Part shown: positions 1 through 64,000 of the stretch, piece after piece
Position numbering within the stretch: the first letter of the stretch is position 1
Layout: each line of letters opens with the position of its first letter
Source: Clostridia bacterium
GTDB taxonomy: Bacteria > Bacillota > Clostridia > Acetivibrionales > DSM-27016
Length of the DNA stretch: 64,000 nucleotides
Direction: 5' to 3'
Assembly: GCA_026414765.1 (NCBI GenBank)
Contig: JAOAIJ010000016.1
Span: 100,786 to 164,785, forward strand
Program-made: the position numbers and the translations under genes
The notes under the pieces: generated by a model
Database searches by the model: none
Told to the model about the DNA's origin: nothing
Seen by the model: the letters and a program-made list of their open reading frames with translations, nothing else

Positions 1-168
1 TGTAGGGAAAACAATTCCTAAAACATCCGTTTCGATTTTTACTGTTTGCTCGTTTTCATAGCCGGATATGGGAAGTATGCTTACAGTACCTTCAAGAGAT
101 TCCGCCAGTTGCCGCGAAATAGCAAGAGAATTTCCGGTTCCTGAAAAATAATAAATTTCTGTTTTCAT
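1..168 (-). CDS. EFR1-type flavodoxin/ferredoxin protein, N-terminal part only
   Basis: Read on the minus strand from the ATG at 168, preceded by AAAGGATGG. The 56 visible codons begin MKTEIYYFSGTGNSLAIS, the FMN-binding YYFSGTGNS loop of the flavodoxin-like domain that opens EFR1-family proteins (flavodoxin domain followed by a 2[4Fe-4S] ferredoxin domain). The rest lies beyond the left edge, so the ferredoxin half cannot be seen. Likely a cytoplasmic electron-transfer protein. A plain flavodoxin is the alternative. Confidence 0.75.
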   Translation of the reverse strand, partial: MKTEIYYFSGTGNSLAISRQLAESLEGTVSILPISGYENEQTVKIETDVLGIVFPT

Positions 169-274
169 ATTAATACCATCCTTTCTGTAAATCTAAAAAA
201 TAGCATAGCTAAAATATGTGGTCAGGCCTACATTTTTATCTCTGCTATTCTTTCCCCCGGCGAAAGATTACAAG

Positions 275-302
275 TGTACTATAACATATGTACCATAGTA
301 CA
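275..302. promoter_or_regulatory. Inverted repeat, probable repressor operator of the EFR1 gene
   Basis: Perfect 8-bp arms TGTACTAT (275-282) and ATAGTACA (295-302) with a 12-bp spacer. On the minus strand the segment contains an extended -10-like TGTTATAGT, so the dyad overlaps a likely promoter of the EFR1 gene. Size and symmetry suit a TetR- or MarR-type dimer (inference); no such regulator gene adjoins it here. Confidence 0.5.
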
Positions 303-450
303 ATGTCAAGAGGGGGTGAAATATTTTATTCTAAAAAAATCATTCTCAAATATATGATATCCGGTCGGAATACATGTAAATGGTTTTACTACGGACAATT
401 TTGTGGTAAAATCAGTGTAATATATAGCCAAAAAGCAGGGAGGATTAATA

Positions 451-1173
451 ATGACAGTTCAGAAGCCATTGGCAGAGGAGACTAATTTCGACACCAATCC
501 ACCGATAGAATTAAGTAAATATGATGAAGCAATAAGGCAGTTTTGCGCAGCATACGATCCGTTGTTTGATATGACGTATTCTTTCTTGAAATCAATGACA
601 AAAGAGAATTCAGAACTGCTTATTGTTGGTTCCGGTACGGGTATGGAAATAGTCACATTTGGTTTGAAAAATCCTAAGTGGAAGTTTACCGGTGTAGACC
701 CGTCAGCAGAAATGTTGTCTATAGCCGAGAAAAAAATAAGGGACTCAAAGCTTGAAAATTCTGTAGATCTTTTTAACGGCTATACCCATGAGCTGGCAGA
801 GGGCGCAAAATATGATGCAGCAACCTGTATACTTGTTATGCATTTTTTAAATGATGATGGTGCAAAACTGGAGCTGCTTGAGAGCATCGGTTCACGTCTC
901 AAGAGCGGTGCACCATTTATTCTGGTAGATGGATTCGGAGTCAAAGGGAGTGAGGAATTCAACCGGACCATAGCAGCCTGGAAGATGTTTGCCATTTCAG
1001 TAGGGGTAGACTCCGAGGCAGTGGAAGATGGATTTAAGAATCAAATTTTGAAACGTATACAATTTGTTTCAGAAGATAGAATAAAGGAGCTGCTCAGAGA
1101 AGCAGGTTTTCATAGTATATCAAGGTATTATACCAGCTTTCTTTATGGCGGATGGGTGGCGGAAAAAATATAA
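451..1173 (+). CDS. Class I SAM-dependent methyltransferase
   Basis: 240 residues; ATG preceded by AGGGAGGATTAAT. Motif I, LIVGSGTGMEIVTFG (about residues 56-70), is the glycine-rich SAM loop; an acidic residue after the next strand (TGVDPSAEML) binds the ribose, and CILVMHFLND fits motif IV. The central domain matches the UbiE/Methyltransf_12 type of small-molecule or tRNA methyltransferases. The substrate cannot be told. The gene stands alone between the EFR1 and lacI genes, and no terminator is obvious after it. Confidence 0.85.
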   Translation: MTVQKPLAEETNFDTNPPIELSKYDEAIRQFCAAYDPLFDMTYSFLKSMTKENSELLIVGSGTGMEIVTFGLKNPKWKFTGVDPSAEMLSIAEKKIRDSKLENSVDLFNGYTHELAEGAKYDAATCILVMHFLNDDGAKLELLESIGSRLKSGAPFILVDGFGVKGSEEFNRTIAAWKMFAISVGVDSEAVEDGFKNQILKRIQFVSEDRIKELLREAGFHSISRYYTSFLYGGWVAEKI

Positions 1174-1194
1174 AAATATAATTTTAAAAAACTA

Positions 1195-2198
<1,004 letters not shown>

Positions 2199-2219
2199 TA
2201 CTGCTTTAAAATATAGCAA

Positions 2220-2233
2220 CTTAAACGATAAAG
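2220..2233 (+). promoter_or_regulatory. Second LacI-type operator, upstream of the binding-protein gene
   Basis: CTTAAACGATAAAG matches the lacI-upstream palindrome CTTAAACGTTTAAG at 12 of 14 positions, and the 11-bp CAACTTAAACG is identical in both. It lies 15 bp before the ATG at 2249 and just before the ribosome site GAAAGGGG. A repressor bound here could block transcription from lacI into the transporter genes. Confidence 0.6.
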
Positions 2234-2248
2234 TGAAAGGGGATCAAA

Positions 2249-3502
2249 ATGATGTTAAAGAAAACCATTGCATTAGTTGTAAGTGCAGCCCTGTTATTTT
2301 CCTTTGCAGGCTGCGGTAAAACAAATGACAATCCGGCGCAAAGCAGCAGCACACAAAACGCAAAAACAGAAAGTACAGCAGAAACTAAGAAAGAAGTGAC
2401 ATTGAAGGTATGGCACAACTATCTGCCTGAAGTACAGAAGGCACTGTCTGATACATATGCGGAGTTCCAGCAGGAAACAGGTATAAAGGTTGAGTTTGTA
2501 AAGCTTGAAGACTTTGATAATAAGGTAGAGAAAGCAGCGCAGACAGGTGAACTTCCAGACCTCATAATCAAAGCAAATGACTCAACTGGTAAATTATCTG
2601 TAATGGGAGCAATTACACCTATTGATGACATCGTTGACGCAACAGCTATGAGTGGATTGATGCCAAATGCAGTAGAGGGCTTTAAATATCAGGATAAACT
2701 TTATGGTGTACCAGCAGTAATGGAGTGCGTAACCCTTATATATAATAAAGACTTAATAAGCGAAGCACCTGCTACAACTGATGATTTGATAAATAAAGTA
2801 AAAGAGATTACAAAAGACGGAAAATACGGTTTTCTTATTCCTCCAAAAGATCCTTTCTTTAACTCAGCGTTTTTCTATGGAGCAGGAGGCGGATACCTTG
2901 ATAAGGACGGTAACGCAGTACTTAACTCCCCAGAAAACCTTGAAGCTGCTAAGATTTTAGTAGAACTTTCTAAATACTATCCTAAGGATTTGGATCATCA
3001 GTTGGTTTCACAGCTGTTCAGAGATGGAAAAGCTGCTATGATGATAAGTGGACCATGGGATATTCCAAAAATCAAAGAAGCTAAAATCAACTATGGAATG
3101 GCAAAGATACCTGGCGTTACAAAAACCGGAAAATCAACACCTTTCATGGCTATACAGGGAATGTATATGACAACAAAGTGTAAAGATAAAGATGCGGCAG
3201 CAAAAGTATTGAATTTCTTTGCTGGAAGCAAGGTATCAAAAGCAATGGCAAAAGCAGGGGGCTACTTGCCGGCTAACACAGAAGCAAGATCAGATAGTGA
3301 AATAACTGGAAATACTGATGTAGCAGCATTTATGAGCCAGTCTGAAGTAGGAATATCAATGCCTAACGTTCCTGAAATGGGAGCTATGTGGACACCGCTA
3401 GATGGTACACTACAGGAAATCGTAGTTTTAAAACAGGATCCTGCAAAAGTACTTGAAAAATATCAGAAAAAAGCAGAAGAAGCTATCAAGAATATGAAAT
3501 AA
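2249..3502 (+). CDS. Sugar ABC transporter substrate-binding lipoprotein, maltodextrin type
   Basis: 417 residues. A lipoprotein signal (Lys-Lys, hydrophobic stretch, FAGC lipobox with Cys near residue 25) is followed by a Ser/Thr/Gln-rich linker and an extracellular solute-binding family 1 domain (KVWHNYLPEVQKALSD start, GVPAVMECVTLIYNKDL, and MISGPWDIPKIKEA near the middle). It would capture maltodextrins outside the cell and pass them to the two permeases downstream. ATG ATG at 2249/2252 leaves the exact start open. The ATPase partner is not encoded here, so a shared MsiK/MsmX-type ATPase is likely (inference). Confidence 0.9.
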   Translation: MMLKKTIALVVSAALLFSFAGCGKTNDNPAQSSSTQNAKTESTAETKKEVTLKVWHNYLPEVQKALSDTYAEFQQETGIKVEFVKLEDFDNKVEKAAQTGELPDLIIKANDSTGKLSVMGAITPIDDIVDATAMSGLMPNAVEGFKYQDKLYGVPAVMECVTLIYNKDLISEAPATTDDLINKVKEITKDGKYGFLIPPKDPFFNSAFFYGAGGGYLDKDGNAVLNSPENLEAAKILVELSKYYPKDLDHQLVSQLFRDGKAAMMISGPWDIPKIKEAKINYGMAKIPGVTKTGKSTPFMAIQGMYMTTKCKDKDAAAKVLNFFAGSKVSKAMAKAGGYLPANTEARSDSEITGNTDVAAFMSQSEVGISMPNVPEMGAMWTPLDGTLQEIVVLKQDPAKVLEKYQKKAEEAIKNMK

Positions 3503-3520
3503 ACTTTCTTATTGACACAG

Positions 3521-3549
3521 GAAGGGGGATGGTCCCCCTTTCCCCCTTC
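3521..3549 (+). terminator. G/C-rich hairpin between binding-protein and permease genes
   Basis: GAAGGGGG (3521-3528) pairs with CCCCCTTC (3542-3549), or alternatively GGGGG with CCCCC at 3534-3538. The U-run is poor (CTTCTTG), so partial termination or mRNA 3' protection is more likely than a full stop. This would give more binding protein than permease, as in many binding-protein operons. Confidence 0.55.
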
Positions 3550-3634
3550 TTGTACATATAATTCGGTCTTTTAAATGTAGTTAATATTATAAGAATAAGC
3601 CTCTTTATTCTCATTAAAAGAGAGGGGAATAGTA

Positions 3635-4516
3635 ATGAAAATAGCAAAAAAACATACACCTTTTATCCTTACCATACCTTCACTCACAATAGTACTTATG
3701 GTTGTAGTTTTCCCGATAGCCTATTGTGTGTATATTTCCTTTACAAATATGAATATGTATCATTGGAATAAGTTTAATGTTATTGGAATCGACAATTATA
3801 TCAGGACACTAAAGGGTATTGATGTAGAATTCTACAGGGTACTGCTGAGAACAATAATATGGACGGTAAGCAATCTTGCATTGACAGTTGCTATAGGCCT
3901 TTCATTGGCTCTTCTCCTTAATATGAAGGAGATTAAGTATAAGGGCATAATAAGGACTATACTCATACTTCCATGGGCAGTCCCTTCATATATAACTTCA
4001 CTGATGTGGAAAGGTATGTTTAACCATGATTTCGGTATAATAAACGCAGCTTTAGAAGGTATTGGGATTGGCAGGATTGAATGGTTAACCTCACCTACAA
4101 ACGCTATGATTGCCTGCATAATCGTAAATATTTGGCTGTCTTTTCCGTTTATGATGGTTGTTTGCCTAGGTGCGCTTCAGAGTATCGACCCTACATACTA
4201 TGAAGCTGCTGAAATGGATGGTGCAAGTGGAATACAAAAATTTACGACCATAACACTAAGACTAATACAGCCCGCCCTGATTCCGGCAATTATACTTACA
4301 ACCTTTGTAACCTTCAAGCAATTCGACATTATTTACCTTATGACAAGAGGGCTAGCCGGGAAACTGGATGTAGTAATGACCTATGGTTATAATATTGCCT
4401 TTGATTCAAAGAATTATTCATTGAGTTCGGCATTTTCAGTAATTGTATTTTTCCTTCTCCTTGGCCTGACAATAGTAAACATGAAAGTAACAAAAGCAGA
4501 TAGGGGGATGAATTAA
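3635..4516 (+). CDS. Sugar ABC transporter permease, MalF type
   Basis: 293 residues with about six membrane segments (first at TIVLMVVVFPIAYCVYISF). The cytoplasmic EAA loop YYEAAEMDGASGIQKFTTITLRLIQPAL (family motif EAAxxDGAxxxxxFxxIxLP) docks the ATPase. It lacks the long extra periplasmic loop of enterobacterial MalF, as usual in Gram-positive sugar transporters. Start preceded by GAGAGGGGAATAGTA. Its stop codon overlaps the next start by one base (TAATG). Confidence 0.92.
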   Translation: MKIAKKHTPFILTIPSLTIVLMVVVFPIAYCVYISFTNMNMYHWNKFNVIGIDNYIRTLKGIDVEFYRVLLRTIIWTVSNLALTVAIGLSLALLLNMKEIKYKGIIRTILILPWAVPSYITSLMWKGMFNHDFGIINAALEGIGIGRIEWLTSPTNAMIACIIVNIWLSFPFMMVVCLGALQSIDPTYYEAAEMDGASGIQKFTTITLRLIQPALIPAIILTTFVTFKQFDIIYLMTRGLAGKLDVVMTYGYNIAFDSKNYSLSSAFSVIVFFLLLGLTIVNMKVTKADRGMN

Positions 4517-5400
4517 TGGATGAGATGCGTGCCAGCACGTTCAGAAAGCTCAACAGACGTACAGTTACCACACTAAAATGTACAATTGCGTATATATTAT
4601 TGGGAGCGGCTATGGTTTTCTCACTGCTGCCGATAATATGGACTTTACTTACATCAGTAAACGGTTCAAATTCGCTGTTAGGAAGCTCCATATCCAATTT
4701 GCTCCCGAAGGTTTTTTCATTGAAAAATTATGAGGAAATTCTGTTTGGGGATGGAAGTAACTTTATCACATGGTTTAAAAACAGTATGCTCGTATCGGGA
4801 GGAACTGTATTTTTCAGTCTTACTATTGGAATAACTGCGGCTTATGCGTATTCCAGGTATGATTTCATATCCAAAAGATTTACGATGAAAATGTTCATAT
4901 TGTTGAATGCATTTCCAAATATAATGGCGTTGGTCGCTTACTACAAAATATTGTCTGTTTTATCTCTGGCCAACAGTCTGATTGGATTGATTATAATATA
5001 CTCCGGTGGACAGCTTGTATTTACTATCTGGAACCTGAAAAGTTATTTTGATACTATTCCATATGAAATTGAAGAATCCGCTTATATTGACGGGGCATCA
5101 TTATTTACGATACTGACTAAAATAATTCTTCAGTTGGCAAAGCCGGCAATTGTTGTTACAGCACTATTCAGCTTTATAGCGGGCTGGAATGAGTATGTTA
5201 TTGCGGTAACTTTCAATACAAGTACCGATAGCTTTACTTTACCTGTAGGGCTATATTCTCTGCAAAGTGCAGGTGACTACTCCCAGGATTGGCCTTTGTT
5301 TGCAGCAGGTTCCCTAGTTGTCGCTGCACCGGTTATGATTATTTTCCTTGCATTACAAAGATCACTTGTATCAGGACTTACTCTCGGTAGTTCTAAATGA
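4516..5400 (+). CDS. Sugar ABC transporter permease, MalG type
   Basis: 294 residues, six predicted membrane helices, and the EAA loop EIEESAYIDGASLFTILTKI near residue 190. The partner of the upstream permease: the two form the membrane channel for maltodextrin import. Start ATG overlaps the malF-type stop by one base, with GATAGGGGGATG as ribosome site inside the upstream gene, which implies translational coupling. The C-terminus LVSGLTLGSSK is typical of the MalG group. Confidence 0.92.
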   Translation: MDEMRASTFRKLNRRTVTTLKCTIAYILLGAAMVFSLLPIIWTLLTSVNGSNSLLGSSISNLLPKVFSLKNYEEILFGDGSNFITWFKNSMLVSGGTVFFSLTIGITAAYAYSRYDFISKRFTMKMFILLNAFPNIMALVAYYKILSVLSLANSLIGLIIIYSGGQLVFTIWNLKSYFDTIPYEIEESAYIDGASLFTILTKIILQLAKPAIVVTALFSFIAGWNEYVIAVTFNTSTDSFTLPVGLYSLQSAGDYSQDWPLFAAGSLVVAAPVMIIFLALQRSLVSGLTLGSSK

Positions 5401-5419
5401 TACACTTTAGGAGGCATTA

Positions 5420-7117
5420 ATGATTAAAGAAGCGATATATCATAAAAGTGACAGTACATATGCATATCCTTTGGACAGGCAAACGCTTGTATTAAGGATC
5501 AGAACTAAGAGGGATGACATCGATTCTGTAATATTATATTATGGCAACAGATATGATCCCAATGAAATTATTAATATTTATGATGTTGAAATGACAAAAA
5601 AATATAGCGATGAATTGTTTGATTACTACGAAACTATTATTACACCTGATTATAACAGAATATGTTACTACTTTAAGTTAATTAAGGGAGAAGAAGAGAT
5701 TATACTGTCACAGGACAGGTTTATGAAAATACCGCCTGATTATAGAAACAAATATTACCTATTTCCTTGTATATGTAAAGGAGATCTGTATAAAAAAGGC
5801 GACTGGTGGAAGGATACCATACTCTATCAGATATTTGTAGACAGATTCTATAAAGATGGTATAGATAAAAACTGGTATAAGATACCTAAGAGTAAAGACG
5901 TATTCGGCGGCACACTGGAAGGCATAGTAAAAAAGCTTGATTATTTGACTGAATTAGGTATTAACTGTATATACCTGACACCAATTTTTGAATCTGATTC
6001 AAATCATAAATATGATACTGTAGATTACTATAAAATTGACAGAAACTTTGGGGACGAACAGGCGTTCAAAAGGTTTATTGATGAATGCCATGCAAAAAAT
6101 ATAAAAGTGATACTTGATGCTGTATTCAATCATACAAGCGATAATTTCTTTGCATTTAAGGATTATGTAAAAAATGGTTCTGATTCAAAGTATAAGGATT
6201 GGTATTGTATTAGGGAAGACGGGGACTATGAAACATTTGCAGATGTAAAGAAGATGCCTAAGCTGAACACTACAAATCCCGAAGTAATTAAGTATTTCTT
6301 GGCTGTGGCAAGATATTGGATTGAAGAGTATGGCATCGATGGCTGGAGACTGGATGTTGCTAATGAAATCGACCATAAATTCTGGAGACTGTTCAGAGAA
6401 GAAGTAAAAAGGGTAAAAGAAGATGCCATCATCATCGGGGAAGCATGGGATGGCGGTGAAAGCTTCGCTGAAGGAGACCAATTTGATTCTGTTATGAATT
6501 ACCCGTTTTTGTATATTGCAGATGAGTATTTTGCAAAAGATAAGATAAGTACCTTTGAATTTGATGGGCTCGCAAACGGGTATCTGGCAAAATATAAGGG
6601 ATATATAGCAAATAATCTTATAAACCTTTTAGACAGTCATGACACAAGCAGGTTCCTGCGCGAATGTGGTGATGATATAGAGAGACTGAAACTTGCTGTA
6701 TTCTTCCAAATGACATATCCGGGGCTGCCAATGATTTTCTACGGAGATGAAGCAGGGGTAACGGGATGTAACGATCCTGACTGCAGACGTACAATTAACT
6801 TCGAAAAAATGGACTTTGAGTTGTTTAAATACTATAAAAAGCTTATTGAAGTAAGAAAAGAATACGAATTATTAAGAAGCGGCGACTACAAAACAGTATA
6901 TGTTGATACGGATATATATGCTTACAGCAGATATGACGGGAATAGTGAGATAGTATGTCTTTTCAACAAAGGGAAGAAAAACAGCGATATAGCATTAAAA
7001 ATTGTGGGAAAGAAAGCAATTGACATCTTTAATGATAAGGAATATGATATAGATTCTAAAGGGTTGAGAGTATCTCTTAAGCCATATGGAAAACATATAT
7101 TCTTTATCAGGAAATAA
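5420..7117 (+). CDS. GH13 cyclomaltodextrinase / neopullulanase, cytoplasmic
   Basis: 565 residues, no signal peptide. An N-terminal CBM34-like beta domain (residues 1-120) precedes the (beta/alpha)8 amylase barrel. The conserved regions are all present: LDAVFNHT (region I), GWRLDVANE with nucleophile Asp312 (II), GEAWD with acid/base Glu341 (III) and LLDSHDT with Asp408 (IV). CBM34 plus GH13 is the layout of cyclomaltodextrinase, neopullulanase and maltogenic amylase. Following an importer it should cleave imported (cyclo)maltodextrins to maltose and glucose. Ribosome site AGGAGG, 20 bases after the permease gene: same operon. Confidence 0.9.
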   Translation: MIKEAIYHKSDSTYAYPLDRQTLVLRIRTKRDDIDSVILYYGNRYDPNEIINIYDVEMTKKYSDELFDYYETIITPDYNRICYYFKLIKGEEEIILSQDRFMKIPPDYRNKYYLFPCICKGDLYKKGDWWKDTILYQIFVDRFYKDGIDKNWYKIPKSKDVFGGTLEGIVKKLDYLTELGINCIYLTPIFESDSNHKYDTVDYYKIDRNFGDEQAFKRFIDECHAKNIKVILDAVFNHTSDNFFAFKDYVKNGSDSKYKDWYCIREDGDYETFADVKKMPKLNTTNPEVIKYFLAVARYWIEEYGIDGWRLDVANEIDHKFWRLFREEVKRVKEDAIIIGEAWDGGESFAEGDQFDSVMNYPFLYIADEYFAKDKISTFEFDGLANGYLAKYKGYIANNLINLLDSHDTSRFLRECGDDIERLKLAVFFQMTYPGLPMIFYGDEAGVTGCNDPDCRRTINFEKMDFELFKYYKKLIEVRKEYELLRSGDYKTVYVDTDIYAYSRYDGNSEIVCLFNKGKKNSDIALKIVGKKAIDIFNDKEYDIDSKGLRVSLKPYGKHIFFIRK

Positions 7118-7133
7118 TCAGTAGTGTATATTA

Positions 7134-7169
7134 CTCGGTTAATCAGCTAATAAAAGCTGATTAACCGAG
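7134..7169 (+). terminator. Terminator hairpin of the maltodextrin operon
   Basis: Perfect 15-bp stem CTCGGTTAATCAGCT / AGCTGATTAACCGAG around an AATAAA loop, 16 bases after the amylase stop. No U-run follows (ATGATATAAAAT), so it may act mainly by protecting the mRNA end. Confidence 0.65.
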
Positions 7170-7249
7170 ATGATATAAAATAGCGTATTATGTGTATTGC
7201 CATATTTTATTGTGGCGGTACATATGATATATTAATTTACCGTACTTTT

Positions 7250-8197
7250 TTATATGTATCTGAACACCTGTTCAGTAACCGAAGGATTTATACCACATTC
7301 TTTTGCAAGCCTAAGGATAGTAGCACCTAATATCTCCCCTTCGGTTTTCTCCTTTTTTTTCTCCAAATCTCTTTGGAAAGAAGTTTTAGTATCAAAAGGA
7401 ATATTAATAGCTAATTCAAGGGATTGTTCTATAACTGACTCCTTTATGACTATGCCTTTTGCTTTAGCAATCTGTACTATTTCTTCCATTATTCCCTTTA
7501 CAAGACCTCTTAATTTCGTATCAGCCATAACCTCGCCAATTGTCTTTCCTGAGTATCCGGTTACAAGAGCAAAAGAAGCTATAAATACGTATTTGCTCCA
7601 AATTGCCGGGAAGACATCATCAAGCCAGGTATAGTCAATTCCAACCAGAGTAAAAAGATTTAGTATACTGGCCTGGTCATAATGTGCATTCTGAGGATCT
7701 CTTCCGAATACAATCAATGTCTTCTCACCTTTAAGAGAAATAACTCCCGGACCCTCAACAGCAGAACTTATATAAGTACATCCGGGAAGAACGATTCCTT
7801 TATGAAGAGAACTTCTAATTCTTTCATATATATCAACACCGTTTAACAACGGGATAACAACAGTATCCTCTTTAATCCTGACGGAAATATTTTTGATAGC
7901 CTCTTCAAGGTCATATCCTTTTACACATAAGATAATTATGTCCATATAGGGCAGTTCATCTAGCTTTTCCGCTGCTCGTGCCGGTTTGCAGATCAGGGTT
8001 CCATGAGGATAAAGATGCAGGGTTAAGCCTTTTTTGCTAATTTCCTGAAGGTGACTTCCTCTTGCGATAAAGTAGACCTCATGGTTAGTATCCCGCAATT
8101 CTTTAAGTCTGTATGCAATTATTCCACCGAAATAACCTCCTACGCCACCGACTCCGTATATACATATTCTTTTTAGTGCCGGATTGCCTATACTCAT
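7250..8197 (-). CDS. panE: 2-dehydropantoate 2-reductase (ketopantoate reductase)
   Basis: 315 residues. It would reduce ketopantoate to pantoate with NADPH in pantothenate/CoA synthesis. The Rossmann loop ICIYGVGGVGGYFGG (about residues 11-25), the ILCVKGYDLEEAI strand with its conserved Lys, and the ApbA C-terminal helical domain with SKYVFIASFALVTGYSGKTIGEV are visible. Start ATG with AAGGAG at good spacing. Many ApbA-family proteins act on other 2-keto acids, so substrate specificity is inferred. Apparently co-directional with the Cys-cluster gene just upstream. Confidence 0.8.
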   Translation of the reverse strand: MSIGNPALKRICIYGVGGVGGYFGGIIAYRLKELRDTNHEVYFIARGSHLQEISKKGLTLHLYPHGTLICKPARAAEKLDELPYMDIIILCVKGYDLEEAIKNISVRIKEDTVVIPLLNGVDIYERIRSSLHKGIVLPGCTYISSAVEGPGVISLKGEKTLIVFGRDPQNAHYDQASILNLFTLVGIDYTWLDDVFPAIWSKYVFIASFALVTGYSGKTIGEVMADTKLRGLVKGIMEEIVQIAKAKGIVIKESVIEQSLELAINIPFDTKTSFQRDLEKKKEKTEGEILGATILRLAKECGINPSVTEQVFRYI

Positions 8198-8222
8198 GTT
8201 GAATTCTCCTTATACTCAAAAA

Positions 8223-8489
8223 CTAGCCGGGTTTGTCGGGCTTGGTAACTGCCTCAAGATATACCAGATATTCGTAAGCAGCTTCATCTGTTTCTTTGCA
8301 GAAATCTCTTGAGGGTTTTAGATTTCTGCATACATCCGGTCTTTCCGGCTTCCCGAATAGTTTACATTTATTATCCTGAGTAAGTTGTATACACCTTGTT
8401 CCTGCGGGTTTTCCACCCTGCATCCCGGGAATAGGGGATGATATGGATAGAGCAATACAACAGGCCCCACATCCAACTCTACATTCCAT
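8223..8489 (-). CDS. YkgJ-type cysteine-cluster protein
   Basis: 88 residues from the ATG at 8489 (MECRVGCGACC); an in-frame TTG at 8495 abuts the GGAGG site and is too close to it. The pattern CRVGCGACC, then CIQL, CKLFGKPERPDVC and a late C matches the CxxCxxCC zinc- or iron-chelating family once called UPF0153. Function in the family is not settled; metal binding is the only safe inference. Lies 25 bases upstream of panE. Confidence 0.75.
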   Translation of the reverse strand: MECRVGCGACCIALSISSPIPGMQGGKPAGTRCIQLTQDNKCKLFGKPERPDVCRNLKPSRDFCKETDEAAYEYLVYLEAVTKPDKPG

Positions 8490-8741
8490 TGGCAACCTCC
8501 ATGTTCTTAATTCAATATATATTTTATGTTATTTATCTTTAATAAAAAACCTTTACAACTAAAATCATATAACATTTATTTACATTTGTCCATTAGCTTG
8601 ATGGTTATTAAGAAGTTTGATCTATACTCCAATATCCTGTGCTTGACGCTTGCATTGCAGTATATGGTATACTTGTATTACCACCTTTCTGAGGCTATAC
8701 TGAGGGTTGTAATTAATAGATGAGGTTTGTATGGAGGGAAT

Positions 8742-9251
8742 ATGAGGACGAAAGCAGTTGTAGTTGTTTTAGTATTCATAATAATGTTTGCTGCCGGAAT
8801 TTATATAAATAACAACTTTTTATTTAGCCCTTTGACGTTTAAAAGAGACAGTATTACATATTTACCATATAACTGGTATGCAAAGCCTATGGCATACTCA
8901 TATATGAATTATGATAATGAAAAAATCAAGGGTGATAATATAAATAATGAAGAGGAAATTAAGCTAATATATAAGGAATTAAAGAAAAGCAGACTATTAG
9001 GCCCCATACAGCATATAGATATCTTTAAGTCTCAATTAGAGGGACGGATACAGGGCGGGTTATACATCAATTCATCATATTCGGATGGATGCACAGTTAC
9101 GGACTTAAAGTGGTTTGGCTCAAATTCTGACATATGTGAAATTTCGGGCTCATTAAAGCTTAACGGAAATGATACGACAACAAATTTATACATAAAAATG
9201 ACACCGGAACTTAAAGAATTCCTGAATAGCAAACTATCCGGGAAGTTATAA
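8742..9251 (+). CDS. Hypothetical protein with N-terminal membrane anchor
   Basis: 169 residues from the ATG at 8742, preceded by GGAGGG; a TTG start at 8727 would overlap that site. Residues 4-22 form one hydrophobic segment (AVVVVLVFIIMFAAGIY), an uncleaved anchor or signal peptide, followed by a polar extracytoplasmic domain of about 145 residues rich in Asn, Tyr and Lys. I do not recognise the domain. The gene is convergent with the metallophosphoesterase gene. Confidence 0.6.
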   Translation: MRTKAVVVVLVFIIMFAAGIYINNNFLFSPLTFKRDSITYLPYNWYAKPMAYSYMNYDNEKIKGDNINNEEEIKLIYKELKKSRLLGPIQHIDIFKSQLEGRIQGGLYINSSYSDGCTVTDLKWFGSNSDICEISGSLKLNGNDTTTNLYIKMTPELKEFLNSKLSGKL

Positions 9252-9307
9252 AAGGCTTCACCCATTATATGTATAGTGTTTTGATTATTGCTACCAGGTT
9301 TATGTTT

Positions 9308-10129
9308 TTATTTGAGTGTTATGACATTTATTTGAGGCCGTGCAAAAAACCTTACAGGATAATATCCGACATTTCCGATACCGTTTGATACCAGTACTTT
9401 AGTATATCCGGTTTCCACCAAACCGGTTCTGTATTTTTGACCATACTGTGACGGAGTAAAAGGACCCCATAGTCCAAATAAAGTAATCTGACCACCATGA
9501 GTATGTCCGCTTAATACCAGATCGACTTTTTTGCTCTTGATTTTTTCTGCATAATCAGGATTGTGTGAAAGCAGCAGGACAAAATCACTTTCCTTCACAT
9601 CGTCTATAGTATTCCCGATTATCTGACGGTCTTCCCAGTAATCACCGACTCCACCTATTTTTATCCGTTTGCCGCCTCTGTATATCCACTCAGATGAGTT
9701 GTCCAGTGGCTTTATTCCCGTACTTTCCATACTTGTCCTTGTAAGCGCTGCACTTTCCCAATGGTCGTGATTACCCATAACTCCATATTTTCCAATCACT
9801 GCTTTAAGCTTTCCAAGTTCCTCAAAGCAAGGCTCAATATAGGAAGGGCTTTTATTCACATAGTCTCCGCCAAGAAGAATAATATCGGGGTTCAATCCGT
9901 TTATACGTTCTACAAGTGATCGGACTCTCTTTCTGGAATATACCTTGGAGTGATGAATATCCGATACAAAGACTATTTTAAGCCCTTTAAAAGAGGCGGG
10001 AATATCGGGATTTACAAGGTCCATCCTTTTTGTTTGTATTAAGTATGGCTCTACAAAGGCATATAAAAAAAACACAAATCCTGTAAGGATAAGAACTATC
10101 GATATTTTCTTCAAACGTATCCTGAGCAT
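9308..10129 (-). CDS. Membrane-anchored metallophosphoesterase, YkuE/YaeI type
   Basis: 273 residues. One N-terminal membrane segment (ISIVLILTGFVFFLYAF) is followed by a calcineurin-like phosphoesterase domain with all dimetal motifs: FVSDIHHSK, ILLGGDYV, GNHDHWE, LLLSHNPD and LSGHTHGGQ. This set and length match the YkuE/YaeI family, some of which act on UDP-diacylglucosamine-like lipids; the substrate here is unknown. Start has AAAGGTG upstream. Probably the last gene of a minus-strand operon after signal peptidase I and the VOC protein. Confidence 0.85.
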   Translation of the reverse strand: MLRIRLKKISIVLILTGFVFFLYAFVEPYLIQTKRMDLVNPDIPASFKGLKIVFVSDIHHSKVYSRKRVRSLVERINGLNPDIILLGGDYVNKSPSYIEPCFEELGKLKAVIGKYGVMGNHDHWESAALTRTSMESTGIKPLDNSSEWIYRGGKRIKIGGVGDYWEDRQIIGNTIDDVKESDFVLLLSHNPDYAEKIKSKKVDLVLSGHTHGGQITLFGLWGPFTPSQYGQKYRTGLVETGYTKVLVSNGIGNVGYYPVRFFARPQINVITLK

Positions 10130-10245
10130 ATGTCACCTTTTCCTATATTTAAAACGTGTTCCAGAATTGCAACGATTATTATGCTGATGATGACCAGCAG
10201 AAAAGAAAGGATAATAGGTATTGTATACTGTTTCCTGTCTATAGT

Positions 10246-10632
10246 CTATTTTTCGTACAGCTCAATAGGCAGGTTATCCGGGTCGCAGAAAAATGTAAAC
10301 CTTTTTCCTGTCAGCCCGTCTAGTCTGACTGGCTCTACGGCTATATTCTTCTCATTCAATTCTTTTATAGCTTCTTCAATATCATCAACCTCAAAGGCAA
10401 GATGCCTCAAACCACATGCTTCAGGATAGCTCGGTCTTTGCGGCGGATTTTCGAATGAAAACAATTCGATCTGGTAATTATCATTCACTGCCAGATCCAG
10501 CTTGTATGAAGTGCGTTCCCTTCTATAGTCTTCTCTGACTATTTCAAGGCCAAGGATATTCACATAAAAATCTTTAGATTTCTTATAGTCCGAGCAGATA
10601 ACAGCAATATGGTGTACTCTGTTCAGTTTCAT
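10246..10632 (-). CDS. VOC/glyoxalase-family metalloenzyme
   Basis: 128 residues from the ATG at 10632 (MKLNRVHHIAVICSDYKKSKDFY), with AGGAG seven bases upstream; an upstream ATG at 10653 has no ribosome site. Paired beta-alpha-beta-beta-beta modules with metal ligands in VHHIAV, LRHLAFEV and PIELYEK are typical of lactoylglutathione-lyase-like proteins of the SMU1112c/YwkD type in Firmicutes. The actual substrate is unknown. It begins 25 bases after the signal peptidase stop, so the two are probably co-transcribed. Confidence 0.8.
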   Translation of the reverse strand: MKLNRVHHIAVICSDYKKSKDFYVNILGLEIVREDYRRERTSYKLDLAVNDNYQIELFSFENPPQRPSYPEACGLRHLAFEVDDIEEAIKELNEKNIAVEPVRLDGLTGKRFTFFCDPDNLPIELYEK

Positions 10633-10656
10633 TTGATTTCTCCTGGTAATCATAAG

Positions 10657-11271
10657 TTAAAATTTAACAATATATTTTCCTATCACGTGATCAATAGGGA
10701 TAGGACCTATATGTCTGCTATCCTGACTGTGATTTCTATTATCGCCCATTACAAATATAGCCCCTTCAGGTACAACAATTTTTTCATCGGATGAGTATTC
10801 CATTGGCTCTTTTATATAAGGTTCATCGAGAACCTTTCCGTTTCTGACAACTTTTCCATTCTGGAACTCCAGAGTATCGCCCGCTTTTCCTATGACCCTC
10901 TTAACCCAATATATTTCGTCTCTTACATTAAAGAGCTTGTAGCTTATCAGGTTATACTTAAAGCTGTCTGTAAAATCATCCTTCAGAGAACGGGCCCGAT
11001 CTACCCGGCTGTCAATGACAACAATATCTTCATAATCAGGTACGGACTTAAAAGTGTGGGACAGCTTATTTAAAAGCACTTTATCTCTTTCGTGGAGAGT
11101 TGATTCCATAGAACTGCCTTGTACCTGTGTAGGTTGAAATATAAAAATATTTATTATCAATGCAATAACGATTGCTGCTGCTATGTGGCATGTCCAGCTA
11201 ATAATTTCCCGTAATATATTATGTATTTTAGTATTGGTATTTTCATTAGGTTTTGTAGTTTCATTACTCAT
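10657..11271 (-). CDS. lepB: Signal peptidase I
   Basis: 204 residues. A single N-terminal membrane helix (residues 27-46) anchors an extracellular catalytic domain. Box B GSSMESTL carries nucleophile Ser54, box D WVKRVIGKAGDTLE carries general-base Lys124, and box E FVMGDNRNHSQDSR is intact. The size is that of the short Gram-positive (SipS-like) enzymes. It cleaves signal peptides of secreted proteins, of which this window encodes many. Ribosome site GCAGGAGGTAG. Heads a minus-strand operon. Confidence 0.93.
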   Translation of the reverse strand: MSNETTKPNENTNTKIHNILREIISWTCHIAAAIVIALIINIFIFQPTQVQGSSMESTLHERDKVLLNKLSHTFKSVPDYEDIVVIDSRVDRARSLKDDFTDSFKYNLISYKLFNVRDEIYWVKRVIGKAGDTLEFQNGKVVRNGKVLDEPYIKEPMEYSSDEKIVVPEGAIFVMGDNRNHSQDSRHIGPIPIDHVIGKYIVKF

Positions 11272-11501
11272 AATACTACCTCCTGCCTTGTTTTTCAGTA
11301 TAAACAGACGTCTTTACTATAACATCGGTTCCATTATGTATTTATTTTTATTCCTTTAATTCAATAAGAGTTATTTAGCCTAAAAAATCATTGTTCTTCT
11401 CTAATGGACATTCTTATATATCATTCCCCCAATACCAATAATTAATATATGAACTTACTTTGCCTTATTCTTCTAATAGTAATTTTATTCCAATTGTCTT
11501 T

Positions 11502-11530
11502 ATTATACCATAGTCTGAAATAAGCTGCAA
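11502..11530 (-). promoter_or_regulatory. Likely sigma-A promoter of the lepB operon
   Basis: On the minus strand TTGCAG (11530-11525), a 17-bp spacer and TATAAT (11507-11502), with an extended -10 TGG just before it. The leader to lepB would be about 220 bases. Confidence 0.6.
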
Positions 11531-11616
11531 TTAAAGTATAGAAATGCATAATACCGCTCCCGCATGGAATCGGAAGCTGCTGTAAAAATGCAGTTTTTGG
11601 ATAATCACATCAAAAA

Positions 11617-11644
11617 GGAACAATGTATGACCGGACATTGTTCC
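11617..11644 (-). terminator. Intrinsic terminator of argC
   Basis: Ten-bp stem GGAACAATGT / ACATTGTTCC with an 8-base loop; on the minus strand it is followed by TTTTTG. It lies 40 bases past the argC stop, in the direction of argC transcription. Confidence 0.85.
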
Positions 11645-11683
11645 CATGGTTTTTCGGTTCTATGATATTAGTGCTGAACTATA

Positions 11684-12637
11684 CTATACTTTCAAGCCTA
11701 TACCTTCATCAAGCCCCAGCATTATGTTCATATTTTGTATGGCTGCCCCTGATGCTCCCTTACCCAGGTTATCCAGCCTGGATACAAGCAGTATCTGGTT
11801 ATTATGCCCGAATACGAAAATATCTATCATGTTAGTATCATTGCAAGCTTCTGTATTTAAAAATCCGTTTTCAAGGTATTGATCAGCTTCATACGGCAAT
11901 ACCCTTACAAAGCGCTCGGACGAATAATATTCAGCCAATAGATCCCTTACGTCCGCAGGGGACACTTTCTTGCTTAAAAGCCTTGGTACTAAAGGAACTG
12001 ATACAGTCATACCCTTATAATAACTTGATACAATGGGTGTAAAAAGTGGGGGATATGCCAGCCCTGTATGCTTCTGCATTTCCGGCAGATGTTTGTGGTC
12101 AAGCTTTAATGCATAGTGTTTTGGGCTGTTTAAAGATTTATCCTCCGGGTCTGGATTCCCATACTTTTCTATAAGTTTCTTGCCCCCACCGCTATAGCCT
12201 GAGAGAGCTGCACATGATACAGGATAATCTTTTGGTAGGATACCCTGTTGTACCAGCGGATTAACGGCCATAATAAAACCTGTTGCATAGCAGCCTGGAT
12301 TTGAAACTTTTTTAGATTTTCTTATTATATCTCTCTGTTTTTTATTTAGCTCAGGTAATCCATAAGTCCAGGCATCATCAGTTCTGAAAGCTGTACTTGC
12401 ATCAATGAGCCTGGTATTTTTACTTGTGACCAGAGAAGCCGATTCTATAGAAGCTGAATTGGGCAGGCAAAGAAAGGCTATATCTGCTTCATTCAGGTAT
12501 TTTCTACGTTCCTCGGGGTCTTTGCGCTTATCTGGGTCTATTTTAAGTATTTCCAGATCTTCTCTTTCAGACAAATAATCAAATATTTTCAGGCCTGTAG
12601 TACCTTCCTGGCCATCTACAAATATCTTGTATTTCAT
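11684..12637 (-). CDS. argC: N-acetyl-gamma-glutamyl-phosphate reductase, type 2
   Basis: 317 residues from the ATG at 12637 (MKYKIFVDGQEGTTGL); an upstream GTG overlaps the AAGGAG site. It reduces N-acetylglutamyl phosphate to the semialdehyde in arginine synthesis. The N-terminal GQEGTTGL nucleotide loop and KVSNPGCYATGF with catalytic Cys116 are clear. The length of about 315 places it in the shorter AGPR type 2 group. No other arg genes adjoin it, which is unusual for clostridial argCJBD clusters; the paired ARG-box-like sites upstream link it to ArgR. Confidence 0.9.
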   Translation of the reverse strand: MKYKIFVDGQEGTTGLKIFDYLSEREDLEILKIDPDKRKDPEERRKYLNEADIAFLCLPNSASIESASLVTSKNTRLIDASTAFRTDDAWTYGLPELNKKQRDIIRKSKKVSNPGCYATGFIMAVNPLVQQGILPKDYPVSCAALSGYSGGGKKLIEKYGNPDPEDKSLNSPKHYALKLDHKHLPEMQKHTGLAYPPLFTPIVSSYYKGMTVSVPLVPRLLSKKVSPADVRDLLAEYYSSERFVRVLPYEADQYLENGFLNTEACNDTNMIDIFVFGHNNQILLVSRLDNLGKGASGAAIQNMNIMLGLDEGIGLKV

Positions 12638-12666
12638 TAGCGCCACTCCTTGTGAATATAACTTAT

Positions 12667-12701
12667 TGTATAATTATACATATCTAAGAATAATTATGCA
12701 A
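12667..12701 (-). promoter_or_regulatory. argC promoter with tandem ARG-box-like sites
   Basis: On the minus strand -35 TTGCAT (12701-12696), 17-bp spacer, -10 TATAAT (12678-12673). Two ARG-box-like sequences cover it: TGTATAATTATACA (12667-12680, perfect palindrome) and AGAATAATTATGCA (12687-12700), with starts 20 bp apart. Paired boxes at about two helical turns are how ArgR/AhrC hexamers bind, so arginine repression is strongly suggested. Confidence 0.65.
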
Positions 12702-12928
12702 TACTGGTTACTGGTTTTTTTTGAAATAATCATTTGATTACCAGAAAACACTGTGTTTTTTAGCTATATAGAGATTATATCATTGTTTGGGAAATATTCA
12801 ATTTACCCGAAGAAAATACACCATATTACCGAAGATTAACTACTTTAAAGTTACTGCGCCGATGATTATAATTATTGTTGTACACTTAACTTTTTTTCAT
12901 ACTTTTACTTCTTCAATTTTTGAAGGTG

Positions 12929-12962
12929 CTGCGACCCGATACCAATGGTTGCAGTTTTTTTA
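12929..12962 (+). terminator. Orphan intrinsic terminator before ydcF
   Basis: Stem CTGCGACC / GGTTGCAG (one G-U pair) with a 10-base loop, followed by seven T. It points to the right, yet no convincing plus-strand gene precedes it within 12638-12928. It may end a small RNA or act as an attenuator in the leader of the ydcF-type gene at 13113. The rest of 12702-13112 shows no gene I can support. Confidence 0.55.
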
Positions 12963-13112
12963 TAATCCGGCAAAGCTAGATTTAATCATAAATTCAGGTG
13001 ATTTACCTAAGGCAGGATAAATATAATATGATTAGGGCGATACTGTTTATTAAGGCATGTATTTCGCTCTCTAAAATGTGGGGAATATATTATTTTCGGA
13101 GAGGTGAATTTT

Positions 13113-13757
13113 GTGGATGTCGACAGCTTTGCAAAAAGAATATGGGATTATCATCATATGAACCAAAGCCTGGAAAAAGCTGATTGTATAGTAGTGCTGG
13201 GAAGTCATGATACTAGGGTTGCTGAAAGAGGTGCGAGGTTGTATCTTGAGGGATGGGCACCATATATTTTGTTTTCCGGGTATCTGGGAACGTTAACTTC
13301 AGGCATATGGAAGCATGCGGAAGCAGAAGTATTCGCTGAGATTGCCATGAAAATGGGAGTACCGGGAGAAAAGATAATTATAGAGAATAAGTCTACAAAT
13401 ACAGGAGAAAATGTTGCTTTTTCAAAGAATGCTATTTCAAGCAGGGGGATTACGGCTAACAGAGTTATAGCTGTCCATAAGCCTTATATGGAACGAAGAA
13501 CCTATGCAACATTCAAAAAAACATGGCCTGAGGTAAACTTGGTTGTGACATCACCTGTATTAAGCTTTGATGAATATATGGAGACAGGAATAATGGGAAA
13601 AGAAGATGTTATAAATATTATGGTAGGGGATTTACAGAGGATAATATTATACCCACAGAAAGGCTACCAGGCATATGAGGAAATACCGGCGGATGTCGTG
13701 GAGGCATATTACTGTCTGGTAAGGATGGGGTATACAAAAAGACTGATAAAAAACTAA
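13113..13757 (+). CDS. YdcF/ElyC-like DUF218 protein
   Basis: 214 residues. The GTG at 13113 is chosen over the GTG at 13104 because GGAGAGG sits 8 bases before it. DUF218 features are the strand ADCIVVLGSHDTRVAERGARLYLEGWAP, ILFSG, and the ENKSTNTGENVAFSK motif with conserved Glu and Asn. There is no membrane segment, so it resembles the soluble YdcF type that binds SAM in E. coli rather than the envelope protein ElyC. Function is not established. Confidence 0.78.
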   Translation: MDVDSFAKRIWDYHHMNQSLEKADCIVVLGSHDTRVAERGARLYLEGWAPYILFSGYLGTLTSGIWKHAEAEVFAEIAMKMGVPGEKIIIENKSTNTGENVAFSKNAISSRGITANRVIAVHKPYMERRTYATFKKTWPEVNLVVTSPVLSFDEYMETGIMGKEDVINIMVGDLQRIILYPQKGYQAYEEIPADVVEAYYCLVRMGYTKRLIKN

Positions 13758-13777
13758 AAAAGCATTCTTAAGGGGTA

Positions 13778-14149
13778 CTATCTTTTTATGCTCTTCTGAT
13801 AATTCATAAAACTGGCTATGCTCCTTGAGGATAAAAGAAAATATCCTGCCAGTCCATAAAGCATTACATAAAATATGGAATAGAATAACTCGGATACACT
13901 TGGATAAACAAAAAAGATACGGACTATGCAAAGTATTGAATTTAGCAGAAGCAGTATACCTGTAAACCACTTTGCCCAATTATGTCCTCTGTAAATAAAG
14001 AACATAAGAAGGATACTGAAGAAAAAACGTAACATTTTTGAGGCAGGAGTCAGTGTGTTATCGGTAACATAGTAAAACAATGTATCAATCAAAAGAATAA
14101 ATATAATAAGAAGCAAGGTTTTTCGGCCCGCCTGGGTATAGCTGCTCAT
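13778..14149 (-). CDS. Small integral membrane protein, four predicted helices
   Basis: 123 residues with hydrophobic stretches near 9-26, 40-54, 62-80 and 86-105, joined by short loops. RGHNWAKWF between helices 2 and 3 resembles the loop of small DoxX-like or DUF-type four-helix proteins, but I cannot name a family. Convergent with the ydcF-type gene, only 20 bases apart. Starts with ATGAGCAGC; the upstream ribosome site is GACAGGAG. Confidence 0.6.
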   Translation of the reverse strand: MSSYTQAGRKTLLLIIFILLIDTLFYYVTDNTLTPASKMLRFFFSILLMFFIYRGHNWAKWFTGILLLLNSILCIVRIFFVYPSVSELFYSIFYVMLYGLAGYFLLSSRSIASFMNYQKSIKR

Positions 14150-14301
14150 GTGAACACTCCTGTCTAATAGAGTCTGAAAGCAGTAATGATCCTCTGCCCT
14201 ATTTATATCTACTAAACTTATTAGTTGAGTATTACTAACTATTGTAAAATAAATCTTGTTGCATATGCAAGTTTTCGGAAATATGACAAAGGTATAAAAA
14301 A

Positions 14302-14323
14302 GGGACTGTCCAAAAACAGTCCC
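14302..14323 (-). terminator. Intrinsic terminator of the MqsA/YgiT-like gene
   Basis: Stem GGGACTGT / ACAGTCCC with a 6-base loop, followed on the minus strand by TTTTTT. It begins 14 bases past the stop of the gene at 14337. Confidence 0.85.
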
Positions 14324-14336
14324 GGGTAACGCGGTC

Positions 14337-14594
14337 TCAGATTATTGCTTTTGCTGCCCTGGGATATATATCGTTAAAAGAAAATTCGTTTATTCCCTTA
14401 TTTAGCGGAAGTGTTTTTATATACCTTAATGCCGCCAGTGCTTCGAGCGAAATAAGATTATCAATACATTTAGGGCAGAAGTGCATAGGCGCACTGGTTA
14501 AGAGTATAATTTTTCCATTATGCCTTTCGCGTACAGGTTGATATTCTAGCCTTGTTTTGGTTCCGCAGTGCATGCATCGTATAGATTGTGTCAT
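14337..14594 (-). CDS. Small zinc-finger protein, YgiT/MqsA N-terminal type
   Basis: 85 residues with two knuckles, CMHCGTKT (residues 7-14) and FCPKCID (about 39-45), spaced as in YgiT-type zinc fingers (N-terminal domain of MqsA antitoxins). The C-terminal half has no clear helix-turn-helix. No toxin-like partner lies beside it, so an antitoxin role is doubtful; it could be a stand-alone zinc-ribbon protein. GGGAGAAAT gives a fair ribosome site. Confidence 0.55.
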   Translation of the reverse strand: MTQSIRCMHCGTKTRLEYQPVRERHNGKIILLTSAPMHFCPKCIDNLISLEALAALRYIKTLPLNKGINEFSFNDIYPRAAKAII

Positions 14595-14702
14595 ATATAT
14601 TTCTCCCTCACTTGCTATTTATAGAGTACAAAAGTAGATAGAAAAATTTCTGCATTAAAATTGATTATACCACAAAAAAGCTACTGATTCTATATTTCCG
14701 CG

Positions 14703-14721
14703 CTAAAGAACTATTCTTTAG
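14703..14721. repeat. Dyad upstream of the Y-family polymerase gene
   Basis: Perfect 8-bp arms CTAAAGAA and TTCTTTAG with a 3-base spacer, about 135 bases before the polymerase start. It does not match the usual GAAC-N4-GTTC LexA box. A further hairpin CCGC-TTCA-GCGG lies near 14774. Possible regulatory site. Confidence 0.4.
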
Positions 14722-14854
14722 GCTTGTTTTACTCATGGTATATGAGTTGCTGAATTCTACCGCCTACGCTTATCCGCTTCAGCGGCATTTTAATGCGGCT
14801 CTTGCCTGGGTATGTTATACTTTATGTATAAAAGAGTTATTTGGAGTATTTATT

Positions 14855-16036
14855 ATGGATAGAATCATATTTCTGGTAGATATGAATGCTTTTTTTATTG
14901 GCTGCGAAATGGCAAGGAACCCCAGCTTAAAGGGAAAACCTGCAGCTGTTGCAGGGGACCCTAAAAACAGGCACGGCATTATCCTTGCGGCAAATTATGA
15001 AGCCAGAAAATTCGGCATTAAAACCACTATGGTTATACATGAGGCTAAAAAGCTTTATCCGGAATTGATTCTAGTTGCTCCGGACAGACATCTTTATGAG
15101 AAGAATTCAAAAGCTGTAATGAGCATTTTGTCGAGATATTCACCTGTTATTCAACAAAACAGTATAGACGAAGCATGGATGGATCTTACCGGCTGCGAAG
15201 CTTTGTTTGGAAGGCCTGTGGAAATTGCAGAAAGGATTATGAAGGATATCGGAAGAGAACTGGATTTGTGGTGTTCTATAGGAATATCCGAGAATAAATT
15301 TTTAGCAAAAATGGCTTCGGAGATGAAAAAGCCCTTAGGCATTACAGAGCTGTGGAAAAGCGAAATTGAAATGAAATTGTGGCCTTTGCCTGTCAGGGAA
15401 ATGTACGGTATAGGCGGGCAGACAGCAAGAAAGCTAAGTAGCATAGCTATTTTCACTATAGGCGATGTGGCAAAGACAGATATGAAGCTTCTGTCAAAAA
15501 TGTTCGGCAAGTACGGAGAAGAGATTCACAGGCTTGCAAATGGTATTGATACAGCTCCGGTAGAGGAAAGCCCCGTACATGACAGTAAGACAATAAGCCG
15601 TTCAACTACCTTGCCACAGGATATCCTTGATATAGAATATGCAAAGACCGTATTGATGCGTTTGTCAGAGGAAGTGGGAATGGAGGCAAGAAGACACGGC
15701 AGCAAAGGAAAAACAGTCTCAATATCTATAAAGTATGGGGATTTTCAATCGATTTCCAGGCAAAAATCTATTACTCCGACCTATTTGACAAGGGATATTT
15801 ACAATACAGGGGTGAAGCTTCTGGAAGAAAACTGGAATGCATACCGTGCAGTAAGGCTTTTAGGGATAGGGCTGGGGAATTTTAGCGATAATGATAATAC
15901 ACAATTATCATTTTTTGATTTTGATAAATCAGAGCTAAATAATGGCAAAGAGGAAAAGCTTGAAAAAGCTATGGACAGGATCAGGGAAAAGTATGGGATT
16001 GATAAGGTAAAGAGAGCAAAAGGCATCTGTCCTTAG
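14855..16036 (+). CDS. dinB: DNA polymerase IV-like Y-family translesion polymerase
   Basis: 393 residues from the ATG at 14855 (MDRIIFLVDMNAFFIGCE) with GGAG upstream; the 40-codon in-frame extension to 14735 has no domain content. Motif I VDMNAFF holds catalytic Asp9 (Asn replaces the second Asp of the usual DMDAFF), and NSIDEAW holds the Asp-Glu metal ligands. Palm, HhH thumb (MYGIGGQTARKL) and little finger follow. QLSFFDF near the C-terminus is a beta-clamp binding motif. It copies past damaged DNA at low fidelity. I saw no LexA box. Confidence 0.9.
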   Translation: MDRIIFLVDMNAFFIGCEMARNPSLKGKPAAVAGDPKNRHGIILAANYEARKFGIKTTMVIHEAKKLYPELILVAPDRHLYEKNSKAVMSILSRYSPVIQQNSIDEAWMDLTGCEALFGRPVEIAERIMKDIGRELDLWCSIGISENKFLAKMASEMKKPLGITELWKSEIEMKLWPLPVREMYGIGGQTARKLSSIAIFTIGDVAKTDMKLLSKMFGKYGEEIHRLANGIDTAPVEESPVHDSKTISRSTTLPQDILDIEYAKTVLMRLSEEVGMEARRHGSKGKTVSISIKYGDFQSISRQKSITPTYLTRDIYNTGVKLLEENWNAYRAVRLLGIGLGNFSDNDNTQLSFFDFDKSELNNGKEEKLEKAMDRIREKYGIDKVKRAKGICP

Positions 16037-16055
16037 GACTTAATTGGCTGTAGAG

Positions 16056-16080
16056 GAGATAGTGATGATATCACTATCTC
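16056..16080 (+). terminator. Intrinsic terminator of the dinB-type gene
   Basis: Eleven-bp perfect stem GAGATAGTGAT / ATCACTATCTC with a 3-base loop, followed by TTTGTTTGTT. The rest of 16081-16464 holds no gene I can support apart from a short open stretch without a start at 16093-16191. Confidence 0.8.
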
Positions 16081-16464
16081 TTTGTTTGTTAATATGAAGG
16101 AAGCTATGACCTGAATGCCGTATACATGGAGTATGCAGAGGGGATTTCCTTACCGGTTAATGTACTAAAAATTAAATTTATTTGCTTATGAAGGAATTTG
16201 TAACAAAAAAAGGAATTTGTTTAAATATATAGAATATATAGAGTTAGCTTGTTTGGATAAACCAGTCTTATTTTGTAGCGGATTTTTTATACTCTTTTCA
16301 TCATATCTTTTTACACCTTTCTTAACTAAAAAACTTTAACATATTAAGTGTTTAGTATAAAAGTAATTGTTCGAACTTTTTTTATAAATTATTGTGGTTT
16401 ACCGTCCAAGCACTTATATAGGTATAAACACCTACATTAGTCCACTTAATCGGGAGGAAACGCA

Positions 16465-18342
16465 ATGCAGCATGAATATGTTCTATGGATGGTTTTTTCA
16501 TTAATACTTATAATATTTTGTGTCTCACTTTTAGCAATACTTTGCATAAATATTTACAAAAGAGAAAAGAGACAATGCTTTCTATTGGGAGCGATCGGAT
16601 CAGGTTTTTATGTTATAAGGAGTATAATTATACTCTTAATGGCTATTTACAAATACAACCTATATTTATTTATCTTTGAGAATATCTCATTTGTTATGGC
16701 AAGCATAATGATATTATGGGCTATGTATAAATTTATTAATATGAAACTGTCTTTGTACTGGCTTTTATTAATTTCAGGTGCACTAGTGCTTTTTTTCTAT
16801 TTGGTCGGGCAAGGCAGCTATTCTTCACAAACAATTATTTTCCCGGTATATGTTTTTCAGGGTGTTGCATATCTTCGTATAGGTATGGGACTAAGAGAAT
16901 CAGAAGAGTTGGAAGGTATAGGCAGGTATATTATAGTAAGCGCATCATTTTTATGGGCTTTATATCTTATATGTTTTCCGGTTACTTCAGTCATGTGGTC
17001 GGCACCCCTGCATTTCTTCCTGTATGTACTGATAAGCTTTTCGTTTGTATTGGGTGTATTTCTGATTTTTATTGATAAGATGAAAGAGAGTTTATATATA
17101 AGTGAAAAGAGAAGCCAACTTCTCATCGAAAGCTTTCCTTACGGGGTGTTTGTCACAAAGCTGGATGATACGATATGCTTTGTCAACAGTGCCGGTCTAA
17201 CGCTTTTGGGGGTAAATACAGCGGGGCTGGTTTTGGGCAAAAGTGTAAAAAGTTTTTTGTTTCCTGACTACTTCAAGGATGGGATGCGGCTGATAGAAGA
17301 CTTAAGAAAAAGCAGTAATTGCATACCGCTTCAAAAAACTTCTCTTACAAGAATAGATGGAAGTACAATTAATGTTGAGACTCTGTCCATTCCTTTTGTT
17401 TATGATAATGAAATATCTGTATTGACTGTAGCCAGGGATATAAATAAAGAAAAGCAGGTAGACCTGCTTCAAAAAAAATGTGATGAACAATACAAGATGC
17501 TGAACGAAACACTTGAGATAGACAAACTTAAAACTGATTTTTTTGCAAACCTCTCACATGAGTTAAGGACTCCTTTAAATATTATATTCAGCACCCTGCA
17601 ATTATTTGAATTATATGAGAGGAATAGCAATAGGGCTGCTGTAGAAAAAAATCACAAAAAGATGATAGACGTAATAAAACAGAATTGTTACAGATTATTA
17701 AGACTTGTAAATAATCTGATCGATTCCACAAAAATCGACTCAGGCTTCCTTGAGATGCAGCTGCAGAGCTGTAATATAGTAGGTATCATAGAAGATATCA
17801 CGCTATCTGCTGCTGAATATATAAAAGCAAAAGGGATTAAGCTGGTGTTTGATACGGATGTAGAAGAAAAGGTGATAGAATGTGACCCTGATAAGATAGA
17901 AAGAGTCATGCTAAATCTTTTATCTAATGCCATAAAGTATACAGGGCCTGGAGGGGCAATTACCGTTACCGTTCAGGACAATGAAAAAGCTGTTGTTGTT
18001 GCTGTTAAGGACACAGGAATAGGAATTCCTGAGGATAAGAGAGGAGTTATATTTGAAAGGTTCAGGCAGGCAGACAGCTCCCTTACAAGGGAGATACAGG
18101 GAAGCGGTATAGGCCTGTCCCTGGTAAAATCCATCGTTGAAATGCATAATGGTTCTGTATGGGTAGATAGCGAATTGGGAAAGGGAAGTACGTTTATAGT
18201 AGAGTTACCTGTGGGCAACGGATGTAGCAATGATAGCATGTTATCCCGCAAATACACTGAAGAAAACAGGTACAGTGAATATGTTGAAAGAATGAATATA
18301 GAATTTTCAGATATTTACTCAAGAGAGAAGGTTTATGATTGA
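16465..18342 (+). CDS. Membrane PAS sensor histidine kinase
   Basis: 625 residues. About seven N-terminal membrane helices (residues 8-205), a PAS domain (about 215-335), a dimerisation domain with phospho-acceptor His365 in FFANLSHELRTPLN, and an ATPase domain with N box NLLSNAIKYT, DTGIGIP (G1), FERFRQAD (F box) and GSGIGLSLVK (G2). A hybrid receiver is absent and no response regulator gene adjoins it, so the partner is elsewhere. Ribosome site GGGAGGAAA. The seven-helix head suggests sensing within the membrane; the ligand is unknown. Confidence 0.9.
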   Translation: MQHEYVLWMVFSLILIIFCVSLLAILCINIYKREKRQCFLLGAIGSGFYVIRSIIILLMAIYKYNLYLFIFENISFVMASIMILWAMYKFINMKLSLYWLLLISGALVLFFYLVGQGSYSSQTIIFPVYVFQGVAYLRIGMGLRESEELEGIGRYIIVSASFLWALYLICFPVTSVMWSAPLHFFLYVLISFSFVLGVFLIFIDKMKESLYISEKRSQLLIESFPYGVFVTKLDDTICFVNSAGLTLLGVNTAGLVLGKSVKSFLFPDYFKDGMRLIEDLRKSSNCIPLQKTSLTRIDGSTINVETLSIPFVYDNEISVLTVARDINKEKQVDLLQKKCDEQYKMLNETLEIDKLKTDFFANLSHELRTPLNIIFSTLQLFELYERNSNRAAVEKNHKKMIDVIKQNCYRLLRLVNNLIDSTKIDSGFLEMQLQSCNIVGIIEDITLSAAEYIKAKGIKLVFDTDVEEKVIECDPDKIERVMLNLLSNAIKYTGPGGAITVTVQDNEKAVVVAVKDTGIGIPEDKRGVIFERFRQADSSLTREIQGSGIGLSLVKSIVEMHNGSVWVDSELGKGSTFIVELPVGNGCSNDSMLSRKYTEENRYSEYVERMNIEFSDIYSREKVYD

Positions 18343-18503
18343 TTTTAGGCAGGTAATGACTTCTAAAAATTGCAAGAGTAATTTAGCCTCTTGTACAGAT
18401 TAATTTACAATTTTTTTACAATGTGTATATCCCTGTGTTACAAGCTGCTGATATGATCTTAACATGATATATGGAATCAAACATTTTTATACAGGGTGAT
18501 ATT

Positions 18504-19226
18504 ATGAAGAGGAGAATAACTCCAAGTGTAGTAATAATTCCTTTGCTGGCTTCAGTCATATTTCTGGGGTTTATTACTTTCTGTAATACGGTCTTTATTA
18601 AGGTAAATTTAGTTCCCAAGCCGGTAAAACGCATTATCAACTGGTTTGTGGAACCGCCTGTAACCATAGAGAGGTTAGTGTTGAATAGCGATAAGGACAG
18701 GGATGGAATAAATGACCTTGAGGATATCGTAAAGGGAGCCAGAAAGGAAGTTCAAAACAAACCGAAATACAAAAGTGTGTACTACAAAGGGGGTTATCCT
18801 CCACAGCATGAGGGTGTATGTACGGATGTGATTTGGAGGGCACTCGAGAATGCCGGATATGATCTGAAAAACCTGATTGATAAGGATATACGGGAAAATA
18901 CAGGGGATTACCCCAGAGTCAATGGAAAGCCCGATCCTAATATTGATTTCAGAAGGGTAAAAAATCTTGAGGTATTCTTTGAAAAGTATGCATCAGGTCT
19001 AACTGTGGAAATCAGGCCCAGGGATATAGACAACCTGAAACAGTGGCAGGGTGGGGATATAGTAGTTTTCCGCAGCCCGGAGCATATCGGGATTGTTTCT
19101 GATAAGAGAAGGAGGGACGGAGTACCTTATGTTTTGCATAATGGGGGTCCGTATGCATCTGAGAGCGATATACTTTTATCGGCAGAGGATAAGATAACTG
19201 GACATTTCAGGTTTCCGGGAAAGTAA
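18504..19226 (+). CDS. DUF1287 exported protein with a calcium-type loop
   Basis: 240 residues from the ATG at 18504 (MKRRITPS), with AGGGTGAT upstream; an ATG at 18471 lacks a ribosome site. A membrane anchor (residues 9-32) is followed by DKDRDGINDLED (about 63-74), a DxDxDG loop like calcium-binding type 3 repeats, then the DUF1287 domain with GVCTDVIWRAL (Cys106) and SPEHIGIVSD (His). The Cys/His pair and fold type suggest an NlpC/P60-like cysteine peptidase or amidase on the cell wall (inference). Confidence 0.8.
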   Translation: MKRRITPSVVIIPLLASVIFLGFITFCNTVFIKVNLVPKPVKRIINWFVEPPVTIERLVLNSDKDRDGINDLEDIVKGARKEVQNKPKYKSVYYKGGYPPQHEGVCTDVIWRALENAGYDLKNLIDKDIRENTGDYPRVNGKPDPNIDFRRVKNLEVFFEKYASGLTVEIRPRDIDNLKQWQGGDIVVFRSPEHIGIVSDKRRRDGVPYVLHNGGPYASESDILLSAEDKITGHFRFPGK

Positions 19227-19350
19227 ACCAGCTATTGAAATTGCCAAATCAAAGCTGAACTAAAATTTTGGCAGGAAGATTCTATTTACCGGGTGCAATA
19301 TATATGGTATTTTATTGATGTAGGGAAAATTTGGACATAGGAGAGGTTTT

Positions 19351-20493
19351 ATGAAAAAGATTATTATTTCGGTATTTTTAGTTATTTCCATGTTGTTCGC
19401 AAGTATTTGCGGCGTTTATGCAGCTCCCGCAGCAAGCACTCAGATAACTACAGTGCTAGTAGACGGTAATGTTACAATAATGAACCCAATGCCGCAAATC
19501 ATCAGTAACGAAGTGTATTTCCCGGTGGGAAGCGCGTTGACTGTTATGGGTGTCAAAGCCGGCAGCAAGAGTGTAAAGATAGGGAAGGCAAATGCAGATA
19601 TTACTGTTACTAAAGCGGATAAGAAGCTTTATGCAAAGCTCAACAGCAAGTCAGCAACAGTAAATGGTAAAACAGTTAAGCTGAAAGCACCTATGATAGT
19701 TCAAAAAAATGTTTTATATATACCGGGAGAGCTTATAGGAAAATTTATTGGGAAAAAGGTAATATTCTCAAATAAACTTAAAACTGTTTCTGTAGCAGGT
19801 GAAAACGAACTCAAAAAGGTTAAGGCACTATTGGATGAAGTAGAAGCAACAATGAACAAGGTTAATGATTATAAGTTTAAATTAACCATGACCATGGATA
19901 TGTTTATGGATATGGGCACTGCAAAAACCAGCATGAGTGCCGATGGCAAAGTTGATGTCGCTAACAAGAACTCATATACGTCAACTAAAATAACAACAGA
20001 GGCTATGGGACAAAGCATGGATATGGACACAGAAGCATATACAATTAATGGTGTTACATATGCAAAGAACCCGTTAACTGAAGAATGGGAGAGTTCTACA
20101 CAAGAAGATATGGGTTTGAGTTTTATGTCCGGGCTTTTTGGAGAATCCTCCGAAGCGGCAACTGATGCGGCATATGTGGATGTAATTAATTCCAGCTGTA
20201 AGATAACTACTGATAAAAGCGGTAAGATAACAAAAATCAGCAGTAGTTTTCTTGGGAAAATTATTTCAGAAGGATCTTTGAAAGATGTATTTGATGGTGG
20301 AAAACCAAGCAGTATAGACGCTACATTTGAAATTGACAATGCAACAAAAACTATTACGGGTATGACGATGAATTTTTCGGGTAGTATTAATACTCAAGGT
20401 GTAAAAATGAAGTTTAATGCTAAATTTACTATGAGCATATTTGATTACAATAAAGGCGTAACTATAGAGATTCCTGACGAACTAAAAGATTGA
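19351..20493 (+). CDS. Secreted stalk-domain protein with a lipoprotein-like C-terminal domain
   Basis: 380 residues. Signal peptide with likely cleavage after VYA (near residue 25); then a copper amine oxidase N-terminal-like stalk domain (about 35-150), recognised by VLVDGNVTIMNPMPQIISNEVYFPV and the repeat VTVNGK/APMIVQKNVLYIPG. The C-terminal part (about 155-380) resembles DUF6612-type domains built of beta strands (ITGMTMNFSGSI). Secreted and perhaps wall-bound. Function unknown. Ribosome site AGGAGAGG. Confidence 0.75.
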   Translation: MKKIIISVFLVISMLFASICGVYAAPAASTQITTVLVDGNVTIMNPMPQIISNEVYFPVGSALTVMGVKAGSKSVKIGKANADITVTKADKKLYAKLNSKSATVNGKTVKLKAPMIVQKNVLYIPGELIGKFIGKKVIFSNKLKTVSVAGENELKKVKALLDEVEATMNKVNDYKFKLTMTMDMFMDMGTAKTSMSADGKVDVANKNSYTSTKITTEAMGQSMDMDTEAYTINGVTYAKNPLTEEWESSTQEDMGLSFMSGLFGESSEAATDAAYVDVINSSCKITTDKSGKITKISSSFLGKIISEGSLKDVFDGGKPSSIDATFEIDNATKTITGMTMNFSGSINTQGVKMKFNAKFTMSIFDYNKGVTIEIPDELKD

Positions 20494-20501
20494 TAATATT
20501 T

Positions 20502-20543
20502 AAAAAAGCCTGTCAAACCTATTAAGATTTGACAGGCTTTTTT
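20502..20543. terminator. Bidirectional intrinsic terminator
   Basis: AAAAAGCCTGTCAAA pairs with TTTGACAGGCTTTTT, giving A- and T-runs on both sides. It serves both the stalk-protein gene and the convergent pspC-like gene. Confidence 0.9.
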
Positions 20544-20566
20544 ATGTCTATAGGACAAAGTAAGTT

Positions 20567-20764
20567 CTACATAGAATTAAACTGCCTTCTGGGGATAATC
20601 ATCCATGCAATCAGGTAAGCAAGTATTCCGGTACCTGCAAATAACACAAGAACAACCCATAGAAGTCTTAGAAATGTAGCATCTATATTGAAATACTCTC
20701 CAAGGCCGCCGCAGATGCCACCGATCTTTTTATTTGTATCAGAAAGATATAATTTTTTTTCCAT
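20567..20764 (-). CDS. PspC-domain membrane protein
   Basis: 65 residues. [35 protein letters not shown] is a complete PspC domain, with one or two membrane segments (residues 32-57) and a basic C-terminus. Proteins of this size in Firmicutes are small stand-alone members of the phage-shock-protein C family linked to envelope stress. Start with AAAGAGGTG upstream. Confidence 0.9.
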
Positions 20765-20929
20765 ATTACAAACACCTCTTTATTTTATTGTTTTCATAAT
20801 ATAGTACGGGCAATAAAAAGATTTGTCTGACTATAACCAATTATTTTCTTTTTTCTCAAGGAGGTTGCCGTTCTATATCCTGGGGCAACAAAAATTGCTA
20901 AATTTCCTCGATAAAAATAAAATTAACCC

Positions 20930-21034
20930 CAAAATATGCTGAACATCATACGAATAATATGATTAACTGACATAAATTCCAACCTGTATATCCGTTTCGA
21001 AACTTCTATTTTAGTACTTGCAAAATATGCTGAA
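20930..21034. repeat. Pair of 14-bp direct repeats upstream of the YvyF-like gene
   Basis: CAAAATATGCTGAA occurs exactly at 20930-20943 and 21021-21034, 91 bp apart. The second copy ends just before the ribosome site of the gene at 21055. The rest of 20765-21020 shows only a weak dyad GTTGCC/GGCAAC near 20870-20887. Confidence 0.5.
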
Positions 21035-21054
21035 TTCAAAGGATGGTGTTTTAT

Positions 21055-21282
21055 ATGTCAGATTTGAAAAACTGCAGAAAATGCGGAAAGGTTTTCAGTT
21101 CAACCGATGGAAGCATACTTTGCAGAAGCTGCTCCAGGGAAGAAGATGAGGTGTTCAAGCCTCTGAGGGAATATATACACCACAATCCGGGAACTACTGT
21201 TTATGAGCTGTCAAACAAATTCAATGTAAGTATAAAAAGAATAGAAAACTATATACGGATGGGAAGGCTGGAGGTAGTATAA
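21055..21282 (+). CDS. Small zinc-ribbon and helix-turn-helix protein, YvyF-like
   Basis: 75 residues from the ATG at 21055 (MSDLKNCRKCGKVF), 8 bases after AAAGGATGG; an ATG at 21043 would overlap that site. CRKCGK and CRSC form a zinc ribbon, and residues 44-73 (GTTVYELSNKFNVSIKRIENYIRMGRL) form a MerR-like helix-turn-helix. The layout matches the TIGR03826/YvyF family found near flagellar genes, but no flagellar genes are in this window. Confidence 0.6.
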   Translation: MSDLKNCRKCGKVFSSTDGSILCRSCSREEDEVFKPLREYIHHNPGTTVYELSNKFNVSIKRIENYIRMGRLEVV

Positions 21283-21606
21283 CTTGCTATCATGGAGCTT
21301 CATATGCCATCCCCTATACCAACGTTGTTTTATGGAATTATTATATTTATCTTTACTTAATATTTCAACCATATACTCTTCATTTTGAACACCCTCCTCT
21401 ACAATAACAGCTATGCACAAACTGCTAAAAATTTAGTGCTGAAATCAGATTTTATGATACAATACTATTAATAAGTCCTTTCTTTACAGTGTTCTGATTT
21501 TTCTGTTATTAAGCTTGACTGAGTGGTATATATCACTAGGCTGTTCTAACCAACAAACAGTAACTGCCGTTGCAATTAGCCGTAAAAATTTAAGGAGGAA
21601 CGTATT

Positions 21607-22020
21607 ATGTTCAGATGGAGAGATGAATTTAAAACAAATGTGGAAGAGATAGACAAACAGCATAAGAAATTGTTTGAAATAGGGGGAAGGTTGTATGATT
21701 TGGTCTCTTTGGGCAATCAGTACGACCACTATGATGAGATTATGTCAATCCTGGATGAACTGAGGAAATATACCGAGTATCACTTTTCATATGAAGAAAA
21801 GCTGATGCAGGATCAGGGTTATGATAAACTTGACATACACAAAATAGAGCATGACTTTTTCATAAAGAAAATAATGAAGCTTGAAAATCTTAATATTGAT
21901 GAAAATCAGGAGGAATCCCTGATGAAGATAATTACTTTTGTAGCAGACTGGATATCCTCACATATAATAAAAACTGATATTCAGTACAAGGGATTCTTCA
22001 ACTCAAAAGGTGTATTTTAA
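21607..22020 (+). CDS. Bacteriohemerythrin
   Basis: 137 residues. It carries the metal ligands of the hemerythrin four-helix bundle: EIDKQHKKLF, YHFSYEEKLM, HKIEHDFF and WISSHIIKTD. It binds O2 at a non-haem di-iron centre; in anaerobes this serves oxygen sensing, storage or delivery to detoxifying enzymes (family knowledge). Strong AAGGAGG site. The upstream 21283-21606 holds no gene; a near-palindrome AGTGGTATATATCACT at 21522-21537 follows a TTGACT and may be regulatory. Confidence 0.92.
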   Translation: MFRWRDEFKTNVEEIDKQHKKLFEIGGRLYDLVSLGNQYDHYDEIMSILDELRKYTEYHFSYEEKLMQDQGYDKLDIHKIEHDFFIKKIMKLENLNIDENQEESLMKIITFVADWISSHIIKTDIQYKGFFNSKGVF

Positions 22021-22101
22021 GCAAAGCAGCCATACTAAACCTCATAAGACTATCTAAAAAGCTTCTCAAACAGATAAATCAGAATAAACCGGCTTTGACA
22101 G

Positions 22102-22122
22102 GGCACACATTATCAGTGTGTC
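22102..22122 (+). terminator. Weak hairpin after the hemerythrin gene
   Basis: GGCACAC pairs with GTGTGTC (one G-U) around a 7-base loop, followed by TTTC. The region 22021-22337 otherwise holds nothing I can support. Confidence 0.45.
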
Positions 22123-22337
22123 TTTCAATTTTGGTATGTTTTGCTTTTCATCGGCCAGATGTATCAGATTGTAACGGGCACTCCATTTTTATGGTAAATA
22201 AAACTATTCCCAAAAACATCAGGATAAATATATAATATTAATTACCTGTTTGTAGATATGCCATTGCGTGGGGTCGTAGCAACATGTAATCGGTAGTACA
22301 AAAAATTTGAGGCGGTATGAGAAAGTGGGAGGTTAAA

Positions 22338-23357
22338 ATGTCTGAGGAAATAAATATTACTATTAAGAATCTTATAGTACATATTCTTGATAATAACTTG
22401 CACATGCCTGTAATATCGGATCAGGAACATCCTGAGGATGAGGAAATCGACGAGTTTGTCAAAAAACATATATTGAAAATTCTGAAGGATGAAAACCTGA
22501 AAACAGCCAGGTTTATCGGTGAGAATAATAAAATGAGGGAGCTTTCTGAAAGTATAGCGATGAACAATTCCCAATTCAAACCTGTGACTGATGAGATAGC
22601 CGTCGAACTGTTCGGAATAATGCAAAAACACGTAGACATACCTTCAGCAGATTTGCTGTGTACATTTTTCGAACTGGATGCAGCTCCACATCTGGCAGTG
22701 CTTAAGTTCAATTATAAGCCTTCATATATCCATTATGTTCAAACACTTCAGGCGGGAAGAGTAAACTCTATTGTCAAGCAAAAGACCTCCCTGCCTACTG
22801 AAGGACAAAAAGTAGAGGAGTGTGCAATAATCAATCTGTTTAGCCTGGATATAAAGCTGATTGAAAAGAAATATGAAATAAACGGAGAGAAGGAATTTTA
22901 CTTTTCTACACTTTTTTTGAACTGTACAAGCGATCTGTCTTCAAAGGAAAAGGTAAAACTTTTCAAAAAAGCTACAGAAAGCTTTAATAAGCAGTACTTT
23001 GAAGAGGATTTCTCGAAAACCATAGAAATAAGGCAGGCAGTGACGGAAAGCCTTGATCAGAATGCTGTAGTGGATGTAGTGGAGGTTGCAGAAAATGTTT
23101 TCAGACAGAATCCGGAATTAAAACAAACCTATGTAGAATATGTAGAAAAAGCGGGTTTGAGGGATAAGACTTTTGAGGTCAGTGAATCCGTTGCAGACAA
23201 ATCTTTCAGGAGACAAAGGATAAAGACAGATACGGGGATTGAGATAAACCTTCCTATAGAATATTATAAAGACAATGATAAACTGGAATTCATCAACAAT
23301 GTAGATGGGACAATATCCATTGTAATAAAAAATGTAGCAAGAATTATGGACGCTTAG
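22338..23357 (+). CDS. Nucleoid-associated protein, YejK/NdpA family
   Basis: 339 residues from the ATG at 22338 (MSEEINITIKNLIVHILDNN), with GGGAGG upstream. The N-terminal IKNLIVHILDNN and the pattern of an all-alpha/beta body without membrane segments match Firmicutes members of PF04245, homologous to E. coli YejK, a nucleoid protein that interacts with topoisomerases. The C-terminal third (RRQRIKTDTGIEINLPIEYYKDNDKLEFI) is the conserved end of this group. Monocistronic. Confidence 0.75.
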   Translation: MSEEINITIKNLIVHILDNNLHMPVISDQEHPEDEEIDEFVKKHILKILKDENLKTARFIGENNKMRELSESIAMNNSQFKPVTDEIAVELFGIMQKHVDIPSADLLCTFFELDAAPHLAVLKFNYKPSYIHYVQTLQAGRVNSIVKQKTSLPTEGQKVEECAIINLFSLDIKLIEKKYEINGEKEFYFSTLFLNCTSDLSSKEKVKLFKKATESFNKQYFEEDFSKTIEIRQAVTESLDQNAVVDVVEVAENVFRQNPELKQTYVEYVEKAGLRDKTFEVSESVADKSFRRQRIKTDTGIEINLPIEYYKDNDKLEFINNVDGTISIVIKNVARIMDA

Positions 23358-23367
23358 ACTAAAGGGT

Positions 23368-23422
23368 TCATGGAGGCAATTCCGCTGCTTAACTCAATAA
23401 AGCGGAAGAAGTGTCTCCATGA
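23368..23422. terminator. Long two-part hairpin between convergent genes
   Basis: Outer stem TCATGGAG (23368-23375) / CTCCATGA (23415-23422) and inner stem TTCCGCT (23380-23386) / AGCGGAA (23401-23407). It lies between the converging nucleoid-protein gene and the response regulator gene, and may end both transcripts despite lacking T-runs. Confidence 0.6.
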
Positions 23423-23427
23423 GTCTG

Positions 23428-24126
23428 TTATGTTCTGAATCTATAGCCGGCACCCCATACGGTTTCAATGTACTGCGGGTTAGAGGGGGTGGATTCTATC
23501 TTTTCTCTTATCCTTGCTACGTGGACAGTAATAGTTGATGCATCTCCCAGAGCATCCAGACCCCATATTTTTTCAAACAGCTCCTCCCTGTCAAAAACCC
23601 TGTTGGGGTTTTGTACAAGGAAAAGCAGAAGTTCAAACTCTTTCTGTGCGAGGTTTACTTCCTTTCCATTTACAAAAACCCTTCTCGAATCCTTTTGTAT
23701 TTCCAGACCTCTTACGGTAAGGCTGCTGCCCTTGATGTCATTACCGCCATATTTGCTTTTCAATCTCTCATACTTCTGGATATGCGCATTTACTCTGGCA
23801 ACCAATTCGCCGGGAACAAAGGGTTTAGTAATATAGTCATCAGCTCCGAGTCCCAAGCCCTTTATTTTATCTATCTCATCCTTTTTTGCGGACACAAGCA
23901 GTATAGGGATGTCCTTGGAATCCCTGACCCTCTTTAATATCTCCAGACCATCAATCTCAGGAAGCATTATATCCAGTATTATCAGATCATATTCTTCATT
24001 TTCTATGCTTGCCAGGCCTGCAACACCATCACTGCATATGTTTACTGCAAAACCGTTGATTTCAAGGTAATCTCTCTGAAGTTCAGCTATTCCCTGATCA
24101 TCCTCAACAATCAATACTTTTTTCAT
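23428..24126 (-). CDS. OmpR-family response regulator
   Basis: 232 residues. Receiver domain with Asp8-Asp9 acidic pocket, phospho-acceptor Asp52 (LIILDIM), Thr/Ser switch (ILLVSAKK) and Lys (YITKPF), then a winged-helix domain ending VETVWGAGYRFRT. Overlaps the upstream kinase gene by 23 bases, so the two are translated together. With the ABC genes further upstream it forms a bcr-like envelope-stress or peptide-resistance module (inference). Confidence 0.95.
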   Translation of the reverse strand: MKKVLIVEDDQGIAELQRDYLEINGFAVNICSDGVAGLASIENEEYDLIILDIMLPEIDGLEILKRVRDSKDIPILLVSAKKDEIDKIKGLGLGADDYITKPFVPGELVARVNAHIQKYERLKSKYGGNDIKGSSLTVRGLEIQKDSRRVFVNGKEVNLAQKEFELLLFLVQNPNRVFDREELFEKIWGLDALGDASTITVHVARIREKIESTPSNPQYIETVWGAGYRFRT

Positions 24127-25582
24127 ATAGGTGTCTGAGCCTCCCTTTACTTATGTTTTTAAGCGATATCATTATGCTCGTACCTTCTTTCTCCTGACTG
24201 GTAGCCCATATTCTACCATTGTGGCCTTCGATTATCTGCTTTGCAATAGCAAGCCCCAGCCCGCTTCCCTTTATTTTGCTCCTTGATGAATCTGTCCTGT
24301 AGAATCTGTCAAATATATGAATAAGGTGCTCTTTATTTATTCCCGGGCCATTGTCCCGTATCTCAATTATTATATTAGAGCTGGACTCCCGAAGGATAAT
24401 CCGGATTTCTCCATCTGTCCTGTTCATATACTTCCTTGCGTTGTCAATTACATTGTCAATGACTCTTCTTACCTTTTCACGGTCGATAAGTACATATGCA
24501 GCGGGTGTAACTTTGCTTTCAAATATGAGGTTTATATTTGCTTTTTCCAGCTCCGGTCCGCATTCTAACACACAATCCCGAAAAAATCTGGAGATATCTG
24601 TTTCCTCAAAGTTAAAGGGTATTTGACTCAGATCAAGTCTGGAATACAGGAGCAGATCGTCTATCATTGAGTCTACCTGGGAAGCTTTGGAATATATGGT
24701 TTTTAGATATTTTTCAATCTTTTCGGGAGTGTTGGCAACCCCGTCAATTATACCATTCACATAACCTTTTATAGATGTTATGGGGGTTTTCAAATCATGG
24801 GAAATGCTTGAGACAAGCATTTTTCTGTTATCATCATATTTCATTTGAGTGTGTACCGATTCTTTGAGTTTTAGCCTCATCTGCTCAAATGATTTGCATA
24901 AATCCCTGATCTCTTCATCCCCATCTTCTATAATCTCATAGTTCAGGTTGCCGCAGCTTATTTCTCCGGCTGCTGTCTTTAATTTTTTCAGAGGCTTGGA
25001 AATACTTTTTGATAACATAAGTGACAATAATATATTTGTTATTACAAATGAAGTAAGAAAAACGATTACTGTGAACACTAACAGGTTATCAAACGCTATA
25101 CCCTCTTTTTTAAGTTCAGCGAGAAAAATGGCACTGCCTTGATTGCCATCCTCGAAAGCAAGGGGTACGATTTTAATTATATAGGAAATACCGTTTAAGT
25201 CGATTGAATCACTGAACAAACCGCTTTTTACCAGGGAAAGACATTTTTCTATATCAATTTTGCTGAATTCCCTTGTAGAGAACACTATCTTACCTTCTTT
25301 TAGTGTGACAATATCTGCGCCTGCACCGGTAAGCCTTGAAGCAAGGAATTGCTGAAAATCCTTTTCTGTAAGCATATCACATTTCCGCTGGACCAGTAGG
25401 CTATCTGCCTTGAACAGCTCATATCTTCGCTCGGCAAGATGTTTTACACTGCCGTAACCGATTTTGATATCCAGCAAATTTGAGCTCACAAATATATAAA
25501 CAGACGCTGCGGCTATTGTTATTAATACCGGAAGAATGAATACAGTGGCATTTGATATGACTAAACGGTTTTTTAATATCAT
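24104..25582 (-). CDS. HAMP sensor histidine kinase
   Basis: 492 residues. Two membrane helices (about 9-31 and 175-195) enclose an extracellular sensor domain; a HAMP domain (about 197-245) leads to His262 in SSISHDLKTPITS, then an ATPase domain with DNARKYM, RDNGPGI, FDRFYRTD and GSGLGLAIAK. Partner of the OmpR-type regulator that overlaps its 3' end. It starts 11 bases after the ABC permease gene, so sensor and transporter are one transcript. Confidence 0.95.
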   Translation of the reverse strand: MILKNRLVISNATVFILPVLITIAAASVYIFVSSNLLDIKIGYGSVKHLAERRYELFKADSLLVQRKCDMLTEKDFQQFLASRLTGAGADIVTLKEGKIVFSTREFSKIDIEKCLSLVKSGLFSDSIDLNGISYIIKIVPLAFEDGNQGSAIFLAELKKEGIAFDNLLVFTVIVFLTSFVITNILLSLMLSKSISKPLKKLKTAAGEISCGNLNYEIIEDGDEEIRDLCKSFEQMRLKLKESVHTQMKYDDNRKMLVSSISHDLKTPITSIKGYVNGIIDGVANTPEKIEKYLKTIYSKASQVDSMIDDLLLYSRLDLSQIPFNFEETDISRFFRDCVLECGPELEKANINLIFESKVTPAAYVLIDREKVRRVIDNVIDNARKYMNRTDGEIRIILRESSSNIIIEIRDNGPGINKEHLIHIFDRFYRTDSSRSKIKGSGLGLAIAKQIIEGHNGRIWATSQEKEGTSIMISLKNISKGRLRHLYEKSIDC

Positions 25583-25593
25583 ATATTCACCTA

Positions 25594-26346
25594 TTATAAG
25601 TCTCTCTTATCAAAAAGGTAAAATCCTGCTGTAAAAGACATTATAGCATATCCAAGCATTATAAGAAACAGTCTGAACACCTTAAAGACAGGGATGTCAT
25701 TTGCTATCCAGAGGTTGTACCAGCCCAGCATCGAGGTGGCAAACAGGCTTGAGTACTGGGAGAATACATAACCTAAAGCTTTAAATACTATAAACATCAG
25801 TATGGACAGGAAAAAGACAGCAGAACCGCTTTTGAAAATATTTGCAAAAACTGTAATTGTCAAAGCCAGCGTCATAACAGGCAATGCAGTAACCGTATAT
25901 GAGAGGATTATCCTTAAAATCCCTCCGGGTGTCAGTGAATTTGTATTAAAAAGCAATCCTGCAACAGTAGATAAAAGCATTACTACAAAGAGGTTTGCCA
26001 GGACGAAGAAAGTAATGGCAGCTATCTTGGATGAAAATACCTTGAACCTTGTAACGGGTCGTGTAATAATGACCTTCATGCTGTTTTGTGAAAACTCTCC
26101 GGTAAAAATATCTATTGTAACAAGAGCAGTAAAAAGAGGCAGTATTGTATTCACAAAGAGGGAAAGTACAAGGATGGGAAACTGAGTACTGCCTGCCGCC
26201 CTTAGCCCCAAACCGTTTCTTACTCCTATTACTGCAAGCTGTCCAAGGACAATTACTACAAGAGAGATTATGACTATTACTACGGCCTTTTTCTTTTTAT
26301 ACATTTTTTCTATTTCGTTGACAAATGATGCCTTAAATGCTTCCAT
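25594..26346 (-). CDS. ABC transporter permease, bcr/ABC-2 type
   Basis: 250 residues, six predicted membrane helices. MEAFKASFVNEIEKMYKKKK is the usual cytoplasmic opening of ABC-2 permeases, and ITRPVTRFKVFSSKI lies in the conserved loop between helices 2 and 3. It overlaps the ATPase gene by 14 bases. Such pairs export or resist lipid-II-binding peptides in Firmicutes; the substrate here is unknown. Confidence 0.88.
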   Translation of the reverse strand: MEAFKASFVNEIEKMYKKKKAVVIVIISLVVIVLGQLAVIGVRNGLGLRAAGSTQFPILVLSLFVNTILPLFTALVTIDIFTGEFSQNSMKVIITRPVTRFKVFSSKIAAITFFVLANLFVVMLLSTVAGLLFNTNSLTPGGILRIILSYTVTALPVMTLALTITVFANIFKSGSAVFFLSILMFIVFKALGYVFSQYSSLFATSMLGWYNLWIANDIPVFKVFRLFLIMLGYAIMSFTAGFYLFDKRDL

Positions 26347-27058
26347 TCCTTTCTACCTCGCTTATAAAATAGTTTTCCAAGGATGCATGATTCTTTAGAA
26401 TATTCTCTGTGTAGTCCACACTCAGGATTTTTCCGTCTATTACTATTCCGATCCTGTTACAGGTAAGTTCTACATCATGTATCAAATGGCTGGAAATGAA
26501 GAAGGTTGTATTATTTTCCTCCGAAAGCTTCTTTATCAGCTTTCTCATTTCTATCATACCCTCCACATCAAGGCCGTTTAAAGGCTCATCAAGTATGACA
26601 AGCTCTGGTCTGGACAAGATTGCAGCAGCAATCCCCAGTCTTTGCTTCATACCGAGCGAAAAGTTTTTTGCTTTTTCCGACTTGTATTTTAAGAGACCTG
26701 TTATTTCCAGTACTTCATCAATCCTCTTGTTATCTACATTGCTATAATATCTTGAAAACTGCTTCAGGTTTTCATACGCGGTCAGGTAGCTGTAGGATTC
26801 TACGGTCTCAATTATGCATCCCACCTTCTGCATCGCTTTTTCAAAAGAATCATTTATGCTGTGTCCGAATATCTTTACATCTCCGCTGTCTGCCTCCATC
26901 AGTCCTGTCATTATCTTCATGGCTGTAGTTTTGCCTGCTCCGTTTGGACCAAGAAAACCAAAAACGTCTCCTCTATAAATCTCAAGGCTGACATTCCTTA
27001 TTCCTCTATTATTTTTGTACACCTTGTTTAAATCAATTATTTCAAGAACCTTCTCCAT
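26333..27058 (-). CDS. ABC transporter ATP-binding protein, bcr type
   Basis: 241 residues from the ATG at 27058 (MEKVLEIIDLNKVY), with GGAGGG five bases upstream; the 17-codon extension to 27109 runs into the hairpin at 27090-27130. Walker A GPNGAGKTT, signature NFSLGMKQRLG, Walker B LVILDEPLNGLD and switch His (SSHL) are intact. BcrA-like subfamily. First gene of ATPase-permease-kinase-regulator. Confidence 0.93.
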   Translation of the reverse strand: MEKVLEIIDLNKVYKNNRGIRNVSLEIYRGDVFGFLGPNGAGKTTAMKIMTGLMEADSGDVKIFGHSINDSFEKAMQKVGCIIETVESYSYLTAYENLKQFSRYYSNVDNKRIDEVLEITGLLKYKSEKAKNFSLGMKQRLGIAAAILSRPELVILDEPLNGLDVEGMIEMRKLIKKLSEENNTTFFISSHLIHDVELTCNRIGIVIDGKILSVDYTENILKNHASLENYFISEVERNGSI

Positions 27059-27089
27059 ATACCCTCCAAAATCAACATTTATGAATACA

Positions 27090-27130
27090 ACCGTTACCCC
27101 TTTTCCCAATTGGTGAAAAGGGGTAACGGT
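27090..27130. terminator. Large GC-containing hairpin between exported-protein and ABC genes
   Basis: Arms ACCGTTACCCCTTTTC (27090-27105) and GAAAAGGGGTAACGGT (27115-27130) are perfect complements, and the loop CCAATTGGT is itself almost palindromic. There is no T-run on the minus strand, so it may be a partial terminator or attenuator between the gene at 27156 and the ABC genes. Confidence 0.65.
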
Positions 27131-27155
27131 ACATCAGTACTGTACTATAGTCTGA

Positions 27156-28388
27156 TTAATCAAATACCCTTGAGAAGCCATAATTGAAACGGTCAGGAGC
27201 ACTGCCTCCAAGGTTTATTTGTGATCCGTTTGAATCAAAGTATATTTCTGAAAGGTTGTAGCCTTTTTCTTTATAAGTAAATTGCGCACTATAAGGATTT
27301 TGTATTTCGGCCGTAAAGTCGAAGGACACAGCTCTGCCGGCATATTGCTCCTTGTACTCGTCCTTGTAAACTTCATAGTATTTTCCTGTTATGCTTTTGC
27401 CATCTATACCGGATATTACTACAAATCTTTCGCCAAGCTTGACAAAGGCGTTTTCCTTTTCAACTACTATATCATTTTTGTATGTTCCGATGAATTTCTT
27501 TGATATAGTCTTTTCATCAAATGGTGTTTGAGTACTTTTTTCTACTTTCTTACCGTTTAAATCAGGTTTTTCCACTAAAGTTGAATTTATATCGGATAAC
27601 TTGAGCAGGATTTCTACTGTCAAATCATGTGAGACTGCCTGCTCATCCTTACCTGATAAAGTTCCTGTTGCAAGTATACTTTCAATAACGCCCTCTTCAC
27701 TCAGAGCTACTTTTGTATTAAGGTTTTTTATAAAAATGTCATCCTTCAACTGAGGAATAGGAGGTTCATTGTTGCGCATATTTCTACTTGATGCCTCTTG
27801 CTTAAAACCAAATGATATTACTGCGTTGATAAGAGCGGGAATCTGAGTTTCACTCAGAGAAGCTGAAAGTTCTTTGCTTCCATCCGTTTTGTCATTAATT
27901 ATTATATAGTCTTTGAGGTTGCCTATAAGTGCATCAGCGATTTTTTCAATATCTTTTGCTCTGTCATTTTCAAATGGATTTTCGAATATAGGGTGTTCAT
28001 TTTTCTTTGTAAATTCACTGATATAGTAAGTATCGCTTTCATTGTTATACCATAGTGAGCAGTACTGATCCCTGTAGAATAATGTATTAGCTTTTGAACC
28101 GCCTGCCATTTCAGTAGTTCCGGTATCCAGGGATCTTTTGTTTACATTATCATATTTTGATAAACTATTGACTGAGGCTAGGATTTTATCATTATCTTTT
28201 ATAGTAGTATAACCTTCCAAAGTAAAGTTCTGATAGCTTTTACTGCAGTTCTGGAATGTATTCTTCACTGCATCTTTGAATTCGTCATACCCCGTTCTGG
28301 CAGCTATATCGGCAAACACGGTTGTGCCGAACAACGCAACACCGACACAGAAGCTTAAGGCCATAACCAGTTTTTTGTTCTTTTTCAT
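27156..28388 (-). CDS. Secreted hypothetical protein linked to the ABC/two-component module
   Basis: 410 residues. Signal peptide MKKNKKLVMALSFCVGVALFG... with likely cleavage after VFA (near residue 26). The mature part is soluble and rich in charged and Asn residues, with no motif I can name; it has the look of clostridial envelope-stress proteins that accompany bcr-type modules. Transcribed in the same direction as the ABC genes, with only a hairpin between. Its late part YEVYKDEYKEQYAGRAVSFDF suggests a beta-rich domain. Confidence 0.6.
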   Translation of the reverse strand: MKKNKKLVMALSFCVGVALFGTTVFADIAARTGYDEFKDAVKNTFQNCSKSYQNFTLEGYTTIKDNDKILASVNSLSKYDNVNKRSLDTGTTEMAGGSKANTLFYRDQYCSLWYNNESDTYYISEFTKKNEHPIFENPFENDRAKDIEKIADALIGNLKDYIIINDKTDGSKELSASLSETQIPALINAVISFGFKQEASSRNMRNNEPPIPQLKDDIFIKNLNTKVALSEEGVIESILATGTLSGKDEQAVSHDLTVEILLKLSDINSTLVEKPDLNGKKVEKSTQTPFDEKTISKKFIGTYKNDIVVEKENAFVKLGERFVVISGIDGKSITGKYYEVYKDEYKEQYAGRAVSFDFTAEIQNPYSAQFTYKEKGYNLSEIYFDSNGSQINLGGSAPDRFNYGFSRVFD

Positions 28389-28497
28389 TATAACTACTCT
28401 CCTTATAAATAAATTGGAAGTACTCCCTACAATATAATTTTAAAACATACATATTGAATTAATCTAACATAAATATTAACAATGTATTAACAAAAAT

Positions 28498-28533
28498 AAA
28501 AGCCTCCATACAAAAGTTTGTATGAAAGCTTTT
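28498..28533 (-). terminator. Terminator of the kinase/HAD/receiver-XRE operon
   Basis: Stem CATACAAA / TTTGTATG with outer AAAAGC / GCTTTT pairing; on the minus strand it is followed by TTTTATTTTTG. It lies 23 bases past the kinase stop. Confidence 0.85.
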
Positions 28534-28555
28534 TTCCAAATCCTAATACATATAT

Positions 28556-30541
28556 TTATTCTGAGACAGTATCCTTTACCGGTATTTTTACAAAGAAGGT
28601 TGTTCCTTTGTCTTCTTTTGTTTCAAACCACATATCACCCATGAAGCTTGATTTTATTACCGAGTAAGATATATAAAGGCCGAAACCTGTGCCATTTTTA
28701 CCTTTATCGGTTATCATTTCCTTAAAGAGCTTTTGTTGGATTTTTTTTGATATTCCTTTTCCGTAGTCTTTTACACTGAAAATAACGCATTCTCCTTCTT
28801 GGACGGCTTTTAGTTCAATAGTGCCTCCGTTCCCGTTGTAAGCATGTATTGCGTTTACTATCAGATTATATATTACTTGCAGTAGTGAATTTAGCTGGCC
28901 GGTTATTTTTATATTGGTTGCGGCTTCTGTTTTCAGCCTGCAATTATTACGGTTTACCTCATGCTCTGAAAGAACCTTGATATTTTCAAACAGTTCAGGT
29001 ACTGTAAAGGCTCCGCTAAAATCTGTATTGAGGACTACTGCCTGATTCTTTAAAGTATCTATTATTTTGTTTACATACTCCAGTGTCGGGGTTAATCCCT
29101 CTACGCAACTGCGCATTTCAGATGCCATTTCGCGATGGTCCTGGCTGGTATAGCTCTGGTCATCTATTGCTCGTGAATATTCGTGAACGAGTCCCAAAAG
29201 TTCATCTTTTACTAGTGACACTGTCATAACAGGTGTTTTTAGATTATGGGCAATTCCTCCTATCAAAACCCGCATTGCCGATAACTTCGTAGTTTCCATA
29301 AGGTGGGCGTTTATCATTTCCTTTTTCGCGGCTTGAGAAGATTTCATTGCTAATACAACAGATTGGGCAAACATCAGCGTCGCAAGCCCCACAGGCGACA
29401 GAACTATCGTATATATTATTTGGACGGAGCGCAGTACGTCATTCAGAATAAGCAGCAGGAAAATTGTTGTGCCCAGCAGAAGTATTGATGCGCCTTCACG
29501 CTTGTGGAGGTGTGCCAGAATGAGAATATATATTGTGTATACCCCTTGAGCAACACCAGCAAACAGGTAAAAATTGATGAAAGCTACAGGGGTTGCAGCT
29601 CCGATACAAAGCATTAGCAGAGCGGAAGCCAGGTTGAAAATTTGAAAAAGCCTAATAGCCTTTTTGGGAAATTCTTTTGGGAAAAGAGTATAGAAAAATG
29701 TCACAACAGCTGTAGCAGCCACCCCATAAAGCGTATAATTTATTTTGAATAAAACAATTTCGCTTATAATACCTGTTTGCAGCAGTACGGCTTCTCCTGT
29801 TGTAATTATCCTTATTTCCATTATTAAGCATGTTATTGCAAGCAATAATGCGGATATTTCCTTCCTATGAAAAATATAAACGATGAAGTGATAGAATCCC
29901 ATTATGAAGATTAATCCTAATAGGAACATATCCAGAATTAATTGATTATCTTCTGCCTCTAGGATCTTTTTCTCATCTCCCAAATACATTGATGCAGTAA
30001 ATCCGCCATTTTTATCTGAGAAGTTTGACACCTGCATAACTATCTCAAGTATGTTGCTGTCATTATAAAAGACAAAAGTTAACGGAGCAGACAGGTCCTT
30101 GCTGCCGGCAGAATCTTTTGATACTTCTCCACGTGAGGCAAGCATTTTTCCGTTAATCCATAGCTTATAAGCGCTTAAAACCCTTGGGAGTCTCATAGCC
30201 AATAGGCTATTCTCATTCTTTGTCTTAATAACAAGTTTATAGGTAGCACAACCAAAGGATGGATAATTGGATTTGTTCCAATATCCCGGAATATTCAGGA
30301 ATTGTTTTTGACCGGAAAGTAGGGAATCAGAGTCAATATCGGCAGGCTCCAAAAGCTTGTTCCAGTAAAACTCCCATTCTCCGTCAAGCTTGACAGGGGC
30401 ACTTTCTTTGAAGTCCAATCCGCTTAAGTCAATAAATCCTTTTGATATTTTTGGGGAGTCATAATAAGAATATGAACAAGATATACTGATGAAAACTAAG
30501 AAAACTAAAAAAATAACTATAAATGCATAATATTTTTTCAT
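28556..30541 (-). CDS. 7TM-DISM sensor histidine kinase
   Basis: 661 residues. An N-terminal signal/anchor is followed by an extracellular jelly-roll domain with DGEWEFYWNKLLEP, the hallmark of 7TM-DISM receptors (carbohydrate-binding-like fold), then seven membrane helices (about 205-400), a kinase core with His432 in GGIAHNLKTPVM (atypical H box) and an ATPase domain with NLIVNAIHAY, VKDYGKGI and GTGFGLYISYS. Last gene of an apparent minus operon after the receiver-XRE and HAD genes, so the receiver-XRE protein is the likely partner (inference). Confidence 0.9.
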   Translation of the reverse strand: MKKYYAFIVIFLVFLVFISISCSYSYYDSPKISKGFIDLSGLDFKESAPVKLDGEWEFYWNKLLEPADIDSDSLLSGQKQFLNIPGYWNKSNYPSFGCATYKLVIKTKNENSLLAMRLPRVLSAYKLWINGKMLASRGEVSKDSAGSKDLSAPLTFVFYNDSNILEIVMQVSNFSDKNGGFTASMYLGDEKKILEAEDNQLILDMFLLGLIFIMGFYHFIVYIFHRKEISALLLAITCLIMEIRIITTGEAVLLQTGIISEIVLFKINYTLYGVAATAVVTFFYTLFPKEFPKKAIRLFQIFNLASALLMLCIGAATPVAFINFYLFAGVAQGVYTIYILILAHLHKREGASILLLGTTIFLLLILNDVLRSVQIIYTIVLSPVGLATLMFAQSVVLAMKSSQAAKKEMINAHLMETTKLSAMRVLIGGIAHNLKTPVMTVSLVKDELLGLVHEYSRAIDDQSYTSQDHREMASEMRSCVEGLTPTLEYVNKIIDTLKNQAVVLNTDFSGAFTVPELFENIKVLSEHEVNRNNCRLKTEAATNIKITGQLNSLLQVIYNLIVNAIHAYNGNGGTIELKAVQEGECVIFSVKDYGKGISKKIQQKLFKEMITDKGKNGTGFGLYISYSVIKSSFMGDMWFETKEDKGTTFFVKIPVKDTVSE

Positions 30542-30592
30542 AAATAATCATGCTCCTTTTTCGTGTTGTAATATACTTAACAAGTTGTAGTT

Positions 30593-31240
30593 TTATGTAT
30601 GATCCGGGATTTGCAAGTTGCATGCTATACGTAGTATTTCAGCCGGGTGGTCAGCTATAAAATCCGGATTTCCGCCAGATAAAAGCTCCCTTGAGTCATA
30701 ACCCCATGTTACCGCTATTATTGGGACTCCTGATTTTTTGCAGGATATTATGTCCCTTATTTCATCTCCAACATAAAAAGTCTCTTCTTTTTCCAATCTG
30801 TATTTTTTCATAAAACTGTTTATTGCGTAATGTTTCCCAAAAACGTTTTTGGCAGAATAAATGTTTTCAAACATATCCATGTCATTTTTTTTAAGAAATT
30901 CTCTTATGGTACCTGCTGCATTTGATGAAATGATTCCAAGCCTGAAACCTTTTGCTTTGAGTGCATATAGTAAATCTACAATTCCATCGGCAGTATGAAG
31001 TGAGTGTATATGTTTTCTGTACTTATTCAATACTTCAAAAAGGAGGGAGGGTATTTTGTGAATAGGAATGTCAAGAAGCTTGATTCTTTCTGATATAGGA
31101 AGGTTAATTAAGTATTCGATATCCGATGATGACAGCTTTTTGTAATTATTCTCGTAGGCTAATTCATTGTATAAATGGATAACTAAATCTTTTGAGTTGA
31201 CAATAGTACCATCAAAATCAAATATTAAGTTTTTTATCAT
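30593..31240 (-). CDS. HAD-superfamily phosphatase, phosphoglycolate-phosphatase type
   Basis: 215 residues. Motif I FDFDGTIVNS with nucleophile Asp9, motif II LGIISSN, a conserved Lys in KNVFGKHYAI, and motif III YVGDEIRDI are all present, with a helical cap between motifs I and II. Members hydrolyse small phosphate esters; the substrate is unknown. Ribosome site GCAGGAG. Lies 23 bases after the receiver-XRE gene and 51 before the kinase gene: its place inside a signalling operon is notable. Confidence 0.87.
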   Translation of the reverse strand: MIKNLIFDFDGTIVNSKDLVIHLYNELAYENNYKKLSSSDIEYLINLPISERIKLLDIPIHKIPSLLFEVLNKYRKHIHSLHTADGIVDLLYALKAKGFRLGIISSNAAGTIREFLKKNDMDMFENIYSAKNVFGKHYAINSFMKKYRLEKEETFYVGDEIRDIISCKKSGVPIIAVTWGYDSRELLSGGNPDFIADHPAEILRIACNLQIPDHT

Positions 31241-31263
31241 TATATAAACTCCTGCGCGACACC

Positions 31264-31893
31264 TTAATCTGATAATAGAGAATCAAAAGATATATTAAAA
31301 TATTTCACCAGCATTCTCAATTTTTCGAAATCAGGCCGGGCAGTTCCTGTTTCATATGCACCTATGGTACCTTTAGCCACACCCAGGTATTGGGCTACAT
31401 CATCCCGCGTTTTCCCGTTAAGCTCTCTTAAATAACGCAGCCGCTCCTCAAAAGTTAAACCATTTTTTATATTATTTTTTATTATGCTTTTTGCACCGAT
31501 TTCTATTTTCATCAGTAAATCCTTCAAATCGGCACTTTTTTCAGAATATGAATCAATATCATAATTGCCAAGAGCGATTTCGTAGGGCATATTGGTTACA
31601 AAGCCTGTCAGCAAAATAGTGTATACCTTTGAAAACTGCCTTATTTTATTTACTACATCTATTCCTGTACAACCAATTAAGAAATAATCCACAATAAATA
31701 AATCAATTTTCTGATTGCTGATTATGTTGACCGCTTCGCTAGGATTATCAGTAGTAATGCAGCTATATCCTACGGCCTCGATTTTTTTCTTTAAAGCATC
31801 GAGAATGGTACGGTCATCATCCAGCAGCAAAATATGTATACTATTCTTTGTTTTTATGTCTATATTTGTTTCTATAAAGTACTTTTTTCTCAT
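31264..31893 (-). CDS. Response regulator with C-terminal XRE helix-turn-helix
   Basis: 209 residues from the ATG at 31893 (MRKKYFIETN); the 42-codon extension to 32019 is hydrophobic nonsense across the promoter. Receiver domain with Asp25-Asp27 pocket, phospho-acceptor Asp69 (LFIVDYF), Thr switch (ILLTG) and Lys (SEKSAD). Residues 145-209 are an XRE/Cro domain (VAQYLGVAKGTIGAYETGTARPD). This combination is uncommon; OmpR, NarL and NtrC outputs dominate. Four ATGTAAA boxes lie upstream. Confidence 0.85.
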   Translation of the reverse strand: MRKKYFIETNIDIKTKNSIHILLLDDDRTILDALKKKIEAVGYSCITTDNPSEAVNIISNQKIDLFIVDYFLIGCTGIDVVNKIRQFSKVYTILLTGFVTNMPYEIALGNYDIDSYSEKSADLKDLLMKIEIGAKSIIKNNIKNGLTFEERLRYLRELNGKTRDDVAQYLGVAKGTIGAYETGTARPDFEKLRMLVKYFNISFDSLLSD

Positions 31894-31905
31894 TTTTGTA
31901 TACCT

Positions 31906-32024
31906 ATTATACCATATATTAGCATAAAATCTATAAATTAATAGTAACACGCATGTAAATGTAAAGTCAATACAGTAATGTAAATTGACACCAATGAGTT
32001 TAGGTGCTATTATATACATGTAAA
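31906..32024 (-). promoter_or_regulatory. Promoter and repeated ATGTAAA boxes before the receiver-XRE gene
   Basis: On the minus strand an extended -10 TGGTATAAT ends at 31906, placing the start site about 6 bases before the ATG at 31893, a very short leader. ATGTAAA (plus-strand reading) occurs at 31953-31959, 31959-31965, 31978-31984 and 32018-32024. The boxes are candidates for autoregulation or for control of the divergent gene at 32158. Confidence 0.5.
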
Positions 32025-32157
32025 AATTAACAAAAGTCTATTTAAAATAGATTAGTTGCTATATATAGTAGATGGTGGCACGATAAAGGTTAATAAAATG
32101 TATGTGGAAATATTTCAAACCTTTGGAAATAGGTTGTAGATTTATGGAGGATACCCC

Positions 32158-32412
32158 ATGACTGACGAAACACTATTTGAGCTTCAACGTAAAGTCGGAA
32201 GGGCAGAAACAATAAAACGACAGATTAATGATTTAAAGATGATTCTGGAGAGGGGCGACCAAGTCAAGATCTGGGGTTTATGCCTTTATTATGATGAGGA
32301 ATGTAATGACAGCCAATACATGGATCTTCCGAATGAGGGCATAAAAGAATTCGTTGATAAATTTGTAAAAAAGCAAATTGCAATTCTTGAAAAGGAATTC
32401 AAAACACTTTAA
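32158..32412 (+). CDS. Small hypothetical cytoplasmic protein
   Basis: 84 residues, strong GGAGG site. Mostly charged helices: residues 5-30 and 60-82 look like coiled-coil-forming segments around a central CLYYDEECND loop. No family recognised. Divergent from the receiver-XRE gene and may share its control region. Confidence 0.65.
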   Translation: MTDETLFELQRKVGRAETIKRQINDLKMILERGDQVKIWGLCLYYDEECNDSQYMDLPNEGIKEFVDKFVKKQIAILEKEFKTL

Positions 32413-32469
32413 AATGAGCGTCAGGATAATTAAATCTATATACTTATTTATTTATAAATGTTTTTATGA

Positions 32470-32490
32470 TATAATATGACCGTGGTCATA
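32470..32490 (+). promoter_or_regulatory. tetR promoter -10 with overlapping operator
   Basis: A -10 TATAAT (32470-32475) runs straight into TATGACCGTGGTCATA (32475-32490), a palindrome apart from its central two bases. A second GACC-G-GGTC half dyad follows near 32496-32503. Position over the start site indicates repression, most simply by the TetR protein encoded next. Confidence 0.7.
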
Positions 32491-32524
32491 AAATGGACCG
32501 GGTCTAGAAAAGGGGGGTGTTGCA

Positions 32525-33112
32525 TTGTCTCTGTTTGAACAGCAAAGAGTGCATATAGGCAAATTTATACTTGATACGGCAGTTAAGATGTTTAGAGAAA
32601 AAGGTTATGAAAATACAACTATTGATTCTATTACTAAAGAAGTTGGTATTGCAAAAGGAACTTTTTATAATTTTTATTCATCGAAACAGCAGATACTTAT
32701 GAAATGGGCAAAAAAAAGATTTAGCCAGCTGGACATGAGTATTGCATTTCACAAGGATAGAAGTATGGAAGATAATCTGTTTGCTCTTGCTGAATTTTTG
32801 GCAAATGCCATAAAAGACGAAGAAAAGCTTTTTAGCTACTTTATAAAAGAAGTAGCCAAAGATTATGTATATTATGCTAATAGTAAGGATTTTGACTTTA
32901 TAGGTATATTTTCAAATGTCGTAGGTAGTTCAAAGGATTATGATGAAATAGTGAAGACAAATGTAAAAGTAAAAATAGACGTCTTGAATAGTTCCATGTT
33001 CATGGGTATTGTAAACTGGTTTAACTCCAAAAGCCATATAGATGGATTGGAAGGATATTTAAAAGAGATTATACGGGTATGCCTGTATGGAATAAAGAAT
33101 GGGGGAGTATGA
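32525..33112 (+). CDS. TetR/AcrR-family regulator
   Basis: 195 residues from a TTG with AAAAGGGGGGTG upstream. N-terminal helix-turn-helix FREKGYENTTIDSITKEVGIAKGTFYNFYSSKQQIL is typical; the ligand-binding half is variable. The operator over its own promoter suggests autoregulation. The next gene starts inside its stop codon (ATGA), so it heads a three-gene operon with two membrane proteins. Confidence 0.92.
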   Translation: MSLFEQQRVHIGKFILDTAVKMFREKGYENTTIDSITKEVGIAKGTFYNFYSSKQQILMKWAKKRFSQLDMSIAFHKDRSMEDNLFALAEFLANAIKDEEKLFSYFIKEVAKDYVYYANSKDFDFIGIFSNVVGSSKDYDEIVKTNVKVKIDVLNSSMFMGIVNWFNSKSHIDGLEGYLKEIIRVCLYGIKNGGV

Positions 33113-33294
33113 GGCAAATGAAGCTTTTATCCATAATTACATTGATTCTGGTTATTATTACAATAGGCTGCGGTTTTGCAATCCATTTTGGAGGTCAATC
33201 CTTCAGGGATGGTATTAAGGGACATATGGTGCTCGGTATTTTGACTCTGATTTCAACGCTGGTTTTATGCATTTATGTATTGGTTTGCAAATAG
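33109..33294 (+). CDS. Small two-helix membrane protein
   Basis: 61 residues from the ATG at 33109, which overlaps the tetR stop by four bases (ATGA); an ATG at 33118 after GAGG is a possible alternative. Two membrane helices (about 5-25 and 38-58) flank GGQSFRDGIKGHMVLG. No family recognised. Coupling to tetR suggests it is part of the regulated function. Confidence 0.7.
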   Translation: MRQMKLLSIITLILVIITIGCGFAIHFGGQSFRDGIKGHMVLGILTLISTLVLCIYVLVCK

Positions 33295-33313
33295 TAGGAT
33301 TTAGAGGTATGTT

Positions 33314-34027
33314 ATGACAAAAAAAACTGGGATTACTTCAATAGTATGTCTTGTTTTTACAATTTTATGGATTATATTAATGATTGCATTTATTGCAGGA
33401 GCACGGGAATTGAAAACATTGGAGGATGCTGTGTACCTGGCTTCAAGCAGGGGTACCCTGTATTACCTATCCTTTATAAATGCAGTATGTGTTACTGTGG
33501 CGGCTACTGTTTTCTTTGCATACCTATACCAGGATATTAAGAAGCATTATAGCGGGGCTGCTCTTGCGGGCATGGCTTTTATACCTGTATACTGTGCAAT
33601 AAATCTTTTTGTATACTCTTCTCAGATTACTATAGTGCCTATACTGGCATCACATGCGGATTCGCAATACTCTGATATTTATAAGGTTATTCTGGGACAG
33701 TTTGTGCAGGGTTGGCCCGGGTCGACTGTATGGGTGCTCAATCAGCTCGGATATGCAGTACTTGGAATTCCTTCAATAGTCTTTGGGGTTTTGCTTATAA
33801 AACATATTGCTGGAGCAAAACCGGGCGGAGTACTTCTTTCGCTTAATGGTGCTGCATGTATTGCCGGAGTGGCTGGTATAGTATTTAAGAATACGTTGCT
33901 TATGATGGGGTCGGTAGTTGGGGGAGTGCTTTTTCTTTTTGCTCTGATTGCGATCGCTGTAGCTGCATTTAGACAGAGAGTGACCGGGGAGGGGCTGTCT
34001 GTGGATTTTTCTACGAGGCTGGAATAA
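33314..34027 (+). CDS. Multi-helix membrane protein of the tetR operon
   Basis: 237 residues with about seven hydrophobic helices. There is no transporter signature I can name; FVYSSQITIVPILASH and LNQLGYAVLGIPSIVFGVLL are the most conserved-looking parts. Ends with a polar tail. Third gene of the TetR operon, so its expression probably rises when the TetR ligand is present; a role in membrane stress or export is speculation. Confidence 0.7.
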   Translation: MTKKTGITSIVCLVFTILWIILMIAFIAGARELKTLEDAVYLASSRGTLYYLSFINAVCVTVAATVFFAYLYQDIKKHYSGAALAGMAFIPVYCAINLFVYSSQITIVPILASHADSQYSDIYKVILGQFVQGWPGSTVWVLNQLGYAVLGIPSIVFGVLLIKHIAGAKPGGVLLSLNGAACIAGVAGIVFKNTLLMMGSVVGGVLFLFALIAIAVAAFRQRVTGEGLSVDFSTRLE

Positions 34028-34151
34028 GAACGGGCGAGAGAAATGATAATTTTAAGAAAACTTTAAGAAATAATTAAGTCCTATTTAAACTAAGCTGGAT
34101 ATAATTACATAATGTATTAGACAATAGTTTGAAATAGGAGTTGATAGCCAA

Positions 34152-35057
34152 ATGAAGCATGCAATAGAAGTTAAGGATCTTTCTAAAAGCTATAAAGGTA
34201 TCAGAGCTGTTGATAATTTAAGCCTATGTGTGCCGGAGGGGAAAATATATGGTTTTCTGGGGAAAAACGGTGCAGGAAAAACGACAACCATAAGGATGAT
34301 TATGGGGCTTATAAGACCTGATGGAGGAGAAATAACCGTTTTTGGCAGAAATGCCAGAGAAGACAGGATATGGGCCTCCAGAAACATCGGCGGCATTGTG
34401 GAAACACCGGGTTTTTATGAGAATCTCACAGCCAGAGACAATCTGGAGATAACAACTCAGCTGTACGGGGTTGATAAAAAGCGTATAGAAGAAGTTCTAA
34501 AAATCGTTGAACTGACGGATGTGGGCAATAAAAAGGCAAAAAATTTCTCATTGGGAATGAAGCAAAGGCTTGGTATAGCAAATGCTCTCATACATTCACC
34601 CAAAATACTCATACTTGATGAACCAACAAATGGTCTGGATCCGGCTGGAATAAAGGATACCAGAGATTTTTTGCGGAATCTGTCGGAAAAGAATGGAATA
34701 ACAATATTGATATCCAGCCATATACTAAGTGAAATACAGCTTCTGGCTGATTATGTCGGTATTATCGATAAGGGAAGGCTGATAGAAGAATCCGATGTGC
34801 AGTCAATAAAATCTGCGGACCAAAGCTGCCTGATGGTAGAGGTTGATGATATGCGGGAAGCAGAGATAATTCTGAAAAATATGAAGATGAGCTACAAAAT
34901 AGAGGCTGAGGGTTTCAAAGTATTCTGCAGTAAGGAACTGAATCACATGATTAATAAAAACCTTGTAGCAAGGGATATTAAGGTGTTCAACCTGTCATCA
35001 GTATCCCAGAGCTTGGAAGAAAGATTCCTGTCCATTACTTCGGAGATAGGTGCTTAA
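34152..35057 (+). CDS. ABC transporter ATP-binding protein, bcr type (second module)
   Basis: 301 residues. Walker A GKNGAGKTTT (Lys in place of the usual Pro), signature NFSLGMKQRLG, Walker B ILILDEPTNGLD and SSHIL. The C-terminal extension (about 215-301) is usual in BcrA-like subunits. Starts an ABC pair transcribed toward a small peptide gene and an OmpR/HK pair, mirroring the minus-strand module at 23428-27058. A -10-like TATAAT lies at about 34100. Confidence 0.93.
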   Translation: MKHAIEVKDLSKSYKGIRAVDNLSLCVPEGKIYGFLGKNGAGKTTTIRMIMGLIRPDGGEITVFGRNAREDRIWASRNIGGIVETPGFYENLTARDNLEITTQLYGVDKKRIEEVLKIVELTDVGNKKAKNFSLGMKQRLGIANALIHSPKILILDEPTNGLDPAGIKDTRDFLRNLSEKNGITILISSHILSEIQLLADYVGIIDKGRLIEESDVQSIKSADQSCLMVEVDDMREAEIILKNMKMSYKIEAEGFKVFCSKELNHMINKNLVARDIKVFNLSSVSQSLEERFLSITSEIGA

Positions 35058-35070
35058 AGGAGGAATATAA

Positions 35071-35814
35071 ATGTTTAGTCTTATAAGATGCGAGTTCAAG
35101 AAATTCAAAAATACTTATATAAATTCATTATCAATGCTGGGAATGCTGGCACCATTAGGCCTGGTAGTATTGATGTTTCTGATTAACAAGGAAAACTATG
35201 TTAAATCCGGAGCGTATACCTGGGATAATTTCAATGGATACTTCAGAGTGCTGTTTGCTTTCATGGTAGGGCCGATAATAACATCTTTTGTAGCAGTGTT
35301 TGCGGTGTTTTATGAATATCAGCAGAAAACAATGAAAAATGTTGTTGCTTCACCGCATAACCGTATAAAGATAATGCTTTCGAAAATTATATACGTATAT
35401 GTTCTTATATTGATACAATATGCAATAGTTGCCGTTATTAATATCCTTTGCGGATATATCATGGGATTTGAAATGAAACCCGAAATGATGTGGAACAAGA
35501 GTATAGAAATAATGATGGCAGGATTGGCAACAGTATTGCTTGTTCCGTTTATGATGTTTATAACACTGCTTTTTAAGAGCTTTATACCTGCTATGGTTAT
35601 GACTGTCTGCGGAACCATAGGTAATGTAATAACCTTGAACTGGGAGCACTCATACCTTTCACCATGGTCTATCCCCGCCGATATTGTGATGATACAGTCT
35701 TCGAAGGATTTTCCGATGAAAATCGAATATCCCCTTGCGAGCATGGGTATATACCTGACTCTGTTTATGGTTCTTACGATCGTTTATTTTCACAGAGCGG
35801 ACCAGAATGGGTAA
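35071..35814 (+). CDS. ABC transporter permease, bcr/ABC-2 type (second module)
   Basis: 247 residues, six predicted helices; the opening MFSLIRCEFKKFKNTYIN and the FYEYQQKTMKNVVASPHNRIKIMLSKII loop match ABC-2 permeases of peptide-resistance transporters. Begins 13 bases after the ATPase gene with AGGAGG upstream. Substrate unknown. Confidence 0.88.
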   Translation: MFSLIRCEFKKFKNTYINSLSMLGMLAPLGLVVLMFLINKENYVKSGAYTWDNFNGYFRVLFAFMVGPIITSFVAVFAVFYEYQQKTMKNVVASPHNRIKIMLSKIIYVYVLILIQYAIVAVINILCGYIMGFEMKPEMMWNKSIEIMMAGLATVLLVPFMMFITLLFKSFIPAMVMTVCGTIGNVITLNWEHSYLSPWSIPADIVMIQSSKDFPMKIEYPLASMGIYLTLFMVLTIVYFHRADQNG

Positions 35815-35954
35815 GTACGTTACGGCTTGAAATTAACCTCTTGTGCTAGTTGATTTTTTATATAAAGTTTCATCAATATGCTCTAAATCACTACACAAGC
35901 AATTCTAACCAACTGTCACAACAAGTTAGTTTAATATTTTGTGAGGTAAATTCA

Positions 35955-36128
35955 ATGAAATATATAGGGAATAGTTCCTCGAATATTATCAGGGGAATAA
36001 AAGAAAGTACAGCATTGGTTCTGGTATTGATAGTTCTTTTTTCCCTATTTGTCTTGTTAATATTGCTTCTGCTTCCGGTGATGGTACTGGAATCGGTGCA
36101 GAGGAAGAAAAGGCGGCTGGGATGGTAG
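35955..36128 (+). CDS. Small single-helix membrane protein
   Basis: 57 residues from the ATG at 35955 with GAGGTAA upstream; earlier in-frame ATGs lack ribosome sites. SSSNIIRGIKE precedes one strongly hydrophobic helix (about 19-44) and a basic tail QRKKRRLGW, so the C-terminus should face the cytoplasm. The helix loosely recalls YjcZ-type small sporulation membrane proteins, but this is a weak resemblance. The stretch 36129-36392 after it holds no gene I can support. Confidence 0.5.
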   Translation: MKYIGNSSSNIIRGIKESTALVLVLIVLFSLFVLLILLLLPVMVLESVQRKKRRLGW

Positions 36129-36392
36129 GATTCTCTTATCAAAAGGCTATGGATTTTTTGAAAGATTAAAAAGGTCAACGGATGATGGAGCATGCGGGAA
36201 CATGAGCAGATTTGCAGGTGCTTAAGGAAGACGGAAAGGGGAAAGTTTCTTACATGGCACTTGCGAAAGAATAAGGCAGTATGACAGTTATATTAGCAAG
36301 GCTGATCTTTATCTGGCTCTATAGTTACTGGATTTTTTTAGGATTTAGGTATTGGGGATATAGATAGATTGTCTATATCCAGGAGGATTAAG

Positions 36393-36539
36393 ATGGAATA
36401 TAAAAACGAGATATATAAATATTTGGCATGTATCATGTTTCTGCTTTTATTACTCATAAGTTTGTTTCTTCCCCAAGGTGCTAAAGCACTTGAAAATGAA
36501 GCAGCTTTTCAGAGGATATTTTACAGTAGTCATGCTTAA
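36393..36539 (+). CDS. Small secreted peptide, 48 residues
   Basis: ATG at 36393 with an excellent CCAGGAGGATTAAG site. The product starts MEYKNEIYKYLACIMFLLLL, a Lys-containing n-region plus hydrophobic core, with a likely signal-peptidase site after AKA (near residue 34), leaving a mature peptide of about 14 residues. It ends 53 bases before the response regulator gene of the second bcr-like module, so it could be a signal or immunity-related peptide for that system (inference). No family recognised. Confidence 0.6.
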   Translation: MEYKNEIYKYLACIMFLLLLLISLFLPQGAKALENEAAFQRIFYSSHA

Positions 36540-36592
36540 TTTTCGAAAATGGTGTATAATTTAAAGGTATCTTATCCAGGAGGACTGAATTC

Positions 36593-37288
36593 ATGGCGGG
36601 AGAAAAAGTTTTGGTAGTGGATGACGAACAGGAAATCCGTGAGCTGATAGCAAAGTACCTTTCCAGAGAAGGTATGCAGATTCACCAGGCGGAGTGTGGA
36701 CTAAAGGCTTTAGATGCAATATCCCAAAAAGATTTTGATCTTGTTGTTCTGGATATAATGATGGGTGATATGGATGGTTTTGAGGTGCTGAGGGAAATCC
36801 GGAAGCATAAGTCTTATCTGCCTGTTTTATTTCTGAGTGCAAGGCAGGAGGACCATGACAAAATACTTGGCTTCGGATTGGGAGCAGACGACTATGTCAC
36901 TAAACCCTTCAGCCCTGCAGAGCTTACTGCCAGAATAAAGGCTCACATAAGGCGGAGCAGAGTTTTCAGGACTTCTGTTGAAGAAGAGGAAACCCTTGTA
37001 AAAGGTGAATTGACTCTTGATGTCAAATCATATTTACTATCAAAAAATGGACAGCATATAGACCTTTCTGCAAGAGAATTGAAACTGCTCAAATTCTTAA
37101 TGGAAAATCCGGGCAGGGTTTTTACCAAGGCTCAAATATACAGAAATGTATGGGATGATGATTTTTATGATGACAACTCAGTAATGGTATACATAAGTCA
37201 TCTAAGGGACAAGATCGAAGATGATCCCAAAGCTCCGTTGTATATTCAGACTGTACGGGGGATTGGCTATAAGTTCGGGGTGCAGTAG
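36593..37288 (+). CDS. OmpR-family response regulator (second module)
   Basis: 231 residues. Receiver with Asp10-Asp11 pocket, phospho-acceptor Asp54 (LVVLDIMM), FLSARQ switch and YVTKPF Lys, then a winged-helix domain ending QTVRGIGYKFGVQ. Ribosome site CCAGGAGGA; a -10-like TATAAT at 36555-36560 suggests its own promoter. The kinase gene follows after 12 bases. Confidence 0.95.
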   Translation: MAGEKVLVVDDEQEIRELIAKYLSREGMQIHQAECGLKALDAISQKDFDLVVLDIMMGDMDGFEVLREIRKHKSYLPVLFLSARQEDHDKILGFGLGADDYVTKPFSPAELTARIKAHIRRSRVFRTSVEEEETLVKGELTLDVKSYLLSKNGQHIDLSARELKLLKFLMENPGRVFTKAQIYRNVWDDDFYDDNSVMVYISHLRDKIEDDPKAPLYIQTVRGIGYKFGVQ

Positions 37289-37300
37289 GGGGTTGCTTCT

Positions 37301-38710
37301 ATGAAGCTGAGGTCAAAAATCATTGTTGTATTTATAATTTCCATTATCATATCTGTAATTGTCTTCATATTTGTTACTGCATACTTGCTAAGTCATGGCT
37401 TGTGGAGCGGTTTTACCCAATATGATATGAATAAGGCCGTCAGAGAGGTAGAAAAAGAGATCATTTCTGCAGACTCTATAGACAAGTCAAAGGTTAGTCC
37501 GATATTCAAACAAAAAGAAAAGAAGTATGAGGGAATGATATTTGAGCTTCTTTCCAAGGATATGGAAATAATATATTCTACCAATGGAATAGAGCGGAAG
37601 TTTACGACGGGAAGATTATTGGAAGCATTGTCCTATCATGGCTCCTGGGATCAAAAGGAATGGTTGGCTGCCAGGGAAGTGACGCTTATGGGAGGGCAAA
37701 AAGGGGTTATACTTGTTTTAGTGCCACAGGATGAGTTTATGACCATGATTCTGGCAGTAAACGGAGTAAGGGGTGCAGGCGTGATGGGAATTATATTCCT
37801 GGTGGGTCTGGGTATTACTCTGGTTGTATCAAGTGTTTTTGCAGTACTTTTTACTATACGGATTTCCAGAAGGTTTTCGCAGCTTTATAACGGTATTAAC
37901 AGCTTTGAGTTGGGAAATCTGGACGTATCTATCCCTGATAACTCAAGGGATGAACTGGGGAAGCTTGCAAGGAATTTTAACAATATGTCCGGGAAACTGA
38001 AAAAACAATTTGATCAGGATAAAGCCTTTCAGGAGGAAAGAAGGAAGCTTGTCTCAAACATATCCCATGACCTCAGAACCCCTCTGACATCCATAATAGG
38101 TTATTCGGAGTCTCTGGAAAACGGTGTTTATGAGAATGAGGAGGAGCGCAATAAATATATAGGAATCATTCGTAGAAGGGCTTTATACATGGAAAAGCTT
38201 TTGGGAGAACTTTTAGAGTTCTCCAGAATGGAGTCGGGTAACTTTGAGCTTGACAGAAGTAAAAATGATCTGGCGGAGCTTTGCCGGGAGCTGCTGATAG
38301 AGTATATGCCCATACTGCAGGATAAAGATATAGAGCTTAATGCGGATATTCCCGATTATCCCGTACCGGCGGAATTTGACCGGGATAGGATTTCCAGGGT
38401 TTTGAGGAATCTAATGGACAATGCTGTAAAATACGGTTGTGAGGGCAGATATATAAGCTTATCGGTAAGAGATACTGAAAAGACTGTACAAGTTGAGATT
38501 GAAGACAGAGGAAACGGAATCGAAAGAGAGCATGTAGAAAGGATATTTGACCGTTTTTACAGGGCGGATAAAAGCCGGAATACCAGGGATGGAGGAATGG
38601 GTCTGGGACTTGCTATCGCTGATGAGATAGTCAGAAGGCACGAGGGCAGGATAGAGGTTAAAAGCGAAATCGGACAAGGGACAAAGTTTACTGTATTTTT
38701 ACCTAAATGA
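37301..38710 (+). CDS. HAMP sensor histidine kinase (second module)
   Basis: 469 residues. Two membrane helices (about 7-29 and 160-188) around an extracellular sensor of about 130 residues, HAMP, His256 in SNISHDLRTPLTS, then NLMDNAVKYG, EDRGNGI, FDRFYRADKS and GMGLGLAIADE. Partner of the regulator at 36593. Ends at a strong bidirectional terminator. Confidence 0.95.
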   Translation: MKLRSKIIVVFIISIIISVIVFIFVTAYLLSHGLWSGFTQYDMNKAVREVEKEIISADSIDKSKVSPIFKQKEKKYEGMIFELLSKDMEIIYSTNGIERKFTTGRLLEALSYHGSWDQKEWLAAREVTLMGGQKGVILVLVPQDEFMTMILAVNGVRGAGVMGIIFLVGLGITLVVSSVFAVLFTIRISRRFSQLYNGINSFELGNLDVSIPDNSRDELGKLARNFNNMSGKLKKQFDQDKAFQEERRKLVSNISHDLRTPLTSIIGYSESLENGVYENEEERNKYIGIIRRRALYMEKLLGELLEFSRMESGNFELDRSKNDLAELCRELLIEYMPILQDKDIELNADIPDYPVPAEFDRDRISRVLRNLMDNAVKYGCEGRYISLSVRDTEKTVQVEIEDRGNGIEREHVERIFDRFYRADKSRNTRDGGMGLGLAIADEIVRRHEGRIEVKSEIGQGTKFTVFLPK

Positions 38711-38725
38711 TTCTTGCATATAAAG

Positions 38726-38755
38726 AAGGCTGTGGGTGTTGTCACCCACAGCCTT
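38726..38755. terminator. Bidirectional terminator
   Basis: Perfect 13-bp stem AAGGCTGTGGGTG / CACCCACAGCCTT with a TTGT loop between the converging kinase and anti-sigma genes. Confidence 0.85.
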
Positions 38756-38760
38756 TACAG

Positions 38761-39684
38761 TTATTTTGCTAGGCCCAAAAAAGACTCTGCGATCTTTATT
38801 GCATTTTCCTTTGTGAGTTCATATTTCTGGTATGCATAGGAATTTATCGAATAATGCAAGTCAATTGTGTTCCACGAAATAGCATGAAGCTTTATTACTC
38901 CTTTGGGCTTCTGTGTCAAATCGGCAGTTTTTATACCGTCAACAACCTTCGTAGGATAATCGGGGAATGCAAATTCCTGCCATATGCCTGTGTACTCTCC
39001 GATTTTTACGCTAGAGCCATTATTTGAAGAAGTATGGGTATCTGTGAGTTTGTCTATGCTTGTAAATATAGTATTACCAGTATCAGATACATAGGTAGCA
39101 AAAACACTGAGCCTGGGGTCATAGTCCTTAAGTTTCTCAAATTCGCTGCTGTCATTTATAGCTTTCAACATACTTGCCTGAAGACTTTGTGCAGTGATAT
39201 AGTCCATCTCTTTGCCTAAAGACAGTGTAAGAGCTTTATCTTTTAGTGCAAATTCCCCATACAATTTTTGGGGGAAGCTTACTTTGTAGCCCAGCAACTT
39301 TGATAGTGCTTCATCACTCAGGCTTGTTGTGGATGAAACCGATGAAACCATTTCTGATTCGGAAGCATCTTTTTCAACTACCTTGTAGTCGTCTCCCGTT
39401 CCCTCTACTACAAATATTGTTTTTATGGCATCGATAGTATCCAGTGCTATTGCTCTTACAGTTGGAGAGAATATCGCTGAAACGCCTAGGATAACTGCAA
39501 GACTGAGAGAGAAGGCTAATACAGTTCTTGTTATGTTTTTTGCGTAGCCGGGTATCGGTCTACCCTTTTTACCCTTAATATTCTCTTCGATCCGCAGGTA
39601 CATATCATCAGGTGCTTCAATCTTCACAAGCTCTGTTGAGAGTACCTGTTTTATATTATCATCCAGCTGATCATTATTAATCAT
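38761..39684 (-). CDS. Anti-sigma factor-like membrane protein
   Basis: 307 residues. A short cytoplasmic N-terminus (DNIKQVLSTELVKIEAPDDMYLRIEENI), one membrane helix (about 48-70), then an extracellular domain of about 235 residues (YKVSFPQKLYGEFALKDKALTL, IWQEFAFPDYPT) similar to DUF4367/DUF4179-type sensors. Gene overlaps the upstream ECF sigma gene by 8 bases, the usual arrangement for a cognate anti-sigma factor. Confidence 0.8.
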   Translation of the reverse strand: MINNDQLDDNIKQVLSTELVKIEAPDDMYLRIEENIKGKKGRPIPGYAKNITRTVLAFSLSLAVILGVSAIFSPTVRAIALDTIDAIKTIFVVEGTGDDYKVVEKDASESEMVSSVSSTTSLSDEALSKLLGYKVSFPQKLYGEFALKDKALTLSLGKEMDYITAQSLQASMLKAINDSSEFEKLKDYDPRLSVFATYVSDTGNTIFTSIDKLTDTHTSSNNGSSVKIGEYTGIWQEFAFPDYPTKVVDGIKTADLTQKPKGVIKLHAISWNTIDLHYSINSYAYQKYELTKENAIKIAESFLGLAK

Positions 39685-40270
39685 TATTCATACACTCCTT
39701 TCCACTATGTGCAAAATCGAAAAGCTCTTCATGGGTTTGTTTTGTCAAACTCTTTTTTATCTGCAGCCTTGCCTGGAAGAGTCTGGATTTAACAGTTCCC
39801 TGAAAGCAGCCCATTATTTTTGAGATGTCTTTTATTGTCATATCATTGTAGTAGTAAAGGACAACCGCAGTTCTAACAGGAACGCTTAAGCTCCCTAGGG
39901 CATTCCTGATAATCAGGTTTCTTTCCCTAACTTCTACGGTTTCTTCTACGGATTCCTGAAAAGTGGGTATATCTGTATCTTCAAATATATTTTCGACAGG
40001 TAAGATTTTTTTAGATTTATTTACCATCCTCCAGCCTGTGCGCACCAATATGATGTAAAACCACCTGTAAAAGGTTTCTGGAGTACGTAGCGATTTCAGC
40101 TTCATATATGCTTCAGTAAAAGCTTCCTGCACTATATCCTCAGCAGTGGTTTTATTGCCTGAAATATAGTATGCTGTCCTCATTGCGCGACCAATATATA
40201 ATCTGTACAGTTCATTAAAAGCTTCCATATCTCCCAGCTGGCATTTGCGTATTATGTTTATTTCCTCCAC
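39677..40270 (-). CDS. ECF RNA polymerase sigma factor
   Basis: 197 residues from the GTG at 40270 with AAAGGGGA upstream; an in-frame GTG at 40339 has no ribosome site. Region 2 (DMEAFNELYRLYIGRAMRTAYYISGNKTTAEDIVQEAF) and region 4 (SLSVPVRTAVVLYYYNDMTIKDISKIMG) are clear; there is no region 3. It probably directs an envelope-stress regulon and is held by the overlapping anti-sigma protein. Divergent from a tetR gene; 40271-40567 contains the palindrome TACAATATTGTA at 40474-40485 and no gene. Confidence 0.9.
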   Translation of the reverse strand: MEEINIIRKCQLGDMEAFNELYRLYIGRAMRTAYYISGNKTTAEDIVQEAFTEAYMKLKSLRTPETFYRWFYIILVRTGWRMVNKSKKILPVENIFEDTDIPTFQESVEETVEVRERNLIIRNALGSLSVPVRTAVVLYYYNDMTIKDISKIMGCFQGTVKSRLFQARLQIKKSLTKQTHEELFDFAHSGKECMNND

Positions 40271-40567
40271 GTTTTCTTCCCCTTTCGTATTTGGAGCTCC
40301 CTTGTAATATATGTGGAAATAGTCTTCAATCCGGTTCACTTTTTATTAGACTTTTTTACTTCTTTACAAAATACATGGTTAAAGCATTCAATACTGTATA
40401 TTTAATAGATTTGATCATTAAAATTTATTTTATAATACTACCTGTGTGTGCGAGGGTATCTATGTGGTTATTATACAATATTGTATTAATCCGTGTTTAA
40501 GTATTTCAACATAATTATAAGCTTTTTGATAGGAAGTAAACTTTCGGCCTCAAATATTTTATTTTTC

Positions 40568-40601
40568 TTGACAACCAAATATACCGAGTGGTATATTTGG
40601 T
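40568..40601 (+). promoter_or_regulatory. tetR promoter fully covered by a 28-bp operator
   Basis: -35 TTGACA (40568-40573), 18-bp spacer, -10 TATATT (40592-40597). Between and over them lie perfect arms ACCAAATATACC (40574-40585) and GGTATATTTGGT (40590-40601). The start site should fall at or next to the ATG at 40604, predicting a leaderless mRNA. Core ATACCGA-GGTAT recurs at 41213-41226. Confidence 0.75.
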
Positions 40602-40603
40602 GC

Positions 40604-41194
40604 ATGGATAAAGCGGAGAGAACTAAGAAATACATAATTGAAAAAGCATCGCCTATTTTTAACAGGAGGGGCTACCATGGAACTTCCCTGTCGGATTTAA
40701 CGGAGGCGACAAAACTCACAAAAGGTAGTATTTACGGCAATTTTGACAATAAAGATGACCTGGCTATAAATTGCTTTTTATTTAATGTTGACAAAATTAC
40801 TGATGAAATCAAGAGTAAAATTGCAGCAATAAAGAACCCTATTGAAAAGTTATATGTTTTTCCGAATGTATATAGGAGGATTTATAAATCCATTTTGGAT
40901 AATGGTGGTTGTCCTATTGCAAACACTCTTATTGAGGCTGATGATACTCATCCGCTTCTAAATAATCTTGCAATTGATGTAATTCATGGACTGGAATGCA
41001 ATATAGCTTCTATTATTGAGGAAGGTAAGGCTTCCGGGGAAATTATTGAAACTGTAAAATCTCAAAAGACTGCCCAAGTTATAATAACCCTATTTGAAGG
41101 GGGTATCATTTTGGCAAAGGCTACAGGTAAAGACAGCTTTATAATTGGGGCGATAGAACAGGTTGAGAGTATTATCGGGTCGTTAGAAAGATAG
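40604..41194 (+). CDS. TetR/AcrR-family regulator with a leaderless-type start
   Basis: 196 residues from the ATG at 40604 (MDKAERTKKYIIEKASP); the 37-codon extension to 40493 crosses the promoter and is not credible. HTH FNRRGYHGTSLSDLTEATKLTKGSIYGNFDNKDDL. The C-terminal domain (SILDNGGCPIANTLIEADDT) matches TetR_C_16/YxaF-like regulators of redox or xenobiotic genes, many with a ligand-reactive Cys. The same operator core lies before the tautomerase gene, which it probably represses too. Confidence 0.9.
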   Translation: MDKAERTKKYIIEKASPIFNRRGYHGTSLSDLTEATKLTKGSIYGNFDNKDDLAINCFLFNVDKITDEIKSKIAAIKNPIEKLYVFPNVYRRIYKSILDNGGCPIANTLIEADDTHPLLNNLAIDVIHGLECNIASIIEEGKASGEIIETVKSQKTAQVIITLFEGGIILAKATGKDSFIIGAIEQVESIIGSLER

Positions 41195-41201
41195 CTTTTT
41201 T

Positions 41202-41229
41202 TGGACAAAAATATACCGATCGGTATTTT
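41202..41229 (+). promoter_or_regulatory. Promoter of the tautomerase gene with TetR operator
   Basis: -35-like TGGACA (41202-41207), 16-bp spacer, -10-like TATTTT (41224-41229). The perfect palindrome ATACCGATCGGTAT (41213-41226) fills the spacer and shares ATATACCGA--GGTAT with the tetR operator. Confidence 0.7.
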
Positions 41230-41259
41230 TGTAAATATTAACTTGAAAGGAGAATAATG

Positions 41260-41484
41260 ATGCCAATCGCGACAATCAAAACAATTAGAGGTGCTCTATC
41301 AGAAGAACAGAAACTGGAGCTGCATAAAAAATTCGCTGATTTAATGGTTGAAATTGAAGGAAAAGGGAATGAGGAGTTAAGAAAATACGTTATTTTGGCC
41401 ATTGAGGAGGAGGAGCCTATTAATATGGGAATCGGGGGTTCTACGGCAACATTGGAGTTTGTAAAAAGACTGACTCAGTTTTAG
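41260..41484 (+). CDS. 4-oxalocrotonate tautomerase-family protein
   Basis: 74 residues starting at the second of two adjacent ATGs so that Pro1 (MPIATIKTIRGALSEEQK) becomes the catalytic N-terminus after Met removal. The 4-OT fold pattern and GKGNEELRKYVILAIEEEEPINMGIGG are clear. Enzymes of the family tautomerise or dehalogenate small keto/enol substrates. AAAGGAGAATA site. Under the TetR-type operator upstream. Confidence 0.85.
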   Translation: MPIATIKTIRGALSEEQKLELHKKFADLMVEIEGKGNEELRKYVILAIEEEEPINMGIGGSTATLEFVKRLTQF

Positions 41485-41503
41485 GTAAGTGGGCATGTTC
41501 TAT

Positions 41504-41539
41504 GTAAAAGCTATATCCGGTACCGGATATAGCTTTTAC
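41504..41539 (+). terminator. Perfect 36-bp palindrome after the tautomerase gene
   Basis: GTAAAAGCTATATCCGGT (41504-41521) is followed at once by its exact reverse complement, with no loop spacer. It is 19 bases past the stop and followed by ATTTATA. Best read as a strong transcription terminator. 41540-41764 has no gene beyond the ribosome site at the right end. Confidence 0.75.
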
Positions 41540-41764
41540 ATTTATATAAGATATACAAGATGGATAGAGTATTTTTGCCTGCAATATCTATTTTTTATTT
41601 ATACTTGACTATCTGTTTTACATAATATACCATTGTGTTATAGCTGTAGTATTCATTATCGGCTTTCAATAATAGAGGTGCAATATAAAAATGCCTACTA
41701 AAAAATCTTGATTCAAGTACAAAAGCTGCCGGTATCGGAAGGGCTGATGATGAAGGGAGAAGAT

Positions 41765-42454
41765 ATGAGTATTATGAATATCATCGGAGTATTAAATAAA
41801 GAACATGAATGTGTCAGTAAATCTTACTTGTCCTTACGACGTTGGATAGGTATATTGGGAATATTACTGCCTTTGATTAATATATTAGGGGGATGGTTTA
41901 TTTCCCGCATACCTGTCCAAAGTACTATAAGTTCGTATTATTACACCAATATGAGAGATTTCTTTGTTGGTATATTATGTGTGGTATCTTTATTTTTAAT
42001 TACTTATGACGGGTATAACAGGTTTGATCAACTTATCACCAGTGTTGCAGGGGTTTTTGGACTGGGGGTCGCTATAATTCCATGCAGGAGCGAACAGTTT
42101 CCAATGCCGGAAGTGGGATTATTGCGGCTAAGTATGCCTCTGTCCGATACACTGCACCTTATATGCGCTGTGGCGTTTTTTACCTTATTGGCAATAATCT
42201 CGATATTCCTTTTTACTATGACAGGCCAGGAAAAACAGATAACAAAACAAAAACGCTGGAGAAATATTATATATGTCATATGTGGTGTTACAATGTTACT
42301 CTCGCTGCTTGGTGCAGTGCTTTGTTTGCAGTTCATGCCCAAGGAAATGATAGACAAATATAGAGTGATATTAGTGTTTGAAACATTGGCTTTATTCTCG
42401 TTTGGGATATCATGGCTGATTAAAGGGGAAACCCTCATAAAAGATAGAGTATAG
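41765..42454 (+). CDS. Predicted membrane protein, six to seven helices
   Basis: 229 residues from the ATG at 41765 (MSIMNIIGVLNKEHE) with GGGAGA upstream; earlier in-frame starts lack one. The stretch SSYYYTNMRDFFVGILCVVSLFLITYDGYNRFD is a recurring feature of a hypothetical family, with helices near 28, 62, 88, 120, 158 and 190. Function unknown. Confidence 0.65.
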   Translation: MSIMNIIGVLNKEHECVSKSYLSLRRWIGILGILLPLINILGGWFISRIPVQSTISSYYYTNMRDFFVGILCVVSLFLITYDGYNRFDQLITSVAGVFGLGVAIIPCRSEQFPMPEVGLLRLSMPLSDTLHLICAVAFFTLLAIISIFLFTMTGQEKQITKQKRWRNIIYVICGVTMLLSLLGAVLCLQFMPKEMIDKYRVILVFETLALFSFGISWLIKGETLIKDRV

Positions 42455-42531
42455 CAATATTCAGAAGTGAAGATCCGGATAGTATCTATATGTGAAAAAA
42501 ATTACATAAACATGGAATACTTTAACACATA

Positions 42532-42566
42532 AAATAAGAACTGTCCGGAATGAACAGTTCTTATTT
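42532..42566. terminator. Bidirectional intrinsic terminator
   Basis: AAATAAGAACTGT (42532-42544) / ACAGTTCTTATTT (42554-42566) with a 9-base loop, between the converging membrane-protein and fabV genes. Confidence 0.85.
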
Positions 42567-42598
42567 ATTAGAAAAAAGTATCAAACACTGGAGGATAA

Positions 42599-43789
42599 TT
42601 ATTCTTTAATACTTGGAACATCTATATTTATGTCAACATCACCTTCGTAATCAATGCCCTTAAGCCCAAAACCGAACAGTTTGAAGAAATCCTCACGGTA
42701 ACCCTTTATATCTGAAGTAGCTTCAAGGTTTTCTGTAGTCACTTCATTCCATGCCTTCATTACCAGGTTTTGGACATCGTCCCTCATTTCCCAGTCATCT
42801 ATGCGGATACGGCCCTTTTCATCCAATCCCAGTTTGCCGGAGTAAAGGCTGTCTGCAAAAAGACGGTACATTTGCTCAATGCAGCCTTCATGGATATTCA
42901 TATTTTTCATTACTTTAAAAAGAAGTGATATATATAGCGGTACAACAGGAATAGCGGAACTTGCCTGTGTCACCAAAGCCTTATTCACAGACACATAAGC
43001 TTTTCCCCCTATAGTCTTTAGCTGGTTGTCTATATTCTGTACTGAAAACTCAAGATGGTCTTTTGCTCTTCCTATAGTTCCATCCCTATATATGGAATGA
43101 GTAATCTCAGGTCCTATGTAGGAATATGCGACAGTAACAACATTATCTGCAAGGACATCTGCGCTTCTGAGAGCTTTTATCCACATCTCCCAGTCTTCTC
43201 CGCCCATTACCGCTACAGTTTGCCTGATTTCTTCTTCATTTGCCGGTCCTACCGTAATGTCAGTGACTTCACCGCTGTGGAAGTTTACAGTTTTGTTTGT
43301 ATATGCTTTCCCTATGGGCTTAATAACGGAATTCAAAGTTTCTCCCGTATCAGGGTGAATGCGTCTCGGAGACGCAAGACTGTAAACGATAAGATCAACT
43401 TTCCCAAGATCTTTCTTAATTAATTCAATTGTTTTTTCTTTTATTTCATTTGAAAAAGCATCGCCATTTATACTCTTTGCGTATATTCCACTTTCCTGTG
43501 CAGCTTTTTCAAAGGCTGCCGAGTTATACCAGCCTGCGCTTGCTGTACGAGCCTCGGAAGCAGCTTTTTCAAAAAAGACACCTATGGTGGCAGCTCCTGA
43601 GCCAAATGCAGAAACAATACGTGATGCAAGGCCATAACCTGTTGATGCGCCGATTACCAGTACTTTCTTAGGACCGTTTATGCCGGGCTGTCCTTTTACG
43701 TATTTTATTTGTTCAAGCACATGGCTTGCACAGCCTGTGGGATGCGCAGTCGTACATATAAAACCTCTGACCTTTGGATTTACTATCAT
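42599..43789 (-). CDS. fabV: FabV / trans-2-enoyl-CoA reductase (TER)
   Basis: 396 residues from the ATG at 43789 (MIVNPKVRGFICTTAHP), 8-9 bases after GGAGGA; a GTG at 43798 overlaps that site. NADH loop VLVIGASTGYGLASRI, and the family-specific catalytic Tyr-x8-Lys in YRDGTIGRAK, are intact. Clostridial homologues reduce crotonyl-CoA in butyrate-type metabolism; others act as triclosan-resistant enoyl-ACP reductases. Which applies here cannot be told. Adjacent to a FabI gene. Confidence 0.93.
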   Translation of the reverse strand: MIVNPKVRGFICTTAHPTGCASHVLEQIKYVKGQPGINGPKKVLVIGASTGYGLASRIVSAFGSGAATIGVFFEKAASEARTASAGWYNSAAFEKAAQESGIYAKSINGDAFSNEIKEKTIELIKKDLGKVDLIVYSLASPRRIHPDTGETLNSVIKPIGKAYTNKTVNFHSGEVTDITVGPANEEEIRQTVAVMGGEDWEMWIKALRSADVLADNVVTVAYSYIGPEITHSIYRDGTIGRAKDHLEFSVQNIDNQLKTIGGKAYVSVNKALVTQASSAIPVVPLYISLLFKVMKNMNIHEGCIEQMYRLFADSLYSGKLGLDEKGRIRIDDWEMRDDVQNLVMKAWNEVTTENLEATSDIKGYREDFFKLFGFGLKGIDYEGDVDINIDVPSIKE

Positions 43790-43840
43790 TCTAAACACTC
43801 CTCCAACTGATTAAGTATAGACTATTTATTTACATGTCAG

Positions 43841-44012
43841 GCTAAGTAAATTTTATTCCCAGAAGCAGACGTTGCGAGTATTAAGATGCTGTGTAATTCA
43901 GTTGGGATCAAATCAAACTCACTTCGTTCAGACTTTGATTTGACTTCTCCTCACCCGGATTAACAGGCTCTAAACTCTCTACGAACATGTCTAGCCAGAA
44001 AATTTACTAAGC
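43841..44012. repeat. Intergenic element bounded by inverted repeats
   Basis: GCTAAGTAAATTTT (43841-43854) and AAAATTTACTAAGC (43999-44012) are inverted copies with one mismatch, about 172 bp end to end. Inside is a second perfect 10-bp hairpin TCAAATCAAA (43908-43917) / TTTGATTTGA (43934-43943). No ORF. It could be a MITE/REP-like element, a structured leader of fabV, or a non-coding RNA. Confidence 0.5.
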
Positions 44013-44099
44013 TGGATTTACAGGTTAAGTTTATACGTTCTATTTTTATATTGTGAATTATATCATAAAATATTTATTATTACCAGCTCATAATACTTG

Positions 44100-44152
44100 T
44101 TGACAGATTTACTGAATATGGTAAAATTAAATAGTTCGAAAAAAATCGAACT
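44100..44152 (+). promoter_or_regulatory. arsR-fabI promoter with operator
   Basis: -35 TTGACA (44100-44105), 16-bp spacer, extended -10 TGGTAAAAT (-10 hexamer 44122-44127). The perfect inverted repeat AGTTCGA-N6-TCGAACT (44133-44152) covers the start site. The ArsR-type protein encoded next is the obvious binder. Confidence 0.75.
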
Positions 44153-44165
44153 GAGGAGTGGGAAA

Positions 44166-44471
44166 ATGGGCAGAATTATAAATGACAAAGCTTTAGATGT
44201 TTTCGTTGCTCTGTCGGATAAAACCAGACTGAATATTGTGAGAGAGCTTTTAAACGGTGAAAAGCCTTGTTCTGAATTGATTCTTAAGTTCAATCTGAGT
44301 AAATCCACCTTTTCGCACCATGCAAAGATACTTTCCAGAAGCGGGCTGGTGAGTTTCAGACGGAAGGGCAAGTTTTTGTTTTTTTCGCTGGACGGCTGTT
44401 TCATAAACTACTCACTCCGGTTATTAATGCAGGGTGATGAGCTGAAGACAGGGGAAAATACACTCGATTGA
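44166..44471 (+). CDS. ArsR-family regulator upstream of fabI
   Basis: 101 residues from the ATG at 44166 (MGRIINDKALDVF) with GAGGAGTGGG upstream. Winged helix LSDKTRLNIVRELLNGEKPCSELILKFNLSKSTFSHHAKILSRSGLV is typical ArsR. The CVC metal motif is missing, so a non-metal signal is likely. Its position before fabI suggests it controls an enoyl-ACP reductase, unlike FapR or FabT (inference). Confidence 0.88.
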   Translation: MGRIINDKALDVFVALSDKTRLNIVRELLNGEKPCSELILKFNLSKSTFSHHAKILSRSGLVSFRRKGKFLFFSLDGCFINYSLRLLMQGDELKTGENTLD

Positions 44472-44508
44472 GCGTTATCTATATCAAAATATGAAAGGAA
44501 TGATTAAG

Positions 44509-45276
44509 ATGGGTTTACTTTCAAACAGGAATATATTGATAATGGGTGTAAGAAACAAGTGGAGTATTGCCTGGGGAATTGCAAAAGCTGTATATGCGGA
44601 AGGCGCAAATCTGATTTTTACATATCTCGGCGAAAGAGAGAAGGAGAGTATGGAAGACCTGGTTTCCTCACTTGGAAATCCTGCTGTGCTAAAGTGTGAT
44701 ATTACCTCCGATGAGGAAATAGATAATCTCTTTAAGGAAATAGAGGCCAAGTATGGGATTTTGCACGGCCTTGTCCATTCTATTGCATATGCCAGAACCG
44801 AGGACATCCAGAATGGTTTGATAAACACTTCTAGGGACGGGTTTGCTCTTGCCAATGATATAAGTGCCTATTCCCTCACTGCAGTGAGCAGAAGAGCAAA
44901 GGACTTGATGGTTGAAGGGGGAAGTATTGTCACACTTACATACATGGGAGCAGAAAAAGTTTTCTCGGGATATAATGTAATGGGAGTGGCAAAGGCTGCA
45001 CTTGAAGCCAGTGTAATGTATCTGGCCTCAGACGTAGGGCCTCACGGAATAAGAGTAAATGCCATATCTGCCGGACCGATAAAAACAATGTCGGCAAAAG
45101 GGGTTAAAGATTTCAGTAGTATACTTGATGCTTCAGATCAAAAGGCTCCTTTGAGAAGGAGAATAGATCATGATGATGTGGGCGGACCTGTGGTATTTCT
45201 CCTGAGTGATATGTCAAGAGGTATAACAGGAGAAGTGATACATGTGGATTGCGGACTAAACATAATGGGAATATAA
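44509..45276 (+). CDS. fabI: Enoyl-ACP reductase, FabI type
   Basis: 255 residues from the ATG at 44509 (MGLLSNRNILIMGVRNKWSIA), 9 bases after AAAGGA. The last step of fatty-acid elongation. The FabI-style cofactor loop GVRNKWSIAWGIA replaces the usual SDR glycine motif; catalytic Tyr-x6-Lys is YNVMGVAK; SAGPIKTMSAKG is the substrate loop. In the arsR transcript. A FabV-type enzyme lies next door on the other strand. Confidence 0.93.
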   Translation: MGLLSNRNILIMGVRNKWSIAWGIAKAVYAEGANLIFTYLGEREKESMEDLVSSLGNPAVLKCDITSDEEIDNLFKEIEAKYGILHGLVHSIAYARTEDIQNGLINTSRDGFALANDISAYSLTAVSRRAKDLMVEGGSIVTLTYMGAEKVFSGYNVMGVAKAALEASVMYLASDVGPHGIRVNAISAGPIKTMSAKGVKDFSSILDASDQKAPLRRRIDHDDVGGPVVFLLSDMSRGITGEVIHVDCGLNIMGI

Positions 45277-45284
45277 AAAGTGTC

Positions 45285-46019
45285 ATGCAAAATAAAGTGT
45301 TGTATAAAGACAAAATAATTGAATATACCATAATATTAAGTAATCGGAAGTCTGTAGGAATATCTGTCAGTGTAAAAAACGGCGTGAGGGTATCGGCTCC
45401 ACACTGGGTTGGCAGAAAGCAGATTGAAGATATAGTAAACCAAAAAGCGGAGTGGATTGCAAGGAAGCTTGAAGAGCTTTCGGAAAGGCAACCTGCCAGC
45501 ATCAGAAAAGAGCTGGCAGATGATACTGATCTGCTATACCTGGGAAGGATTCTTTATCTCAAACTCGTCGAAGATAGAAACATAAAAAAATCCTCCCTCA
45601 GAACTGCCGGGGATATGATTATAATTACGCTGCCCAACGGGCTGGGAAAAGAAGAATATGGGGAGCGGATAAGGAAGATTGTCGTAGAGTGGTACAGGGA
45701 ACGTGCAATGGAAGTACTGAATGAACGTGTCCAGATTTTTTCTCCCGCAATGGGCGTAAGAGCTTCAGAGATAAAGATAAAACAGCAAAAGACAAGATGG
45801 GGCAGCTGCAGCAGCCGTGGGAATATAAATTTTAACTGGAAGCTCGTTATGTTTCCGCTGGATATAATTGACTATGTGGTGGTACATGAATTAGCGCACC
45901 TGAAGGTTTTAAACCATTCAAAGAAATTCTGGGAGGTTGTCGGTTCAGTAATGCCTGACTACAAAACCAGAGAAAAGCAGCTAAGGGAATATGCCCGAAA
46001 ACTTGATTCGATTGAATAA
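45285..46019 (+). CDS. YgjP-type M48-like metallopeptidase (DUF45)
   Basis: 244 residues from the ATG at 45285 (MQNKVLYKDKIIEYT), 8 bases after the fabI stop; an overlapping TTG at 45249 is a weaker option. Zinc motif VVHELAHLKVLNHSKKFW (HExxH plus a downstream His) and the preceding KQQKTRWGSCSSRGNINFNWKLV are the signature of the YgjP/SprT-WLM group. Cytoplasmic; physiological substrate unknown. Confidence 0.9.
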   Translation: MQNKVLYKDKIIEYTIILSNRKSVGISVSVKNGVRVSAPHWVGRKQIEDIVNQKAEWIARKLEELSERQPASIRKELADDTDLLYLGRILYLKLVEDRNIKKSSLRTAGDMIIITLPNGLGKEEYGERIRKIVVEWYRERAMEVLNERVQIFSPAMGVRASEIKIKQQKTRWGSCSSRGNINFNWKLVMFPLDIIDYVVVHELAHLKVLNHSKKFWEVVGSVMPDYKTREKQLREYARKLDSIE

Positions 46020-46085
46020 AAAAATTGTATTTACCCATAATATGAGCATACAATTAGACTGTATATATATAAAGGAGGCGCCATT

Positions 46086-46271
46086 ATGGGTGAAGAGCAG
46101 ATACTTGTAAAAATAAACAGGTTGCTGCAGGAAGTAGGACATAATGAAGAAGTAAAAAGCTTATCCGGTCTCAAAGCGTTTTTAAATGATACAAGCAATA
46201 AAAGATTGCCGGTATATGACCAGGTAGAAGAACTGTACGATATACTTATGGTGGGACAGGGGATGTGGTAG
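46086..46271 (+). CDS. Small hypothetical protein
   Basis: 61 residues with a very strong AAAGGAGGCGCC site, which is the main reason to accept it. Helical and charged, no membrane segment, no family recognised. A terminator follows, so it has its own 3' end. Confidence 0.6.
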   Translation: MGEEQILVKINRLLQEVGHNEEVKSLSGLKAFLNDTSNKRLPVYDQVEELYDILMVGQGMW

Positions 46272-46307
46272 AAGATTCATATATACATAGACAATAATGT
46301 ACAAATT

Positions 46308-46329
46308 AAAAGGGCCTAAGGCTCTTTTT
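46308..46329 (+). terminator. Intrinsic terminator
   Basis: AAAAGGGCC / GGCTCTTTT (one G-U pair) with a TAA loop, ending in TTTTT, 36 bases past the small gene at 46086. Confidence 0.8.
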
Positions 46330-46466
46330 CTGTTTATGACAGATCGGATGACTTTTGTCATATGAGATTTGTGACGTTTAGTACTAAAATGAATCACCAG
46401 TAGAGCTTATAATAAAGCCATGATACAAAAACAAATAACAAATTTAAATATTCAGGAGGTAATATT

Positions 46467-46694
46467 ATGAACGGAAATAACTATCATGGTTTGGTAATTC
46501 ACTTTGTGAGCGGCGAGAAGATAAAGCTGGATAGGGGATATGATGTAGAAAAGATTATTAGCTGGTTTATGGAAGGTACTGAAGAGTTTATCGTGCTTGA
46601 TAAATACGATTATGAAAAACTTAAGTCCAATGAATATCCGCAGAAATACTTCTTAAAGAAGTCGTCAATTACATTCATAGAACAGACATATTAA
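46467..46694 (+). CDS. Small hypothetical protein
   Basis: 75 residues with a CAGGAGGTAATATT site. Sequence MNGNNYHGLVIHFVSGEKIKLD opens a short beta-rich domain and ends KKSSITFIEQTY. No family recognised. Followed by a hairpin, so probably monocistronic. Confidence 0.65.
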   Translation: MNGNNYHGLVIHFVSGEKIKLDRGYDVEKIISWFMEGTEEFIVLDKYDYEKLKSNEYPQKYFLKKSSITFIEQTY

Positions 46695-46713
46695 GAAAAA
46701 GAAAAGCTGAGTT

Positions 46714-46757
46714 AAGGGGCTTGTCAGGGATGCGTAAGCATTATAGGCAAGTCCCTT
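46714..46757 (+). terminator. Two-part terminator hairpin
   Basis: AAGGGGCTTG (46714-46723) pairs with CAAGTCCCTT (46748-46757) with one G-U; an inner ATGC-GTAA-GCAT stem is nested. Followed by GTTGT. Confidence 0.65.
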
Positions 46758-46805
46758 GTTGTATGTAAAAACCTTTTGATTTGTACTAATCTTGTAAAAC
46801 ACTGT

Positions 46806-47135
46806 TTATTTTTGGGCAGTTGGTTGGAATGCTAAAAGAACTACCAGAGCTAAAATCAAAAGAAGAAAATATACACTGCATAAAGCTATTGAAGTTATAG
46901 ATAGCCATTTTTTTCTGTTTTTACGTGTCAGATCAATTATTGACAATACGAGAGAAGTAATGACTGACACTATGAGAAAAAGTGGAGCAACCGCTGCGAG
47001 TACCACTGCAGATTTGCGAAGAATAAGTGAAAGAAAAATTATAAAATAACCAGAAGCTATAATAATAAAAGAAGTCAGGGAAAGTTTTGAAACTCTAGGA
47101 TTTTCTTTTGGTGTATTAGTATTTGTATTTTCCAT
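46806..47135 (-). CDS. DUF4190-like small membrane protein
   Basis: 109 residues. A polar N-terminus rich in Asn and Thr, then three hydrophobic segments (about 20-40, 46-70, 83-105), with DLTRKNRKKWLSITSIALCSVYFLL in the loop and last helix, the pattern of DUF4190 proteins. Ribosome site GGGGAGG. Divergent from the Tad operon. Confidence 0.65.
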   Translation of the reverse strand: MENTNTNTPKENPRVSKLSLTSFIIIASGYFIIFLSLILRKSAVVLAAVAPLFLIVSVITSLVLSIIDLTRKNRKKWLSITSIALCSVYFLLLILALVVLLAFQPTAQK

Positions 47136-47348
47136 ATTGCCTCCCCAATATATTTAGTATGTTTTCAGTATTAGAGCAACACAAATTCTTTTATAGGTAG
47201 TCATAACTAAAACATTTGTTTATCAAATATTTTATGCGGATTGCTATGTAATGTCAATAATTGTAGCTGCAAAGAAGGTAGTGAATGTCCCAAACATGTT
47301 TATGACATGACAGTATAGAATAGTTAATATTATAGTATCAATAATCAT

Positions 47349-47438
47349 AAAACCGCACGGGAAGCCTCAGTAGCTTTTTCAAGGGAAAAACTCTCCATTT
47401 GCCTTAAAAGTTTTTAGGTGAGGGTAAGCGGCTTTTTT
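47349..47438 (+). ncRNA. Structured leader or small RNA ending in a terminator
   Basis: AAAACCGC (47349-47356) pairs with GCGG plus T-run (47428-47436), closing about 80 bases that contain further stems: TTTTTC-AAGG-GAAAAA (47375-47390) and CCTTAAAA/TTTTTAGG (47402-47418). TTTTTT at 47433-47438 makes it terminator-like. A promoter-like ATGACA-N18-TATAGT (47307-47336) lies just upstream. It does not match the riboswitch classes I know. It precedes the Tad operon by 230 bases. Confidence 0.45.
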
Positions 47439-47580
47439 GTTTTCTGGACAAGTCCGGGTTTCCCTAAGTGTATAGGAAGGATGCAAACGCTTGTGAAAGC
47501 AGCAGAATCACCTTTGCTATTTCATAATATACGACATAAATGGACATAATTTTACATATTATCTATAAATAATGTAAAAA

Positions 47581-47623
47581 TTGACAAATTAAAAATTTGG
47601 TATTATAATGGACATATGTCCAT
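47581..47623 (+). promoter_or_regulatory. Consensus promoter of the Tad operon with palindromic operator
   Basis: TTGACA (47581-47586), 17-bp spacer, TATAAT (47604-47609): a perfect sigma-A promoter. ATGGACATATGTCCAT (47608-47623), a perfect 16-bp palindrome, overlaps the -10 end and start site. A half copy ATGGACATA lies at 47540-47548. Such a strong promoter needs a repressor; none is encoded next to it. Confidence 0.8.
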
Positions 47624-47668
47624 ACAGAATATAGAAATTATAAAAAATACTGACAGAGGAGTGCGAAA

Positions 47669-48799
47669 ATGGCGGGGATTAATCTGGTAATAGCAGACAA
47701 TGATGAAGCATACCTTGATAGCTTTGTAAGCTATATGATCAGGTATTATCCTCACAGGTTTACGGTAAATACCTTCTCAGGAATAAAAGATCTCAGGGGG
47801 TATCTTGAAGAAGTTTCAGATAAAGTGGACATATTGTTGATAAGTGAAGATTTGGAGCATGATTCTGTGGACAAAAGCAAAATCGGGTGTTTCATTATAC
47901 TAACTAAAGGAAAAGCTGCCAGAGGCGAGGGAGAACAGTACTGCATCAATAAATATCAGTATGGAGACAGGCTCGCAGCTTGTATTCTGGGCGTTTATTC
48001 GGAAAAAACAGGTGGTAAGTTTAACGGAGAAAGCAAGAATAAAAATACACGGGTTGTTTCCGTGTTTTCACCCCAGGGGGGATCAGGGAAGACAAGTATT
48101 GCTTTAAGTGCTTGCATTCAATGCGCCAGAAAGGGAAGTATGGTATTCTACCTGAACCTGGAAGAATTCAATTCTACTTCAGCTTTTTTGAACTGCAAAA
48201 GTGATTTGAATTTTTCAAATGTTATCTATTACCTTAAGGAAAGAAGCAGAAATCTGGCACTGAAGATTGAGGCTTCAAAATGTGTGGACCCTGTGTGGGG
48301 ATTTCACTATTTTGCACCCTCTGATAATGATGTGGAAATAAATGAGATTTCATTTGAAGATGTAAACGAATTGATTGACCAGATAAAATCTCTTGGGATA
48401 TATGATTTCATATTCATTGACATGTCAAGCAGCTTTAATGCCAGAAATACAGGGCTGCTGGGCATCAGTGACAGAATACTTCTTGTGTTTGGCATGGAAA
48501 TGTCCTCAGAGAGTAAAATTGCCAGGTTTGTGGACAGCCTGGATATATTTGTTCAAAAAGGACAGGAAGATATAAGGGGAAAGTGCGGTGTGATTTTAAA
48601 CCGGTGCAGACAGTCCGTCCAGAGTTATTCAGACTATGAAAGTATATTTGATAATGCCAATCCGGTAAAAATACCTGAGATTAAAGATTTTAACTGGTCT
48701 GAAATACCATACCTTACAAATATGGATAACGGCAATGGAGAAAATATCGGCAGGCTGATACAAGGGTACGATCTGGCAGTGCAGAGCAAATGTATATAG
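47669..48799 (+). CDS. tadZ: TadZ/CpaE-like pilus ATPase
   Basis: 376 residues. A degenerate receiver-like N-terminus (about 1-115; INLVIADNDEAYLDSFV, but the phospho-acceptor region reads LLISEDL) precedes a ParA/MinD-type ATPase with deviant Walker A SPQGGSGKTSIALS (about 134) and YDFIFIDMSSSF as Walker B-like strand. TadZ positions the Tad machine at sites in the cell. First gene of the operon; GAGGAGTGCG site. Confidence 0.85.
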   Translation: MAGINLVIADNDEAYLDSFVSYMIRYYPHRFTVNTFSGIKDLRGYLEEVSDKVDILLISEDLEHDSVDKSKIGCFIILTKGKAARGEGEQYCINKYQYGDRLAACILGVYSEKTGGKFNGESKNKNTRVVSVFSPQGGSGKTSIALSACIQCARKGSMVFYLNLEEFNSTSAFLNCKSDLNFSNVIYYLKERSRNLALKIEASKCVDPVWGFHYFAPSDNDVEINEISFEDVNELIDQIKSLGIYDFIFIDMSSSFNARNTGLLGISDRILLVFGMEMSSESKIARFVDSLDIFVQKGQEDIRGKCGVILNRCRQSVQSYSDYESIFDNANPVKIPEIKDFNWSEIPYLTNMDNGNGENIGRLIQGYDLAVQSKCI

Positions 48800-48810
48800 G
48801 GAGGTTTTCG

Positions 48811-50049
48811 ATGGATACGAATCAAAGGGAAGACTTTATAAGAGGAATAAAAAAGGCAGTAAGCAATAGCATTGACTTGAAAAAGGATATTACGGATGAG
48901 CAGATCAGGGATGCAATTACAACCTTTGTATTTGAGCGTTCTAAAAAATCATATCTTACGATCAGGGAAAAGCGGGAGCTGGTAGAAACTATTTTTAACT
49001 CGATGAGAAGGCTTGATATACTCCAGCCTCTTATAGAAGATAAATCAATAACTGAAATAATGATAAACGGTACAGCCCCTATTTTTATTGAAAGAGACGG
49101 AAAAAGCTCCAAACTGGATGTCTGTTTTGAGGATACGGAAAAGCTTGAGGATGTGATACAATCCGTTGTTTCAAAGGTGAATAGGGCTGTAAACGAATCT
49201 TCGCCTATTGTTGACGCCCGCCTGAAAGACGGTTCAAGAGTAAACATAGTACTCCCGCCTATAGCACTGAACGGGCCTATCATGACTATAAGAAAATTTC
49301 CTGAAAAGCCTCTGACTATAGAAAAGCTTGTCAGATACGAAGCACTTACGGAGGAAGCAGCAGAACTTCTCGGACATCTGGTGCGTGCGAGATATAATAT
49401 CTTCATTTCCGGTGGAACAGGGTCTGGTAAAACTACTTTTCTAAATGCGTTATCCAACTACATACCGGCTGATGAGAGAATAGTTACAATAGAAGATTCG
49501 GCAGAGCTTCAGATAAAATGCGTAGAAAATATTGTTAGGCTGGAAACCCGTAACTCAAATACCGAAGGCAAAGGGGAAATCACCATCAGGGATCTTATCA
49601 AGACATCGTTAAGAATGAGACCTGATAGGATCATCGTTGGAGAGGTACGAGGCCCGGAAGCACTGGATATGCTCCAGGCCATGAACACGGGACATGACGG
49701 TTCACTTTCCACAGGCCATGCAAACTCGTCGTCAGATATGCTAAGCAGGCTGGAAACTATGGTCTTAAGCGGCAGTTCGATGCCTCTTGAGGCCATACGC
49801 AAGCAAATAGTTTCTGCCATAGACATTATCATACACCTGTCAAGGTTGAGGGATAAGTCCCGAAGGGTGATGGAAATATCAGAAGTCACCGGATACAAGG
49901 ATGGAGAGATACAGCTTAACCCCCTTTATGTGTTTGAGGAGGAGGGCGACACCTGGGATGGCAAGGTTGTCGGGAAGCTTAAGAGGACAGGAAATGAGAT
50001 GTTGAATAAGACTAAATTCAGGATGGCAGGGGTGCCGGATATAGTGTGA
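48811..50049 (+). CDS. tadA: Tad secretion ATPase, TadA/CpaF
   Basis: 412 residues from the ATG at 48811 (MDTNQREDFIRG), with GGGAGG upstream; an ATG at 48790 lies inside tadZ. Walker A ISGGTGSGKTTFLN, Asp box IVTIEDSAELQI, Walker B RIIVGEVRG and His box (TGHDGSLSTGHANS) are intact. Hexameric motor that drives pilin assembly through the inner membrane proteins TadB and TadC. Confidence 0.95.
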   Translation: MDTNQREDFIRGIKKAVSNSIDLKKDITDEQIRDAITTFVFERSKKSYLTIREKRELVETIFNSMRRLDILQPLIEDKSITEIMINGTAPIFIERDGKSSKLDVCFEDTEKLEDVIQSVVSKVNRAVNESSPIVDARLKDGSRVNIVLPPIALNGPIMTIRKFPEKPLTIEKLVRYEALTEEAAELLGHLVRARYNIFISGGTGSGKTTFLNALSNYIPADERIVTIEDSAELQIKCVENIVRLETRNSNTEGKGEITIRDLIKTSLRMRPDRIIVGEVRGPEALDMLQAMNTGHDGSLSTGHANSSSDMLSRLETMVLSGSSMPLEAIRKQIVSAIDIIIHLSRLRDKSRRVMEISEVTGYKDGEIQLNPLYVFEEEGDTWDGKVVGKLKRTGNEMLNKTKFRMAGVPDIV

Positions 50050-50870
50050 ACAGATTAAGGGGGAGAATGGGTTTGGAGGGTGAAGTTCGGGAAGAATGGC
50101 AGAATGGCAGCGTAAAAAATGAGAAGCTTACAGATTATGATATATATATAATGCCTTTCAGAGATAAAGTTCTGTATACATTGCTTGCAGCAGTAGTAAT
50201 ATTTTTCATTACGCTTATCTTTTATCACAACATATCTCTTTCTATGCTCTTTTGTCCCATGTCTTTGATTTATCCCCGTTTAAGAACAAAAGAAATAATT
50301 TCTAAGAGAAAGTGTGAGCTTAATTTACAATTCAAAGATATGTTATATGCAATTTCATCCTCGCTGTCTGCGGGCAAATCTGTAGAATCGGCATTTAAAG
50401 ATGCTTTGAGGGACTTAGAGATTATATATCCCGGCAGCGATACCAGCATAATAACAGAGGTAGACTGCATAGTAAAAAAAATCGGGATGAATGAAACTGT
50501 AGAATCGGCTTTGGGTGGTTTTGCCGCGAGGTCACATTTAGAGGATGTAAAGAACTTTGCAGATGTGTTTTACACCTGTAAAAGGACTGGTGGGAATATA
50601 ATTGAAGTTATAAAAAACACTTCAAACCTAATAACCGACAAAATAGAGACAAAACAGGAAATAGACATAATGCTTGCACAGCGGAGGTTTGAGCATAAGG
50701 TACTTAATATTCTTCCTGTTTTCATGATACTTTTATTGTCAACAAGTGCTGCTGACTATATGAGACCGGTTTTTAGCGATATTGCAGGAAGAATAGCAAT
50801 GACTTTTTCAATTATGCTTCTTGCTATGGCATATTTCATTTCTAAAAAAATAATGGATATAAGAGTTTAG
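50046..50870 (+). CDS. tadB: Tad inner-membrane platform protein, TadB-like
   Basis: 274 residues from a GTG overlapping the tadA stop by four bases (GTGA). Helices near 41-75 and 220-268 flank the T2SF domain with FKDMLYAISSSLSAGKSVESAF (about 96-117) and KRTGGNIIEVI. Forms the assembly platform with TadC. Confidence 0.88.
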   Translation: MNRLRGRMGLEGEVREEWQNGSVKNEKLTDYDIYIMPFRDKVLYTLLAAVVIFFITLIFYHNISLSMLFCPMSLIYPRLRTKEIISKRKCELNLQFKDMLYAISSSLSAGKSVESAFKDALRDLEIIYPGSDTSIITEVDCIVKKIGMNETVESALGGFAARSHLEDVKNFADVFYTCKRTGGNIIEVIKNTSNLITDKIETKQEIDIMLAQRRFEHKVLNILPVFMILLLSTSAADYMRPVFSDIAGRIAMTFSIMLLAMAYFISKKIMDIRV

Positions 50871-50885
50871 CAGGAGGATAAAGAT

Positions 50886-51746
50886 TTGCTTTTGGTATTT
50901 TTATTGCTTACCGGGGTGGTGTTTTCATTGTATTTTGTTACAAGAACTAAATATGAAGATATTATGAGAACTGTAGACGAGAAAGAGTATGCTATGAAAC
51001 GTTTTTTCCCCATATCGTTGTATATACTTGAGCTGGTAGATTACAAATATTCCTTTAAATACGACCGGATTATTACGGGGAAGGTGTCAGAGCTATATGG
51101 GAACAGGTATTCTCATATCTTTCTGAAAATTCACTGGGCAAATAAAGTATCCTTTATGATTATAGCTTTACTATTTGCATTTTTGCTTGGAGCGTGTACG
51201 GAACCGGATTTATCAATGGCTGTTTTTGGAGTAATCATAATTTGTGCAGCTTTTATTATTCCTGACAGAGAGCTTAGTGAAAAGGTGAAAAAAAGGAGGA
51301 TTTCAATCCAGCTTGATTTTCCTGATTTTATCAACAAGCTTATACTTCTGGTAAATGCAGGAATGACTGTTTCGAGAGCTTGGGAAAAAATAGTCGCTGA
51401 TAATACAAAGGACGGACATATATACAAGGAACTGGAAACGGCATTATTTGATATTAGAGCGGGTAAATCTGAAATACAGGCCTATGAGGACTTTGCCAGA
51501 AGGTGCAGGGTCCCTCAGGTGACCAAATTTGTTTCTGTAGTCATACAGAATATCAGGAAAGGAAATTCAGAGCTGATTCCAATCCTGAGACTTCAGGCAA
51601 ATGATTGCTGGGAGATGAGAAAAAACACTGCTAAGAAGTTGGGGGAGGAGGCATCTACAAAAATGCTGATACCCATGATGATAATGTTTATTGCCATTTT
51701 AATAATAGTAGCAGTACCGGCAATACTGGCAATGAGAGGAATATAA
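50886..51746 (+). CDS. tadC: Tad inner-membrane platform protein, TadC-like
   Basis: 286 residues from a TTG with AGGAGGA upstream. T2SF domain with LDFPDFINKLILLVNAGMTVSRAWEKI and GEEASTKMLIPMMIMFIAILIIVAVPAIL at the end, as in TadC. Helices near 1-16, 95-128 and 262-284. It starts 15 bases after tadB. Confidence 0.9.
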   Translation: MLLVFLLLTGVVFSLYFVTRTKYEDIMRTVDEKEYAMKRFFPISLYILELVDYKYSFKYDRIITGKVSELYGNRYSHIFLKIHWANKVSFMIIALLFAFLLGACTEPDLSMAVFGVIIICAAFIIPDRELSEKVKKRRISIQLDFPDFINKLILLVNAGMTVSRAWEKIVADNTKDGHIYKELETALFDIRAGKSEIQAYEDFARRCRVPQVTKFVSVVIQNIRKGNSELIPILRLQANDCWEMRKNTAKKLGEEASTKMLIPMMIMFIAILIIVAVPAILAMRGI

Positions 51747-51767
51747 GGTAAAAAGGGAGGCAGCGAT

Positions 51768-51983
51768 ATGATGGGGTTGGTAAAAAAATTCTTAAAGGAA
51801 GAGGATGGTCTGGGTACGGTTGAAATTGTAGTTATAATTGCGGTTCTTATAGGATTGGCTCTTATATTCAGAAAAGCAATATTTTCATTTGTAAACCAGA
51901 TACTGGCTAAGATTTTTGGCTCTGCAGGCGATGTTGTTAACACACCAGCTAGCACCGACATGCCCTCAATGACTATAAAATAG
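51768..51983 (+). CDS. Flp1-type type IVb pilin
   Basis: 71 residues (ATG ATG at 51768/51771). EEDGLGTVEIVVIIAVLIGL is a prepilin signal: cleavage after Gly14 leaves LGTVE, with Glu at +5, and a hydrophobic assembly helix. The short mature chain (about 57 residues) is usual for Flp1-like pilins of Gram-positive Tad systems and is the probable main fibre subunit. AGGGAGGCAGCG site. No prepilin peptidase gene lies in the window. Confidence 0.9.
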   Translation: MMGLVKKFLKEEDGLGTVEIVVIIAVLIGLALIFRKAIFSFVNQILAKIFGSAGDVVNTPASTDMPSMTIK

Positions 51984-52092
51984 TTGGGTAAGAGGGTAGT
52001 AAATATGATTTGAAGGCAGACTTAAAGCTCAGATTTAGGGTAGGCTGCTTAAAAAGATAATGTCTAAAGCAGTCCAAATATTAGGGGAAAAT

Positions 52093-52812
52093 ATGCTTAT
52101 ACTTGACGGAAGCAAACATAATAATAAGGGCAGTTCTACAATTGAAACAGCTCTGGTCATATGGGTAATCATCATTGTCCTTGCATCGCTTATATATTCG
52201 TTTCTTATTATCAATCAAAAGATGCTGCTTACCAAAACTGCAGGGTACATTTCCCAGCAAGGGGCGGCTATATGGGATGACAGCAGGAAAGATATCTATA
52301 CCGGAGCTATACATGGGAAAGGTAATGCACGGAATATGGCAGACCTCTACTATCACATTCTGGATGACTCCTTACTGACAGGGAGGAAAATCAGGAGAAA
52401 ATTAGATATGCTGAAGAAAACTAAGCACACGGGCGGATATAGTAGAGGCAGTTCGCAGGATCAAAAGCTTTTCAGGATAGAGGAAGCATTAGTAAAGGAG
52501 CTATCTAAAGGGCTTCTTAGACCTTCAGCCACATATTATTCAATTGATTTCAGCAACATGGCCATACAGCGCAAGATAACTGTTAATCTCTCTCAAGAGG
52601 TAAGAATTCCATTCGGGAGACTAAAGGAAGTATTCAACGGTAAGGAATTTATAACGCTTACGGGTGAAGGGACAGCGGTCATAGCGGAGCCTGAAGAGTA
52701 TATAAGAAATATTGATCTTATCATCGAATACACCGATAAGAGCGGTGTGTTGACAAATATCTCCGAAAAAATCGGTATGCTTAAAAGCAAGATTAAAAAT
52801 AACAGTAGATAA
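52093..52812 (+). CDS. TadE-like pseudopilin
   Basis: 239 residues from the ATG at 52093, with TTAGGGGAAA upstream; an ATG at 52060 has no ribosome site. NNKGSSTIETALVIWVIII fits a prepilin signal with cleavage after Gly and Glu at +5 of the mature chain, then one helix and an extracellular domain rich in Lys and Ser. Probably a minor subunit that caps or primes the pilus. Confidence 0.75.
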   Translation: MLILDGSKHNNKGSSTIETALVIWVIIIVLASLIYSFLIINQKMLLTKTAGYISQQGAAIWDDSRKDIYTGAIHGKGNARNMADLYYHILDDSLLTGRKIRRKLDMLKKTKHTGGYSRGSSQDQKLFRIEEALVKELSKGLLRPSATYYSIDFSNMAIQRKITVNLSQEVRIPFGRLKEVFNGKEFITLTGEGTAVIAEPEEYIRNIDLIIEYTDKSGVLTNISEKIGMLKSKIKNNSR

Positions 52813-52822
52813 GGGGTGGCTG

Positions 52823-54901
52823 ATGAGTTGGAATAAAAGCCGGAAGGGAGGAATAGCTGTATTTCAGTGTATCATACTGACAGGGCTTTTACTATTTGCA
52901 GGTATCATGATTGATATTGCCAGAATAATGCTGGCTGAGAAGGAAGTCCAAAGTGCAGTCAATGCAGCAGCAAGGTCTGTATTGGCAAATTATGATGAAA
53001 ATCTTGCCGGTGATTATGGCTTGTTTGCCCTGAATACAGTTTCAAAAGCAGACACTGCCAATGAAGAATTTTTTAGATATCTTTCTGCCAATCTTCAGGT
53101 TTCTGCAAAGGGCTTTAACCTCATAAGGTACAAATTAGATAAAGGCAAAACTTCAGCCTGTGGTTACAGGAGTATAATAAGCAACAGTGATAATGCTTTT
53201 AAAGAGCAGATATTGGAATATGTGAAGTACAGAGTACCCTTAATGGTAACAGAAAATATAATTGATAAAATTTCTGCTTCAGGGATATTCAGTAAAAAGG
53301 ATTTTGCGGTAAAAGCGAAAAATGCCAGAGAGAAGAGTACGAATGTCAAAGCAAATATAGAAAGGCTTAATGACAGCATTAAAGAACTAAATGGCACTAT
53401 ATCTTATGTAATGAATAATTCTGTAAACAGCTCAAATGTAAAGGAGTATACTGACAGGCTTAATGCACTGAAGAAATACTGTACTGAGGCTGTGGGCGGC
53501 GCGGGCGTACTGGATGAAAGCATATTTGCATACAGGAAAGCTGCGGATGAGGCTTGCAAGTATGCTGAATCAGCAAATAATGATGAAGCGCTACAGGGGG
53601 AGGCTGCGATAAAAACATGTGACAAGGAGTTTGGAGATGCTGATGGAGCAATAAGTAAAACTTTAAAAGAGGCTTCAGTACTGCTTGCAGAAGTCAGTAC
53701 ATATCAGATGCTGGCAGAGCCTCTTCTTAAGAATATTAGTACACTGTCTTTGGAAATAAGTATATTAAATGAACGGAATGGGTTTTTAAATGCTTCAAAG
53801 GAAAAAGGTAAGAAGGGTAGAGGTGAAACTGAAGAAATTTATAAAGCTATTGAACAGAATAATGACAGGATTAGAATGCTTGAATCTGAGATGGAAACAT
53901 ACTTGCAGGATATAAATAAGCTGAAAGGCAGTCTTCCCCTTAGGGAGCTGAACGAAATAAAGGTGCGGGAGGCCTCAGACGTGCCGGAAGAAAGGCCTGA
54001 GCGTGATCATGAGAATGCCAGCGGCAAGTTATCTGCTTTGAGTGACAAGTTTAGTAAGCTTCTTGGATATAAAAGCATAAAGGATGAGTGGCTTATTACT
54101 GGTAGTGAATTTGAGCAGGCAAAGCAGAAGGAAATAATTGATCCTAAAACATTTGACAATAGGCAAATTCTTACGGATGAAAAGCACCTTAAGGAGGCTG
54201 AAACTGCTGGGGAAGATGCATTTGCTTTGATAGATAGAATCAGGACGGCAGTTGAAGCAGGGGTAGAAAAGCTATATATAGTCGAATATATTATGGACAA
54301 ATTTACATACCATTCATCACTTACAGAAAGAGACCATTACTTCCGGAAGGGGGAGGTAGAATATATTTTGTGGGGAGGAAAAAGTCAGAATGCAAATATA
54401 GCACAAACAATAAGAGCAGTAGGCATAATGAGATATGCAATAAACTCTGTAGATTATTTTGCTACAAGCAAGGTACCCCACCCGGTCTTAAGATTGGTCT
54501 ATGCTGCCGGAAGAGGACTGGTGCAATCCTTTATTGACTGCTATGAACTCTACGGAGGAAAAAGCATCAGTATATGCCCTACACTGAAAAAGTCTGAACT
54601 CAAGGTTGACTATGCAGAGCATTTAAGAATTTTTCTTCTACTGCAATCTGCTGTTAGTGAGAATACACAATTAAATAATATCCGCCAGCTTATACAGGTG
54701 AACAGCAAATGCCCCGATTATGAATCCAGGCTCCGGAACCCTGGTTTCATGCTTTCAGACTACAACACTGCTTTGAGAGCGAAGGTTTCAGTAGAAATCA
54801 ATCTATGGTTTCTCCCCCTGCTCAAACCTGAAATGCTTGGATTTTCTGGTTTTAAAGGATCGAAGTATGTCATAAGCAAAGAGATACATGTGGATTACTA
54901 A
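52823..54901 (+). CDS. DUF5702 TadG-like pilus-associated protein
   Basis: 692 residues. RKGGIAVFQCIILTGLLLFAG is a TadE/TadG-like helix at the N-terminus, with Gln where pilins have Glu at +5; AEKEVQSAVNAAARSVLANYDENLAGDYGLFAL is the DUF5702 opening. Residues 160-420 are mostly helical and coiled-coil-like (NIERLNDSIKELNGTISYV, IEQNNDRIRMLESEMETYL), and the C-terminal part turns beta-rich. Probably extracellular. Ten bases after the TadE-like gene. Confidence 0.8.
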   Translation: MSWNKSRKGGIAVFQCIILTGLLLFAGIMIDIARIMLAEKEVQSAVNAAARSVLANYDENLAGDYGLFALNTVSKADTANEEFFRYLSANLQVSAKGFNLIRYKLDKGKTSACGYRSIISNSDNAFKEQILEYVKYRVPLMVTENIIDKISASGIFSKKDFAVKAKNAREKSTNVKANIERLNDSIKELNGTISYVMNNSVNSSNVKEYTDRLNALKKYCTEAVGGAGVLDESIFAYRKAADEACKYAESANNDEALQGEAAIKTCDKEFGDADGAISKTLKEASVLLAEVSTYQMLAEPLLKNISTLSLEISILNERNGFLNASKEKGKKGRGETEEIYKAIEQNNDRIRMLESEMETYLQDINKLKGSLPLRELNEIKVREASDVPEERPERDHENASGKLSALSDKFSKLLGYKSIKDEWLITGSEFEQAKQKEIIDPKTFDNRQILTDEKHLKEAETAGEDAFALIDRIRTAVEAGVEKLYIVEYIMDKFTYHSSLTERDHYFRKGEVEYILWGGKSQNANIAQTIRAVGIMRYAINSVDYFATSKVPHPVLRLVYAAGRGLVQSFIDCYELYGGKSISICPTLKKSELKVDYAEHLRIFLLLQSAVSENTQLNNIRQLIQVNSKCPDYESRLRNPGFMLSDYNTALRAKVSVEINLWFLPLLKPEMLGFSGFKGSKYVISKEIHVDY

Positions 54902-54915
54902 AAGAAGGAGGATGT

Positions 54916-55920
54916 ATGAAAGGCCGTACTAATAAAATAAATGGAGCAGTTACTGTTGAAGCGTGTCTGACATTTCCTTTTTTTCTGTTCTTTCTTCTCA
55001 CCCTTATTTTTGTCATAAAGCTCGCTTGTATAGATATTGTGCTTAGTCATGCAGCTAATGAAACAGTAAAGCAAATTGCATGTGCAGCCTATCCTGTAAA
55101 GTTTTTAAACCAGCTCGAAGACGAAGCCTTTTTGGGAAACTCAGGATACGCTATTCCGGACTTCAGTGATGAGATACAAAGAGCAGGAAGGTATCTGGCG
55201 GAAGGTTCGGAGGAAGATACTCTGGCCATGGTGGTTTCAGGCGGAAACATCCGGGGAAGAACATTGGATTCAGTGTTGGACAAAGCTGTCGTCATGCTAA
55301 AAGACAGTGTTAAGGAATATGTTACCGGGAAAGCAGGAAGCAGTTATTATGAGATTAAGACCAAAGCGAAATATGCTGCAGCAAAGATACTGATTGATAA
55401 ATTTGTAAAGGGGACATATGTCCATGGGGATAAAGTTGAATATGCCTTTGTGCAACTGCCGCAGAGTTTAGTGGAGTATAGCATGAGAAATAAGGATGTT
55501 TCATACTTGAAAGCCTGCAAGGACATGGGTTTTTTACCGGCCCAAGATGATGCCGTTATTGCACTCAGATATAAAGTAAGAGTTCCAGTTCCGTTTTTTG
55601 ATGGCAGAGAGATAGTATTAAGTCATGTATGTGTAGAAAAAGCATGGGTAAAAGGGAGTAACGGGATATATTCCTCTGTTCGCCCCGATGGAAAGGAAGG
55701 CGGCAAGGAAGATCCAGAAGAAGGGTCTCTTGTAGAAGACAGTTATAGAAGGCTGGGAGATGAAACCGTGTATATTACGAGCACGGGAGAAAAGTATCAT
55801 AAGGCTGACTGCCCATGTCTGAGATCAAGCAGGAGGCTCATAAAGCTTTCTGATGCGGAAAGAAAGGGGTATGGGAAGTGCAGGGTATGCAGTAATAAGG
55901 GGAAGTGGAATTTTTATTAA
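54916..55920 (+). CDS. TadE-like pseudopilin with C-terminal cysteine ribbon
   Basis: 334 residues. INGAVTVEACLTFPFF gives a prepilin-like signal (cleavage after Gly, Glu at +5) and one helix. The C-terminal about 40 residues, TSTGEKYHKADCPCLRSS...GYGKCRVC, form a Cys4-type ribbon seen at the ends of many secreted Firmicutes proteins. The codons for GTYVHG contain the exact core of the operon's promoter palindrome (55412-55425). AGAAGGAGGATGT site. Confidence 0.8.
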   Translation: MKGRTNKINGAVTVEACLTFPFFLFFLLTLIFVIKLACIDIVLSHAANETVKQIACAAYPVKFLNQLEDEAFLGNSGYAIPDFSDEIQRAGRYLAEGSEEDTLAMVVSGGNIRGRTLDSVLDKAVVMLKDSVKEYVTGKAGSSYYEIKTKAKYAAAKILIDKFVKGTYVHGDKVEYAFVQLPQSLVEYSMRNKDVSYLKACKDMGFLPAQDDAVIALRYKVRVPVPFFDGREIVLSHVCVEKAWVKGSNGIYSSVRPDGKEGGKEDPEEGSLVEDSYRRLGDETVYITSTGEKYHKADCPCLRSSRRLIKLSDAERKGYGKCRVCSNKGKWNFY

Positions 55921-55937
55921 CGGCGGGGGAGAGCAGA

Positions 55938-57401
55938 ATGCCAGATGTGACTCAAAATAAATACAACTATACATATGAGAGGAATGCTACAGCCAGCTAT
56001 CTTGTGGCAGAGATTGGTAAAAGTGAAGAGGTACAGGAATACCAGGTTGAAATGATTGCAAATAATCCAACCTCCGGTATTTTGCCTCTCTATATAAGAA
56101 GGAAGGATCAGAGGGTTAAACTTTACTATAATATTACATCTAAAGTACCTCTGACATGGATTCTTAAGAGAAAAAAGCTAAATAAGAATGAATTTATGGG
56201 AATCTTGTGTGGGGTTATTAAGCCTATTATGGAGGCCTGCAATTATTTCCTTAAGGAAAGCAGTTTTATTCTGGATGAAAACTATATATTTGTCAGTCCG
56301 GATTTGTCGGGAATTTCTCTGGTGTACCTTCCGATGCCTCTAGCAGGAGATTTCCAGAATAATTTTAAAGATTTTGTTTTAAGGTTTATAACGTCTTTGG
56401 CTGATGTAGAAGATAGCCCATCCGATAATTACCTGCAGTGCATACTGGTAGCAGTAAAACAGGAAAATTTCAATATAGCAGGGTTTGACAGGTTTTTAAA
56501 GGACATGTGCCTTACTCAATCTCCAAAGACTGAAGGGGATGTTGCAAAACAAGAATCCTGTGAGAAAAATAGCAGCGACTTCCTTATGCCCCCTGTAAAT
56601 AATCCTAAAATGGATTTGAAGGAGAAGGGAAAAAAGAAGATGAGAAATACCATCAGAGCCTGGCGGGTTCTTGCCCTGATTTTATCACAAGTTGCTGTTG
56701 TAGCGGTGCTCATAGGCTTATTCACATCGGGAGTTTTGGAGTCTATCAGTAAGGAGGATGCTACTTCGATTATTTCAGGACTGGCTCTGATAGTAGGAGC
56801 GGCGGATTTCCTGATAATAAGAGCAATTTTATCAGGGGTGAATAGTGGACAAAAAGCAGGTGAAAGCAGCGGCGGAGAATATGACACAGCTGTAAAAAAA
56901 CAATCAAACAGGTTGAAGGTAAACGATTTTGAAAGTAAAAATAAGAACAGTATAGAAAATGAAGTGCCTTTTTTACATAACAAGAAAGACTTGAATGGCA
57001 GGATAATAAACGAAAATAGGGATAACCCCGTATCTGATGGCAAGCTGACAATACCGAGAAAGAACAGCTATGAAACGGAGTTTCTTTCAAAGCACGAGGA
57101 GGTTTATCCTTACCTGCAGGGGACTGACAGCAGTACAGCAGAGAAGATACGCCTGACAAAGCAGCAGTTTATTATCGGAAGACTAGAAGGACAGGTGGAT
57201 TACGTGTGCAGCAATAATGCAGTGGGGAAGATGCATGCCGAAATCCTTCAAAGGGATGGAAGCTGCTACATCAAAGACCTGAATTCAAAAAACGGAACCT
57301 TTGTAAATAATGAGAGGATTGAAAGCAATAAGGAATATGTGCTTGAAAATAATGACAAGGTTTCTCTAGCAAACTGCGATTTCATATTTATTATACCGTA
57401 G
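55938..57401 (+). CDS. DUF6382 and FHA-domain membrane protein
   Basis: 487 residues from the ATG at 55938 (MPDVTQNKYNYTYERN), after GGGGGAGA. Residues 1-175 are a DUF6382-type cytoplasmic domain (LYYNITSKVPLTWILKRKKLNKNEF); two helices span about 240-290; a linker leads to a C-terminal FHA domain (about 405-487) with IIGRLEGQVDYV, KMHAEI and DLNSKNGTFVNNERI, the phosphothreonine-binding set. It may couple Ser/Thr phosphorylation to pilus assembly (inference). Confidence 0.85.
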   Translation: MPDVTQNKYNYTYERNATASYLVAEIGKSEEVQEYQVEMIANNPTSGILPLYIRRKDQRVKLYYNITSKVPLTWILKRKKLNKNEFMGILCGVIKPIMEACNYFLKESSFILDENYIFVSPDLSGISLVYLPMPLAGDFQNNFKDFVLRFITSLADVEDSPSDNYLQCILVAVKQENFNIAGFDRFLKDMCLTQSPKTEGDVAKQESCEKNSSDFLMPPVNNPKMDLKEKGKKKMRNTIRAWRVLALILSQVAVVAVLIGLFTSGVLESISKEDATSIISGLALIVGAADFLIIRAILSGVNSGQKAGESSGGEYDTAVKKQSNRLKVNDFESKNKNSIENEVPFLHNKKDLNGRIINENRDNPVSDGKLTIPRKNSYETEFLSKHEEVYPYLQGTDSSTAEKIRLTKQQFIIGRLEGQVDYVCSNNAVGKMHAEILQRDGSCYIKDLNSKNGTFVNNERIESNKEYVLENNDKVSLANCDFIFIIP

Positions 57402-57490
57402 ATGCTTGATTTATGATAACCATGGCTTTTCACAACGGGGTCTGTGTTAAGAAAATGTGCGTATAAGGCATGAGAAGCAGGAGGACTTTT

Positions 57491-58738
57491 ATGAGGATAA
57501 AAATGTGTAAGGCGGCAGTAACTATATTGATTTTTGTTACAGTACTGTATACAGCTATAAGTACTTTTGCAGCAGCAGAAACAAGTACGGCAGCTTTGCG
57601 GATGAGGCCCCTCGCTGATAAGCTTTCGGCTGTTACGAAAAATGATATTGATGAGGGCTTAAAAAAGTATAGTGATATAGGCATGCATTGGGGCAGATTC
57701 TGCATCGGAAAGCTTACGGTGCTTGATATTATTGGCGGCGGGGGACGGGACAGGTTCAACCCGGATGGAGAAATGAGTACAGCAGCATTCCTAAAAACAG
57801 TGGTCCTTTCATTGGGATACAAGATTCCTGCAGTAACAGGCCTGAAGTGGGCAGATCCTTACATAGAACAGGCAAGGAAGGATAAGCTGATAGATGTCGG
57901 TGAGTTTAAGGACTACACTAAGGCAATAACAAGAGAGCAGGCTTCAAAGATAATATACAGGGCAGCAATGCTATTCCAGCCTGACGTCAGTGAGCCGGGA
58001 TATATGGGAGTGATGCGGTGCAGAATAAAGGATTATGCAAAAATTGGGGATAAATACAAGGACTTTTTTGTGAAGTCATACGTACTCGGATATTTTGTAT
58101 TGGGTTCTAAGTCTGTTTGCAATCCACAGGACACGCTTACCAGAGCCCAGGCTTGTACTATAGTGATAAGGCTTCTTGATACAAGGGCAAGAGCTGCTTT
58201 TGCTGTGAAAGAAAATGAATATTACATTGGTACCGACGGAAAGAAATATTATCCTATATGGTCACTTGACCCGGTAAATGCAATAAATGTGGTGGAAAAA
58301 AATCTGAAAAAGAGTACAGGGTTTGTACAGAAGGGTGCAAGCGGGTTGGATGGGGCTTCATGGATATTTTATGAGAGCGAGGATGAGGCAGAAGCAAACC
58401 CAGTACACGGAATGGATTTTGATATAGGTTTGCATAATGATGAATCAACAATAAACATGAATAGATTATGTGAAGTAACACTATTTGATAAGAAGGCTAC
58501 TAAAGAAAAACATTTGGCGCTTATCTATGAATTATTAAAGTATTTCTTTGAGTATGAATTTCCGAAGGCAAAAACAGAGCTGGACAATATTTTTTCTAAA
58601 GACGGATGCCGTATTGATAGAGAAGTAAAGATAAATGAGAGATATTTGTGCATGCATGGCACTAAGAATATATCCATATCCATCACATGCAAAGGTGGAT
58701 TGAACTCAGAGCAGTATCTCAAAAAATACCCTAACTAG
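57491..58738 (+). CDS. Exported protein with three S-layer homology domains
   Basis: 415 residues from the ATG at 57491 (MRIKMCKAAVTI), with AGGAGGA upstream. Signal peptide ending near STFAA; SLH repeats at about 50-105 (IGKLTVLDIIGGGGRDRFNPDGEMSTAAF), 110-160 (WADPYIEQARKDKLIDVGEF) and 172-230 (SYVLGYFVLGSKSVCNPQDTLTRAQA). These bind secondary cell-wall polymer. The C-terminal part (230-415) is unrecognised. It may anchor pilus parts to the wall. Confidence 0.88.
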   Translation: MRIKMCKAAVTILIFVTVLYTAISTFAAAETSTAALRMRPLADKLSAVTKNDIDEGLKKYSDIGMHWGRFCIGKLTVLDIIGGGGRDRFNPDGEMSTAAFLKTVVLSLGYKIPAVTGLKWADPYIEQARKDKLIDVGEFKDYTKAITREQASKIIYRAAMLFQPDVSEPGYMGVMRCRIKDYAKIGDKYKDFFVKSYVLGYFVLGSKSVCNPQDTLTRAQACTIVIRLLDTRARAAFAVKENEYYIGTDGKKYYPIWSLDPVNAINVVEKNLKKSTGFVQKGASGLDGASWIFYESEDEAEANPVHGMDFDIGLHNDESTINMNRLCEVTLFDKKATKEKHLALIYELLKYFFEYEFPKAKTELDNIFSKDGCRIDREVKINERYLCMHGTKNISISITCKGGLNSEQYLKKYPN

Positions 58739-58759
58739 CTGCAGCAGGGGGCAGATATT

Positions 58760-61700
58760 ATGAGGAAAACAGGCAAACTGACTGCGGTTATTCAGGCAGC
58801 AGTTCTTCTTATGGTTGCAATACCGCTAAATGTGCAGGAGGTTCACGCTGCTTTATATACTACATATGAAGGGGGTGTTTCTATATCGGGTACTTTTAAA
58901 GATGCTAATGGAATGGCCAGCCCTATAGTATATAATGCAAAGGACCCCGGCTGTGACGGCAGTGATAAAGTATGGATCAGGCTGGTGCAAGCCAATGTGT
59001 TGCCCATATTTGTCACCAGCCCGGTTGTCATAAAGAATATTGGCGGTATAGATAAAAAATACGGTTTCAATTTTAAGCTTTGGAACGACAAGCATATAGC
59101 GGTATATGGGCAGGCAGCCGATGTAGGCATCAATCCCAGGATACCTGCTCAAAACGGCTACAAGGATTGGAAGACGGAGGAGGATGATGATACTTGCGGC
59201 ACATACTACCTGTACGATGGCGAGCGAGGCGAATACAGGTACCACGGCTATGATCATGCAGGGAACAAATACAGTAATACCAGCTTTCCCTTAGACTCAG
59301 CCCAGTCAAATATGAATTCATATAAGTGGCTATATAAGTCTTGGGAATTTCCTCACAATAAAGGTGAAGTTAGTGATTGGAATAGATATGTACTAAAAAA
59401 CTATGATGAATATTTGAGGAAGGGACAGCCTGGTACGGAAGCTGCAACAAAGGTAGCACAATGGATCAACAAAATGTATAAGGATGAGTATGATACAGAA
59501 AATAAGACGGCCGAGACCAAGCTTGATTTTGCAAAGGCTGAAGCTCCCAGAGACGTACGGGATACTGCTGCCTCATACAGCGGAGTACAGGCTTATAACT
59601 ATGCAAATGTAATGTCTGCGCCGACACTGACCTACCCGGGAGAAGCGAAGCTGTGGGTTAAGAGTGCAAAGAGCGGAAAGTATTATTACAGGACTACCTT
59701 TATCGAAGAAATCAACAGCAAAATAAAACAAACACCCACAGTTGACATAAAGATTATTAAAGGAAGCTTCACAGGCTTGAAAATAGACAGGAATATATCT
59801 AAAAAATCAGTTGAAGAGCAGGCAGATTACACTAAATACCTGAACAGTTCAAGGGAAATAACTATAAGGCTTTCAGGCCGTTACCCGGATAAGGATTACT
59901 ACAAATCTCCGGTATTAAGTACTGCCTACTACACAAGGAAGGACATGCTGGAGGGGCGTGAAGCCTGGCTGCTGCAGCTTAGCGATGATACAGGGATAAC
60001 AACATCTACAGTAATAAATAAGTTGAAAAAGGCTAAAACTGCAAACTATGCCGGTCCTGACGGCAGCTCCAGTGCTGCGGCTGATATTACACTAACCGCA
60101 AAAGTGTCGGAAATAATAAATGCTGTTGAGGAGGGTAAATCTACAGTCCCGGTACACTATAAGGCCACAGCAAGGTTTCATAACAGGCTTGCCGGGCCGG
60201 ATACAGGGGTTTCAGTGGAAGCACGGTCTGCAGAAGGAACCTTTAATATTCCCGTCGGTGCATCTGATACTAAAGACGGAAGCATAACTGTTGAGTACAT
60301 ATGTAACGGCATTTCCATAGCGGACCCTGAAATTCACTCAAATCTCTCTTTCAATACATATTCCTTCCCGGCAAAAAAAGTAGATGGTTATGACCTTGCT
60401 CCCGGTGAGCCGGTGGTAAAATCCGCTGTTATCACACAGGACGTTCCTAGCCGGGTTGTCAGGTTCAATTATGTTCAGAAGGCTTCCGTTGACAGTGAGG
60501 GAGACATTTTCTGGGAGGCTCCGCTGCCTGAATATATAGAACCGGATATAGGCCTCCCAGAGCCTGCATTTGATATTGTAGATTACCACCCGGCAGACAA
60601 TACCAGGTTTATAGATGCGGCAGGCAATCCTGTGGATATAGTGAGCAAACAGGTTTTTGTCGATGACAAACCTGTAAGCTATGATACTTTTTTCGGCGGA
60701 ACATATACCTTTGGTGAATCGGGCTATGACAGACTGGCAAACATTGTAATACGCTATACTGCCGCTGATGGCTCGGTATCTGCGGTATCCCGGTGGATAC
60801 GCGTTTTGAATACGAAACCGAGGGTGCAATTTGTATTTAGCGGCAGTTACAAGCAAAACAGAAAAATGACTGCCACCAATACATCATCCTGTGCCAATAC
60901 ACCTGAAGCTGCTGCCGCCTATCCCATTACACAATACAAGTGGTTTGTAGAAGCAACAGGAACAGATGAAGGTGACGGAACTGCTGCAGATGTCAAATCA
61001 GGCAAGGCCACTGATATACTGCGGGAGCTCACCTTCAAAAAGCCCGGGATGTACAGGGTGACACTGACAGGGATCAATTCCCTTGGAAGGGTCTCTGACC
61101 CTTACGTATTTGATTTTGAGATTCAACCGGATATAAGGCCTTCAGTGATCTGCGAGCTGGATAATGTATCTGTTGCCAGGGGTGAAACTATCAGGGCCTA
61201 TTACTTTGAAGCTGTCAGTACAGATGGTGATGCTATTGAGTCCACGGATGTATCTTTATACTATGATGCAGATGACGATGATGAGCCGGAGACATTGATA
61301 AATAACTGGAAAAATGTAAAAAACGGGGAGTTTCCGCAGTATACCCCTGATAAATTAGGTAAATACAGGTGGAAGATAATTTCAAGTGAAAAAATGCTGG
61401 GAGATATTGCACAAGAGCATATAACCAGCGATGATGCTGCTGCCGTTGAGAAAACGAGGGATTTCTGGGTAGACAATTATGTCCCTCAGACAGGGATTTA
61501 TTCGGATATACCTGTTGTTCGCCCGGCTGTGGATGTGTTCATAATGACTGATGCCAGCCTGGCTCAGGAAAAGATTGATTTCGTAAAGAATAGCAGGATG
61601 GATCTTAATAACTATTTAAGAGCTCATAATATTCTGCCTGTTTTGGAGCAGTGGGATATGAAGACCTATACGTATTCACAACCTGCAGATACAGTAAGCA

Positions 61701-64000
61701 ATACCGGCTGTACATACCCTGCGGAAACTTCATACTATACAAGTAACGGGTATTCGGGTATGCTGACGCGAACATCGGTAAGTGACAACGGCTCCAACCA
61801 GGATTTTGGCAGCTGGCAGAGCAGGGTCGAGTCTAAAACGGCAAGCGGAGAAAGATACAGAACCTGCACACTGACATGGAACTCGGACGGCTATAAGACA
61901 GAGTCAGGCACCGCTGACGTAGGCTCTACCCTGAGCTATTCCGATAGTGAAGGCTTTAGTGGTATCCTATCACGCACGACAACATCTAAAGTGACTTCTC
62001 CGACTTCTTCATGGACTACCACGGAAACAACATACAAAACAGTTTGGGTAACGGAACCATATACGGTGTATAAACAAGTCAGTGTGTGGGAGCCAAATCC
62101 ACGCCCGGGCAGGTACGTAACTAAGCTCCAGCCTTTTACCGAGTATAGAACAGTACAAAAGACAGTGACTTCTACAAGAACTATTACATGGTGGAGCTAT
62201 AGCAACTACTATACCGCATTTTTTTCTGGAAATGTATTAAGAACGGTAAATTACTGGGTTTCCGATTGGCGCTGGGTTTCTGATTTTAGAGGGTTTTACA
62301 GCGGGACTATTTATAAGGCTGTAAGGGAACCGTACGTAGATCCGTTCAGGCCAACTTCCGAAAAGTATGTTATTTACGTAAGTGATGGAAGCATATCACA
62401 GCTGAATGACTTAAGAATGGTATTGTATAAAACAGGTGCAAAATTGATTCTTTTGACCGCAGGCTCGGCAAAAACGCAGATCACCGCAGATAAATTCATA
62501 TTGAATGACAGGCCGATATCCGAAGGTATATCAGGCGCTTTAGACTATATTATACAGAGCAGCCCGGCTATAGAAGAGAAGTATGTTCTGGCGGGGACTG
62601 AAAGGTTTGAGGTCAATACGGATGATTATGACGAAGAAGGAGATGTTATTATTTCCAGACAGTTTCAGTATGTGCACGATAAGGATTACTTTGATAATGG
62701 TCTGAGACAGGAGTCTGGCACAAATACACAGTTTCAGCGGGATGACGGCTGGACAGGCATAAAGGCGGACAGGTTCAGCTCTCCGGGGAAATACACTATA
62801 TATCGCCGTATTCAGGATCAACCGTCAACCGATCCGGATTTTTCTGAATATAGCTATTACTCCGGAACTCCCATGATGGTCATATATGCTCATAGAAAGC
62901 CTATAGCAAATGCTGTTCTGGACTGGGATTTTGATTCTGTAAAAAATACTTATAAGACTACCTGGCTTGATCGCTCATTTGATCCGGATCACCAGTACAA
63001 CAGACAGGACAAGGGTATAGTGGAAAGAAAGATCATGTTCAGAAGGGCAGGGGATGAGTGGTCTTATGTTATTCCTAAAGAGCTTTCTCCTGCTGAGTAT
63101 GAATTGAAATATTATGTAAGAGATCCGGAGGGAGCATGGTCTGACCCATTCACTATTAATTTTACTTTGAATCCGGCTCCACCTATGCAGTTCGATGCTG
63201 CTTTAAGGGCATATGACAGGAAATTTACTCTCTCAAGTATCCCAGCTTCCGAGTATTTGGAACTATACAATATCTGGACAAGATTTCCTTATGGCGTATA
63301 CCTTACGGTGGGACTATACAGAGGAACAGACCCTGTAGGCCCATTGCAGACTGTCGGTTATGATCCTGAAACGGGGACTAAGGATGGTAACGATATTAAC
63401 TGGAAGAATATAAAATACAGAATACCGGCATCACTGGCAGACGGAGACTATACTTTCAAAGTTACGGCTGTAGGGGAATACAGCCAGACAGCCTCAAAAA
63501 ACTTTAACATAACTGTATATACACCTGTGTGGGAGGATTACTCGCAAGGTTCGCTAAGGTATATAGAAAAATGCACGGATGGTATCCCTGGATCTATAAT
63601 GTTAAGTGAAGACACAGAGCTTTCGGAAGACAACAATATTCAATTCACTACGAGCAAATATGTCCGGAAAGTAAAAATACAGATAGGCTCAAGCAGCTTC
63701 TTTATTTTCAGGGACAGCGGATTTGGTATAAGCTCTGATGAAACCAAAGCCGGGCCGGTTTTGGAGGTAAACAGCCGGTCAAATATATACAGGGTAAAGG
63801 ATGCAATGCTGGTAGATAATGAGTACAATACGGCCTGGAGTTTCTGTTTTGCAACGATGAAAGGCTATTCATTTGTGCCGGACGAGAAAAGCAGTATGGT
63901 ACTGACGGCATATGACACCTCGGATAACTGGAGCACTACAAGCAATAAGCATAATACCAACCCCCGTATGAAAGACTTTACTGCCATGAATATGAAGTTG
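58760..64000 (+). CDS. Giant exported repeat protein, 3' end beyond the window
   Basis: Open from the ATG at 58760 (AGGGGGCAG site) to the last base, 1747 codons without a stop. Signal peptide of about 30 residues (cleavage after VHA). The mature chain is beta-rich, with PKD/Ig-like modules at about 686-790 (KKPGMYRVTLTGINSLGRVSD), 792-880 (TPDKLGKYRWKIIS) and 1379-1476 (AEYELKYYVRDPEGAWSDPF). An Asp run (YYDADDDDEPE) and a Thr/Trp/Tyr-rich stretch (about 1070-1150) also stand out. Last visible gene of the Tad operon, so probably an adhesin or pilus-tip/surface protein. Confidence 0.85.
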   Translation, partial: MRKTGKLTAVIQAAVLLMVAIPLNVQEVHAALYTTYEGGVSISGTFKDANGMASPIVYNAKDPGCDGSDKVWIRLVQANVLPIFVTSPVVIKNIGGIDKKYGFNFKLWNDKHIAVYGQAADVGINPRIPAQNGYKDWKTEEDDDTCGTYYLYDGERGEYRYHGYDHAGNKYSNTSFPLDSAQSNMNSYKWLYKSWEFPHNKGEVSDWNRYVLKNYDEYLRKGQPGTEAATKVAQWINKMYKDEYDTENKTAETKLDFAKAEAPRDVRDTAASYSGVQAYNYANVMSAPTLTYPGEAKLWVKSAKSGKYYYRTTFIEEINSKIKQTPTVDIKIIKGSFTGLKIDRNISKKSVEEQADYTKYLNSSREITIRLSGRYPDKDYYKSPVLSTAYYTRKDMLEGREAWLLQLSDDTGITTSTVINKLKKAKTANYAGPDGSSSAAADITLTAKVSEIINAVEEGKSTVPVHYKATARFHNRLAGPDTGVSVEARSAEGTFNIPVGASDTKDGSITVEYICNGISIADPEIHSNLSFNTYSFPAKKVDGYDLAPGEPVVKSAVITQDVPSRVVRFNYVQKASVDSEGDIFWEAPLPEYIEPDIGLPEPAFDIVDYHPADNTRFIDAAGNPVDIVSKQVFVDDKPVSYDTFFGGTYTFGESGYDRLANIVIRYTAADGSVSAVSRWIRVLNTKPRVQFVFSGSYKQNRKMTATNTSSCANTPEAAAAYPITQYKWFVEATGTDEGDGTAADVKSGKATDILRELTFKKPGMYRVTLTGINSLGRVSDPYVFDFEIQPDIRPSVICELDNVSVARGETIRAYYFEAVSTDGDAIESTDVSLYYDADDDDEPETLINNWKNVKNGEFPQYTPDKLGKYRWKIISSEKMLGDIAQEHITSDDAAAVEKTRDFWVDNYVPQTGIYSDIPVVRPAVDVFIMTDASLAQEKIDFVKNSRMDLNNYLRAHNILPVLEQWDMKTYTYSQPADTVSNTGCTYPAETSYYTSNGYSGMLTRTSVSDNGSNQDFGSWQSRVESKTASGERYRTCTLTWNSDGYKTESGTADVGSTLSYSDSEGFSGILSRTTTSKVTSPTSSWTTTETTYKTVWVTEPYTVYKQVSVWEPNPRPGRYVTKLQPFTEYRTVQKTVTSTRTITWWSYSNYYTAFFSGNVLRTVNYWVSDWRWVSDFRGFYSGTIYKAVREPYVDPFRPTSEKYVIYVSDGSISQLNDLRMVLYKTGAKLILLTAGSAKTQITADKFILNDRPISEGISGALDYIIQSSPAIEEKYVLAGTERFEVNTDDYDEEGDVIISRQFQYVHDKDYFDNGLRQESGTNTQFQRDDGWTGIKADRFSSPGKYTIYRRIQDQPSTDPDFSEYSYYSGTPMMVIYAHRKPIANAVLDWDFDSVKNTYKTTWLDRSFDPDHQYNRQDKGIVERKIMFRRAGDEWSYVIPKELSPAEYELKYYVRDPEGAWSDPFTINFTLNPAPPMQFDAALRAYDRKFTLSSIPASEYLELYNIWTRFPYGVYLTVGLYRGTDPVGPLQTVGYDPETGTKDGNDINWKNIKYRIPASLADGDYTFKVTAVGEYSQTASKNFNITVYTPVWEDYSQGSLRYIEKCTDGIPGSIMLSEDTELSEDNNIQFTTSKYVRKVKIQIGSSSFFIFRDSGFGISSDETKAGPVLEVNSRSNIYRVKDAMLVDNEYNTAWSFCFATMKGYSFVPDEKSSMVLTAYDTSDNWSTTSNKHNTNPRMKDFTAMNMKL

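Follow-up and report, generated by a model that had tools for sequence, protein, structure and literature searches.

The locus considered here raises the question of whether three neighbouring genes, encoding a response regulator, a phosphatase and a sensor kinase, form a single sugar-responsive signalling operon, as had been proposed in a first-pass annotation of the DNA. The genes lie in a stretch of 64,000 nucleotides from a Clostridia bacterium, the whole of which is referred to as the window. The open reading frames and their Pfam domains place the three genes co-directionally on the minus strand, and in the claimed order of transcription: a receiver-XRE response regulator of 209 aa (31264-31893), a HAD_2 phosphatase-like protein of 215 aa (30593-31240) and a 7TM-DISM sensor kinase of 661 aa (28556-30541). 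The intergenic gaps are 23 bp between the regulator and HAD genes and 51 bp between the HAD and kinase genes, and with the HAD gene sitting between them the kinase and regulator genes are 722 bp apart. The regulator open reading frame extends mechanically to 32019; the start chosen in the annotation, at 31893, fits most homologues better.

The three genes had also been assigned to one likely transcript ending at a good terminator. The tight gaps are consistent with a common transcript, and a terminator-like hairpin of 16 pairs, four of them G-C, is found on the minus strand 22 bp past the kinase stop (28498-28533). This hairpin is a plausible terminator rather than a proven one, as the region yielded four terminator-like sites while shuffled sequences gave 2.6 (sd 2.1). 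Before the regulator lies a promoter-like site on the same strand (31941-31970; TTGACT, 18 nt, TACTAT), which is a consensus match only, 23 such sites having been found versus 17.9 in shuffles. A divergent open reading frame of 84 aa follows on the plus strand (32158-32412), with neither a Pfam match over the cut-off nor an NCBIfam match, and the interval between it and the regulator (31894-32157) is possibly a shared regulatory region. It is likely that the HAD gene is carried on the same transcript as the regulator and the kinase. A separate dedicated regulator for the kinase had been named as an observation that would undo the proposed operon; none was seen nearby, since the neighbouring two-component system downstream (23428-25582) is self-contained, with its own regulator and its own kinase.

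Whether the phosphatase belongs to the signalling system is another matter. Its HAD hydrolase domain is readily recognized (HAD_2, 6.1e-40, 137.7 bits against a cut-off of 23.8), and homologues (E 1.2e-49 or better, 41-52% identity) occur in at least 26 other genomes of the order. The neighbours of these homologues vary between genera, and the kinase H box was not found at any of the 26 other HAD loci, of which 2.6-3.6 kb each was examined. In five genomes (G005, G020, G026, G028 and G031), a HAD homologue and a receiver-XRE gene are both present but not at the same locus. No HAD match was found at any of 14 other receiver-XRE loci, and only one receiver of the same subfamily has a HAD-like neighbour, a weak match (34 bits) at an HD-GYP-type locus without a kinase (L163). 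The HAD protein could nevertheless be a working part of one functional operon of three genes, acting for example on a sugar phosphate derived from the sensed ligand, a reading to which the short co-directional spacing and the single downstream hairpin lend some credit; set against the varied contexts of its homologues, it appears distinctly unlikely. The HAD protein as part of the signalling system was thus discarded on account of the absent linkage. At the loci examined the trio as such is not co-conserved, which the annotation had itself named as an outcome that would undo its proposal, and the notion of a phosphatase within sugar-responsive control could not be upheld. From these comparisons the HAD phosphatase looks like a local passenger on the transcript.

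The regulator combines a receiver domain (Response_reg, 4e-14, 53.2 bits, cut-off 30.2) with a helix-turn-helix of the XRE/Cro type at residues 152-205 (HTH_3, 1.2e-12, 48.1 bits, cut-off 23). The receiver residues D25, D26, D69, T96 and K119 are invariant in an alignment of 11 sequences, that of the window included, which indicates that Asp69 had been correctly named as the phospho-acceptor. A receiver with an XRE output had been described as rare. It is indeed uncommon but also recurrent: at least 13 of the 58 genomes of the order, window genome included, have a receiver-XRE protein matched over its full length (E 1e-18 or better). This, like the other carrier counts, is a lower bound, since the first-look candidates scored per genome were limited in number (20 for the kinase, 53 for the regulator). 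One further receiver-XRE locus (in G219) came from scanning 391 genomes of the class, and a genome-collection scan with the regulator gave four loci at which every match lay over the receiver range.

The part of the proposed neighbourhood which is kept is the pair of kinase and regulator. A kinase with the same core, having an H box of the GGIAHNxKTP type, is encoded on the same strand at 13 of the 14 receiver-XRE loci outside the window genome, five of these 13 (L035, L037, L039, L040 and L042) being near-copies from one genus. The kinase gene is directly adjacent to the regulator gene at 12 of the 13, from an 8 bp overlap to an 81 bp gap, and at L041 it is 1194 bp away with one inserted gene between; at the sole exception, L032, a same-core kinase was not found within 14.5 kb. 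Furthermore, in 29 pairs the distances between receivers correlate with those between kinase cores (Mantel r 0.91, with 0 of 2000 permutations as high), a relation that can arise from shared species history alone. These sequence comparisons support the view that the kinase and the receiver-XRE regulator constitute a conserved pair.

The kinase comprises a GH2_N-like outer domain (residues 30-188, approximately), a 7TMR-DISM_7TM bundle (202-398), a DHp domain with His432 and a HATPase_c domain (551-656; 4.2e-20, 72.7 bits, cut-off 26.4). Within the DHp domain its H box, LIGGIAHNLKTPVM, contains GGIAHNLKTP, in which the phospho-acceptor His432 is directly followed by Asn433 in place of the acidic residue of HisKA. 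Pfam HisKA (PF00512) gave no match to E 0.1 in the window kinase, and a sibling kinase of the same genome barely passes that model (27.2 versus a cut-off of 26.9 bits). The sequence IAHNLKTP had been regarded as an atypical H box, but rather than the oddity of one protein it is the signature of a large kinase family. When 59 cores were aligned (46 of them from the order and class, 13 from phylum-wide loci), the position after the phospho-His proved to be occupied by Asn in 55, including 53 of the 56 that have His, by Glu in three and by Ser in one, the three Glu cores being an outgroup of the SAGIAHEMNTP type. The phospho-His itself is kept in 56 of the 59 cores, Thr or Ser is found at H+4 in 58, and the N, G1, F and G2 boxes are present in the window kinase and in nearly all of the cores. 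The HisKA proteins otherwise encoded in the window genome have Glu or Asp at H+1 in 29 cases and Gln in one, 30 having been compared out of 34 found (the omitted four include the HN-type sibling on contig C52). Structurally, the predicted DHp-catalytic core of the window kinase resembles ZraS (Foldseek 1.4e-15), and the match of its sequence to the AtoS model (2.3e-20) falls far short of that model's cut-off. ZraS, AtoS and HK853 have a conserved acid after the phospho-His, whereas the window kinase has Asn and lacks a Pfam HisKA match. Solved structures match the kinase sequence over the core only, and the full kinase model was built from 54 of 62 prepared alignment rows.

The study used here to interpret this residue is that of Willett and Kirby. 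As described in passages of that work (PMC3510030), CrdS depends on the acid that follows the phospho-His for its kinase but not for its phosphatase activity, the A, D, G and Q variants being kinase-inactive, alanine changes of the same acid in three other HisKA enzymes had a similar outcome, and Thr or Asn at H+4 is required for HisKA phosphatase activity; the H+1 substitutions given in these passages did not include Asn. By analogy, the Asn found instead of this acid makes autokinase activity questionable. It also leads to a reversed reading of the pair, in which the kinase-like protein would be a ligand-controlled phosphatase of the regulator, which would be charged by another source. The near-constant Asn at H+1 and Thr or Ser at H+4 within the family, the acid retained by almost all other HisKA proteins of the genome, and the loss of kinase but not phosphatase activity in the four enzymes with a changed acid (PMC3510030) all agree with such a role. 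However, the ATP-binding motifs, which a pure phosphatase would need less, are kept together with the His, and Asn is not among the changes described in the passages cited, so that we regard the reversal as unlikely. Since the phosphatase residue is retained in the HN family, as are almost always the ATP boxes, its members may either autophosphorylate in another way or be biased towards phosphatase activity. A wider proposition would be that of a kinase-like subfamily, spread in the class and beyond it in the phylum, with Asn for the catalytic acid and with one receiver subfamily whose output is swapped between HD-GYP and XRE, consisting chiefly of ligand-gated phosphatases or of enzymes with an acid-independent autophosphorylation by an undescribed route; to this we assign a small chance.

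The swap of outputs is apparent from the genes beside 46 kinases, where the regulator is of the XRE type in 14 cases and of the HD-GYP type in 16, with neither adjacent in 16, both types sharing one receiver subfamily. At 20 loci chosen by an HD-GYP-type regulator, a kinase of this family adjoins on the same strand in six and is divergent at one (L165), while the 1.5 kb flanks of 19 DUF3369 places in 299 phylum-wide genomes contained an HN-type kinase in 10 cases, a partial match in one, an HE-type kinase in three and none in five. The HD-GYP regulator of the window genome has DUF3369 between its receiver and HD domain; a shorter form of about 356 residues has no room for it. HD-GYP proteins are characterized in passages of PMC4212101 as c-di-GMP phosphodiesterases, and those beside HN kinases are presumed, by analogy, to be so too. 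The HN-type kinase with a receiver-HD-GYP regulator, usually with DUF3369, resembles the window pair in core, H box, receiver subfamily and gene adjacency, but differs in having a presumed phosphodiesterase instead of a DNA-binding output and in its heads, which are HisKA_7TM-like, HAMP-type or unassigned. A literature search found no paper on an HN-type kinase paired with either a receiver-HD-GYP or a receiver-XRE regulator.

The existence of this second branch bears on the partnership in the window, as the kinase could be an HD-GYP partner lying beside the XRE regulator by chance, with the DUF3369-HD-GYP regulator on contig C52 as its true partner. Its core is 41-47% identical to HD-GYP-paired kinases versus 30-37% to XRE-paired ones, the 13 other XRE-paired kinases group in a clade without it (support 100/99, and 99/99 in another tree), and the regulator at C52:117325 has no adjacent kinase. 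On the other hand, an HN-type kinase about 9.5 kb away on its contig is a nearer candidate for that regulator, and one clade for all XRE-paired kinases was not rejected by the AU test (p 0.275 with all rows; p 0.435 without four long rows, three of them XRE-paired). In the receiver tree, the XRE-output receivers, the window's included, also fall together on one side (90/100, not starred), the window receiver forming a very long branch. A chance juxtaposition appears unlikely. A separate origin of the window pair is not claimed: the kinase is outside the XRE clade, but the AU tests do not reject a single clade. The simplest reading is one switch of output between HD-GYP and XRE, after which the window pair diverged fast and acquired a new head.

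The head of the window kinase contains a recognizable 7TM-DISM bundle (7TMR-DISM_7TM, 7.6e-14, 52.6 bits, cut-off 29), which in the AF2 model consists of helices at low confidence. The outer domain (29966-30472, minus strand, 169 aa), modelled alone from 16 of 22 prepared rows (pLDDT 88.8), adopts a fold like that of the N-terminal domain of GH2 beta-glucuronidases. This model matched a GH2 glycosidase N-domain (Foldseek 6.3e-7), and a second look at the Foldseek matches gave a VIA Z of 13.4 to 6cxs_A (rmsd 3.3, 135 aligned). In Pfam, GH2_N remained below threshold in the outer domain (22.4 bits versus a cut-off of 28), and neither DISMED1 nor DISMED2 matched it. The outer domain is predicted from its model to be a GH2-type sugar-binding jelly roll. 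The earlier suggestion that the head binds carbohydrate-like ligands and hints at sugar control gains from this fold, and goes as far as making sugar sensing by the window kinase plausible. RetS and LadS of Pseudomonas are 7TM-DISM kinases and, like the Pseudomonas 7TM-DISM protein NicD, share with the window kinase an extracytoplasmic domain on a 7TM-DISM bundle; their output modules differ from that of the window kinase, being GGDEF or hybrid kinase, and the window kinase has no Pfam 7TMR-DISMED2 match. For NicD, passages of PMC8544897 state that the outer domain binds carbohydrate, and also that the response to glucose-6-phosphate was not lost when this domain was removed.

Among the sequences examined, a 7TM-DISM head on an HN core is seen only in the window kinase. 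The head was not detectable on any other HN core among 46, and none of 20 other head homologues from the order, a part of the kinase-search matches, has an HN core, 10 carrying an HE/HD H box and 10 lacking the searched pattern. The heads of the XRE-paired relatives are HisKA_7TM in ten (six by Pfam, four by similarity), with PAS weakly indicated. The membrane head of the L033 kinase is of another kind and has a PAS match, the L043 kinase is soluble without a Pfam head, and the L154 kinase has no assigned head. The loci with a HisKA_7TM kinase (L034-L042 and L044) share the core and the receiver-XRE architecture with the window, the regulator coming first in all 10, but they differ from it by the head, by the palindrome GTCAT-N5-ATGAC or near-copies of it upstream, and by the absence of the HAD gene.

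This palindrome is operator-like and hints at what the regulators may bind. Upstream regions were tested at 11 other loci, L033, L043 and L154 being left out because the kinase comes first, and in nine of them GTCAT-N5-ATGAC is matched at 9 or 10 of 10 positions upstream of the regulator (families f1, f4 and f5). The match is weaker at L034 (f15, with a short upstream region; 8/10, P 0.07) and L032 (6/10), and the window upstream region holds no significant copy, its best reaching 8/10 (P 0.1), these P values being optimistic since the sequences tested were also those in which the palindrome had been noticed, five of them being near-copies. The recognition helix, as placed by the known fold, is KGTIGAYETG in the window versus RTAIANWETN in the nearest group; a different operator from the palindrome of the relatives is therefore to be expected for the window regulator. 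Two candidates for such an operator were rejected. ATGTAAA occurs in four copies at 31953-32018, but some 7-mer occurs at least four times in 87 of 300 shuffles, and a GTCAAT-N12-ATTGAC repeat coincides with two back-to-back -35-like boxes. Genome-wide, eight genomes contain 3 to 10 exact GTCAT-N5-ATGAC sites each, 45 in total versus 58 for the reversed control, which gives no sign of a broad regulon. G020 stands apart with 10 exact sites versus 2 for the reversed control. Two further exact sites, orthologous between G018 and G024, precede genes for phage-tail-collar-domain proteins; the exact sites examined were those with A/T-rich spacers (two of five in G018, three of seven in G024), and one of these five (L215) has no collar gene. 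This is a hint that collar-domain genes may be targets of the regulator in the genus of G018 and G024.

The reading we prefer, and consider quite probable, is that of a two-component system built from a kinase core and a matching receiver that recur together. Through its 7TM-DISM head and the GH2-type jelly roll outside the membrane, the kinase would sense an external ligand, and the predicted fold makes a glycan or sugar the likely one. The kinase core, with its intact motifs and conserved adjacency to the regulator, would set the phosphorylation state of Asp69, and the XRE domain may, as the palindromes of the relatives suggest, bind a palindromic operator, probably including the regulator's own promoter region. 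The HAD phosphatase would ride on the transcript as a passenger, outside the signalling mechanism.

The logic of the system is that of ordinary two-component signalling, though in an uncommon form: the module recurs elsewhere, but its head, core and output are combined here in a new way. The reading of the window operon is thereby corrected to a sugar-type sensor with an XRE regulator, the phosphatase being a bystander. One kinase-receiver module has been kept while both of its ends were exchanged, the heads being 7TM-DISM, HisKA_7TM, HAMP-type or soluble and the outputs HD-GYP or XRE, and these exchanges represent natural chimeras for studies of specificity. The lack of the catalytic acid throughout the family makes the accepted HisKA mechanism directly testable in natural enzymes, and the HN kinase family is of more interest than the window locus alone.

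The head of the 7TM-DISM kinase begins, in several of 15 head relatives, with a lipobox-like N-terminus (LSGC in two, FSGC in two), and the kinase of the window carries an imperfect SISC at about the same place, within 30446-30541 (minus strand). A short HN-type kinase, one with Asn directly after the phospho-His, is found with a receiver-XRE regulator at L043 (5054-7410), where the two are preceded by a thioesterase gene; no head domain was found by Pfam in this kinase of 407 aa. Kinases of the HN family also occur in tandem in the bacterial family f2, where five pairs were read (L140, L144, L147, L148, L149). The second copy lacks the phospho-His, which is present in its neighbour, in three of these pairs (L140, 6487-8304; L147, 5273-7093; L149, 5965-7869), the residue being replaced by Val, Tyr or Gln. 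Judged from sequence, this suggests that such tandems combine a catalytic kinase with a pseudokinase.

Beyond the putative kinase terminator in the window lies a gene for a protein of 410 aa (27156-28388, minus strand), which has a signal-like N-terminus as judged by eye and no match in Pfam or NCBIfam. The genes next to it look as if they encode an ABC transporter together with a two-component system dedicated to it. In a genus of family f4 (L035), the receiver-XRE operon is adjoined by a divergent pair of small-protein genes, one product of which matches the inclusion-body protein PixA; the kinase gene is followed by a fascin-like gene (7715-8596 and 4448-4846 for these neighbours). The window genome also holds a second DUF3369 domain (L216, G000:C9:33149-33628), inside an open frame of 970 aa, and this domain ranked first among the DUF3369 matches when 299 genomes across the phylum were scanned.

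In genomes G018 and G024, gene clusters for proteins with a phage-tail-collar domain (PF07484) are preceded by exact copies of the operator-like palindrome GTCAT-N5-ATGAC (L211, 1776; L212, 1778; L213, 1793; L214, 1820), and these sites are orthologous between the two genomes. The collar-protein clusters may possibly constitute a regulon of the receiver-XRE protein in this genus.
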